DNA from: Verrucomicrobiota bacterium | Lineage (GTDB): Bacteria > Verrucomicrobiota > Verrucomicrobiia > Chthoniobacterales > UBA10450 | Length of the DNA: 39,388 bases | Assembly: GCA_003218975.1 (NCBI GenBank) | Contig: QHPD01000111.1 | Location: 1-39,388, forward strand | Reading direction: 5' to 3' | Shown here: piece after piece, positions 1-39,388 of the stretch | How positions within the stretch are numbered: position 1 is the first letter of the stretch | How the letters are laid out: every line of letters begins with the position of its first letter | The notes under the pieces: model-generated | Databases searched by the model: none | What the model was told of the DNA's origin: nothing | Seen by the model: the letters and a program-made list of their open reading frames with translations, nothing else | Program-made: the position numbers and the translations under genes

Positions 1-1372
1 GCCCTGCACCAGAATCGCGTCCCCGATTCCGTCGCAAAGCAACGAACCGATGTTTGTCGAAGCGATCAGCAGCGTCTCGAGAAAATCTGAGGTAGCGGCG
101 ATTGATCCCCGTCGCCTAAGTCCGTTGCGATCGACGGCCCCTACCAAAACATCCTTCAGCAAAATCGGGTGCCGCGCCTGCAAACGCGCCGCAAGCAAAC
201 GGAACGCCGCGATGACCGGAACATCGACATCGTCTTTTACCGTCACCAAGTGCAGAGTCGATCCGCCCAACGCGGATTCATTCAATCTCGCAATCGCGTT
301 TTCATCGCGTGGATCAACTTCTTTGATGTCTGCGAGCTCATAGACGATCTCGGGTTTGTAATCGCCCATCTTGTCGATCTTGTGCGCCATCTTGTCGAAG
401 TTGGATTGACTAACGACTACACGAATGAGTTCCGCGCCGCCGAGTCTGACCTGATCGCCGGGGTCACCGATCCCGCCTACAGCGACTGTCTCTGTCGCGC
501 GCCGTTGATAAGAGAATGGATCGAAGGAAAGTTGAGAGTTGAGAGATGAGAGTTGAGAATTTGAGGTTTTCTCAATGTTCTCTATTAGCGCTTTCGCGAC
601 CGGAATTTCATGAGGGCTATCCTCGGTTAATGAAACGCGGATTGTATCGCCAATTCCGTCGGCCAACAGTGAGCCGATCCCGATCGCGCTCTTGATCCGC
701 GCGTCTTCGCCTTCGCCTGCCTCGGTTACGCCCAGATGAACCGGGTAATTCCAATCGGGGCCGAGCTCGTTCAATCGCGCGACCAGCAATCGATACGCCG
801 CGACCATGATTTTCGGATTGCTCGCTTTCATCGAGAAAACGAAATCGTGGTAGTCGAGATCGCGCGCGATCCGCGCGAACTCGAGCGCGCTTTCTACCAT
901 GCCGAGCGGCGTGTCGCCGTAACGATTCAGGATGCGATCCGAAAGCGAGCCATGATTTGTCCCGATCCGCATGGCGATGCCGCGTTTCTTGCAAAGGTCG
1001 ACAAGCGGCGAGAACCGCTCGCGGATCCGCGCCAATTCCGCCGCGTACTGCTCATCGGTGTATTCGCGGATGACGAATTTTTTCGAATCGGCGTAATTGC
1101 CCGGATTGATCCGCACTTACCGTGGGCGCGGTGATCCGGACGATCTCACAGCCCGCTGCCGCAAGTTCCATGGTTTGCTGGATCGACGCTTCGGTGTCCA
1201 TCGTGTCGCAGGTGATCATCGACTGGACACGGATCGGGTTCTCGCCACCGATTCCGACGTTCCCGACTTTCACCTCCCGCGTCTCGCGGCGGTGATAACT
1301 GAATGGATTCGCACAATATTTCACTGCGAACAAAACTTTATGGATCGCCAAAGGCGGTGCAATGCTGCGCAA
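1..1372 (-). pseudogene. ispG: IspG, A*-type, internally deleted and frameshifted; 3' end outside window
   Basis: 4-hydroxy-3-methylbut-2-enyl diphosphate synthase, the penultimate step of the MEP isoprenoid pathway. The N-terminal part (1372 to about 1119) reads RRETREVKVGNVGIGGENPI and then VRITAPTV. The reading frame then shifts, and from about 1118 to 1 the protein resumes at [14 protein letters not shown], followed by [22 protein letters not shown] and [19 protein letters not shown]. These are hallmarks of the enlarged plant/Chlamydia-type IspG with the extra A* region. About 40-45 residues that normally join VRIT to the RINPGN motif, including the VADIHF segment, are missing, and a TAA stands at the junction in the second frame. 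The C-terminal iron-sulfur domain would lie beyond position 1. The first usable start is TTG 1372, 4 nt after the rseP stop. It is either a true pseudogene or an assembly collapse; a second functional copy is not visible. Confidence 0.85.
531..565. repeat. Heptad tandem repeat inside ispG
   Basis: On the plus strand the units gttgaga, gttgaga, gatgaga, gttgaga, atttgag follow one another with a 7-bp period. The array lies inside the ispG reading frame and encodes a Ser/Asn/Leu/Gln-rich stretch ([13 protein letters not shown]) in the linker between the A* region and the FDPFSYQRR segment. Related gttgagag words occur in the gap after pheT near 7170. Confidence 0.7.
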
Positions 1373-1396
1373 AATCTACTGCTGCGTAGATTTTGC
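1369..1396. promoter_or_regulatory. 11-bp perfect hairpin across the rseP stop and ispG start
   Basis: gcaaaatctac (1369-1379) and gtagattttgc (1386-1396) are perfect inverted complements around a 6-nt loop. On the minus strand the stem contains both the rseP TAG (1376-1378) and the TTG start proposed for ispG (1370-1372). It has no adjacent T run, so a translational role is more plausible than termination. Confidence 0.5.
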
Positions 1397-3034
1397 CGAC
1401 GCTGCTTTTGGCAAGAATCTTGGAGTCTCGCGCCGGAAGCCAAACAAATCCTGCACGTCAAAGAAAGCGATGTAAATCATGAAGCCGATGATGACGACTG
1501 CGCAGGCGGTTTGCACCACTTCCAGCACCCGCATGCTCACCGGCCGCCGCCGCACTGCTTCGATGAGCGCAAGCAGGATATGCCCGCCATCGAGCACCGG
1601 AATAGGCAGCAAATTGAGCAGGGCCAGGTTCACATTAATCACTACGCTGAACCAAAGCGCCATTCGCCAGCCTTCTTTGCTGGAAAGCATTTTGTAATAG
1701 ACCTGCAACATCATTACAGGACCGCTCATGTGTTGCAGCCGGACGTCCGACTTTGGCGACGCGATCGCCCCCACAGTGCTAAAGATCGACAACATGCTTG
1801 AGCGGATCTGTTCCAGCGGCCGCGGATGTTTCACCATCATGTTGCCGTATTGATCGAGCGTGATCCCAAAGTCTTCGCTCCAAACAATTCCAATCCGTGC
1901 GACGGTGTCGCCGCGGGGAATTTCTGGCGTAACTTTCACCTCGCGTTTCGTCCCGTTGCGCAAGATCGACATTGTGATCGGCTGGCCAGTGTGGCGCTTG
2001 ATGTAATCGGAAATCGCAAGGGTGCTCTTTGCCGGTTGCCCATCTACTGCCAAAACGACGTCACCGCGCTGCAAACCGGCGCGCGCAGCCGGGCTGTCTT
2101 TAAACACGTCGTCGATCTTCGGGCTTCCCGGCTCAAATGGAACCTGAGTTTTCTTTCCGCCGCGCTCGACCGTGAGCGTGAGAGGCTCGCCCGGATGCTC
2201 ACGCATGTAATCCGCAATACCCAGAATCTCGTAGAGCGGTTGTCCGTTGATGGCGACAATCATGTCTCCCGGCCCCAAGCCCGCTCGCGCAGCAGGACTG
2301 GCCGGTTCCACCTTTGCGATCACGGGTTTTTCAGCCGGCACGATCCCGACTTCGCGAAATCCTTTGCGCACCCACCACTTGGTCTCCGGAACAATCGGGC
2401 GTGCTTCAACCGTTATTGTCTCGGACCTGCCATTTACGGTGCGCTCGATTGTGATCGGAATGGTTTCACCTTCGCTGCGAACAATGCGCCATTGAATGCT
2501 CTCCTCGCTCATTCCGCCAAAACGTGAGACACGATGGCCGTCCACCAAAAGAATCTTATCGCCCGCTTGCAACCCCGCCTGCGCTGCGGGTGAATCAGGC
2601 ACGACGTAACCGATCGTGGTAGTGGCTTCGGCTTCGCCTACAGGCCGACCGACCGTCCAAATAATGACGGCGAAAAGCACCGCAAGCAGAAAACTGAACA
2701 GCGGGCCGGCAAACGCCACGACGATCTTGTCGACCACAGAGATTTTCGGGAGCTTCGCACGATCGACATCCGCTTTTCCTTCGATGATGTCCATCGGCGC
2801 AAGTTGCGGCAGCGCGACGAAGCCGCCAAAGGGGAGAGACCCTAGCGAGTATTGCACGCCATTGATTGTTTTTTTCCAAATCGATTTCCCAAACCAGATG
2901 CCGAATTTCTCAATGTAAAGGCCGCGCCAGCGGGCGGCTAGGAAATGCCCCACTTCGTGGACGACGATGAGCAGATTAAAAAGGACGAGGACCTCTAGAA
3001 GGATGAAGAGGACGCGCGTGATATGAAGTAGCAT
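1376..3034 (-). CDS. rseP: RseP-type site-2 zinc metalloprotease
   Basis: Membrane-embedded zinc protease that cuts transmembrane segments, typically of anti-sigma factors in envelope stress signalling. The 552 residues show the HEVGH zinc motif at 26-30 in the first membrane helix and the third-ligand motif LDGG at 481-484 within NLLPIPVLDGGHI. Three PDZ-like domains lie between, at roughly 130-210, 230-300 and 303-375, each marked by DSPAAQAGL, ASPAARAGL and DSPAARAGL. E. coli RseP has two PDZ domains and about 450 residues, so this is a longer three-PDZ form. The gene lies between dxr and ispG on the same strand, a common order for the cdsA-dxr-rseP-ispG cluster. Confidence 0.93.
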   Translation of the reverse strand: MLLHITRVLFILLEVLVLFNLLIVVHEVGHFLAARWRGLYIEKFGIWFGKSIWKKTINGVQYSLGSLPFGGFVALPQLAPMDIIEGKADVDRAKLPKISVVDKIVVAFAGPLFSFLLAVLFAVIIWTVGRPVGEAEATTTIGYVVPDSPAAQAGLQAGDKILLVDGHRVSRFGGMSEESIQWRIVRSEGETIPITIERTVNGRSETITVEARPIVPETKWWVRKGFREVGIVPAEKPVIAKVEPASPAARAGLGPGDMIVAINGQPLYEILGIADYMREHPGEPLTLTVERGGKKTQVPFEPGSPKIDDVFKDSPAARAGLQRGDVVLAVDGQPAKSTLAISDYIKRHTGQPITMSILRNGTKREVKVTPEIPRGDTVARIGIVWSEDFGITLDQYGNMMVKHPRPLEQIRSSMLSIFSTVGAIASPKSDVRLQHMSGPVMMLQVYYKMLSSKEGWRMALWFSVVINVNLALLNLLPIPVLDGGHILLALIEAVRRRPVSMRVLEVVQTACAVVIIGFMIYIAFFDVQDLFGFRRETPRFLPKAASAKSTQQ

Positions 3035-3036
3035 GG

Positions 3037-3118
3037 TTAGTGATCAGTGATCGGTGACCAGTGATCGGTCGGACGCGCGCGAGCCGCTTCAACGTTTTAA
3101 CGCTTCAACACGTTCCCT
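3037..3118. repeat. Short-period repeats between dxr and rseP
   Basis: Positions 3039-3068 contain agtgatc, agtgatcg, gtgacc, agtgatcg with a period of 7-8 bp. Next to it, read on the minus strand, gtgttgaa, gcgttaaa, acgttgaa, gcgg repeat with a period of 8 at about 3088-3116. This second array runs through the last codons and stop of dxr and encodes its ERVEALKR tail. Confidence 0.65.
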
Positions 3119-4291
3119 CGCCTCCGCTCGCGCCCACTGATCGGCCTGCAATATCGCATCGAGATCTGGATGCGCAACGAGGGTGTGCTGGTTCATTACT
3201 TCTTCGACAATCTCCCAGATACCCGAAAAACGCACTTGTCGATCCAGAAACGCCGCGACCGCAACCTCATTCGCGGCGTTCATCACCGCAGGCAAGGTTC
3301 CGGCGGTCTCGCCTGCGCGCCGTGCCAGCGTCAGCGCTGGAAAATCGGCATATCGCGGCGTAAAAAATTCCAGCTTTGACAATTTCGAAAAGTCTAGTGG
3401 CGGCAGCGTGTTCGGGACACGGTCCGGCCAGGTCACCGCATATTGGATCGGGAAGCACATGTTCGAATAACTCAGTTGGGCGAGTGTTGAGCCATCGGCA
3501 AACTCGACCAGGGAATGCACAATGCTCTGCGGATGAATGACAACTTCCACGCGCTGCATCTCGACGCCGAAAAGCCAATGGGCTTCGATCATCTCCAGCC
3601 CTTTATTGAAAAGCGTAGCCGAATCGATTGTAATCTTGGGCCCCATGTTCCAAGTCGGATGTTTCAGCGCCTGCTCCGGGGTGATGGAATCAAAATCTTT
3701 TCGGGGCGTTTCCCGGAACGGCCCGCCTGAGGCGGTCAAAACAATGCGGCGAACCTCTTCGTGGCACGGGCTTCCAGCCCGTGAGTCCATCGGCGAGACG
3801 CCAATGCCACGGTAAAGACATTGAAAGATCGCGTTGTGTTCGGAGTCCACCGGCAAAACGTGCACACCGTGATCGCGCGCTTCGCGCATCACGATCTCGC
3901 CGGCCATTACCAGAATTTCCTTGCTTGCTACTGCCAGGTCCTTGCCAGTTTCGATCGCAGCTAGTGCAGGACGCAGTCCACCGGTGCCGACGATTGCGAC
4001 CAGCACCATGTCTGCATTCGTTAGACAAGCGATCTCGCGCAAGCCCACTTCGCCCGCAAAAATCCGCGGCTCGTAATCGAGAGCCTTGCGCAAGACGTCG
4101 ATCTTGGTTTCATCAACCAGGCAAACCGATTCTGGCCGCACTTCATTAGCCGCCGCAGCCAGCTTTTGCGCATTGCTGTTCGCTGCGATCCCGACAATCT
4201 GCATTCGCTCCGGAATATCTCGGGCCACTTTGAGTGCGCTGTCGCCGATTGACCCAGTCGCGCCCAAAATAACAACACGCTTACGCTTCAT
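3089..4291 (-). CDS. dxr: 1-deoxy-D-xylulose 5-phosphate reductoisomerase with in-frame insertion
   Basis: Converts 1-deoxy-D-xylulose 5-phosphate to MEP with NADPH, the first committed step of the MEP pathway. The 400 residues begin MKRKRVVILGATGSIG, with the nucleotide-binding glycine motif at 10-16. The metal-binding PVDSEHNA segment lies at 147-154 (D149, E151), followed by LTASGGPFRETP and later NKGLEMIEAHW with E233. Between IFQCLYR and VRRIVLTASGG lies an extra run, GIGVSPMDSRAGSPCHEE (about 162-179). In other Dxr proteins this loop is short. The extra run is encoded by a palindromic DNA element at 3760-3811 that keeps the frame. The C-terminal ERVEALKR is encoded by an octamer repeat. 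The enzyme is expected to be functional because all catalytic motifs are intact. Confidence 0.96.
   Translation of the reverse strand: MKRKRVVILGATGSIGDSALKVARDIPERMQIVGIAANSNAQKLAAAANEVRPESVCLVDETKIDVLRKALDYEPRIFAGEVGLREIACLTNADMVLVAIVGTGGLRPALAAIETGKDLAVASKEILVMAGEIVMREARDHGVHVLPVDSEHNAIFQCLYRGIGVSPMDSRAGSPCHEEVRRIVLTASGGPFRETPRKDFDSITPEQALKHPTWNMGPKITIDSATLFNKGLEMIEAHWLFGVEMQRVEVVIHPQSIVHSLVEFADGSTLAQLSYSNMCFPIQYAVTWPDRVPNTLPPLDFSKLSKLEFFTPRYADFPALTLARRAGETAGTLPAVMNAANEVAVAAFLDRQVRFSGIWEIVEEVMNQHTLVAHPDLDAILQADQWARAEARERVEALKR
3760..3811. repeat. 52-bp three-stem palindromic element inserted in frame in dxr
   Basis: The outer arms cgtggca (3760-3766) and tgccacg (3805-3811) are perfect inverted repeats. 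Inside are two hairpins: cacgggct (3765-3772) with agcccgtg (3776-3783) around tcc, and ggcg (3792-3795) with cgcc (3799-3802) around aga. The whole can fold as a three-way junction. It corresponds to an extra 17 residues of Dxr in a loop before LTASGG. The look is that of a dispersed REP/MITE-like repeat; copy number in the genome cannot be seen here. Confidence 0.75.
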
Positions 4292-4294
4292 TTA

Positions 4295-4321
4295 GACAGA
4301 ATGAACAAAATTAACAAAATG
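4295..4321. repeat. Nonamer-type repeat downstream of the GxxExxY gene
   Basis: gacagaatgaacaaaattaa followed by caaaatg is a degenerate tandem of acagaatga/acaaaatta units. A reverse-oriented relative lies at 4731-4757, so the two bracket the GxxExxY gene as imperfect inverted repeats. Confidence 0.55.
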
Positions 4322-4332
4322 ATTCTAGCTGA

Positions 4333-4743
4333 TCACAAAGAAGCTTGTTCTCTCTTCGGGAGACGAAATTTTCTCTTATACTCCAAGCGTTCTGCCCCGA
4401 AGTTAACGAGCAGGCCTTCATCGATAACGGTTGCCACAAGATAATTTACAAGCTGCACTTCGTGCGCCTTAGCAAGCGTTTGAATCGCTTTCAGCTCAAC
4501 GATAACCGCGTCGTCGACGAGCACATCGGCCGTGAACGCTCCCACGAGTTGACCATCGTAGTGGACCCTAATCGGTTTTTCGGCTTCAGACCTCAGCCCG
4601 GCTTTTCGTAACTCCCAAATCAACGCGTTTTGATAGACTGATTCTAGAAAGCCCGGACCAAGAGTCGAGTGCACTTTCATTGCCGCGCCGATCACTTGCC
4701 CACACAGATCGTATTCTTTCGACTCCTCTTCCATTCTGTTCAT
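4333..4743 (-). CDS. GxxExxY family protein
   Basis: Small protein of 136 residues with the diagnostic GFLESVY motif (31-37) in the context IGAAMKVHSTLGPGFLESVY, then FTADVLVDDAVIVELKAI, which resembles a PD-(D/E)xK core (D, then E-x-K). The family is very widespread in environmental bacteria and has no settled function; a nuclease-like fold has been proposed. It sits inside the otherwise conserved cdsA-dxr-rseP-ispG cluster, 21 bp after cdsA, and is bracketed by imperfect inverted copies of an acagaatga-type repeat. The start region MNRM is itself written by that repeat, so the second ATG (4734) may be the real start. This suggests arrival as a small mobile cassette, which is inference. Confidence 0.88.
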   Translation of the reverse strand: MNRMEEESKEYDLCGQVIGAAMKVHSTLGPGFLESVYQNALIWELRKAGLRSEAEKPIRVHYDGQLVGAFTADVLVDDAVIVELKAIQTLAKAHEVQLVNYLVATVIDEGLLVNFGAERLEYKRKFRLPKREQASL

Positions 4744-4757
4744 TCTGTTAATTCTGT
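4731..4757. repeat. Nonamer-type repeat at the start of the GxxExxY gene
   Basis: The minus strand reads gacagaattaacagaatgaa followed by cagaatgg, a degenerate tandem related to 4295-4321 but in opposite orientation. It supplies the first codons of the GxxExxY gene. Confidence 0.55.
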
Positions 4758-4764
4758 CGCCTCT

Positions 4765-5679
4765 CTACGGTACGCGAATTACCAGCCGCAGGTAAAAAAA
4801 CATCAACGGCGCGGTGAACAGCAGACTGTCCAAAAGATCTAGCGCGCCGCCAATTCCCGGCAACAGGTTCCCCGAATCCTTTACATCGGTGCTGCGTTTG
4901 ATAATCGATTCGGCCAGATCACCGACGATCGCGCCGAATCCGAGCAGCAAGCCAAGTATTGTCGCATGCGTCCAGGTAAGCGCATGCAAATGGCCGGGCA
5001 TCAACTTGAACAAAATTAAACTGCAAAACAGGGCAAAAATGAGCGCGCCGAAAAAACCTTCCCAGGTTTTCTTTGCACTGATGTGCGGCGTCATCAGGTG
5101 ACGCCCGATGGTGCTTCCGGTCAGATAAGCGCCCATGTCGGCGAATTTTGTGACCGCGATCAAGTACAAAACATAAAACTGCCCCGTCACAACGCCGGTG
5201 CTGGAGCGGGGCGTTAAATAAACGATTTTAGTGATGAAATTGTAGAGCCACAGCACGTAGAGCAGACCAAACAAAGTGTAAGCCATCGTTTGCAATGGCT
5301 CCTCATGGCGAAGCCGCGCAAACATTTGTCGGCCGAAGACAGTGAGCAGGAAAAAAAGTAGGACCGCTACTTCGAAGTCGTACGAACCTGCAGGCCCAAT
5401 CTTGGAGAAGTAATAAAAACTGCCGGCGAGCAGGACGGCGCCACAGATCATTCCGGTGATTTTAAAATTCGGGAGGCCTTTATGATCAAGCATCCGGTAA
5501 AACTCCAAGAGCCCGATCATTCCAAACACGCTGATCAACAGCCAAAAGAGGATCTCATATCCGGAGAACATAATCAGCAGCGCGATCGTCCAAAGCGCGA
5601 CGGTGCTGATAAATCGCAAAATAAAGATCGAGCGCGGCGTGACTGCGTTCGCGCCGGCTTGCTCAAGCGTGGTACGCAT
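4765..5679 (-). CDS. cdsA: Phosphatidate cytidylyltransferase (CDP-diacylglycerol synthase)
   Basis: Makes CDP-diacylglycerol from phosphatidate and CTP at the inner membrane, the branch point for phospholipids. The 304-residue protein has about eight hydrophobic helices and the C-terminal family signature at about 253-290: SIIKRSTDVKDSGNLLPGIG followed by GALDLLDS. The consensus is usually written S-x2-KR-x4-KD-x5-PGHGG-x2-DR-x-D. Here His is Ile and Arg is Leu, while the Lys, Asp and Gly positions remain. The preceding SAKKTWEGFFG motif is intact. It is the first gene seen of the dxr-rseP-ispG cluster; uppS, often placed before it, is not present here. The partner upstream is the divergent tdh. 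Confidence 0.93.
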   Translation of the reverse strand: MRTTLEQAGANAVTPRSIFILRFISTVALWTIALLIMFSGYEILFWLLISVFGMIGLLEFYRMLDHKGLPNFKITGMICGAVLLAGSFYYFSKIGPAGSYDFEVAVLLFFLLTVFGRQMFARLRHEEPLQTMAYTLFGLLYVLWLYNFITKIVYLTPRSSTGVVTGQFYVLYLIAVTKFADMGAYLTGSTIGRHLMTPHISAKKTWEGFFGALIFALFCSLILFKLMPGHLHALTWTHATILGLLLGFGAIVGDLAESIIKRSTDVKDSGNLLPGIGGALDLLDSLLFTAPLMFFYLRLVIRVP

Positions 5680-5712
5680 TTAGTTGCATCATCCTAACGG
5701 AATAAATTTTGT

Positions 5713-5788
5713 CCACAGATTACGCAGATCTCGCGGATCGGATTCTGAATCTTCCTCACGATTCGCTGTGAATCTGCGAAATCTGTGG
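5713..5788. repeat. Head-to-head 17-bp inverted repeat between cdsA and tdh
   Basis: ccacagattacgcagat (5713-5729) and atctgcgaaatctgtgg (5772-5788) are inverted complements with one mismatch, separated by 42 bp. The left arm continues as a 9-bp-period tandem (cacagatta, cgcagatct, cgcggatcg). It lies in the divergent promoter region of cdsA and tdh. Confidence 0.65.
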
Positions 5789-5813
5789 GTAATTTTCCGT
5801 CGTGCAAAAAACG

Positions 5814-6845
5814 ATGAAGGCCGTCGTGAAGGCCATGGCCGAACCGGGGCTGTGGCTCGAGGAAGTTCCGGTTCCAAACGTTGGCAGCGATGACGTGCTG
5901 ATCCGGGTCTTGAAAACGTCCATCTGCGGAACCGACGTGCACATCTACAACTGGGACGCGTGGGCGCAGAAAACGATTCCTGTGCCCATGACAATTGGTC
6001 ATGAGTTTGTCGGCGTTGTCGATGTCGTCGGCGATCATGTAAAAGGTTTCGCCAAAGGCGACCTCATCGTTGGCGAAGGTCACATCACCTGTGGTCATTG
6101 CCGCAATTGCCTGGCGGGGCGGCGTCATCTTTGTCCGAACACGCAGGGCGTCGGCGTCAATCGCCCAGGCGCATGGGCCGAATTTGTGGCGATCCCGCAG
6201 GACAACTGTTGGCACGCCGATCCGTCGATCTCGCTCGATGTGCTTTCCTGTTTCGATCCGCTAGGCAATGCTGTGCACACTGCGCTCTCGTTCGATCTCG
6301 TCGGCGAAGATGTGCTCATCACTGGCGCAGGACCGATCGGTTGCATGGCCATTCCGATCTGCAAACGTGCCGGCGCGCGTCACGTCGTGATCACAGACGT
6401 GAACCCGTATCGCCTCGATCTCGCGCGCAAGATGGGAGCTGATGTCGCGCTGGATGTGCGAACGGAAAAAGTCAGCGACGCGATGTACAAGCTTGGCATG
6501 AAAGAAGGTTTTGACGTTGCCCTGGAAATGTCCGGCAATCCAAAAGCTTTCGCGGACATTTTGCCGAACATGTTTCACGGCGGCAAAATGGCGCTGCTCG
6601 GCATCATGCCCGGGAGCGCCGCGATCGATTGGAACACCGTTGTATTCAGCGCCCTGACGCTGAAGGGAATTTATGGCCGCGAGATGTACGAGACCTGGTA
6701 CAAAATGACCGCCATGATCCAGAGCGGCCTCGACATCTCACCGGTCATCACGCACCGTTTTCCCTACGCGCAATTCAAAGAAGCCATCGAGCTGATGAAA
6801 TCCGGCAACTCCGGCAAAATCGTCCTCGACTGGAGCGAACTTTAA
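5814..6845 (+). CDS. tdh: L-threonine 3-dehydrogenase
   Basis: Zinc-dependent medium-chain dehydrogenase oxidising L-threonine to 2-amino-3-ketobutyrate with NAD. From ATG 5814 the protein has 343 residues, close to E. coli Tdh (341), and begins [14 protein letters not shown]; an in-frame GTG at 5802 would add four residues. Visible motifs: [14 protein letters not shown] with catalytic C38, GHEF with H63 and E64, the structural zinc cysteines C93, C96, C99 and C107 in [11 protein letters not shown] and HLC, and the Rossmann GAGPIG at 171-176. The IKGIYGREM-type segment ([16 protein letters not shown]) is also typical of Tdh. The usual partner kbl is not adjacent, so it appears as a single-gene unit ending at the hairpin near 6923-6958. 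Confidence 0.96.
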
Positions 6846-6853
6846 TTTTTCAA

Positions 6854-6882
6854 CCGCGGATTACACGGATGTCGCAGATTTC
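6854..6882. repeat. 9-bp-period repeat after tdh
   Basis: ccgcggattacacggatgtc followed by gcagatttc contains cgcggatta, cacggatgt, cgcagattt with a 9-bp period. It is the same motif family as 5713-5788. Confidence 0.5.
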
Positions 6883-6922
6883 ATTTATGTCATTCCGAGG
6901 GAAGTCGAGGTTTGAAAAAAAC

Positions 6923-6958
6923 AAAATGCCCGAATCAAATTCTCGATCCGGGCATTTT
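6923..6958 (-). terminator. Rho-independent terminator of 6S RNA, probably bidirectional
   Basis: aaaatgcccg (6923-6932) pairs perfectly with cgggcatttt (6949-6958) around a 16-nt loop. On the minus strand the stem is followed by ttttgttttttt, a good T tract for the 6S RNA; on the plus strand a short T run could also stop tdh transcription. Confidence 0.8.
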
Positions 6959-6959
6959 T

Positions 6960-7150
6960 AAAATTTTACCCCGCCGGTGTCGTTCAGGCGGATCGCCCGT
7001 TCCCTTTCGTAACGGGTGGATGACCGTCGCCGCAGCGTCTGACTTCCAACTAAGGCCTGCCATGTTCTCCGGCAACTCAGCCTCCTTTGAGTTCATCAAT
7101 TATCGGTTCGGGTATCCCACCTCCAATCTCGAACATCGCAGGGTAAATTC
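6960..7150 (-). ncRNA. ssrS: 6S RNA
   Basis: Regulator of sigma70-RNA polymerase that mimics an open promoter. On the minus strand the sequence follows the 6S layout: GATGTTCG near the 5' end, AACCGATA, a stem AACTCA/CTGAGTT, GAACATGG, then AGTC...GCTGCGGCGACGGTCATCC, a CCCGTT/AACGGG hairpin, and a 3' strand that closes with the 5' end. The closing stem is visible: 7138-7147 pairs with 6965-6974 over 10 bp including one G-U. A rho-independent terminator follows at once. The RNA begins about 93 nt after the pheT stop, so it could be made from its own promoter or processed from pheST read-through. Ends are estimates. Identification rests on pattern memory, not on a covariance search. Confidence 0.78.
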
Positions 7151-7243
7151 TTGCGACTGATGAGAGCCGTCAGTCGAGAGTTGAGAGAAAAGCACTGGTT
7201 TCCTTCCCAACCCTCAACAAACGACTCTCACTCTTTCAAAGAA

Positions 7244-9658
7244 CTATTCCCGCAGGGTCACGCCGAACTCGCGCTTCAACCGTTCGCGAATCTTCGCGTG
7301 GGCCACGGTTACTTCTTCGTTTGTAAGTGTGCGATTTTTATCACGGTATGTCAATCTATATGCTAGGGATTTTCCGGAGACACCGGGAGCGAGTCCCCTC
7401 TGGCCTTCGAACAAGTCAAACAACTCAACGCTCTTGAGCAAAGGTTCTCGTGGTTCTTCAATCGTGCGCAAAATCTCTGCATGAGTCAGTTTTTCCGGCA
7501 CGATCATTGCGATGTCGCGAGTAATGGCGGGGAATCTTTCAATCTCGCGAAATGTTTTCGCTGATTTTTGTGCTTCGAGCGCAAGATCGGCATGCAACTC
7601 CGCGGAGAAAATCGGGCCGAGCGCGTTCAATTCCCGCGCGCACGACGCGGAAAGTTGTCCGCCAAAACCAATCACCCGGGTCCTCGAGAGAATCTCAGTG
7701 GCGAGAGCAAAATCACGATGTTCGCTCCGGCGAAACAATAGACTCTCGATCTGCAGCGATTCGATCGCTCCTTTCAAATCGAAAAAATCAAGTCTCCGCT
7801 TCGTTTGCGTGCGCCAGTGAGGCGAATCGGCCGCGTCTCCCCACAGGAGGACGCCAAGATGGCGTTCTTCTCTTCCACTTGCGGGAACAAAAACGCGGCC
7901 GAGTTCAAAAATCGTAACGCGCTCGGCGCCCGCGCGTACGTTGCGATCGAGCACAGCAAGAAGCCCGGGGCGCAAATTAGGCCGGAGTGCCACGTGATCT
8001 TCGCTGAGCGGATTGCGCAGCTTGATCGCATTTCCAGTTGTAACCACAGTTGCTGACCGCGGAATCAATTTTGACGTGCGCACCTCAGCAAGACCGCGCG
8101 TCACCAGTCCACTGCGCAACGCAGATTCAAGATCATGCGAATCATCGGCAACACTCGATGGCGTGAACCGGCTTCGATCTGTGCCGGTAATTTTTTCCAC
8201 ACCGTATGCGCGCACCACCTCCTCAATAAGATCGACATCGCGCTGCAAATCCCGCCGATAACTCGGAATCTTCCATGTCGCGCCGTCGCCGGAGCGGCTT
8301 TGGCGCGCAGGCGATCTACTCTTGCTCGTCTGCCCCGCCGTAACCTGGCGAAGGCGGGTACTCTTGCTCAACCCAAACCGCTCGAGAATTTTGTCGATCG
8401 TCTTTGGCTCGATCCCGATTCCGAGCACTTGATCGCATTTCTTGTAACTCAAGAAAACATCGGGCGGATTTGACAGGAGCGTGCCGGCAACAGCCGTTTC
8501 TTTCGCCGGATCTCCTTGCGCGATTTCGCGAATCAGCTCAGTCGCACGTTGCGATGCGCGCAAAATCATTTCTGGATCGACGCCGCGTTCGAATCGGTAA
8601 CTGGCATCGCTCGGCAGATTCAGTTTGCGCGCAGTTCGCCGGATACTCGCCGGCAAAAAGTAAGCGCTCTCCAGCAGGATGGTTCGCGTCGATTCGGTCA
8701 CGCCGGTATCCTCTCCGCCCATCACGCCGCCGATCGCGACCGCGCGTTCGTCATCAGCGATGACCAGGCTCTCCGGCGCGAGCGAATAAGTTTTACCGTC
8801 GAGTGCGAGAAATTTCTCACCGTTGCGCGCCAGCCGAACGTCGATGCCGCCTATTAGTTTATCGGCGTCGAAGGCATGGGTTGGTTGCCCCAACTCGAGC
8901 ACCACAAAATTCGAGATATCGACGATGTTATTGATCGAGCGAATACCGACGCTCTCAATCTTCGCCTGCAGCCAATTTGGACTTGGCCCAACCTTCACAT
9001 TGTCGATCTTGCGCGCCGAGTAGAACGGGCATTCGCGCAGCGCAGAGATTTTGATTCCGGAGCCTGTAGCTTCCGCTGTCTTCAGTGAAGCGGGCGCACG
9101 CAATTTTTTTCCCGTCAGTGCCGCAATCTCGCGTGCCAATCCAAAATGACTCAGCAAATCTCCACGGTTAGGCGTGATCTCAACATCGAGAATCGTGTCG
9201 GCAGGAAAGAGATCGACAATCAGTGCGCCAATCTTTGCGTCGGGCGACAAAATCAAAAGGCCCGATGCATCTTCGCCCAAGCTGAGCTCGATCGGGCTGC
9301 AAAGCATTCCTTCCGATTCGATGCCGCGCAGTTTGCTTCTGCGAATTTCAGTTCCGTTAGCCAGCCTCGCGCCTGGCAATGCCAGCGGAACTTTGTCGCC
9401 CACTTTGTAATTGGTCGCGCCGCAAACGACCTGCCGTTTGGTGCCGCTGCCATCGTTCACTTCGCAAACCGTGAGGCGATCGGCGTTCGGGTGTTGCGAT
9501 GACGCCGTGATTTGCGAGACGACGACCTTATCAATATTCGCGCCGCGCTGGTCGATCGATTCGATCTCCACACCGGCAAGCGTAAGCAACTCTGCCAGCG
9601 TATCGACATTCGCCGGAAGATCGACAAATTCGCCCAGCCAGTTAACGGAGAATTTCAT
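7244..9658 (-). CDS. pheT: Phenylalanine-tRNA ligase beta subunit with in-frame insertion
   Basis: Large subunit of the alpha2-beta2 phenylalanyl-tRNA synthetase. The start MKFSVNWLGEFVDLP at 9658 fits the family and leaves 19 bp after pheS; a longer reading from 9685 would overlap pheS. From 9658 the protein has 804 residues: tRNA-binding domain at about 39-150, B3/B4 editing region, B5 domain with IPSYRRDLQRDVDLIEEVVR, the catalytic-like core, and a C-terminal FDX-ACB anticodon-binding domain (FREIERFPAITRDIAMIVP to the end). In the B5 region, after ILERFGLSKS, the residues TRLRQVTAGQTSKS are an extra 14-residue unit encoded by a 42-bp repeat with SKS duplicated at both ends. The frame is kept and all domains are present. 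Confidence 0.95.
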   Translation of the reverse strand: MKFSVNWLGEFVDLPANVDTLAELLTLAGVEIESIDQRGANIDKVVVSQITASSQHPNADRLTVCEVNDGSGTKRQVVCGATNYKVGDKVPLALPGARLANGTEIRRSKLRGIESEGMLCSPIELSLGEDASGLLILSPDAKIGALIVDLFPADTILDVEITPNRGDLLSHFGLAREIAALTGKKLRAPASLKTAEATGSGIKISALRECPFYSARKIDNVKVGPSPNWLQAKIESVGIRSINNIVDISNFVVLELGQPTHAFDADKLIGGIDVRLARNGEKFLALDGKTYSLAPESLVIADDERAVAIGGVMGGEDTGVTESTRTILLESAYFLPASIRRTARKLNLPSDASYRFERGVDPEMILRASQRATELIREIAQGDPAKETAVAGTLLSNPPDVFLSYKKCDQVLGIGIEPKTIDKILERFGLSKSTRLRQVTAGQTSKSRSPARQSRSGDGATWKIPSYRRDLQRDVDLIEEVVRAYGVEKITGTDRSRFTPSSVADDSHDLESALRSGLVTRGLAEVRTSKLIPRSATVVTTGNAIKLRNPLSEDHVALRPNLRPGLLAVLDRNVRAGAERVTIFELGRVFVPASGREERHLGVLLWGDAADSPHWRTQTKRRLDFFDLKGAIESLQIESLLFRRSEHRDFALATEILSRTRVIGFGGQLSASCARELNALGPIFSAELHADLALEAQKSAKTFREIERFPAITRDIAMIVPEKLTHAEILRTIEEPREPLLKSVELFDLFEGQRGLAPGVSGKSLAYRLTYRDKNRTLTNEEVTVAHAKIRERLKREFGVTLRE
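8317..8369. repeat. Palindrome-bearing insertion with 11-bp direct repeats inside pheT
   Basis: tactcttgctc occurs at 8317-8327 and again at 8359-8369. The 31 bp between contain ccccgcc and ggcggg arms (cccgcc/ggcggg stem, 13-nt loop). One copy of the direct repeat plus the 31 bp is 42 bp, exactly 14 codons. The layout is that of a small palindromic element with a target-site duplication, or of a slippage duplication. Confidence 0.7.
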
Positions 9659-9677
9659 TTTCGTTCTTCTGTCGCCT

Positions 9678-10694
9678 TCATGCAAATTGCCTCAAAAACC
9701 GTAGATCATTCTGCGCAAACAGGCGGATGTCGGGGATGTCGAATAAGATCATGGCGAGCCGGTCCATGCCGAGACCGAATGCGTATCCGGTCCATTTCTT
9801 CGGGTTGTAGGCGTCGTCGCCGCGCGCTTTGTTCACTTCCTCAAAAACGCCGGGATGCACCATTCCCGAACCCGCGACTTCAATCCATTGCTGTCCACCT
9901 TTGAGCGCCTTCGATTGCACGTCGGTTTCGAAGCTGGGTTCGGTGAAAGGAAAATAGTGCGGACGAAACCGCACAGCGGTATCGGGGCCAAGAAGCTCAC
10001 GAAAGAAAAACTCCAAAGCGCCTTTCAAGTCTGCGATACTGACGTTTTCATCGACATAGAGACCTTCGATCTGATGGAACTGCGCGCTGTGCGTCGCGTC
10101 GATTTCATCGCGGCGATACGCGGCGCCCGGAGCGATTACGCGGATCGGCGGCGGCGCCGCTTCCATCGTTCGAATCTGCACGGTCGAGGTATGTGTTCGA
10201 AGCAAACGCCCGTCGGGCAGATAAAATGTGTCTTGCTCGTTGCGTGCGGGATGATCAGGCGGTGTGTTGAGCGCATCAAAACAATGCCACTCCGTTTCAA
10301 TGTCCGGACCATCCGCGAGCGCAAAGCCCATTTGGCGAAAGATTGCGATGGCGCGATCGAGTATTTGCGTCAGGGGATGCAGCGATCCGCGCTCGCTGGG
10401 TGTGCCGGGAAGTGAAACGTCGATACTGGCAAGCGCTTCGCTTTCTTTTTGAGAACGAAGTTTTTCAGCGTGCTGTTCGATGGCGTCGGCGACGGCGTTG
10501 CGCGTTTCGTTCAGTAGTTTTCCAACTACGGGACGCTCTTCCTGGCTGAGCGTCTTCATTTTCTCGCCCCAAACGGAAATGCTGCCGCTCTTGCCGAGAT
10601 ATCTCACGCGCACGGCTTCGAGCGTCTTCTCGTCGGGTGCGTCGCCGATCTCGCGTAAGGCGTTGTCGCGCAGTTGTTCGAGCGGATGAGGCAT
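9678..10694 (-). CDS. pheS: Phenylalanine-tRNA ligase alpha subunit
   Basis: Catalytic subunit of phenylalanyl-tRNA synthetase, a class II enzyme. The 338 residues begin with the coiled-coil tRNA-binding arm (about 1-90, ending near SLPGTPSERGSLHPLTQ). The catalytic domain contains DGPDIETEWHCFDALNTPPD, RTHTSTVQIR, motif 2 in YRRDEIDATHSAQFHQIEGL (FHQIEG at 206-211) and motif 3 GYAFGLGMDRLAM at 303-315. pheT follows directly on the same strand. rplT lies upstream, with an 85-bp gap that holds a head-to-head octamer repeat. Confidence 0.97.
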   Translation of the reverse strand: MPHPLEQLRDNALREIGDAPDEKTLEAVRVRYLGKSGSISVWGEKMKTLSQEERPVVGKLLNETRNAVADAIEQHAEKLRSQKESEALASIDVSLPGTPSERGSLHPLTQILDRAIAIFRQMGFALADGPDIETEWHCFDALNTPPDHPARNEQDTFYLPDGRLLRTHTSTVQIRTMEAAPPPIRVIAPGAAYRRDEIDATHSAQFHQIEGLYVDENVSIADLKGALEFFFRELLGPDTAVRFRPHYFPFTEPSFETDVQSKALKGGQQWIEVAGSGMVHPGVFEEVNKARGDDAYNPKKWTGYAFGLGMDRLAMILFDIPDIRLFAQNDLRFLRQFA

Positions 10695-10698
10695 GGGA

Positions 10699-10774
10699 CC
10701 GTGAATCGTTAAATCGTTACACCGTTACATCGGAAAATCGATTCACGATTTAACGAATCACGATTGACGATCCA
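10699..10774. repeat. Head-to-head octamer repeat between rplT and pheS
   Basis: The left half reads gaatcgtt, aaatcgtt, acaccgtt, acatcgga with an 8-bp period. The right half carries the reverse-oriented units gattcacg, atttaacg, aatcacg, attgacg, atccaacg. gtgaatcgttaaatcgt and acgatttaacgaatcac are near-perfect inverted complements, so the RNA could form a long hairpin between rplT and pheS. The same octamer occurs at 20245-20280. Confidence 0.65.
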
Positions 10775-10779
10775 ACGAA

Positions 10780-11157
10780 TCAGGCGGCCTTTTTCGCCTT
10801 CTTTTCCAGCGCGCTCCTGGCTTGATCGACAATCGATTTGAAGGCGGGCTCATCTGTGACGGCGAGATCCGCGAGAATTTTTCGATCGAGGCCGATGCCG
10901 GCGGCTTTGAGCCCTTCTGCAAAGCGACTGTAGTTGATTCCGTGTGCGCGCGCAGCAGCGTTCAAGCGCTGGATCCAAAGATAACGGAACGTGCGTTTGC
11001 GAGTCTTGCGATCGCGATAGGCCCAGTATTGGGCTTTCATCGTCGCGTCTTTTGCGTAACGGAAAAGTTTCGAACGGCGGCCCCGGTAACCTTTGGCTTT
11101 TTTTAAAACCCGTTTGCGGCGCGCCCGACTTGCCGGGGCGTTACTGGCTCTTGGCAT
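10780..11157 (-). CDS. rplT: 50S ribosomal protein bL20
   Basis: Ribosomal protein needed early in 50S assembly. From ATG 11157 it has 125 residues, beginning [20 protein letters not shown], which is the conserved start; an upstream in-frame ATG at 11193 adds 12 atypical residues. Later landmarks are [16 protein letters not shown] and LNRKMLA-like [10 protein letters not shown]. The usual infC-rpmI-rplT-pheS-pheT order is only partly kept: I find neither rpmI nor infC in the 239 bp upstream. Confidence 0.96.
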
Positions 11158-11396
11158 TGTTAGTTTGCCCCGAATCGCTCCGAGGCTCCTCATTCAGCGA
11201 GCTGTTGTTCCGTTGTCGATCTCCGCGACCTCACTCGCTGATTTGATCCCGAGATACGGAATCAGGTGCGCAGATCGAAAGCGAGGAAGTTAGGCGCATC
11301 TCGATAAAAGACAAATGCATATCGGAATGAGACCGTCGAATGACGAAGGAAGCCGGAATGCTGAAAACCACTAATACAGACGGGAAGTTCTTTGCG
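11158..11396. other. Gap upstream of rplT without rpmI or infC
   Basis: No lysine/arginine-rich bL35-like frame or IF3-like frame is seen on either strand. On the minus strand cagcgag (complement of 11234-11240) and ctcgctg (complement of 11195-11201) form a 7-bp inverted pair in the rplT leader, too short to call an autoregulatory element. The region may hold the rplT promoter. Confidence 0.4.
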
Positions 11397-12566
11397 TCAT
11401 TCGGATTTTGCAATTCCTTCGGCATTCGTCATTCGGGCTTGGTCATTCGATTTCTCTTTTCTCCAAAGCAACCACGCGATCACGCCCGCCGCCACGCCGC
11501 CCAGGTGTGCAAACGATGAGACGGAACTGATTCCGGCCTTCTGTTCCCAGGCGCCGATAAACTGAAAGAAAATCCACAAGATGAGAACCGACCATGCCGG
11601 AAGCCGGATCCATCGGAACCACCACCAGCCATAACGCAGCAGAAATTCCAGTTTCACGTGCGGGAAATTGAGCGCATAAAAAGTAATCACGCCGGCAATA
11701 CCGCCGCTGGCCCCGATACACGGGATTTGCGATTGCGGATCGACCGCGATGTGAGTTAGATCGCCGATAAATGCAGCCAGAGCGATGAGCACGAAATAAC
11801 GAAACGGACGCAGACACTCTTCCACGTTGTCGCCAAAGACCAACAAGAAATACATGTTTCCGAGCAGATGAATGATGCCGGCATGAAGAAAAAACGACGT
11901 GACGAACGTGAGACCGTCGAGCCGCGTCGCCTGCGCTGGAATTAATCCGAAGCGTTGAACGACATCGCGCAGATGCAGAAAAGCAAGTACGCTGATGCAA
12001 ATGATGGCCGTCGAAAGTAGCCACGTTGCCCAGGGTTTCCGCGTCTCTTCGGGCGCGTCGAATTCAACCGGAAACCCGAGGAACGCGGCGATTTGCTTCC
12101 ATCCTTCATCCGGCGGCGCGCTATCGACATCGGTGCCGCGCGCTTCTTCGGCGATCTGTTTTACTTTTTCCATGGCGATTAGTTCGCGCACCTGTTGCGG
12201 CAACTCGGGCGAAGCCGCGGGGAATTGCCGCGGAGCAAGAGTGTCCATTTCGTGGACGTCGAACCAGACGAAATGACAATGCTGGCAGACATCGACATCG
12301 ACTTGTGCGCTATCCGACAACGCCACATCGATCATAGGCTTTCTGCACGAAGGACAGAGGCGGCCGCTTTTTCCCTGTCCGCTAATTGCATGAAGCCAGA
12401 GCAGGTTGATCGACTCCGGAGTGAATGTGCGACGCAGGAGCTCAACAGTCATCGCGCGGCCGCCGCACTTGTCGCAGGCAAAAAACACGCCGTGCGACGT
12501 GTGCACTTCTTTTAGCGGTATATTGCAATGGGGGCAGAGGAGTGCCGAGGCGTCATTGGCATCCAT
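11397..12566 (-). CDS. Rhomboid intramembrane serine protease with N-terminal double zinc ribbon
   Basis: Predicted membrane serine protease. From ATG 12566 the protein has 389 residues; an ATG at 12590 would add eight residues that are encoded by an intergenic repeat. The N-terminal part has two zinc-ribbon-like modules with cysteine pairs C11/C14 (CPHC), C31/C34 (CDKC), C71/C74 (CPSC) and C94/C97 (CQHC). The rhomboid core follows, with HAGIIHLLGNMYFLLVFG, the nucleophile motif GASGGIAG (Ser 287) and the catalytic His of SFAHLGG (His 354). The last residues, NDQARMTNAEGIAKSE, are written by a gaatgac-type repeat (11398-11450), so the tail is probably non-conserved. The substrate is unknown. 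Confidence 0.9.
   Translation of the reverse strand: MDANDASALLCPHCNIPLKEVHTSHGVFFACDKCGGRAMTVELLRRTFTPESINLLWLHAISGQGKSGRLCPSCRKPMIDVALSDSAQVDVDVCQHCHFVWFDVHEMDTLAPRQFPAASPELPQQVRELIAMEKVKQIAEEARGTDVDSAPPDEGWKQIAAFLGFPVEFDAPEETRKPWATWLLSTAIICISVLAFLHLRDVVQRFGLIPAQATRLDGLTFVTSFFLHAGIIHLLGNMYFLLVFGDNVEECLRPFRYFVLIALAAFIGDLTHIAVDPQSQIPCIGASGGIAGVITFYALNFPHVKLEFLLRYGWWWFRWIRLPAWSVLILWIFFQFIGAWEQKAGISSVSSFAHLGGVAAGVIAWLLWRKEKSNDQARMTNAEGIAKSE
11398..11450. repeat. Short-period repeat forming the rhomboid C-terminal codons
   Basis: The plus strand reads cattcgg, cattcgt, cattcggg, cattcgat words at 7-13 bp spacing. Read on the minus strand it encodes the last 16 or so residues and the stop of the rhomboid gene. 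Confidence 0.55.
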
Positions 12567-12615
12567 TTGGATCAAGGCTCCAAAATCCAAGCTCCAATAT
12601 CCAGAGAAAATCCAA
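12567..12615. repeat. ctccaa-type repeat between the rhomboid gene and mpl
   Basis: Words gctccaaaatccaa, gctccaatatccag and aaatccaac repeat with about a 15-bp period. On the minus strand they would supply the first eight codons if the rhomboid gene started at 12590, which argues for the start at 12566. Confidence 0.5.
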
Positions 12616-12688
12616 CCCGGCCGGCGCGAACATCGGGGCGGACATGCGATTTTGTTTCACTGGCGAAATTCGCCACGCGGCGTAGAGA

Positions 12689-14086
12689 ATGCGCGTGAAG
12701 GAGGCGCCGAAAAGATTTCATTTCCTCGGGATTTGTGGGACGGCCATGGGCTCGGTGGCGGCGGCGCTCCGAGAGCGGGGCTTCCAGGTTAGCGGATCGG
12801 ACGAAAATGTTTATCCGCCGATGTCGACCTTTCTGGAAAAAGAAGGCGTCGCGCTCAAGAAAAGCTATCGCGCCGAAAACATTCCACGAGACGCCGATGT
12901 GGTGGTGATCGGGAACGCCATGAAACGCGGCAATCCCGAGGTGGAAGCGGTCCTGAACCGCAAGCTTTTTTATCTCTCGCTGCCGGAAGTTTTGAAAAAT
13001 TATTTCGTGCGCGGGAAACACAATCTCGTCGTCACCGGTACACACGGCAAAACAACCACAACGGCGTTGCTCGCATGGATCATGGAAAAAGCCGGACGCA
13101 AACCGGGTTATCTCATCGGCGGCATCCCGAAAAACTTCGGCGAAGGCGCGCGCCTGAACGATTCGAAGTATTTTGTGATCGAAGGCGACGAATACGACAC
13201 GGCGTTCTTCGACAAGCGCTCCAAGTTTATTCATTACCTGCCGGAATTGCTGATCGTAAACAACATCGAGTTCGATCACGCCGATATCTTCAGCAGCCTC
13301 GATGAAATCAAACTAAGCTTCCGGCGCCTCCTCAACATTGTTCCCCAAAATGGAATGGTTTTGCTGAACGGCGACGACCGCAATTGCGTGGAGGTCGCGA
13401 AAGATTGCCTGGCGCAGATGATCGAGGTCGGTTTTTCGAAAAATTGCGCACAGCGCATTCGCGACGTTGCTTTCTCGGCGAGCGGCTCGCGATTCAAACT
13501 CGGTGACGAGGTTTTTCAGATCCCGCTCGTCGGCGAGTTCAATGTGCGCAACGCGGCGATGGCGGCGACAGCCGCGCGGTTCTACGATGTGCCAAAAGAG
13601 AAGATCGATAATGCGTTTAAAACCTTTTCAGGCATCGCGCGGAGGCAGGAGCTCCGTGGCGAGGCGCGCGGCGTAAAAGTGATCGACGATTTTGGGCACC
13701 ACCCGACCGCAATCGCTCATACCTTGCGCGCGCTCCGTCATCGTTATCCCGGGAACCGGCTCTGGGCAGTGTTCGAGCCCCGCTCAAACACGACCCGGCG
13801 CGCGGTATTTCAGCAGCAGCTTCCTGACGCGCTGAAGCTAGCCGACGGTGTTTTCATCGCGCGAGTGGCCAGGCTGGAGCAAATCCCGGAAAAAGAGCGA
13901 TTGAATCCGCTAGCCGTCGTGGACGCGATTTCTAAAACGGGCCGGCCAGGATTTTACGAAGAGAATGCTGATTCAATTGTCGCTCGAATTGTGCCGGTGC
14001 TGCGGCCGAAAGATGTGGTGGTCGTTTTTAGTAACGGGGGCTTCGACAACATCCACGAAAAGCTTTTAACGAGGTTAAGAGGGTAA
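12689..14086 (+). CDS. mpl: UDP-N-acetylmuramate:L-alanyl-gamma-D-glutamyl-meso-diaminopimelate ligase
   Basis: Murein recycling ligase that joins the tripeptide L-Ala-D-Glu-mDAP to UDP-MurNAc. The 465 residues begin with the Mur ligase N-terminal domain (FHFLGICGTAMGSVA), then GSDENVYPPMSTFLE and IGNAMKRGNPEVEAVL, which are specific to Mpl rather than MurC. The ATP loop is VVTGTHGKTTTT (about 114-125, K121). IEGDEYDTAFFDKRSKFIHY, NNIEFDHADIF and DDFGHHPTAIAHTL are also present, as is the C-terminal SNGGFDNIHEKLL. It is transcribed divergently from the rhomboid gene, and its closest functional relatives in the window are mreBCD and mrdA. Confidence 0.95.
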   Translation: MRVKEAPKRFHFLGICGTAMGSVAAALRERGFQVSGSDENVYPPMSTFLEKEGVALKKSYRAENIPRDADVVVIGNAMKRGNPEVEAVLNRKLFYLSLPEVLKNYFVRGKHNLVVTGTHGKTTTTALLAWIMEKAGRKPGYLIGGIPKNFGEGARLNDSKYFVIEGDEYDTAFFDKRSKFIHYLPELLIVNNIEFDHADIFSSLDEIKLSFRRLLNIVPQNGMVLLNGDDRNCVEVAKDCLAQMIEVGFSKNCAQRIRDVAFSASGSRFKLGDEVFQIPLVGEFNVRNAAMAATAARFYDVPKEKIDNAFKTFSGIARRQELRGEARGVKVIDDFGHHPTAIAHTLRALRHRYPGNRLWAVFEPRSNTTRRAVFQQQLPDALKLADGVFIARVARLEQIPEKERLNPLAVVDAISKTGRPGFYEENADSIVARIVPVLRPKDVVVVFSNGGFDNIHEKLLTRLRG

Positions 14087-14152
14087 AAGGGTTAGAACAG
14101 TTCAGAACGACTCCAGATGTTTAGCCGTTGCAGCATTGCAACTTTTAGCGGG

Positions 14153-14653
14153 TCACTTCGGCGACGGCGCCGCCGACGTATGATCGTGCACGATCCTCCA
14201 GCCATCGGCGGTTTTGCGAAAGATTAAAGTGAAACGGCCATGCGGCTGATCTTGCGCGCGTTTTAAATGCCAGCGACCCAAGACGACCGCTGCATCCGAA
14301 CCCAGCGGAGTTATCTCGAGATCGGAAAAAGTTAGCACACCCATTTTCGCGCGATCGGAATACTTCTTTTTGTAACGTTCGCGAACTGTTTCCCAGCCGC
14401 GTCGCACCGAATCCCCTGAAACGAAGATTGTAGATTTTGCGCGTGCGTATCCATTCATGAACCCATCGATATCGGCCCGGTTCCAGGCGTCCTGTTGCGC
14501 CCTCAGCACCGCGCGAATCCGGTCTGCGGCGGTTGCCTGGTTTTCTTGTTGGGCCACAGGCGCAGCGAAAATCGAGTGACTGCCTGCGGAAATGAAAACA
14601 ACACTGGCCCAGACGCAAAGCGCGAGCGGGATTGGAGGGCTGAAACGAATCAT
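14153..14653 (-). CDS. Secreted DUF4440/NTF2-like protein
   Basis: About 166 residues from ATG 14653, starting with a signal peptide MIRFSPPIPLALCVWASVVF followed by a likely cleavage after SIFA. The mature part resembles the SnoaL/NTF2-like, DUF4440 group: IRAVLRAQQDAWNRADIDGF at its start, VRERYKKKY in the middle, and FTLIFRKTADGWRIVHDHTS at the end. Such small cone-shaped domains often bind small molecules, but the function here is unknown. The frame is open upstream to 14797, overlapping the divergent secretin gene, so the later start with the signal peptide is preferred. Confidence 0.82.
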   Translation of the reverse strand: MIRFSPPIPLALCVWASVVFISAGSHSIFAAPVAQQENQATAADRIRAVLRAQQDAWNRADIDGFMNGYARAKSTIFVSGDSVRRGWETVRERYKKKYSDRAKMGVLTFSDLEITPLGSDAAVVLGRWHLKRAQDQPHGRFTLIFRKTADGWRIVHDHTSAAPSPK

Positions 14654-14710
14654 TTGCACCGTTGGCAATTTCCTATACGCTCTATCCGTCGCGTCCAGTT
14701 CGATTAGGGG

Positions 14711-17212
14711 ATGATTGTTTCGCCGGGCAAAATATTCTTGAAAGCCGTTTCTGACTTTATTAGAATCGCCGGCCACACCAGTAGGGCTACCGTGCATCGA
14801 TTTTTCTGCATCGCGACGCTTACGATTGCGTCCGCATTTCTCGCTTCAGCTCAGCAAGGGCCCGAGCGCCCGCAGCCATCTCCCAATCTGCAGGTAGGCA
14901 ATGAAGCAAATGCGACACCGTCTGTTTTTCCGATAGCGAAGGGGACGCAACCTGCGCCAGCCGCTGTTCAGATAGCCAATCCGCCGCCCACAGAGACGCC
15001 TCCGCCAGGTGCGCCGGCGACAGTTAAGCTGCAGTTTCCAAACAGCGATGTTGTCGATGTGCTGCATATGTATGAGCAGCTTACCGGTAAGAAATTGGTG
15101 ATGGACAATTTCGTGCAAGGCAAGGTGAACATTTTCCTCACTAAAGACGTATCTCGTGAGGAGGCCATCAAGATTATCGAGATGAGCATGGCATTGAACG
15201 GCATCTCTTTAATCACCGCGTCTCGAGACATTGTGGAAGTAGTCGGAGCCGGGCAAAACCCGCGCAAGGCGGTGGTGCCGATAATTTCCGACGCGGAGGA
15301 CATTCCGCCGGGCAATCCCGTGATCAGCTTTTTGTTTAAGCTCCAGTATGCAGACCCGCAAGAACTACAACAAGTGCTGATGGCATATTTTCAGGGAAGC
15401 TCGAGCTCGATCAACATTCTGGCCCTGCCGAAATCGTCGAGTCTCCTGGTGACACAAAATGCAGACATCATCAGGCAACTTGCCAGTGTGATTCAGCAAG
15501 TGGATGTGGCGCCCGCGGAAGTGGTGAGCGAGTTCATCAAACTCGACCGCGCTGATGCGACTAAGGTAGTGGACATGCTCAAGGACATCTTCGAGAAGGG
15601 CCAGCCAACCGGGCAGCCCGGCCCGGGTGGAGTTCGCAGCGTGAGAGTGACGCCGCCCGTTCCGCAACCGGTGCCAGTAGAAGCGGAGACTGGCGCTTTG
15701 GCCGGGCTAACGGAAGAAGCCGTCGTAGTGGGGAAAATCAAACTCACCGCCGACGTCCGGACAAACCGCATACATGTGGTGACGCGGCCCATCAACATGC
15801 CTTTTATTCGCAGATTGATTCGCGAATTTGATGCGAATGTCGAGTTTGGACATCCGGTCAGCCGATCCCTGCGATACATTTCGGCCGGCGATGTGTTACC
15901 TGTGCTGGTGCAGGCGTTGACCGAGCCGGGAGCAGCTGCACCTGCTGCGGAAGCAGGCGCGCCCGGTGCGGCCCCGTCGCCGCAACCGGCGCCTTTGCGC
16001 ACCACCACTACAACTGCCGCCACAACAACGGGACTCGTGGGCGCTGCCACGACCACGACCGGCACGACTGGCGGCACATTGAATATCTCCGAAGAACTCG
16101 CCACGCAGCCAGTTGACACCACACCCAAGGCGGTCACGGTCGGCAACGCCAAGTTGATCGCGGATCAGCGCGCGAACGCGATCATCATGCTGGGCAGCCG
16201 CGAGGTGGTGGCGAAGGTGGAAAAGATTCTCGATGAAATGGACGTGAAAGCGCCCCAAGTCGCGCTCAGCACTGTTATCGGCGAATTGACACTTAAGAAC
16301 GACGAGGAATTCGGCGTTGATTACTTCGCAAAATACAACAAGAAAGTCGTCGGCATCTCACGCAACACCGGTGCGCCGCTGCCGCTGCCTTCTGTTGGGC
16401 CATCTGCTTCCCCGGTAACCGGAATTGGAACCGGAATTGTCGACCCGGCCGGTTTAATCAACTTCAGCCGAATTATTCAGAACGTAGCCACTGGGACCAA
16501 TGTATATATCGCAGCCGGTAACTATCTCGCGACAATCGTGCACCTGCTAGAAACCACCGGACGCTTCAAAGTGATCTCGCGACCGATGGTTTTCACGAGC
16601 AACAATAAGAAGGCGATCATCGCCTCGGGCACAGAAATTCCAGTTCCGGTAAATACCCTGACGAATGCGACGACCGTAACTAATGTAGCCTCGGTGCAGT
16701 CGAGTATCGAGTTCAAGAAAGTCGCGTTGCAACTCGAGGTGGTGCCCTTAATCAATTCCGAGAAGGAAGTCTCGCTGGATATTTTGCAGAAACTCGACAG
16801 CGTGGCTGGCTCGACCCTAGTGAGCGGCAACCTAATCCCAAATATTGCTACCCGCTACATCCGCACGAATGTTTCCGCGGGAAATGGCTCTACTATTGTT
16901 CTTGGCGGCCTAATCACCGACAACAAGACAAAGAATTATAACGGCATTCCTTACCTCTCGCGTATTCCAGTCCTCGGCGCGCTCTTTCGCGGCACCACCG
17001 CCAGTCACGAGCGTACGGAACTGATTGTGCTCATGTGTCCCCAGGTGACCTTGACCAAGCTAGATCTTTACCGGCTGCGTCAAAGATGGGAAAACTACAC
17101 CCATTATGGGCCAGAGCTTGATCAGGCTGAGTGCCCGGACTGCCCGAAAACGGAGACCGGCAAACAATTAAGCTTACCGCCACCGGATATTCCTCCGGCG
17201 AAAGATATGTAG
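14711..17212 (+). CDS. Type II secretion / type IV pilus-type secretin (GspD-like)
   Basis: Outer-membrane secretin forming the exit channel of a type II secretion or pilus system. Of 833 residues, the first 49 contain a signal peptide (FFCIATLTIASAFLASA). A GTG at 14792, preceded by gtaggg, could be the real start and would give a compact signal peptide. N-domains follow: VKLQFPNSDVVDVLHMYEQL at about 103-175, then FKLQYADPQELQQVLMAYF, FIKLDRADATKVVDML and a last N-domain ending LDEMDVKAPQ. Two N-domains are interrupted by Pro/Ala- and Thr-rich low-complexity runs, the second being TTTTTAATTTG-like at about 430-455. The secretin core has VALSTVIGELTLKNDEEFGV and STIVLGGLITDN. A C-terminal CPDC pair follows. 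The ATPase lies two genes downstream. Confidence 0.9.
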   Translation: MIVSPGKIFLKAVSDFIRIAGHTSRATVHRFFCIATLTIASAFLASAQQGPERPQPSPNLQVGNEANATPSVFPIAKGTQPAPAAVQIANPPPTETPPPGAPATVKLQFPNSDVVDVLHMYEQLTGKKLVMDNFVQGKVNIFLTKDVSREEAIKIIEMSMALNGISLITASRDIVEVVGAGQNPRKAVVPIISDAEDIPPGNPVISFLFKLQYADPQELQQVLMAYFQGSSSSINILALPKSSSLLVTQNADIIRQLASVIQQVDVAPAEVVSEFIKLDRADATKVVDMLKDIFEKGQPTGQPGPGGVRSVRVTPPVPQPVPVEAETGALAGLTEEAVVVGKIKLTADVRTNRIHVVTRPINMPFIRRLIREFDANVEFGHPVSRSLRYISAGDVLPVLVQALTEPGAAAPAAEAGAPGAAPSPQPAPLRTTTTTAATTTGLVGAATTTTGTTGGTLNISEELATQPVDTTPKAVTVGNAKLIADQRANAIIMLGSREVVAKVEKILDEMDVKAPQVALSTVIGELTLKNDEEFGVDYFAKYNKKVVGISRNTGAPLPLPSVGPSASPVTGIGTGIVDPAGLINFSRIIQNVATGTNVYIAAGNYLATIVHLLETTGRFKVISRPMVFTSNNKKAIIASGTEIPVPVNTLTNATTVTNVASVQSSIEFKKVALQLEVVPLINSEKEVSLDILQKLDSVAGSTLVSGNLIPNIATRYIRTNVSAGNGSTIVLGGLITDNKTKNYNGIPYLSRIPVLGALFRGTTASHERTELIVLMCPQVTLTKLDLYRLRQRWENYTHYGPELDQAECPDCPKTETGKQLSLPPPDIPPAKDM

Positions 17213-17233
17213 CAGGTTTCACCATATTTTTTT

Positions 17234-17644
17234 ATGAAACGGATTGCTCTCGCTTTAATTCTCGCCCTAGGCCCGGCCATTGCGCAGGCAGGCGAGTACG
17301 ATGTTCTCGAGTACGACATTTTTCGCTCGGTCGATCCGCTGGCACAACGAGACGAGTGGGGTTTGCTTCACCAAGGTCGCGGCGTGAACGCCACCGATTT
17401 CGCGCCAAGGTATCATTGGCGCTGGGAGTACTATTTTAAGGCGCCCGAACAATTGATTGTCCAGCCGGCTTATGTTGGCTCAATGCAAACTGCATTGCGC
17501 CAGCGTGGATACTATTGTGGCCCCATTGACGGCGTATTCACCCCCGCAGTGGCCGATGCCATTGCGCGACTTCAGAAGAATTATTCCATGCGGGTCACCG
17601 GCACTCTGACTGATCCGGTGCGGAGAGCGCTGCGTCTGCCGTGA
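17234..17644 (+). CDS. Secreted peptidoglycan-binding domain protein
   Basis: A 136-residue protein with a clean signal peptide MKRIALALILALGPAIAQA. A stretch with many aromatic residues follows (YHWRWEYYF), then a C-terminal PG_binding_1-type repeat: MQTALRQRGYYCGPIDGVFT, then VADAIARLQKNYSMRVTGTL and DPVRRALRLP. It starts 21 bp after the secretin stop and was probably co-transcribed with it. A role in anchoring or guiding the secretin through the murein layer is an inference from the neighbours. Confidence 0.85.
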   Translation: MKRIALALILALGPAIAQAGEYDVLEYDIFRSVDPLAQRDEWGLLHQGRGVNATDFAPRYHWRWEYYFKAPEQLIVQPAYVGSMQTALRQRGYYCGPIDGVFTPAVADAIARLQKNYSMRVTGTLTDPVRRALRLP

Positions 17645-17778
17645 TCCCGCATTCGCGCGCAGGCAGCCTCACGATTCCTCAGCCAAGGATCACGCGTTAT
17701 GCGTGAAAGCCCTTGCGAAACGCCTTAAATGGGTTTCATTCGGTTTCTTCTCCTCTGCGTTATCATCTCCCCGTTTGA

Positions 17779-19536
17779 ATGAGCTCAGCTGCCAGCCAAT
17801 CCTTAATTAATTTGCTGCTCGAAAGTGGTGTGTCTTCTCTGGAGGAAGCTGCGCAATTGGCTTCAAACCCAAACGGCGGTTCGTGGGTAGGACAGGTGCT
17901 CGACTCAGGCAAAGTGGACGAACAACGCTTTCTCGCCGCGATCGGGAATTTGTTCCGCGTGCCAGCTGTCTCAATCGATCCCAAGAAGATCGACCGCACG
18001 ACATTGTCGATCTTGCCGAGTCGTTTCGTTTTTCAGCACCACATTCTGCCGATCGAAGTGAAGGAAAATTCGGTGGTGCTCGCAACGTACGATCTCTTTA
18101 ACTCCCTCGGGCGCCAGCTGGCCTCCCAGCTTTTGAAGAAGCCGGCTGAATGGGTGCTAGTGCCGCGCGCACAGCTTCTGCGCGCAATGAAAACGCTCTA
18201 CGGGATCGGCGCAGAGACGTTCGATGAAATCCTGAAAAGCAACCGCGCCTTCGAAGTGCTTCAGGAAGGCGAAACCGCGCACGAGCTGAACGCCGACGAC
18301 CCCGAAGCGTCCGTAGTCAAATTCGTTAACCAGATCATTCGCGAGGCAATTCTCGAACGGGCGACGGACATCCATGTTGAGCCGCTCGAGAATGACCTGC
18401 GCATTCGTTATCGGATTGATGGAATTTTGCATGAGATCGCCGTGCCGCCGCAGTTGCGCGTGTTGCAATCGGCCATCATCTCGCGTCTAAAGGTAATGGC
18501 GCATATGGACATCGCGGAACGGCGTCTCCCCCAGGATGGGCGCATGAATTTGCACGCGAACAATCAAGAGATCGATGTGCGCGTCTCAACGATCCCCACG
18601 GTCAATGGCGAATCGATCAGCTTACGCTTGCTCAGCCGCGGCGAGCAGCAATTTAATTTTGAGCGGCTTGATTTGAGCAAGAAACAGGAAAAGATCATTC
18701 GCCACCTGCTCGCGCAACCCAACGGGATCATTCTGCTTACCGGCCCCACTGGCTGTGGCAAATCGACCTCGCTCTATTGTTTCTTGAGCAGCATTAACTC
18801 CGTGCAGCGGCGCATCATCACCATCGAAGAGCCAGTGGAATATCGCATTGCTGGCGTATCACAGATCGACGTGAAACCGGAAATTGATCTCACGTTTGCC
18901 AAGGGTCTGCGCCATATTTTGCGACAGGATCCGAACGTGGTGATGGTGGGCGAAATTCGCGATATCGAGACAGCCGACATCGCCATCCGCGCCGCCATGA
19001 CTGGCCACTTGGTTTTCAGTACGCTGCATACGAACGACGCCGTAGGTGGGATCACGCGCTTGCTCGACATGGATGTGGAGCCGTTTCTGCTCGCATCGGT
19101 CGTGAAATCGTTCATCGCGCAGCGGCTGGTGCGCACCATTTGCCCGGACTGCGTGGAATGGGTGGACTACCCAGGCGAATATCTCGCCGAGATCGGTTTT
19201 CCAGTCAAAGAACTCGGCGCCCGTTTTCAGCGTGGCGCAGGATGCGATCAATGTCGCCAGACCGGCTATCAGGGGCGCGCAGCCATTTATGAAATTTGTC
19301 TCGTGACTGAAATGTTGCGGAAGCTGATCATGCGCAGGTGCGATGGCGGCGAACTCAAGCAATGCGCGATTGCTGAAGGCATGGAAACTTTGCGACAGGA
19401 CGGCTGGCGCCGCGTGGCGCAGGGCCGGACGACCATCGAAGAAGTGGTGCGCGTCACGCAGACCGATGAAGTAATGGCCGAAACCACTGAAGAAGCCCGC
19501 CCTGTCGTGGCGGCCGAGTCGGCCGAGATCGGCTAA
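17779..19536 (+). CDS. GspE/PilB-type secretion or pilus-assembly ATPase
   Basis: Cytoplasmic hexameric ATPase that powers type II secretion or type IV pilus assembly. The 585 residues carry the N-terminal GspE-N/MshEN-like domain (about 1-150) and FVNQIIREAILERATDIHVE (about 182-201). Walker A is GPTGCGKST at 322-330; the Asp box contains TIEEPVEYRI, Walker B is NVVMVGEIRD at 386-395, and the His box is TGHLVFSTLHTNDA. A tetracysteine zinc site is formed by CPDC (455-458) and CDQC (489-492). GspF/PilC, PilT and pseudopilin genes are not in this window, so whether this is a T2SS or a pilus motor cannot be decided. It converges on rpe with only 21 bp between stops. Confidence 0.95.
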   Translation: MSSAASQSLINLLLESGVSSLEEAAQLASNPNGGSWVGQVLDSGKVDEQRFLAAIGNLFRVPAVSIDPKKIDRTTLSILPSRFVFQHHILPIEVKENSVVLATYDLFNSLGRQLASQLLKKPAEWVLVPRAQLLRAMKTLYGIGAETFDEILKSNRAFEVLQEGETAHELNADDPEASVVKFVNQIIREAILERATDIHVEPLENDLRIRYRIDGILHEIAVPPQLRVLQSAIISRLKVMAHMDIAERRLPQDGRMNLHANNQEIDVRVSTIPTVNGESISLRLLSRGEQQFNFERLDLSKKQEKIIRHLLAQPNGIILLTGPTGCGKSTSLYCFLSSINSVQRRIITIEEPVEYRIAGVSQIDVKPEIDLTFAKGLRHILRQDPNVVMVGEIRDIETADIAIRAAMTGHLVFSTLHTNDAVGGITRLLDMDVEPFLLASVVKSFIAQRLVRTICPDCVEWVDYPGEYLAEIGFPVKELGARFQRGAGCDQCRQTGYQGRAAIYEICLVTEMLRKLIMRRCDGGELKQCAIAEGMETLRQDGWRRVAQGRTTIEEVVRVTQTDEVMAETTEEARPVVAAESAEIG

Positions 19537-19557
19537 GATCGACAATCATCGACGGCA

Positions 19558-20226
19558 TTATTTTTTGCCGCGCAACTCGCTAATCGCTTTCGCATAATCC
19601 TTTGCGCGAAAAATCGACGTACCGGCGACGAGGACGTTTGCGCCATTTTCGATTGCGAGCTTTGCCGTCTCGGCGTTGATGCCGCCGTCCACTTCAATGT
19701 CGATCTTGCGCGGATGCAATTCGTTCCATCGCGCGGCGCGTTTTACCTTCTCCATCATTTCGGCCCGGAAGGTTTGTCCGCCAAAACCAGGATGGACAGT
19801 CATGACTAGCAGGATGTCGATCTTGTCGAGATACGGCTCGACCGCGTCGAACGGCGTCTCTGGATTTAGGGAGAGGCCCGGGCGACAGTTGGCCTCACGA
19901 ATTGCGCGTAAAGTTTTCTCAATGCCATGTTTCGCTTCCGGCTCCACGTGAACCGTAATCGAATTGGCGCCGGCCTTAACAAAGCGCGGCGCGTAGTGAT
20001 CGGCGTGCTGGATCATCAAATGCACATCCAGCGGCAGCTGCGTTTCTTTGCGCACAATGCCAACAATTTCCGGCCCGAACGAAATGTTATCGACGAAATG
20101 TCCGTCCATAATGTCGCAATGAATCCAATCAGCCCCGGCCTGCTCGATGCAATGAATTTCGTCAGCCAGCCGCGCAAAATTCGCGGCTAGAATGGACGGC
20201 GCGACGATAATGTTTCTTGCGATCAC
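19558..20226 (-). CDS. rpe: Ribulose-phosphate 3-epimerase
   Basis: Interconverts D-ribulose 5-phosphate and D-xylulose 5-phosphate in the pentose phosphate pathway. The 222-residue TIM barrel begins IIVAPSILAANFARL and has HCDIMDGHFVDNISFGP, DVHLMI, MTVHPGFGGQTF and IEVDGGIN, which carry the metal-binding His and Asp residues and the phosphate loop. The start codon is GTG at 20226. It is divergent from mreB. Confidence 0.96.
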   Translation of the reverse strand: MIARNIIVAPSILAANFARLADEIHCIEQAGADWIHCDIMDGHFVDNISFGPEIVGIVRKETQLPLDVHLMIQHADHYAPRFVKAGANSITVHVEPEAKHGIEKTLRAIREANCRPGLSLNPETPFDAVEPYLDKIDILLVMTVHPGFGGQTFRAEMMEKVKRAARWNELHPRKIDIEVDGGINAETAKLAIENGANVLVAGTSIFRAKDYAKAISELRGKK

Positions 20227-20244
20227 GTGGTAAGTAAAGCGTAT

Positions 20245-20280
20245 ATCGTTGACTCGTTAAATCGTTAAATCGTTACATCG
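20245..20280. repeat. Octamer tandem repeat between rpe and mreB
   Basis: atcgttga, ctcgttaa, atcgttaa, atcgttac, atcgg follow each other with an exact 8-bp period. The same octamer appears head-to-head at 10699-10774. The remaining 158 bp up to mreB hold a ttgacg box at 20314-20319 but no convincing partner -10 box. Confidence 0.7.
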
Positions 20281-20438
20281 GACAGACGAATCACGGATTA
20301 CCCATAAATGCGCTTGACGGGGCAGCGCACTGTTTCAGATTACGGCGGAGTTTTTCAGCCGGTTGAATCGCACTCGCGGGAGGTTCTCGGAATGTGACGC
20401 GCTTTGCTCGGACTGGAAGTGCTTCTAATTTATAATTC

Positions 20439-21476
20439 ATGTTCAACGGACTTTTCGGCTGGTTGTCCAGCGATATCGGGATCGATCTTGGTACGGCGAA
20501 CACGCTGGTTTACGTAAAGGATCAAGGGATCGTTTTGCGTGAGCCATCTGTGGTGGCCGTGCAGGCGGGCACGAACAAGGTGTTGGCAGTAGGCGACGAA
20601 GCCAAACGCATGCTCGGTCGCACGCCCGCAAACATTGTTGCGGTGCGACCGCTGAAAGACGGCGTCATTGCCGACTTCGAGGTGACCGAGGCCATGTTGC
20701 GACATTTCATTGCCAAAGTTCACAACCGCCGGGTGCGCGCGCGGCCGCGCGTAGTCATCGCAGTTCCCTCCGGCATTACTGAAGTGGAAAAGCGCGCTGT
20801 GCGCGAGTCGGCTTCGCACGCTGGGGCGCGTGAAGTTTATTTAATCGAGGAACCGATGGCCGCAGCGATCGGGGTGGGCCTTCCGGTGCAGGATCCCGCC
20901 GGAAATATGATCATCGATATCGGTGGCGGCACCACGGAAGTCGCGCTCATTTCGCTTTCTGGAATTGTGTTTAGCCGAAGTATGCGTGTAGCCGGCGATG
21001 AGTTAGACGAAGCGATCGTGCAGTATTTGAAACGCGCCTACAACCTGATGGTGGGCGAACGCACGGCGGAGGAAATCAAAATCAAGATCGGCTCAGCTTA
21101 TCCGAGTGAAAAGGAAACCAGCGTGGAAGTAAAAGGACGCGATCTCGTGGCGGGATTGCCAAAGACGCTCATGATCACTTCACAGGAAGTGCGGGAAGCG
21201 TTGCTGGAGCCGATCTCCACGATCGTGGATTCGGTACGCATCACGCTGGAGCGCTGTCCACCTGAGCTTTCGGCAGACCTTGTCGATCGAGGGCTCGTGC
21301 TGGCAGGCGGAGGAGCGTTGCTGCGAGGGTTCGACAAGCTTTTGAGCGAGGAAACGGGTTTGCCTGTCCATGTTGCTGAAGATCCGCTCAGCGCAGTGGC
21401 AGAGGGGACCGGCAAATGCCTCAATGAACTTAAATTTTTGCGTCAAGTGGCCTCGGCAGATCGTCAGTGGCGGTAA
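20439..21476 (+). CDS. mreB: Rod shape-determining actin homologue MreB
   Basis: Bacterial actin that organises the elongasome under the inner membrane. The 345 residues include the phosphate-1 motif [14 protein letters not shown] (12-25), [21 protein letters not shown], the phosphate-2 motif [13 protein letters not shown] (160-172) and [15 protein letters not shown]. The C-terminal [15 protein letters not shown] is the adenosine motif. Length is typical. It heads the mreB-mreC-mreD-mrdA-rng gene set, separated from mreC by 96 bp that form a palindromic repeat. Confidence 0.97.
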
Positions 21477-21481
21477 AAACA

Positions 21482-21568
21482 ATTGCGGATTCTGGAAATC
21501 GGATTGCGGAAAGATTTCTAATCTGCCGTTGATGTTCTACACGCAATCTGCAATCCACAATCCGCAAT
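21482..21568. repeat. Head-to-head repeat between mreB and mreC
   Basis: attgcggattctgg (21482-21495) and ccacaatccgcaat (21555-21568) are inverted complements with one mismatch. Further cggattgcgg and cgcaatctgc words lie inside. The mreB-mreC gap could therefore fold into a long hairpin, perhaps setting relative expression of mreB and the genes after it. Confidence 0.6.
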
Positions 21569-21572
21569 CACG

Positions 21573-22376
21573 ATGAGTCGCGCAAACGTCATCGCGTTGC
21601 TGATTTTTGGCGCCATTCTCGGGTATTTTCTCAGCTTTGGGCCAGAGAGCACACGCAAGTTCAAGGCCGGCGTCTATCAATTGCTGGCACCATTTTTGAG
21701 CCGCGGCTCGGGGTTGCAAAAACAGATTACTTCCGTGCGCACTGGTCTGAAGTCGCTGGAGCAAATGGAACGCGAAAACGCCAATCTTCAGGTGGAGAAT
21801 CGAGCGCTGCGCGCCACCAACCAGGCTTTGCGCGACGTCGAACATGAAGTCAATCGTATGCGCCATGCGCTCAATTACCGCGAGCGATCCGTCTTCAAGT
21901 TGATCGCTGCCGAAGTAATCACGCGTGATTCTTCGACCTGGTGGCGAACTGTCACCATCAATCGCGGGAAGCGAGACGGTGTCGAGCCGGACACGCCAGT
22001 GGTGACAGATGAAGGATTAATAGGCAAAACGACGTCCGTAAGCGATAGCATCTCAGTCGTTCTTTTGATTTCGGATGAAAATTGCAAATTGGCGGCCTCA
22101 GTAGAAGGAAGCCGCGAACAAGGGATCGTCTCGGGCGAGCGCGTGACTGCTGGATTGAATCCGAGCTTAGATCTAAACTTTTTGTCGAAACAAGCTGACC
22201 TCAAACCGGGCAAAAAAGTCTATACTTCCGGTATGGGTGGCGTTTTCCCATCTGGTTTGCTTATCGGCGCTGTCAAAAGTTTTCGCGTACGCGAGCTCGA
22301 TGGACAAGCGCAGTTGACGCCAGCGGTAGATCTCTCGCATTTGGAGGACGTGTTCGTGGTGACCGGTCGCAAATGA
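21573..22376 (+). CDS. mreC: Rod shape-determining protein MreC
   Basis: Bitopic periplasmic scaffold of the elongasome. The 267 residues have a membrane anchor near the N-terminus (VIALLIFGAILGYFLSFGP), a coiled coil at about 60-110 (LKSLEQMERENANLQVENRA and on), and the twin beta-barrel domain: AEVITRDSSTWWRTVTINRG, GVEPDTPVVTDEGLIGKTT, TSGMGGVFPSGLLIGAV. It overlaps mreD by 4 bp (ATGA), so translation is coupled. Confidence 0.95.
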   Translation: MSRANVIALLIFGAILGYFLSFGPESTRKFKAGVYQLLAPFLSRGSGLQKQITSVRTGLKSLEQMERENANLQVENRALRATNQALRDVEHEVNRMRHALNYRERSVFKLIAAEVITRDSSTWWRTVTINRGKRDGVEPDTPVVTDEGLIGKTTSVSDSISVVLLISDENCKLAASVEGSREQGIVSGERVTAGLNPSLDLNFLSKQADLKPGKKVYTSGMGGVFPSGLLIGAVKSFRVRELDGQAQLTPAVDLSHLEDVFVVTGRK

Positions 22377-22915
22377 TCTTTTTTCTTCTGCTGCTGGTTC
22401 TGGTAGTAATTGCCCAGATTGCGGAATTCTTCATCCCAGTCTTGCCCTGGCTTTACGACGCGCATGTTTACATTGTGCCAGTGATCGTTTTTTACGGGGC
22501 AATGGCGCTGCCGTTTCCGCTCATGCTGGCGCTTGCTTTATGCGCCGGCCTTCTGCTCGATGCGCTCACGGTGCAGGTGATTGGGGGAAAAGTTGAAATC
22601 TCAGCGGGATCATCGATACTTTTGTACGGCGTGCTGGCGGGACTCATGCACGGCCTGAGACCGCTCTTTGCCCGTGGCCACTGGGAAGTGCATTGTATCC
22701 TGAGTGGCGTCGGCACGTCATTGATAGTTCTGACGCAATACCTGATGATCGCATTCCGACGTGGCTCTCCTATTTTCACCCGCGAAGTTTGGTGGCAAAT
22801 CGGCGGGCCCGGCCTCATCGCCATGGCATTAGCGCCGATCGTGTTTTTGTTTTTACAATGGATGGCACGGATGACTGGCTATTCATACGTTCTTGAAAGG
22901 GGGCGTTTCGAATGA
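22373..22915 (+). CDS. mreD: Rod shape-determining protein MreD
   Basis: Polytopic membrane component of the elongasome. The 180 residues form about five hydrophobic helices, for example FFLLLLVLVVIAQIAEFFIP and VFYGAMALPFPLMLALALCA. MreD is poorly conserved, so the call rests on length, topology and the exact position between mreC and the PBP2 gene, with 4-bp overlaps on both sides. Confidence 0.88.
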   Translation: MIFFLLLLVLVVIAQIAEFFIPVLPWLYDAHVYIVPVIVFYGAMALPFPLMLALALCAGLLLDALTVQVIGGKVEISAGSSILLYGVLAGLMHGLRPLFARGHWEVHCILSGVGTSLIVLTQYLMIAFRRGSPIFTREVWWQIGGPGLIAMALAPIVFLFLQWMARMTGYSYVLERGRFE

Positions 22916-25170
22916 ACCGTCACCGCAATAATTGGCGTCTCCGCATTCAGTTCCTCGCCCTATTTATGCTGCTGGGCATGGGCGCGCTAGGCCTTCGGCT
23001 CTGGTGGATCCAAGTAGCCCATGGCGTCGAATGGACTGCGCAATTGCGCACCAGCTCTCAGGCAACCGTCCGAATTCCCTCTGTACGGGGCGAAATCAAA
23101 GACCGCAACGGCCTGACACTGGTCCAGAATCGCGCGAGCTATGAGGTGGATTTTTATTTGCCGGAGATGGTCAAAGGCTATCGCGAGCGCTTCGGTTCAC
23201 CGCCGCTGACGGAATATCGAGCGACCATCAACGGAATGCCAAAAGACATGAAGGAGCCGGACATCATCAAGATCGTCAATGACGGCATCATCCCGCGACT
23301 GAACGATCTTGATCTGGCACGCGACTACAATTCCAACCGGCTGCAGCGACATTATCGCAACGACACTGAAGTTCCGTTCTCTTACATCAAGGACATCGAT
23401 TTCCCAACTATGGCGAAATTTTCTGAACACGATGTCGGGTTGCCTGGGGTGGACATCGCCATCAAGCCGGTGCGCTCTTATATTTATGGCGCGCTGGCCG
23501 CGCATCTTCTCGGTTACGTCGGTATGCCGGACGACGTTGACAAGGAGGAAGCAAGAAAATTCACGTTTTACCAAGCGGACGTGGAAGGGAAATCGAATAT
23601 CGAAAAGTCAATGGATGAATATCTGCGCGGGAAACCCGGAATGCGGTATTTGCGCAAAAGTGCCAAGGGAACAATCGAAGGAATCTTGCGTGAAGATCCG
23701 CCGCAACAAGGCGCGAATGTTTTCCTTACGCTGGATGCGAGGATCCAATCGATCGCGGAGGAGGCATTACGGGCCGTGGGTCGTGGCGGAGCAGTGGTTG
23801 TCGACCCGAATAACGGCAACATTCTTGCGATGGCTTCAGTGCCCTCATTCGATCCAAATAAATTTATCCCCAGTATCAAAGCCAAAGATTGGAAAGCGCT
23901 GCAAAAAGATGAAGCCGACCCGCTGGTCAATCGTGCGATCAGCGCGTTGCCACCCGGTTCAACTTTCAAACTCATCACGTCGCTCGCCGGATTGCGCCGA
24001 AATCTTGCAAATGCCCGCTACAATTGCGGTGGCGGTGTGAGTTATGGCGACCACTTTTTCCAATGCTGGGCGGCCGAAAAGCATTACACGCACGGCACGC
24101 TGGGGTTGGTCGATGCGATCAAGGTCTCGTGTGATTCTTTTTTCTATCAGTACGGAAACGCAGCCAGCATTCAGTCGATCGACACCGTTGGAAAAATGTT
24201 GGGAATTGGCGAAGAATCGGGTCTGCGACTCACCGGTGAACAAACTGGCAATTTGCCAGGGCCTGAATGGATGCAAATTCACCATCCGCAGGAGAGATGG
24301 TCGCAGGCGCAAACGGCGAACGTTTCAATCGGCCAAGGCTACACTCTGGTTTCGCCACTGCAATTAGCAATGGCCTACGCGACGATCGCTAACGGCGGCA
24401 TCTGCTATTATCCGCGTCTGGTGGATAAGGTCTTGAAGCAAGATGGCTCTCCTGTGCTGGAGGAGCACGGCAACGTCGCGGTGCCGCAGACGCCGCAAGT
24501 GCGATCCGACCTGCGCAAGGAACTCTCGCCTGACAAAATCGAACTCGTGCGCAAAGGCCTTTGGAAAGTTGTTAATGAAGAGGGCGGAACCGGTGGAAGA
24601 GCGCGTTTGAAAGATGTGCAGGTTGCGGGCAAGACTGGCACTGCCCAAGCCACCGATCGCGGGCACAAGGATACCGTTGCGTGGTTTGCCTGTTTCGCGC
24701 CTTTCGAGAATCCCAAGTATGTTGTTGCGGTCATGGTCCAAGGCGGTGAGCACGGCGGCAGCGTCGCTGGCCCAGTTGCCACGAGAATTTTGGAACGGGC
24801 GCTCGCGTTGGATGAAGGTAAGTTCGATATGCAGGTCACCTGGCTCTCGCCTGCGCACAAGGCCAATCCGTTTCAAATGCTCAAGGATGTGAATTACGCC
24901 GGAGGGAACATTCCCAGCGGCGACGAAGAAAATGCCGATGAGTCGCAAAATGCCACGGCTCAGATGGCCAGTTCGGATGCAGCGCCGGATGTAGAACCTG
25001 AAGCGGACTCTCGAGGGCAAGTAAGGCGACGGGCTGCAGTTCCTGCGGGGCGCGCCGTTCCCGTGGCAGCGCCGCAGCCGCGCAACTTTTTTGAACGACT
25101 CTTTGGAATTCGCCGGCCACCAGCGCCTGCACCAACGCCGCCGCCGGCTCGCCGGCGTGGAATACGATGA
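22912..25170 (+). CDS. mrdA: Penicillin-binding protein 2 (elongation transpeptidase)
   Basis: Class B PBP that cross-links murein during rod elongation. The 752 residues have one N-terminal membrane helix (FLALFMLLGMGALGLRLWWI), a pedestal domain with RGEIKDRNG, and GYVGMPDD/GKSNIEKSMDEYLRGKPG. The transpeptidase motifs are STFK (350-353), SCD (406-408) and KTGT (574-577). The final 110 residues or so are an Ala/Pro/Arg-rich tail (from about 640, ending PAPAPTPPPARRRGIR) that ordinary PBP2 lacks. The partner gene rodA is not downstream; rng follows instead after 72 bp. Confidence 0.95.
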   Translation: MNRHRNNWRLRIQFLALFMLLGMGALGLRLWWIQVAHGVEWTAQLRTSSQATVRIPSVRGEIKDRNGLTLVQNRASYEVDFYLPEMVKGYRERFGSPPLTEYRATINGMPKDMKEPDIIKIVNDGIIPRLNDLDLARDYNSNRLQRHYRNDTEVPFSYIKDIDFPTMAKFSEHDVGLPGVDIAIKPVRSYIYGALAAHLLGYVGMPDDVDKEEARKFTFYQADVEGKSNIEKSMDEYLRGKPGMRYLRKSAKGTIEGILREDPPQQGANVFLTLDARIQSIAEEALRAVGRGGAVVVDPNNGNILAMASVPSFDPNKFIPSIKAKDWKALQKDEADPLVNRAISALPPGSTFKLITSLAGLRRNLANARYNCGGGVSYGDHFFQCWAAEKHYTHGTLGLVDAIKVSCDSFFYQYGNAASIQSIDTVGKMLGIGEESGLRLTGEQTGNLPGPEWMQIHHPQERWSQAQTANVSIGQGYTLVSPLQLAMAYATIANGGICYYPRLVDKVLKQDGSPVLEEHGNVAVPQTPQVRSDLRKELSPDKIELVRKGLWKVVNEEGGTGGRARLKDVQVAGKTGTAQATDRGHKDTVAWFACFAPFENPKYVVAVMVQGGEHGGSVAGPVATRILERALALDEGKFDMQVTWLSPAHKANPFQMLKDVNYAGGNIPSGDEENADESQNATAQMASSDAAPDVEPEADSRGQVRRRAAVPAGRAVPVAAPQPRNFFERLFGIRRPPAPAPTPPPARRRGIR

Positions 25171-25242
25171 ACTCTCGATTAGAAACGCTGTCGCAGAACC
25201 TCCGGGCGATTCCGCTTCTGATCGGTCAACCTCTTCAATTTT

Positions 25243-26817
25243 ATGATAGACAAGGTAAAAAAAATTTTGGGGCTTGCTTCGCGCAAAACGGGGAACAAGC
25301 TCATACTCAGCGTAGAGAAACTCGAGTCCCGCGTCGCGTTGCTCGAGAATGGCCGGCTCGAAGAATACAGCGTCGAGCGTAAAACTTCGCGGAACATTGT
25401 CGGCAGCGTTTACAAAGGCAGAGTCAAAAACATCGAGATGGGCCTGAAGGCGATGTTTGTGGACATCGGCTTCGAGAAAAACGCGTTCCTCCATTTTTGG
25501 GACGCGATTCCGGCTGCGCTCGACAGTGGAATCGAGGAAATCGACCGACCTGCAAACAGGCGGCCCCGCAAACGAATTACAGCCAAAGATATCCCAAATA
25601 TTTACCCAGTCGGCTCCGACGTAATCGTGCAAGTCACTAAAGGTCCCATCGGGACAAAGGGACCGCGCGTCACCACCAATCTCAGCTTCGCAGGGCGCTA
25701 TTTGGTCTTGATGCCGTTCAGCGACCGGAGCGGCATTTCCCGAAAAATTGAAGATCCGAAGGAACGGGAGCGTCTCCGCAACATTTTGCGCCAGCTCGAC
25801 ACTCCAGACGGCGTCGGCGTCATTATCCGCACAGTCGGCGAAGGGCAGCGCGCCCGCTATTTTGTCCGTGATCTGCGGTTCCTTCTCGATCAGTGGGCCA
25901 AGGTTGAACAGCTCATCCGCGATTCTCCCGCCTCGTGCCGCGTTTTTGAGGAACCGGACTTGGTTGAGCGGACCGTCCGCGATTTTCTAACGGAAGAGAT
26001 CGATGAAGTCGTCTGCGACGATCGCGAATCGACCAACCGCATGCTCGACATGGTTGGTCACATTTCCCGCCGGGCGCGCAATCGCATCCGCTTTTACGAC
26101 AGCGCCGCGCCGATTTTCGAGGCCTATGGCGTGCAAAAACAAATCGACGACGCCTTTCATCGGCAGGTGTGGCTCAAATGCGGCGGCTACATTGTGATCG
26201 ACGAGACTGAGGCCTTGGTGGCCATCGACGTCAACACTGGCCGCAACAAGGGTGGGCGCGACGTAGAGAAAACGATTTTGCAAACAAACTTGGAAGCGGC
26301 GGACGAAATCGCCCGTCAGCTTCGGCTGCGTAATATCGGTGGTTTGATCATAGGCGATTTCATCGACATGAAGAGCCGCAAAGACCTGCAAATGGTTTAC
26401 AACCTAATGAAGGAACGGCTTAAGCGCGACAAGGCCAAGACACATGTCCTTCCGATTTCGCCACTTGGTCTGATGGAAATGACTCGCCAACGGGCGCAGC
26501 AGAGCCTCAGTGAAACTATTTACCAGAACTGCCCCTACTGCGGCGGTCGCGGAGTGGTGAAAACTTCCATGACTACAAGCGTGGAACTGCATCGGACTCT
26601 CAATACGGTCATGCGGAAATATCAAGACAGCGTGCATGATTTTCGGGTGATTCTGAATCCAGACGTGCTTAAGCGACTAAAGGAAGAGGATGAGGAATTG
26701 CTTATCGATCTGGAGCGCCGTTACGCCGGGCGGCTTGTGTTCCGCGGCGATCCCGGCTTTCACCAGGAAAAGTTCATCATCACCGATGCAAATACCGGGG
26801 CGGAGCTCAAGGCCTAG
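25243..26817 (+). CDS. rng: Ribonuclease E/G family endoribonuclease
   Basis: Single-strand endoribonuclease for rRNA maturation and mRNA decay. The 524 residues resemble RNase G more than the long RNase E, lacking a degradosome scaffold. Landmarks: S1 domain at about 47-150 (NIVGSVYKGRVKNIEMGLKA and FVDIGFEKNAFLHF), metal-binding aspartates in AIDVNTGRNKG (D329) and GDFIDMKSRKDL, and the zinc-link CPYCGG (C430, C433). Placement after mre genes parallels the mreBCD-(maf)-rng order of enterobacteria; maf is absent here. It is probably the last gene of the elongasome transcript. Confidence 0.94.
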   Translation: MIDKVKKILGLASRKTGNKLILSVEKLESRVALLENGRLEEYSVERKTSRNIVGSVYKGRVKNIEMGLKAMFVDIGFEKNAFLHFWDAIPAALDSGIEEIDRPANRRPRKRITAKDIPNIYPVGSDVIVQVTKGPIGTKGPRVTTNLSFAGRYLVLMPFSDRSGISRKIEDPKERERLRNILRQLDTPDGVGVIIRTVGEGQRARYFVRDLRFLLDQWAKVEQLIRDSPASCRVFEEPDLVERTVRDFLTEEIDEVVCDDRESTNRMLDMVGHISRRARNRIRFYDSAAPIFEAYGVQKQIDDAFHRQVWLKCGGYIVIDETEALVAIDVNTGRNKGGRDVEKTILQTNLEAADEIARQLRLRNIGGLIIGDFIDMKSRKDLQMVYNLMKERLKRDKAKTHVLPISPLGLMEMTRQRAQQSLSETIYQNCPYCGGRGVVKTSMTTSVELHRTLNTVMRKYQDSVHDFRVILNPDVLKRLKEEDEELLIDLERRYAGRLVFRGDPGFHQEKFIITDANTGAELKA

Positions 26818-26818
26818 A

Positions 26819-26847
26819 GCAAGAAAATTTCCTAAAATATTTCTTGC
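26819..26847 (+). terminator. Possible terminator hairpin after rng
   Basis: gcaagaaa (26819-26826) and tttcttgc (26840-26847) form an 8-bp perfect stem directly after the rng stop. The following bases (aatttgtaatt) are only weakly T-rich, so the hairpin may end transcription inefficiently or stabilise the 3' end. Confidence 0.35.
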
Positions 26848-26966
26848 AATTTGTAATTGGCCCGCTCAAACTCGCGGCATCTAGACAAAAAGAGCCAATT
26901 TCGTTATTGACTTGTGGCTCCAAAATGTTTGGAGTAGAAACAAACTTAACCAAAAGGAGAAATAAC

Positions 26967-27719
26967 ATGAAAAAACTACTGTTGGGCCTTTGCGGCGTTG
27001 CTGCACTCGGTTCGGTCACGTTTGCGGGTGTCGAATATGGTGGGAAGGAAATGAAACAGGTGGCCGGTCCACCTCCGTGCCCGGAGTGGTACGCCGATCA
27101 GGAGTTTAACGTAAGCCTGTGGGGCACCTACATTTTTACGGCAAACAATTGGCAAGATGACCGCTACATGTTATCCGATCATGCCTGGGGCGGTGGTATC
27201 GATGCGAAATACTTCTTCCACCGTTACTTCGGCGTCGGGGTTGAAGGTTGGATGGTCGATTCGAGACAGGCACGCGAAAATATTTTCGTCGACTTCAGCG
27301 ACGGGATTTTCCAGGACACCTTTCACAACGTAAACAAGGGCATCGGAGCGGTGCTGGGTACATTGACCCTGCGTTACCCGTTCCACTGCTCACGTTTTTC
27401 ACCTTACATCTTCGGTGGCGGCGGCGGAATCTTTGGCGGTGGCCAGAGGCCGATCAATGTGTTGTTCCGCGAAAACGCCGCCGGATTTCCTGTAACAGGA
27501 CCCGGTGGGCTTATTAGCAACGGGGGCGAGGGCTTCGACATTGTCAAGACAGTTGGTCATACGGAGTCTGAGTCAGAGGGAATTGGCCAGGTTGGCGCAG
27601 GCTTGGAAGTTCGCTTTACGCCGCACATCGGCTGGGTCAGTGATTTCAGTTGGAACTTTATCAACGGTCCAGACAACAACTTCGGCATGGTCCGCACAGG
27701 CGTGAATTTCGCCTTTTAA
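26967..27719 (+). CDS. Outer-membrane beta-barrel protein
   Basis: 250 residues from ATG 26967, chosen because aaaggag stands 7-13 bp upstream, the clearest Shine-Dalgarno in the window, and because it gives a good signal peptide MKKLLLGLCGVAALGSVTFA. The mature part alternates aromatic and polar residues in barrel fashion and has long glycine-rich turns (YIFGGGGGIFGGG). The last strand ends in Phe (RTGVNFAF), the usual signal for BAM-dependent insertion. It resembles OmpA-like/OmpW-like small porin domains, but no exact family can be named. Strong RBS and terminator suggest high expression. A ttgact box at 26907-26912 could be its -35 element, though the -10 is poor. Confidence 0.85.
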   Translation: MKKLLLGLCGVAALGSVTFAGVEYGGKEMKQVAGPPPCPEWYADQEFNVSLWGTYIFTANNWQDDRYMLSDHAWGGGIDAKYFFHRYFGVGVEGWMVDSRQARENIFVDFSDGIFQDTFHNVNKGIGAVLGTLTLRYPFHCSRFSPYIFGGGGGIFGGGQRPINVLFRENAAGFPVTGPGGLISNGGEGFDIVKTVGHTESESEGIGQVGAGLEVRFTPHIGWVSDFSWNFINGPDNNFGMVRTGVNFAF

Positions 27720-27741
27720 GAGTCGAACGTCACATTTGGTT

Positions 27742-27776
27742 AAAGCGGCGTCCGAAAATCCGGACGCCGCTTTTTT
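27742..27776 (+). terminator. Rho-independent terminator after the beta-barrel gene
   Basis: aaagcggcgtccg (27742-27754) pairs perfectly over 13 bp with cggacgccgcttt (27761-27773) around a 6-nt loop and is followed by a T tract. It is the strongest terminator in the window. Confidence 0.93.
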
Positions 27777-27811
27777 GTACGCGTTAAACGTAGGTCTATT
27801 CGTTTATCAAT

Positions 27812-27843
27812 GGCGTTTGCGAATGATTAGATTTGCGAACGCC
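27812..27843 (+). promoter_or_regulatory. 13-bp hairpin in the thiH leader
   Basis: ggcgtttgcgaat and atttgcgaacgcc pair over 13 positions (two G-U) around the loop gattag, 23 nt before the thiH ATG. It does not resemble the conserved TPP riboswitch. Function unknown. Confidence 0.45.
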
Positions 27844-27866
27844 TGGATGCGCACGAAATTATTTTG

Positions 27867-28991
27867 ATGTCGTTCATCGAGACCCTGGACAATCTGGCTC
27901 TGAAGAAATCGGAGCTGGTTCAGCGCTTCGAACATCTGATCGCCCCGAAATTGGATCAAGAGCTCGAAGCGATGGCACAGTTTTCGCGCTCGCTCACGCT
28001 GCAAAATTTTGGGCGGACGATGCGCCTCTTCGCTCCGCTTTATCTTTCCAACGAGTGCATCAACAATTGCCGGTATTGCGGTTTCTCGCGCGACAATCCG
28101 ATCCTTCGCGTTACGCTCGACATCGATGAAGTCGTCGCCGAAGCGCAGCATCTCGCTCGTCAGGGATTTCGCCAGATCCTTCTCGTAGCCGGCGAGCATC
28201 CCAAATTTGTGAGCTGTGACTACCTTGCTGAATGCGTGCGGGCACTCACGCGAGATTTTTCATCGATTTCCATCGAGGTCGGGCCTATGGAAACGGAGGA
28301 TTATGTGTCGATTGTCGAAGCCGGCGCGGAAGGACTTGTAGTTTATCAAGAGACGTACAATCGCGGCGTTTATGTAGAAATGCATACCGCGGGGCCGAAA
28401 CGCGACTTTAATTTTCGGCTCGATTGCGCCGAGCGCGGTTATGCCGCCGGTTTTCGTCGGCTCGGCGTCGGTGCGCTCATCGGTTTAACGCGCTGGCAAG
28501 ATGAAGCGATCGCTCTCGCAGCGCATTTGGAACATTTGTTTAAACGCTGCTGGCAGACGCAAATCACCGTGAGCTTGCCCCGGTTAAGGCCGGCCGCCGG
28601 CGGATTCCGTCCGCTTTTCTCGATGACCGACCGCGAACTCGCGCAGTTGGTTTGTGCATTACGGATTACTTTTCCGCAGCTTGGCATTGTGCTGAGCACC
28701 CGCGAGCGCGCGCCGCTGCGGGACTCGCTCGCGTTAATCGGCGTGACGATGATGAGCGCCGGCAGCCACACCGAGCCCGGCGGTTATACCCGGCAAGGCC
28801 GCGAACATCTCCATCGAACCGTGCGCGGCCGCATCGTCGCGCCGGAATACCAGGACGGCGAAGATCAACTCGCCACCGGCCAATTCGAAATCAGCGACGA
28901 ACGTTCCCCCGCCGAAATCGCCGCAGTTCTTCGCCGTCGCGGACTCGAACCGGTTTGGAAAGATTGGGACCAGGCCCTCTGCGGCGCATGA
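27867..28991 (+). CDS. thiH: 2-iminoacetate synthase ThiH
   Basis: Radical-SAM tyrosine lyase that supplies dehydroglycine for the thiazole ring of thiamine. From ATG 27867 it has 374 residues; a TTG directly before is also possible. The SAM cluster motif is ECINNCRYCGF with C64, C68 and C71. Further family segments are LLVAGEHPKFV, SIEVGPMETEDY, VVYQETYNRGVYVEMHTAGP and KRDFNFRLD. The C-terminal FEISDERSPAEIAAVLRRRG is typical. thiS follows after a short repeat, but thiG, the partner thiazole synthase, is not visible in the window. Confidence 0.94.
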   Translation: MSFIETLDNLALKKSELVQRFEHLIAPKLDQELEAMAQFSRSLTLQNFGRTMRLFAPLYLSNECINNCRYCGFSRDNPILRVTLDIDEVVAEAQHLARQGFRQILLVAGEHPKFVSCDYLAECVRALTRDFSSISIEVGPMETEDYVSIVEAGAEGLVVYQETYNRGVYVEMHTAGPKRDFNFRLDCAERGYAAGFRRLGVGALIGLTRWQDEAIALAAHLEHLFKRCWQTQITVSLPRLRPAAGGFRPLFSMTDRELAQLVCALRITFPQLGIVLSTRERAPLRDSLALIGVTMMSAGSHTEPGGYTRQGREHLHRTVRGRIVAPEYQDGEDQLATGQFEISDERSPAEIAAVLRRRGLEPVWKDWDQALCGA

Positions 28992-29002
28992 CGGTTTCAG
29001 CT

Positions 29003-29027
29003 GTAGCGGCAGTCTCCGACCGCCGAG
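29003..29027. repeat. Small palindromic repeat between thiH and thiS
   Basis: cggcagtc (29007-29014) and gaccgccg (29018-29025) pair around tcc with one G-U. It has the form of a REP-like unit in the 50-bp thiH-thiS gap. Confidence 0.5.
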
Positions 29028-29041
29028 GGCAGAATCCTTAG

Positions 29042-29245
29042 ATGATGAAAATCTCACTCAATGGCGAATCAATCGATGCCCGCGAAGCAAAAACGATCGC
29101 GGAGCTAATCGACCATTATCAATTGCCGGGGCAATCTATTTTGGTGGAACACAACGGTCTCGCCGTGCATCGACACGAATGGGCAGAGCGACCATTAGCC
29201 GAAGGCGACCGCATCGAATTCATCCGCGTCGTCGCCGGCGGCTGA
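29042..29245 (+). CDS. thiS: Sulfur carrier protein ThiS
   Basis: Small beta-grasp protein that carries sulfur as a C-terminal thiocarboxylate for thiazole formation. 67 residues (66 if the second ATG, 29045, is used), starting MKISLNGESIDAREAKTIAE and ending with the required di-glycine in FIRVVAGG. LPLAEGDRIEFI-like residues before the tail (PLAEGDRIEFIRVVAGG) are typical. It follows thiH. Confidence 0.93.
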   Translation: MMKISLNGESIDAREAKTIAELIDHYQLPGQSILVEHNGLAVHRHEWAERPLAEGDRIEFIRVVAGG

Positions 29246-29313
29246 AAATAAGTTAACGGTTTCATCTGTTAGAAGAAGCTTCTCCGTATGAGCCTTGTTA
29301 GGTCTATGAAGCT
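29246..29313. other. Spacer after thiS
   Basis: No hairpin or gene is recognised between the thiS stop and the broken lipoprotein-like frame that follows. Confidence 0.4.
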
Positions 29314-29633
29314 GTGCGTGTAATTCTCTCGTTGCTGGTTGCGACACGTTCGGCCTAGGCTACGTCAACGAGCTTCATCGTTCGATCAAGATCGTCGAAT
29401 ACGGTTGGGGGGTTGCTCAGGCCTTCACGCTCAAGCCCGGTGAAATTAAGCCTGTCGGTTTTGGTCACGTTGCGGACAGCATCGACGTACTGCGTCGGGA
29501 CGGGCAGTTGCTAGCGCACTACTGCACTCGCGAAATTCCGCGCATTGGAGCGTCACGCGGAACCAAATGCGTCGTTCTCAGATCCAGTGGCGTCGTCATC
29601 GAGTTGAAGCAACATCTCGCGTATAACGAATAG
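29314..29633 (+). pseudogene. Broken lipoprotein-like gene
   Basis: An open frame of 107 codons (29310-29630, stop TAG 29631) contains a lipobox-like NSLVAGCDTFGLGYVNELHR and continues coherently to LKQHLAYNE, but has no start codon before late TTG/CTG codons. In the neighbouring frame GTG 29314 encodes VRVILSLLVA and then reaches a stop. Joining the two frames in ctggttg (about 29333-29339) would give a complete lipoprotein signal peptide ending LLVAGC. A second copy of this 7-mer would restore the frame, so loss of a 7-bp repeat is a simple explanation. The product family is not recognised. Sequencing error or an active slippage site are alternatives. Confidence 0.5.
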
Positions 29634-29675
29634 CCCGGAACGCTTTCGGGGTTGGCCGCACAAGCATGGGCGCCT

Positions 29676-30602
29676 ATGTTCCAGGCTGTGAAGCTTCTTC
29701 TGATCGACGGTCATTACTACGTTTACCGCTCGTTTTTTGCGATCCCGAATCTCTCTAACTCGCGAGGGGAACCGACAAACGCAATTTTCGGGTTTGCGAA
29801 GACGCTGCGGCTGATGCTCAAACATCTCCAGCCAGAGTTTGGCGCGGTATTTTGGGACGAAGGCATGCCGGAGCGGCGTGTAAAGTTGCAGCCGGCTTAC
29901 AAGGAGACGCGCAAGGAAATGCCCAAGCCGATGGTTCCGCAGCTCGAATTCATCCAGGAGACGCTGACTCCATTGCTCGGATTCAAAAATATTTCGCTGC
30001 CGAATACCGAGGCCGACGATCTAATGGGCTGTTATGCCATTGCGGCATGCAAGCGCCCGGGCACGAAAGTGGTGCTCGCAACCAATGATAAGGATCTCTA
30101 TCAACTGGTGGGGCCGTGTGTGAAAGTTTATACGACAGCAAAAGCGGATCTCGCGTCGCCGAAGGACGCGTTCGCATTGCTCGGCGAGCCGGAGGTGACG
30201 GCAAAATGGGATGTCTCACCGAGGCTTATAGGCGACGTCCTCGCCTTAACCGGTGATTCCGTCGATAACATCCCAGGGGCCGGGCTCGGTCGCAAAACTG
30301 CGGCAGCGTTGATTCGCGAATTTGGCGGGTTGGAACAGTTGCTCGCTAACATCGATAAGGTGAAAAGCGAGCGTACCCGCGAAAAACTCGCCAACGCGCG
30401 GGAGCAAATTTTGCAAAATCGGAAGATGATTGATCTGGATTGCCATCTCGATCTGCACGTGGCAATCGATGACCTTCGAATTAAGCCGGATTATCCCAAT
30501 CTGATCGCCGCACTGGAGAAATGTGAATTTAAATCGCTGCTCCAGGAAGTCCGCGATGAGGCGGCGCGGGCGAGAGCCGGTAGCCCGGGTAATTTGCTGT
30601 AG
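29676..30602 (+). CDS. Stand-alone 5'-3' exonuclease (PolA N-terminal domain-like)
   Basis: Flap/5'-nuclease of the FEN family, the domain fused to DNA polymerase I in many bacteria. From ATG 29676 it has 308 residues, starting MFQAVKLLLIDGHYYVYRSF with the first metal Asp. FWDEGMPERRVKLQPAYKETR follows, then the acidic cluster EADDLMG and ATNDKDLYQLV. The helix-hairpin-helix region reads LTGDSVDNIPGAGLGRKTAA. The frame ends with GNLL and no polymerase domain follows, so it is a complete stand-alone protein. A longer start at 29652 would add eight residues. It may act in RNA-primer or flap removal. Confidence 0.92.
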   Translation: MFQAVKLLLIDGHYYVYRSFFAIPNLSNSRGEPTNAIFGFAKTLRLMLKHLQPEFGAVFWDEGMPERRVKLQPAYKETRKEMPKPMVPQLEFIQETLTPLLGFKNISLPNTEADDLMGCYAIAACKRPGTKVVLATNDKDLYQLVGPCVKVYTTAKADLASPKDAFALLGEPEVTAKWDVSPRLIGDVLALTGDSVDNIPGAGLGRKTAAALIREFGGLEQLLANIDKVKSERTREKLANAREQILQNRKMIDLDCHLDLHVAIDDLRIKPDYPNLIAALEKCEFKSLLQEVRDEAARARAGSPGNLL

Positions 30603-30951
30603 GCCGCCATGTTGGAGCGCCCGTCGAAAAACTCAGCGCAAGCGTCCCCGTTTGCGATGTCGTGGGCCGAGCGGGAACGCTCGCGCCACACTCACGAATT
30701 TTTCGTAAAAAAGTTCGAACGCCGCGCGAGTTCCGCTGTCCAACTCAACAGGTTAAGGCGATTCGGGCGGTTGTACGTGTTTCTGATATTCGTTGTTTCT
30801 CCTAACGTGCGCTGCCCGAATCTTTTTTCTTCCTAATCCCTCTGGGTCAACCGCAAAAAGGCTTTGCATTTATCGTGGCGGGCGACGCGCCAATGCGAAA
30901 ACTTGGTGCATGGCCGACGCATTTACCAAGCCAAAGCCCAGACGAACTACC
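30603..30951. other. Gap between exonuclease gene and nadC, with REP-like repeat
   Basis: 349 bp without a recognisable gene. A hairpin unit lies at 30662-30689 (listed separately). An open frame reaches upstream of nadC to 30793, but its translation has no family features. A T-rich stretch (cttttttcttcc, near 30822-30834) follows gcccgaat words. Confidence 0.5.
30662..30689. repeat. REP-like palindrome upstream of nadC
   Basis: cgagcg (30668-30673) and cgctcg (30678-30683) form a perfect stem around ggaa, inside an outer gtgg/ccac pair (30662-30665 with 30686-30689). The composition is like the small palindrome families in dxr and thiH-thiS but the sequence differs. Confidence 0.55.
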
Positions 30952-31800
30952 ATGAAACCTGACCGCTACGATCCAATCGCTGCCGCGCTCAAAGAAGACA
31001 TTGGCGCGGGCGACATTACGACTGATTTCTTCGTGCCCGAGACGCTGCACACCAGCGGGCGTATTATTGCGCGTGAAAAGGCGATTGTGGCGGGCACCGG
31101 CGTTGTCGCGAAAGTTTTCCGGCAGGTCGATCCCTCACTAGACATACACAATCTTCGCCACGACGGCGAAGAAGTCGCTGCCGGCGATACGATCATCGAG
31201 GTGCGGGGCCTAGCACGCTCTATTCTAAAGGGCGAACGCGTTGCACTGAATTTTCTACAGCGCCTCTGCGGTATCGCAACGCTCACACGCCAATTTGTGG
31301 ATGCCGTGGGAAATCACGCCACCAAAATTGTTGATACACGAAAGACCACTCCCGGCCTGCGAACCTTGGAAAAAGCCGCAGTGCTAGCCGGCGGCGGCGG
31401 GAATCATCGCTTTGGTCTATACGACATGGTGCTTGTGAAAGACAATCACCTGGCAAGGTTTGAGGGACTCTCCGCGTTTGCGGAGCGAATCAAGCAATTC
31501 CGCCAGGAACGGCCAAACATTCGCATCGAAGTGGAGGCGGAGGATCTGGAACAAGTCCGCGCCTTCGTTGAAATTGAAGGCATAGACGTGATCCTGCTCG
31601 ACAACATGACGCCGGCGCAAATTCGGGAGGCTGTCGCGCTGCGAAAGGACAATATCCAGTTTGAAGCAAGCGGGGGCATCACTCTGAGGAACGTCAGCCG
31701 CATCGCAGCCACTGGAGTGGATTACATCTCGGTAGGAAGTCTCACGCACGGAGCCCGTGCGATCGATATCGGCTTGGAAATGACCCATGTCCCTAGTTAA
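30952..31800 (+). CDS. nadC: Nicotinate-nucleotide pyrophosphorylase (quinolinate phosphoribosyltransferase)
   Basis: Converts quinolinate and PRPP to nicotinate mononucleotide in NAD synthesis. The start ATG 30952 (MKPDRYDPIAAALKEDIGAG) gives 282 residues, the family norm; ATG 30910 is an alternative. Motifs: DITTDFF, GERVALNFLQRLCGIAT, DTRKTTPGLRTLEK (128-141), GGGGNHRFGLYDMVLVKDNH (147-166), IEVEAEDLEQ, ILLDNM and the ASGGITL phosphate loop. nadA and nadB are not nearby. The end overlaps birA by 14 bp. Confidence 0.96.
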   Translation: MKPDRYDPIAAALKEDIGAGDITTDFFVPETLHTSGRIIAREKAIVAGTGVVAKVFRQVDPSLDIHNLRHDGEEVAAGDTIIEVRGLARSILKGERVALNFLQRLCGIATLTRQFVDAVGNHATKIVDTRKTTPGLRTLEKAAVLAGGGGNHRFGLYDMVLVKDNHLARFEGLSAFAERIKQFRQERPNIRIEVEAEDLEQVRAFVEIEGIDVILLDNMTPAQIREAVALRKDNIQFEASGGITLRNVSRIAATGVDYISVGSLTHGARAIDIGLEMTHVPS

Positions 31801-32413
31801 GGTGGCACATCTCTTGAGCGCTCACGAGATGGAAGCCGATCTCGATGGAGCCATCGTTGGTCGACAGATAATCGTGCTCAACCGTGTTGGCTCTACGAAC
31901 GACGCGCTTTTAGAAATCGCGATGCCAAATTTCAAGGAGGGCCTGGTTCTGTTTGCCGAACATCAAACCTCCGGACGCGGTCAGCGAGGGAATCGCTGGG
32001 AATCGGCGGCCGGCAAGGGGCTTTGGTTCTCGGTTTTGTTACGCCCCAGGATCGAGCTCAATAAATCGTCGCGGCTTACTACTTGGGCGACGGAAGCCAT
32101 AGCCGGTGCGATCCGTAGCGAGTTTCCACTCGAGCCGACGATTAAGCTGCCCAATGACGTTCAGGTTCATGGCCGCAAAATCGCGGGCGTTCTGGTAGAA
32201 ATGCGCGCCCAGGAAAAAGCAGGGCATCTGGCCATTGTAGGCATCGGGATCAACGTCAATCATGCAATCGAGGATTTCTCCATAGAATTACGCGACCGGG
32301 CAATTTCGCTGGCGATCGCGTTAGATCGCCAAATCGATCGTCAGCGGTTCGCAGTCACAGTCCTGCGCGATCTCAATCGCTTGTACACAGAAATGTTCGG
32401 AGTATCGATTTGA
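31787..32413 (+). CDS. birA: Biotin--protein ligase, minimal form
   Basis: Attaches biotin to acetyl-CoA carboxylase carrier protein. The 208 residues have the substrate-loop motif TSGRGQRGNRW (61-71), GLWFSVLLRP, KLPNDVQVHGRKIAGVLVEM (120-139; the Lys of RKIAG is catalytic) and GIGINVNH. It lacks the N-terminal winged helix of E. coli BirA, so it should not be a DNA-binding repressor, and the C-terminal domain is short or absent. It overlaps nadC by 14 bp, indicating translational coupling. Confidence 0.92.
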   Translation: MSLVKVAHLLSAHEMEADLDGAIVGRQIIVLNRVGSTNDALLEIAMPNFKEGLVLFAEHQTSGRGQRGNRWESAAGKGLWFSVLLRPRIELNKSSRLTTWATEAIAGAIRSEFPLEPTIKLPNDVQVHGRKIAGVLVEMRAQEKAGHLAIVGIGINVNHAIEDFSIELRDRAISLAIALDRQIDRQRFAVTVLRDLNRLYTEMFGVSI

Positions 32414-32466
32414 AAAATTTGGGTCAGGGATTAATGTGCGGGCTTCGTTTTCGTACCGAGCAGTTT

Positions 32467-32622
32467 ATGTCGCAACATCGCAGTTTAAAAGGGTCGAGCA
32501 CCATCGCCGCCAAGCGCAATGTCCTAAAGCGTTTCGAGCGGGTCGAGCTTCTCAAAAAACGCGGCCACTGGAAGGAAGGCAGCAAAGTCATCGGCCTACC
32601 GAAGACCAAGTCCGAAGCGTGA
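32467..32622 (+). CDS. Verrucomicrobia/Chlamydiae small basic protein
   Basis: 51 residues from ATG 32467: MSQHRSLKGSSTIAAKRNVL, then KRFERVELLKKRGHWKEGSK and VIGLPKTKSEA. It matches the family of very short, strongly basic proteins confined to Verrucomicrobia, Chlamydiae and relatives, whose abundance and charge suggest ribosome or RNA association; the function is not established. The open frame extends up to 32410, but the extra residues are atypical. It sits between birA and an RNA-modifying pseudouridine synthase, which fits an RNA-related role only loosely. Confidence 0.88.
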   Translation: MSQHRSLKGSSTIAAKRNVLKRFERVELLKKRGHWKEGSKVIGLPKTKSEA

Positions 32623-32644
32623 TGCGCTCCGCGTGAGAGTTAGC

Positions 32645-32711
32645 CGTTAAAGGGTTACAAAGTTAGAAGGCCGGCCCGTTGTAACGAGTTCACTTTTTTA
32701 ACTCTTGTAAC
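32645..32711. repeat. Head-to-head repeat upstream of the pseudouridine synthase gene
   Basis: gttaaagg, gttacaaa, gttagaagg repeat with an 8-bp period. gttacaaagtta (32654-32665) is the inverted complement of taactcttgtaac (32699-32711) apart from a 1-nt bulge. The centre carries the 8-bp palindrome ggccggcc (32669-32676). It ends just before the GTG start at 32717. Confidence 0.6.
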
Positions 32712-32716
32712 TTGCC

Positions 32717-33403
32717 GTGCGCCTCAATCGTTTCCTCGCCGCCGCAGGCGTTGGTTCGCGCCGCTATTGCGACGAACTCATTGCCGCGGGCCGCATCATC
32801 ATTAACGGCAAAATTTGCACGAACTTCAGCGCGCAACCGACCGCAGGAGACAGCGTAAAAGTGGACGGCAAACTTCTGCATGCACAACCCCCGCTCACGA
32901 TTATGCTGCATAAGCCGGCGGGCTTCGTTTCGACCCGAAAAGATGTGCACGCCCTCGACACCATTTTCGACCTTCTGCCGCAAAGGTTTTCAGGCCTCTT
33001 CAACGTTGGGCGCCTCGATGCGCAGACCGAAGGCCTGCTTCTTCTTACCAGTGACGGCGATCTCGCTCAGCGACTCATTCATCCGCGCTACAAGATTGAC
33101 AAGGAATACGAGGTGAAGCTGGATCGAGCGTGGGACCGCGCGCTAGCGCCGAAGTTGCTAAAAGGAATTTTTCTTGATGGAGAACGCGCGCGCATCGAGC
33201 GTCTTCGTTCGTTAACGCCGACCCGCCTGCGCGTTGTTTTAAGACAAGGAATCAACCGGCAAATTCGTCGCATGTTCGATGCAGTCGGTTATCAAGTGAG
33301 ACACCTCGCGCGCATCCGGATCGCGAACCTGCGTCTCGGGGATCTGCCGCGTGGCGACTGGCGCTCGCTGAGCAAGCGCGAGATCGAATCGCTACGCGAA
33401 TGA
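32717..33403 (+). CDS. RsuA/RluB-family rRNA pseudouridine synthase
   Basis: Isomerises uridine to pseudouridine in rRNA. The 228 residues start at GTG with an S4 RNA-binding domain (MRLNRFLAAAGVGSRRYCDE, about 1-48). The catalytic core has MLHKPAGFVSTRKD, FNVGRLDAQTEGLLLLTSDG with catalytic D101, KEYEV and GINRQIRRMFDAVGYQVRHL. 23S (RluB) versus 16S (RsuA) specificity is not decided by these motifs, though RluB-like is more likely. Confidence 0.9.
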   Translation: MRLNRFLAAAGVGSRRYCDELIAAGRIIINGKICTNFSAQPTAGDSVKVDGKLLHAQPPLTIMLHKPAGFVSTRKDVHALDTIFDLLPQRFSGLFNVGRLDAQTEGLLLLTSDGDLAQRLIHPRYKIDKEYEVKLDRAWDRALAPKLLKGIFLDGERARIERLRSLTPTRLRVVLRQGINRQIRRMFDAVGYQVRHLARIRIANLRLGDLPRGDWRSLSKREIESLRE

Positions 33404-33480
33404 GACGAAAGGTAGAGTTCTGCGAGGCCCACTGAAGGCTCCAAACTCGCACGAGTTCCCCGCTCCATTAAAATTACGAA

Positions 33481-34278
33481 ATGAAACTCGACGGAGACAG
33501 CGCGCTCATCACCGGAGCTTCTGCCGGACTTGGCTGCGAATTTGCGCGGCAACTCGCTGGCCGGATGCGATCGCTCATCTTGCTGGCACGGCGCGAACAA
33601 CAATTGAATGAGCTGCGCGACGAATTGACGCAGCAGCACCCAAATCTCGTTGTTCACGTTCGGAGAACCGATCTGGCCGAACCGAGGCAATTGAAGGACT
33701 TAATGGCTTGGCTCGATCACGAAAAAATCGATGTCCATCTTTTGATCAACAACGCGGGTCTGGGCGATATTGGTTCGTTTGCGACTTCGGATTCAAGGCG
33801 CAACGAGCAAATCATGCTAGTAAACATGGTCGCGCTCACTTCTCTAACCCGCCATCTGCTTCCGCAAATGATCGCCAGAAAGCGTGGAGGCATTTTAAAC
33901 GTCAGCTCGTCGGCGGGCTTTCTTCCCATACCCGGCTTTGCAGTTTACGCCGCAAGCAAAGCGTACGTCACAAGCTTCTCCGAAGCGCTGCATGCCGAAG
34001 TCCGTGGAACCGGTGTGACCGTCTGCGCCCTTTGCCCTGGTCCGGTACGCACCGAATTTCAGGAGGTCGCAAAGCGCTCGGAGGGACCAGTGGAAAACGC
34101 CCCGGAATTTGCTGTTGTCACGGTCGAACAGGTCGTGCGGGATGCGCTTCGAGCGCTGGAGTCCAATCGGCCACTCATCATTCCAGGTTTGAAGATGAAG
34201 CTCAGCATGCTTCTGGTTCGCATGACGCCAATGCCGATCTTGCGCTGGGCGTCGCGGTTTTCCGCGAAGCGCACGTAA
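33481..34278 (+). CDS. Short-chain dehydrogenase/reductase
   Basis: NAD(P)-dependent oxidoreductase of the classical SDR type, 265 residues. The cofactor motif TGASAGLG is at 11-18, NNAG at 90-93, the catalytic serine within NVSSSAG (142-144), and YAASK at 156-160. PGPVRTEF follows. Closest in style to the DltE/YqjQ-like group with a hydrophobic C-terminal end (LSMLLVRMTPMPILRWASRF) that may contact the membrane. The substrate is unknown. Confidence 0.9.
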   Translation: MKLDGDSALITGASAGLGCEFARQLAGRMRSLILLARREQQLNELRDELTQQHPNLVVHVRRTDLAEPRQLKDLMAWLDHEKIDVHLLINNAGLGDIGSFATSDSRRNEQIMLVNMVALTSLTRHLLPQMIARKRGGILNVSSSAGFLPIPGFAVYAASKAYVTSFSEALHAEVRGTGVTVCALCPGPVRTEFQEVAKRSEGPVENAPEFAVVTVEQVVRDALRALESNRPLIIPGLKMKLSMLLVRMTPMPILRWASRFSAKRT

Positions 34279-34339
34279 CACTACCCCGTCCTGCCATATT
34301 CAGTTTCAATGCTCTTTTTTCGTGGATAATCTCTAGTCC

Positions 34340-34777
34340 GTGAATTCAAAACCCCCGCATATTTGCACCGAAGTGCAGGTGATGTTTTTCGATACCGATT
34401 GCGGTGGTGTCGTTTCGAATATTGCCTACCTGCGGTTCATTGAGATCGCGCGCACACTCCTTGCCGAAAAGCTCGGGCTCGCTCTTGTAGAAATGGCCGA
34501 GACGCAACGCTACCCGGTGGTTATCCACACGGAGATCGCCTATCGTCGTGGTGCCAAGCTTGGCGATCGACTCGCCATCGAGGGCTGGCTGGATCGAGTG
34601 GAACGCGTGCGTTTCTGGTGCGCATTTCGCATCACTCGACTGAAGGACAACGCGCTGATTGTCGAGTGCCGACAATCGCTGGCCCTAACCGCGATGCCAG
34701 CGGGAAAGTTGCTCCCTTTACCCGAGAGCTGGAAGAAGTATCGCGGCCTGAAAACAAACAAGCGGCCAACAGGCTGA
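34340..34777 (+). CDS. Acyl-CoA thioesterase, YbgC/FadM-like hotdog protein
   Basis: 145 residues, single hotdog domain. The N-terminal VMFFDTDCGGVVSNIAYLRF holds the family catalytic Asp region (usual form DTDxxGVVYxxxY). VVIHTEIAYRRGAKLGDRLA and FRITRL follow. The usual Tyr after GVV is Ser here. GTG start at 34340. The ArnT-like gene follows after 7 bp, and the pair is probably co-transcribed. Confidence 0.88.
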   Translation: MNSKPPHICTEVQVMFFDTDCGGVVSNIAYLRFIEIARTLLAEKLGLALVEMAETQRYPVVIHTEIAYRRGAKLGDRLAIEGWLDRVERVRFWCAFRITRLKDNALIVECRQSLALTAMPAGKLLPLPESWKKYRGLKTNKRPTG

Positions 34778-34784
34778 GAAACCG

Positions 34785-36578
34785 ATGACCGCTGGCACGC
34801 GAACTTTCAGAATTGAAGAAACTCTTCTCGAGCCGCCGGCGCTCCCTCCCCCGCCAACGCGGCACGCGCTCTTTGTGCTTCTGATTGCCCTAGCAGCTCT
34901 TTTGCACGTCGCCACGATAGGCTCGGGCGATCTTTACAGCGAGACCGAAGGACAGTATGCCGGCGCGGCCAAAGAAATGGTGGAAACGCATCAATGGCTT
35001 CTGCCTACTAATGATGGGGTCCCGCGCTTGCAAAAACCTCCCCTACTCTACTGGCTTATTATTCTTTCGTTTAAACTTTTCGGCGTAAGTTCTGCCGCGG
35101 CGCGCTTGCCAGTGGCACTCGCAGTTGTCGCCTCGGTTGCGTTGGTCTTCTTGATCGGCGAGCGGCTCACTGATTACTGGCGCGCCTTTATCGCAGGCAT
35201 GATCTATCTCAGCTTTTGCGGTACGTTTTTGTTCGGGCGGATCGTTATGCCCGAACCGCTCTTCACCGCATTTCTGGCAGGGGCGATCTTCTGTGCGCTT
35301 TGCGGTTACCAGCGCCGGAAGCATCGACGGGTCTGGTTCGCAGGCTTTTGGATCTGTAGCGCTTTCGCCTGCCTTAGCAAAGGTTTGCTCGGCATCGTTT
35401 ATCCGGCAGCGATTTTCCTTCTGCTTTCAATTTTTCACCATGAAGCCCGGGTGCGTTTTCGGGCGCTCCTGCGTTGGGAATATTTGTCGATTTTCTTGTT
35501 GATCGTTGCACCCTGGCACATCTGGGTGCAGTGGCATTTTCCCAGATATTTTCATTATCTGGTCGGTTCGGAATGGCTGGGCCATCTGCGGGGGCTTGAC
35601 GACGCAACGCACGATTTCAAAGGGGTGCCGGCCTCCGAATTTCTGCTGATGCATTTAGCGTGGTGGTTCCCGTGGTCGATCGCGCTTTTGCCGGGTCTCA
35701 TTTTTGCCTGGCGACGCGTGATCCGGCCGCGTGAAATCGAATTTTCCGATACGCTTTCGCTTTGCTGGATGGGGATTGTCTTTGTGCCGCTGCTTTTTCT
35801 CGGTCAACGCCAGGATTACTATTCGATGAGCATGTGGAGTGCGCTGGCCCTCTGGGCAGCGGTGGCATGGGACAGAATGCCCAGAGGATGGCGCGCTGTG
35901 GGCGCGGTGGCCGTTAGTCTGGTGGGGATCATAAGCTTGGCGCTTGCTTTTTTAGCTTTCAACGCCGCGCACACACTCAACGGCCATTGGGGTGCCATGG
36001 ACGAACGCTGGACAGCTTGGAAAGCCTTGCACGACATGCCGGTCTCGACCTGGTTGGCTCTTCGCCCCATGCTCACGATCACCGCTTGCTCTTTAGTTTC
36101 TCTCTCATTCATCACGTTTTATTTTATTCTCAGGCAACGGGAGAAACTTGCCGCCGTGGTGCTGGCGATCGCGATGATTCCCGCCGGGCTCGGCATGATG
36201 GAAGGCGTCGCCAAAATGGCACCTTACTTTTCACTCGCCGAGCTGGGTCGTTTTCTGAACACGCGGCTTGATGAAAATGACGAGACGCTCTTCGAAGGCC
36301 CGCTCGAAGATAGTAGCAGCCTGATCTTTTATCTGAACCGGAAATTTTTCATCGTGAATCAGAACCGCGAGAAAGAAGCCCCGATCGGCGAACCGTCGCT
36401 CGACATTTTCCTGAACGAAGATGAGGTATTGAAAAGGTGGGACGGGAGCAACGCCGTTTATCTAATTGCGGAGCAACAACGTGTCGATCACTGGAAAAAG
36501 TTACTGACCGAACGCTTTCACATTTATCATCAGGTCACCGCATCGGGCACTTACGTCGTGCTGAGCAATCAGTTATGA
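34785..36578 (+). CDS. ArnT-like glycosyltransferase family 39 membrane protein
   Basis: Polytopic GT-C glycosyltransferase using a polyprenyl-phosphate-linked sugar. The 597 residues have a first membrane helix (LFVLLIALAALLHVATI) and then the first periplasmic loop with DLYSETEGQYAGAAKEM, where the acidic residue of the family catalytic motif falls. About ten more helices precede a soluble C-terminal domain from about 480. LQKPPLLYWLI is the PMT/ArnT landmark, with FGRIVMPEPLF after it. Substrate could be lipid A or protein; not decided. Its stop overlaps the convergent Lrp-like gene by 6 bp. Confidence 0.88.
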   Translation: MTAGTRTFRIEETLLEPPALPPPPTRHALFVLLIALAALLHVATIGSGDLYSETEGQYAGAAKEMVETHQWLLPTNDGVPRLQKPPLLYWLIILSFKLFGVSSAAARLPVALAVVASVALVFLIGERLTDYWRAFIAGMIYLSFCGTFLFGRIVMPEPLFTAFLAGAIFCALCGYQRRKHRRVWFAGFWICSAFACLSKGLLGIVYPAAIFLLLSIFHHEARVRFRALLRWEYLSIFLLIVAPWHIWVQWHFPRYFHYLVGSEWLGHLRGLDDATHDFKGVPASEFLLMHLAWWFPWSIALLPGLIFAWRRVIRPREIEFSDTLSLCWMGIVFVPLLFLGQRQDYYSMSMWSALALWAAVAWDRMPRGWRAVGAVAVSLVGIISLALAFLAFNAAHTLNGHWGAMDERWTAWKALHDMPVSTWLALRPMLTITACSLVSLSFITFYFILRQREKLAAVVLAIAMIPAGLGMMEGVAKMAPYFSLAELGRFLNTRLDENDETLFEGPLEDSSSLIFYLNRKFFIVNQNREKEAPIGEPSLDIFLNEDEVLKRWDGSNAVYLIAEQQRVDHWKKLLTERFHIYHQVTASGTYVVLSNQL

Positions 36579-37688
36579 ACGGGCGGCGGTTCCTTTCGCG
36601 TACGAAGCGAGCCAATCGCGATACGCTTTCGGCGAAATTTCCGACGGCTTGATCTCGCTGCGCCCTCCCCAGAACACGTTCGTGTAAGAAACCGGGATAC
36701 CGCCCGAATAAAGATGTCGATCTATTGCGGCTTTATGATCGAGAAGCCGTTTTTTATCGGTTCCGTGGGCAACTGCCATGATATTGACATTTTTGAATTC
36801 GGGTCCGGCTTCGCGCCAGTAACAATGAGTTAGAATGTGATGCCGGCCGACTTCGCCACCTGCTTCGACTTCACGCCCCGCCGGTACCGCCCAATGAAAA
36901 AGCCCGTTGAATCGCGTGACGCGCACACCACCGGCAGATGGTTTGACGTGTTCCAGGAAGGTCGAGAAGCGGCCGATGACCTTGCGGGCATTTAGTTCTT
37001 CGGCGATCCGATAAAATTCATCGAGCGAGATCCCGGCTTCCTTCGCGCGTGCAAGCCAAGGCGTCGGTCTGATCTCTTCCGGCGTAAATTCGCGCTTCAG
37101 CGCGAGCAGAACGCCCCACTCGCGCTCGTTCAGCGCGACCGTTTGCACCGGAATCATTTTGGCCGCCTGATCCGCTTTGCTCCCGGGCTCAATTGTTTTT
37201 CGGCGGACATGGCCAACGCCGAGCGCAAAGATTCCTTTTGCCCGCATAACCCGGAAACGCTTAGCACCGACTTTTTCGGTGAGCAGTCCGCAATGCTGCT
37301 CCAACGAAAATCCATGCGGTACTTTCACCGTTGTCCATAATTTGTAGTCCGATCCGGCCGTGACGGTGTCGGTAGAGCGTAGGACCACATGACCCGAAAA
37401 TGGGTCGCGTTGGAACATCCAGTCAAAGGCATTGTCGATCTTGTCCTCCGGGACTTTCCAAGCCACGAGCGCGCCGTCGGCCAGATTCGTGGCGAGCAAT
37501 GTCTGACGAACACGGCGGATCGTCCTCGCGCGCAACATTGCCGCGATGCGAGCCATCACTATATCGACATCTACGCCTGAGCGGCGCGCAATTTCCTGGA
37601 ACGGCTCGCGCACGAAGCCTTCGATTTTATCCTCGGAAATCGCAAGGATCCTTGCGTTGATGGGATCGTCATGCTCAATCGGCATCAT
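36573..37688 (-). CDS. Fused double AsnC/Lrp-type siroheme decarboxylase-like protein
   Basis: 372 residues built from two consecutive HTH + AsnC/RAM-like halves. First half: PFQEIARRSGVDVDIVMARI and GALVAWKVPEDKID (the VAWKVPE motif of AhbB/NirL-type proteins). Second half: ALNEREWGVLLALKREFTP and FNGLFHWAVPAG. Proteins of this type decarboxylate siroheme to didecarboxysiroheme in alternative heme and heme d1 synthesis, usually as two separate subunits (AhbA/AhbB or NirD/L and G/H). Here both copies are one chain. A true Lrp-type regulator is the alternative. Starts GTG 37697 and ATG 37688/37685 are possible. The cupin gene precedes it directly. No ahbC, ahbD or nir genes are in the window. 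Confidence 0.78.
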   Translation of the reverse strand: MMPIEHDDPINARILAISEDKIEGFVREPFQEIARRSGVDVDIVMARIAAMLRARTIRRVRQTLLATNLADGALVAWKVPEDKIDNAFDWMFQRDPFSGHVVLRSTDTVTAGSDYKLWTTVKVPHGFSLEQHCGLLTEKVGAKRFRVMRAKGIFALGVGHVRRKTIEPGSKADQAAKMIPVQTVALNEREWGVLLALKREFTPEEIRPTPWLARAKEAGISLDEFYRIAEELNARKVIGRFSTFLEHVKPSAGGVRVTRFNGLFHWAVPAGREVEAGGEVGRHHILTHCYWREAGPEFKNVNIMAVAHGTDKKRLLDHKAAIDRHLYSGGIPVSYTNVFWGGRSEIKPSEISPKAYRDWLASYAKGTAARS

Positions 37689-37700
37689 AACGTTCACAGT

Positions 37701-38030
37701 TCATCCAACGGTCAGCGGTCCGTCAAATACTGTCAGGCTGATTACTTCGGTGCGCGCGATGTGCGGCCCGTGACGAACTCCTTTGGGCGCAAAAAACAGT
37801 GTGCCTGTACCGTACGCGACGCCGGATTCTTCCCATTCGCCGGACAGAATGTAAGCCCATTCATTCGCATCATAATGGGTGTGTGCCGGAATGGTAAATC
37901 CGGCTTTGAACTTGCGCAGCACTACGAGTCCGCCTGTGCTCTTCTGCTGGTGCAAAATCATCAGCTCAACTCCTTCATAAGGGCCCGGCTGCCACGCCTT
38001 CTCCTTGCTCAACGCAATATAGGGAAACAT
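37701..38030 (-). CDS. Single-domain cupin protein
   Basis: 109 residues forming one cupin barrel. The metal-site motif is PAHTHYDANEWAYILSGEWE (H, H, E pattern of motif 1), and the second motif is FFAPKGVRHGPH with a conserved His. Such proteins are often small-molecule sensors or metal-dependent enzymes; ChrR-like anti-sigma cupins share the form. Its stop lies about 12 nt before the next gene's preferred ATG (or it is followed at once by that gene's GTG 37697), so the two are probably one transcription unit. Confidence 0.87.
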   Translation of the reverse strand: MFPYIALSKEKAWQPGPYEGVELMILHQQKSTGGLVVLRKFKAGFTIPAHTHYDANEWAYILSGEWEESGVAYGTGTLFFAPKGVRHGPHIARTEVISLTVFDGPLTVG

Positions 38031-38288
38031 GACTTCACCGAAGCGGATCGCGCCCGGATTTGCAAGCGCTGCGTTAAATTAGCGCTCGGTGAAAATCAAA
38101 AACGGACTTCGCCAAACGGATACGACTCTTATTATCATTCGCGATTCCCTCGGCACTTGTCATCGGTGCGCCGACTCGAGGTGGATTTCGCCATCTCGTA
38201 AAATCTTTAGGCGGCTTGGATGTGCGAACGCACTGCGCCAGGCAATGCGCGTTCAGGATTCGGTCACGCTTTGGCAGCCAAATCTAGA
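38031..38288. other. Gap between recA and the cupin gene
   Basis: 258 bp. A 67-codon open frame starting at GTG 38089 has no family resemblance and is probably not a gene. No convincing hairpin terminator follows recA. Confidence 0.4.
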
Positions 38289-39326
38289 TTAGCTCTTTTC
38301 CTCGTCGAGCTTGGCTTTCACGGCCGCCTCGATCTCTTTGTAAAGAGCTGAATCATTTTTCAAAGCCTCTTTGGCTGCGTCGCGCCCCTGGGCGAGTTGC
38401 GTGCCTTTGTAGTTCAGCCAGGAGCCTCGCTTTTCAATAATTTGTTTTTCCAGCGCAAGATCGAGAAGGGCGCCGGTAGATGAAATTCCCTCGTTATACA
38501 TGATGTCGAATTCGGCCTCCGTGAACGGAGGCGCGACCTTGTTCTTCACAATCTTGACACGGGTGCGATTGCCCGTGACAACGCCGTCGGTCTGCTTGAT
38601 CGCGCCGATCCTTCGAATATCGACACGCATGCTTGCGTAAAACTTCAACGCCTTGCCGCCGGGCGTCGTCTCCGGGTTTCCGAACATGACGCCGATTTTT
38701 TCCCGAATTTGATTCGTGAAAATGCAACAGGTCCGAGCTTTTGAAATGAGCGATGTGAGTTTCCGCAAAGCAGCGCTCATCAATCGCGCTTGCGCGCCGA
38801 CGGTCGCGTCTCCAATCTCGCCTTCCAACTCCGCCCTAGTAACCAACGCCGCTACTGAATCGACCACAATGACGTCGAGCGCATTGGAGCGGACCAGGGT
38901 TTCGCAAATGCGTAGCGCTTCTTCGCCTGAGCTCGGCTGCGAAACCAGCAAATCATCAAGATCGACACCGAGTCTTTTTGCGTATTGCGGATCGAGCGCA
39001 TGCTCCACATCGATGAACGCCGCGAGACCGCCGCGCTTTTGCGCCTGGGCAACGACGGTAAGTGCAAGCGTTGTTTTACCAGATGATTCCGGGCCGAAAA
39101 CTTCGACAACCCTGCCGCGCGGAAATCCGCCGACTCCGAGCGCGCGATCAATCAAAATATTTCCAGTCGGAATAACATCGATATCAACAATCTTCTCCCC
39201 GCCCAAACGCATGATGGCGCCTTCGCCGTAGTCTTTCGCGATCTGTTGAATTGCCAGATCGAGATTCTTATTTCGTGCGGCGGTCAACTTATCTTCGCCG
39301 GGTTTCTGCTCGGTTTTCGTCGCCAT
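38289..39326 (-). CDS. recA: Recombinase RecA
   Basis: Strand-exchange ATPase of homologous recombination and SOS control. From ATG 39326 the protein has 345 residues, starting [20 protein letters not shown]; longer readings to 39383 add atypical residues. Motifs: AIMRLGGEK, Walker [10 protein letters not shown] (78-86), [29 protein letters not shown], Walker [12 protein letters not shown], the L1/L2 loops around LMSAALRKL and [16 protein letters not shown]. The C-terminal tail is acidic/basic and ends EEKS. The upstream 60 bp do not show a clear LexA box, but the window ends there. Confidence 0.98.
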
Positions 39327-39388
39327 ATTCAGATGACTGTAATTACTTCCACGTCGGCAATTCGCCAAGCGGAAAAGACTCACAACAA

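Follow-up and report, generated by a model that had tools for sequence, protein, structure and literature searches.

GxxExxY genes between inverted word arrays as candidate REP/RAYT-like mobile elements

GxxExxY genes and the inverted arrays of short words that bracket them probably form minimal REP/RAYT-like mobile elements driven by a putative Cas4/RecB-like nuclease, a reading drawn from comparisons of sequences and from a predicted fold. The gene under study lies between cdsA and dxr in the window, by which we mean the whole 39,388-nt stretch of DNA that was analyzed. The name GxxExxY is attached to many genes but to no function; it appears in the available text of PMC8934634 and PMC12085832, and PDDEXK_3/PF13366 appears in that of PMC9756366. 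No prior account of GxxExxY word-armed cassettes or of their repeat strings was found in the open literature, with subscription journals and preprints lying mostly outside the scope of the search. If GxxExxY is indeed the enzyme of a word-armed cassette, this would explain both its patchiness and the short intergenic repeats that recur near it.

The cassette at the cdsA-dxr junction

An earlier note on this DNA described a GxxExxY gene flanked by imperfect inverted repeats between cdsA and dxr, and our analysis confirms this structure. The features are as follows.

3089..4291, minus strand: dxr (DXP reductoisomerase), downstream neighbor of the cassette
4295..4758, minus strand: whole cassette, 464 nt, in sense orientation at the cdsA-dxr junction
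4295..4321, plus strand: arm at the 3' end of the GxxExxY gene, three ACARAATKA words reading inward
4333..4743, minus strand: GxxExxY gene, 136 aa, predicted Cas4/RecB-like PD-(D/E)XK nuclease domain (profile matches and fold)
4732..4758, minus strand: arm at the 5' end of the GxxExxY gene, three ACAGAATKA words reading inward
4765..5679, minus strand: cdsA (phosphatidate cytidylyltransferase), upstream neighbor of the cassette
5713..5788, unstranded: gene-less element of the same kind, inverted arms of CACAGAT/CGCAGAT words around a short spacer
6855..6879, plus strand: single arm with CGCGGAT/CACGGAT/CGCAGAT words

The two arms (4295 to 4321 and 4732 to 4758) form a 27-nt inverted repeat that is 85% complementary, and their alignment score of 34 was equaled in 1 of 2,000 Markov shuffles of the flanks. 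Each arm consists of three units of ~9 nt of the type ACARAATKA (ACAGAATGA ACAAAATTA ACAAAATG in one and ACAGAATTA ACAGAATGA ACAGAATG in the other). A gap of 6 nt separates the cassette from the cdsA stop codon and one of 3 nt separates it from the dxr start, and the 5'-end arm overlaps the start codon of the GxxExxY gene. The next gene stands between the gene-less CACAGAT-type pair at 5713 to 5788 and the single CGCGGAT-type arm at 6855 to 6879.

The window gene matched TIGR04256 (E = 1.3e-41; 141.6 bits against a cutoff of 35) and PF13366 (PDDEXK_3; E = 1.6e-39; 135.3 bits against a cutoff of 22), the latter being the sole Pfam match of its protein. An AlphaFold model of the protein (pLDDT, 90.1; pTM, 0.82) was closest in fold to SSO0001, which we take to be a Cas4 protein (Foldseek E = 2.4e-4; Z = 9.8 and rmsd 4.0 over 107 residues). 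Further matches included LHK-Exo, lambda exonuclease, AdnAB, and Hjc, and most of the fold matches had Z scores below 8 and may reflect a common fold only. D73, E83, K85, and Q97 were invariant among 49 sequences; the first three occupy the D...ExK active-site positions of PD-(D/E)XK enzymes on the predicted fold, consistent with a putative nuclease activity. QxxxY is a motif of RecB and Cas4 proteins, and Cas4 has four cysteines at its Fe-S site. GxxExxY resembles the Cas4/RecB/lambda exonuclease branch in its best fold neighbors and its D...ExK...QxxxY residues but is smaller, and the window protein has a single cysteine instead of the four of Cas4.

Inverted arms around other GxxExxY genes

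Ten matching rows in the genome of the window resolved into eight places with a GxxExxY gene, of which two are broken. Seven had inverted arrays, each built from a different word (CGCAGAG, ACAGAAT, CGCAGAT, CACGAAT, CGCGGAT, CACGAAG, and CACAGAT), and the arrays at the eighth, broken place (L010) were degenerate. The question raised earlier, whether other GxxExxY genes of this genome have the same flanks, can thus be answered in the affirmative for the layout of inverted arrays but in the negative for the letters, as each place has its own word.

Our survey covered 184 distinct near-full GxxExxY genes from relatives and 80 named loci, the latter among the matches listed (587 matching stretches), and arms were scored at the 179 of 184 genes with at least 100 nt on each side. 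An inverted-arm score of at least 25 was found at 154 of 179 GxxExxY loci, compared to 6 of 139 control open reading frames (ORFs) from the same loci, and a score of at least 30 was found at 135 and 2, respectively; one of these two top-scoring controls (L005) sits in its own nest of arrays. The other 25 GxxExxY loci had no arms at the threshold of 25. Arms scoring at least 25 were also prevalent in nonredundant sets (95 of 115 at <75% identity and 40 of 50 at <60%) and, among the matches listed, at 63 of 77 named loci from at least 14 phyla, from Bacteroidota to Methanobacteriota, including archaea. A loose word scan of the window showed no excess of runs of two, while a stricter scan found 48 arrays in 308,760 bases of contigs chosen for their GxxExxY content, versus 5 to 11 in five shuffles. 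Positions 1 to 5300 of L223 (G000:C90) are densely packed with arrays from several word classes, some lying close to one another.

Movement, descent, and gene-less derivatives

The suggestion that gene and repeats behave as one tiny cassette gains support from close relatives with arms in unrelated surroundings. Among 153 protein pairs with at least 70% identity and at least 300 nt comparable on each side, 64 had no homologous flank. Most of these 64 had arms of the same word class by eye; L103 and L116, which contribute six of them, had no clear arms. Flanks were shared in the other 89 pairs, and since so many close pairs share flanks, movement is apparently rare and descent common. Ten pairs were aligned outward from the gene; identity dropped to background around the arm ends, a drop that was clean in L069/L175 and L193/L203 and noisy in some others, e.g., L045/L153. 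No fixed-length target-site duplication was found in 14-nt and 45-nt flanks, where matched flanks hardly exceeded mismatched ones; L054, L200, and L209 have direct repeats of 7 to 8 nt around the next start codon, possibly by chance. Spread by plasmids or phages was considered and rejected: relatives of one query protein were rare on plasmids (8 of 72,556 records) and absent from the phage set (0 of 50,697 records).

We compared the cdsA-dxr junction at 30 loci for empty sites, as had been proposed, and the gene proved absent from many relatives. Counts refer to the 28 junctions with both cdsA and dxr, the window included (L026 and L037, without cdsA, were omitted). The window cassette was intact at six (L011, L018, L028, L029, L034, and L035), truncated at one (L024), and reduced to a right-arm remnant at one (L033). 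A different GxxExxY gene, 32% identical and with CACGAAT arms, occupied two junctions (L015 and L025). Eleven held gene-less inverted arms, nine with CACGAAT, of which L030 and L032 had just short parts of arms left, and two with CACGGAT; some of the gene-less arrays at these junctions were nested inside others. Two junctions contained something else (L022 and L036), and five held merely 0 to 31 nt (L021, L031, and L038 to L040). Junction state changed at least 12 times on the cdsA/dxr protein tree. Early branches of the genus carry the window cassette, so the data fit repeated gain and ancient presence followed by losses and replacement equally well.

Gene-less elements were found elsewhere, too. 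Of 27 distinct array pairs unmarked for GxxExxY, 23 enclosed 3 to 124 nt (362 nt in one case) with no 60-aa ORF, two did hold GxxExxY (one truncated), and two spanned >1.6 kb. At another locus, in genome G028, L280 by eye keeps part of the 5' end of the window gene beside an arm and appears to be an internal-deletion derivative of the window cassette. ACAGAAT arrays occurred in 24 of 58 genomes, and arrays of the reversed pattern occurred in 0 of 58. Outside the genus the ACAGAAT arrays were confined to G039 and G054, which have relatives at 51% and 60% identity, and G036, with a 55% relative, carries a variant word (L162). Within the genus, word arrays were only loosely linked to gene presence: of the 27 genus genomes that lack the window subfamily, 15 still had ACAGAAT arrays, and G023, which has a broken copy, had none.

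Word class tracks protein clade

The earlier note was silent on gene-less derivatives and on a further feature, namely, that the arrays follow the protein clade. Words were assigned to three classes (..AG, ..AT/AA, and GGAA), a grouping picked after viewing the first tree, and 20 of the 154 armed loci had no clear word class and were dropped before the three-class test. With this grouping, 41 relatives (<75% identity) had 2 word-class changes on the protein tree, which is the minimum (shuffled mean, 16.7; 0 of 200 shuffles as low), and 87 rows from all phyla had 4 (shuffled mean, 22.1). With our initial word calls (12 fine classes, 90 rows), the tree had 33 changes, compared to 49.4 when shuffled. 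Arm k-mers were weakly correlated with protein identity (Mantel r = 0.117 for pairs below 60% identity; 1 of 500 permutations as high), and the tree grouping by word class was far clearer than this plain k-mer correlation. Word classes occur side by side in the genus and in the genome of the window, so host lineage does not explain the agreement between word and protein. The AG and AT protein classes differ mainly in the T or N of a QxxTY/QxxNY motif and in a C-terminal insertion.

Proposed mechanism and alternatives

From this co-specificity, the fold, and the conserved residues, we infer that the best mechanism is a GxxExxY nuclease that targets its own words. The protein would recognize its own word class at both ends of the element, binding the words as tandem DNA sites, and cut DNA at the bound words. 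Host repair or replication would then copy the element into short intergenic gaps, without a fixed target duplication, and gene-less copies would move with the enzyme acting in trans, as proposed for REP elements and RAYT proteins. Such a mechanism predicts which protein reads which word. Because the left array overlaps the start codon, binding there may also limit the gene's own expression. In L002, L003, L050, and other loci, frames are often open through the left array, with repeated short peptides before the likely start.

It is unlikely, in our assessment, that the word arrays are moved or made by some other process (strand slippage, template switching, or an enzyme encoded elsewhere) and that GxxExxY is a passenger acquired by recombination between like words. 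Such a process would account for gene-less arrays being common and sometimes nested, for the same layout in an unrelated four-helix-bundle family (see below), and for the lack of target duplication. It would sit poorly with the almost perfect tracking of protein clade by word class, with the invariance of the proposed active site, and with GxxExxY being the sole gene between arms in closely placed array pairs, in a sample centered on GxxExxY.

The cassette might also be a domesticated host module for repair, defense, or regulation, inherited mainly by descent, with its arms as operator or target sites. At the junction, dN/dS was 0.03 to 0.13 (11 of 15 pairs with estimable dS), indicating that the window gene is probably under purifying selection; copies persist there across near-saturated synonymous divergence, and the left array extends to the start codon in the GxxExxY loci inspected, all of which is consistent with a host function. 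We nevertheless consider this explanation quite improbable, since the gene is patchy (0 to 12 matches per genome within one genus), occurs in broken copies, and is found in unrelated surroundings. In addition, PADLOC gave no strong match to antiphage defense systems, only weak matches of the Cas4 type, RTasPDDEXK, and the like (best E values, 0.00014 to RTasPDDEXK for the L041 protein and 0.0012 to Cas4 for the window protein).

Words conserved as DNA

In 72 nonredundant loci with a recognizable word, identified by matching a pattern in one arm, the mismatch between arms was 5.4% in the 7-nt word cores versus 28.5% in the spacers (P = 1.7e-38). The upstream arm had three words in 44 of these loci, with word starts mostly 8 to 10 nt apart. 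Arm-to-arm transitions at 101 loci showed no G-U bias (111 compatible versus 111 incompatible), and the count in the ..AT word subset opposed an RNA stem (14 versus 30; P = 0.02). No Rfam family matched positions 3000 to 7000 of the window. What is kept thus seems to be the words, as DNA, and not an RNA stem, since the words are conserved, the spacers are not, and G-U bias is lacking. The missing bias and the 5-fold greater drift of the spacers led us to reject an RNA stem as the main conserved feature, and DNA sites read by a protein would fit the conservation of words better than an RNA helix.

Cassette orientation was surveyed at 38 named loci, among the matches listed, with a callable gene on each side. 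Cassettes were in sense with both neighbors at 28 loci, antisense to both at 2, and between divergent or convergent genes at 8; with codirectional neighbors, 28 of 30 were therefore in sense (binomial P = 8.7e-7). Arms lay a median of 6 nt past the upstream ORF and 18 nt ahead of the next. A GxxExxY cassette stands between fabD and fabG on a Sphingomonas parapaucimobilis replicon (L211, 1994 to 2459). An RNA-level element resembling the 23S rRNA intervening sequence (IVS), with a transcript stem cut by RNase III and the cassette thus tolerated in operons, would suit this sense orientation and would recall the Coxiella IVS, in which tandem heptamers precede S23p and the ends form a 28-bp stem (available text of PMC4990558), but is very improbable given the balanced G-U counts, the lack of an Rfam match, and the drift of spacers that would need to pair in a stem.

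Comparison with known systems and a possible wider class

In the available text of PMC2817692, RAYTs are transposases related to IS200/IS605, each a small gene between inverted repeats, with the repeats coevolving and gene-less copies scattered. GxxExxY shares an analogous layout, in which inverted repeats appear to coevolve with the bracketed gene, and gene-less repeats are dispersed in the genome. Unlike RAYT, it has no IS200/IS605-type tyrosine transposase domain, with Pfam giving PDDEXK_3 only, and REPs are imperfect palindromes, whereas each GxxExxY arm repeats 7-nt words in tandem. If true, our reading would make GxxExxY a PD-(D/E)XK counterpart to REP/RAYT, with an enzyme of a kind that would not ordinarily be called a transposase. 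Like insertion sequences and MITEs, the cassettes have terminal inverted repeats and internally deleted derivatives that lack the gene, but there is no recognized transposase and no fixed target duplication, and the ends are tandem words that differ by protein clade. Rpn proteins are members of the PD-(D/E)XK group as well. Like GxxExxY, Rpn (PF04754) is a small, widespread nuclease family, tied to DNA mobilization in the available text of PMC5350276, but it is a different Pfam family. The 23S rRNA IVS, a ~430-nt element with one small ORF and ~28-nt inverted ends in the available text of PMC4990558, is similar in plan; the GxxExxY cassette differs in having a nuclease domain instead of S23p, a period of 8 to 11 nt, a location between protein genes, and arms with a DNA conservation signal (no G-U bias, spacers not kept) in place of an RNA stem.

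Four-helix-bundle PF05635 (23S_rRNA_IVP) genes in the same genomes had inverted arms at 27 of 30 loci (L229 to L258), with a sharp 7-nt period, e.g., GTTGAGA or GTGACGA. A small gene between inverted word arrays is thus not unique to GxxExxY, and because a nonnuclease family has this layout too, the mover of the arms may not be a nuclease. We tentatively raise the possibility, slightly on the doubtful side, that GxxExxY cassettes represent a new class of mobile element: a lone ~130-aa Cas4/RecB-type nuclease with ends of tandem 7-nt word arrays read by protein class (marked by QxxTY/QxxNY and the C-terminal insertion), which would integrate into operons of bacteria and archaea without target duplication, seed gene-less copies, and belong with the S23 four-helix elements of 7-nt period to a wider superclass of word-armed single-gene cassettes. 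In the window, an array of the PF05635 type (GTGATCA GTGATCG GTGACCA GTGATCG), with no PF05635 gene seen beside it, lies at 3040 to 3067, between the gene at 1376 to 3034 and dxr.
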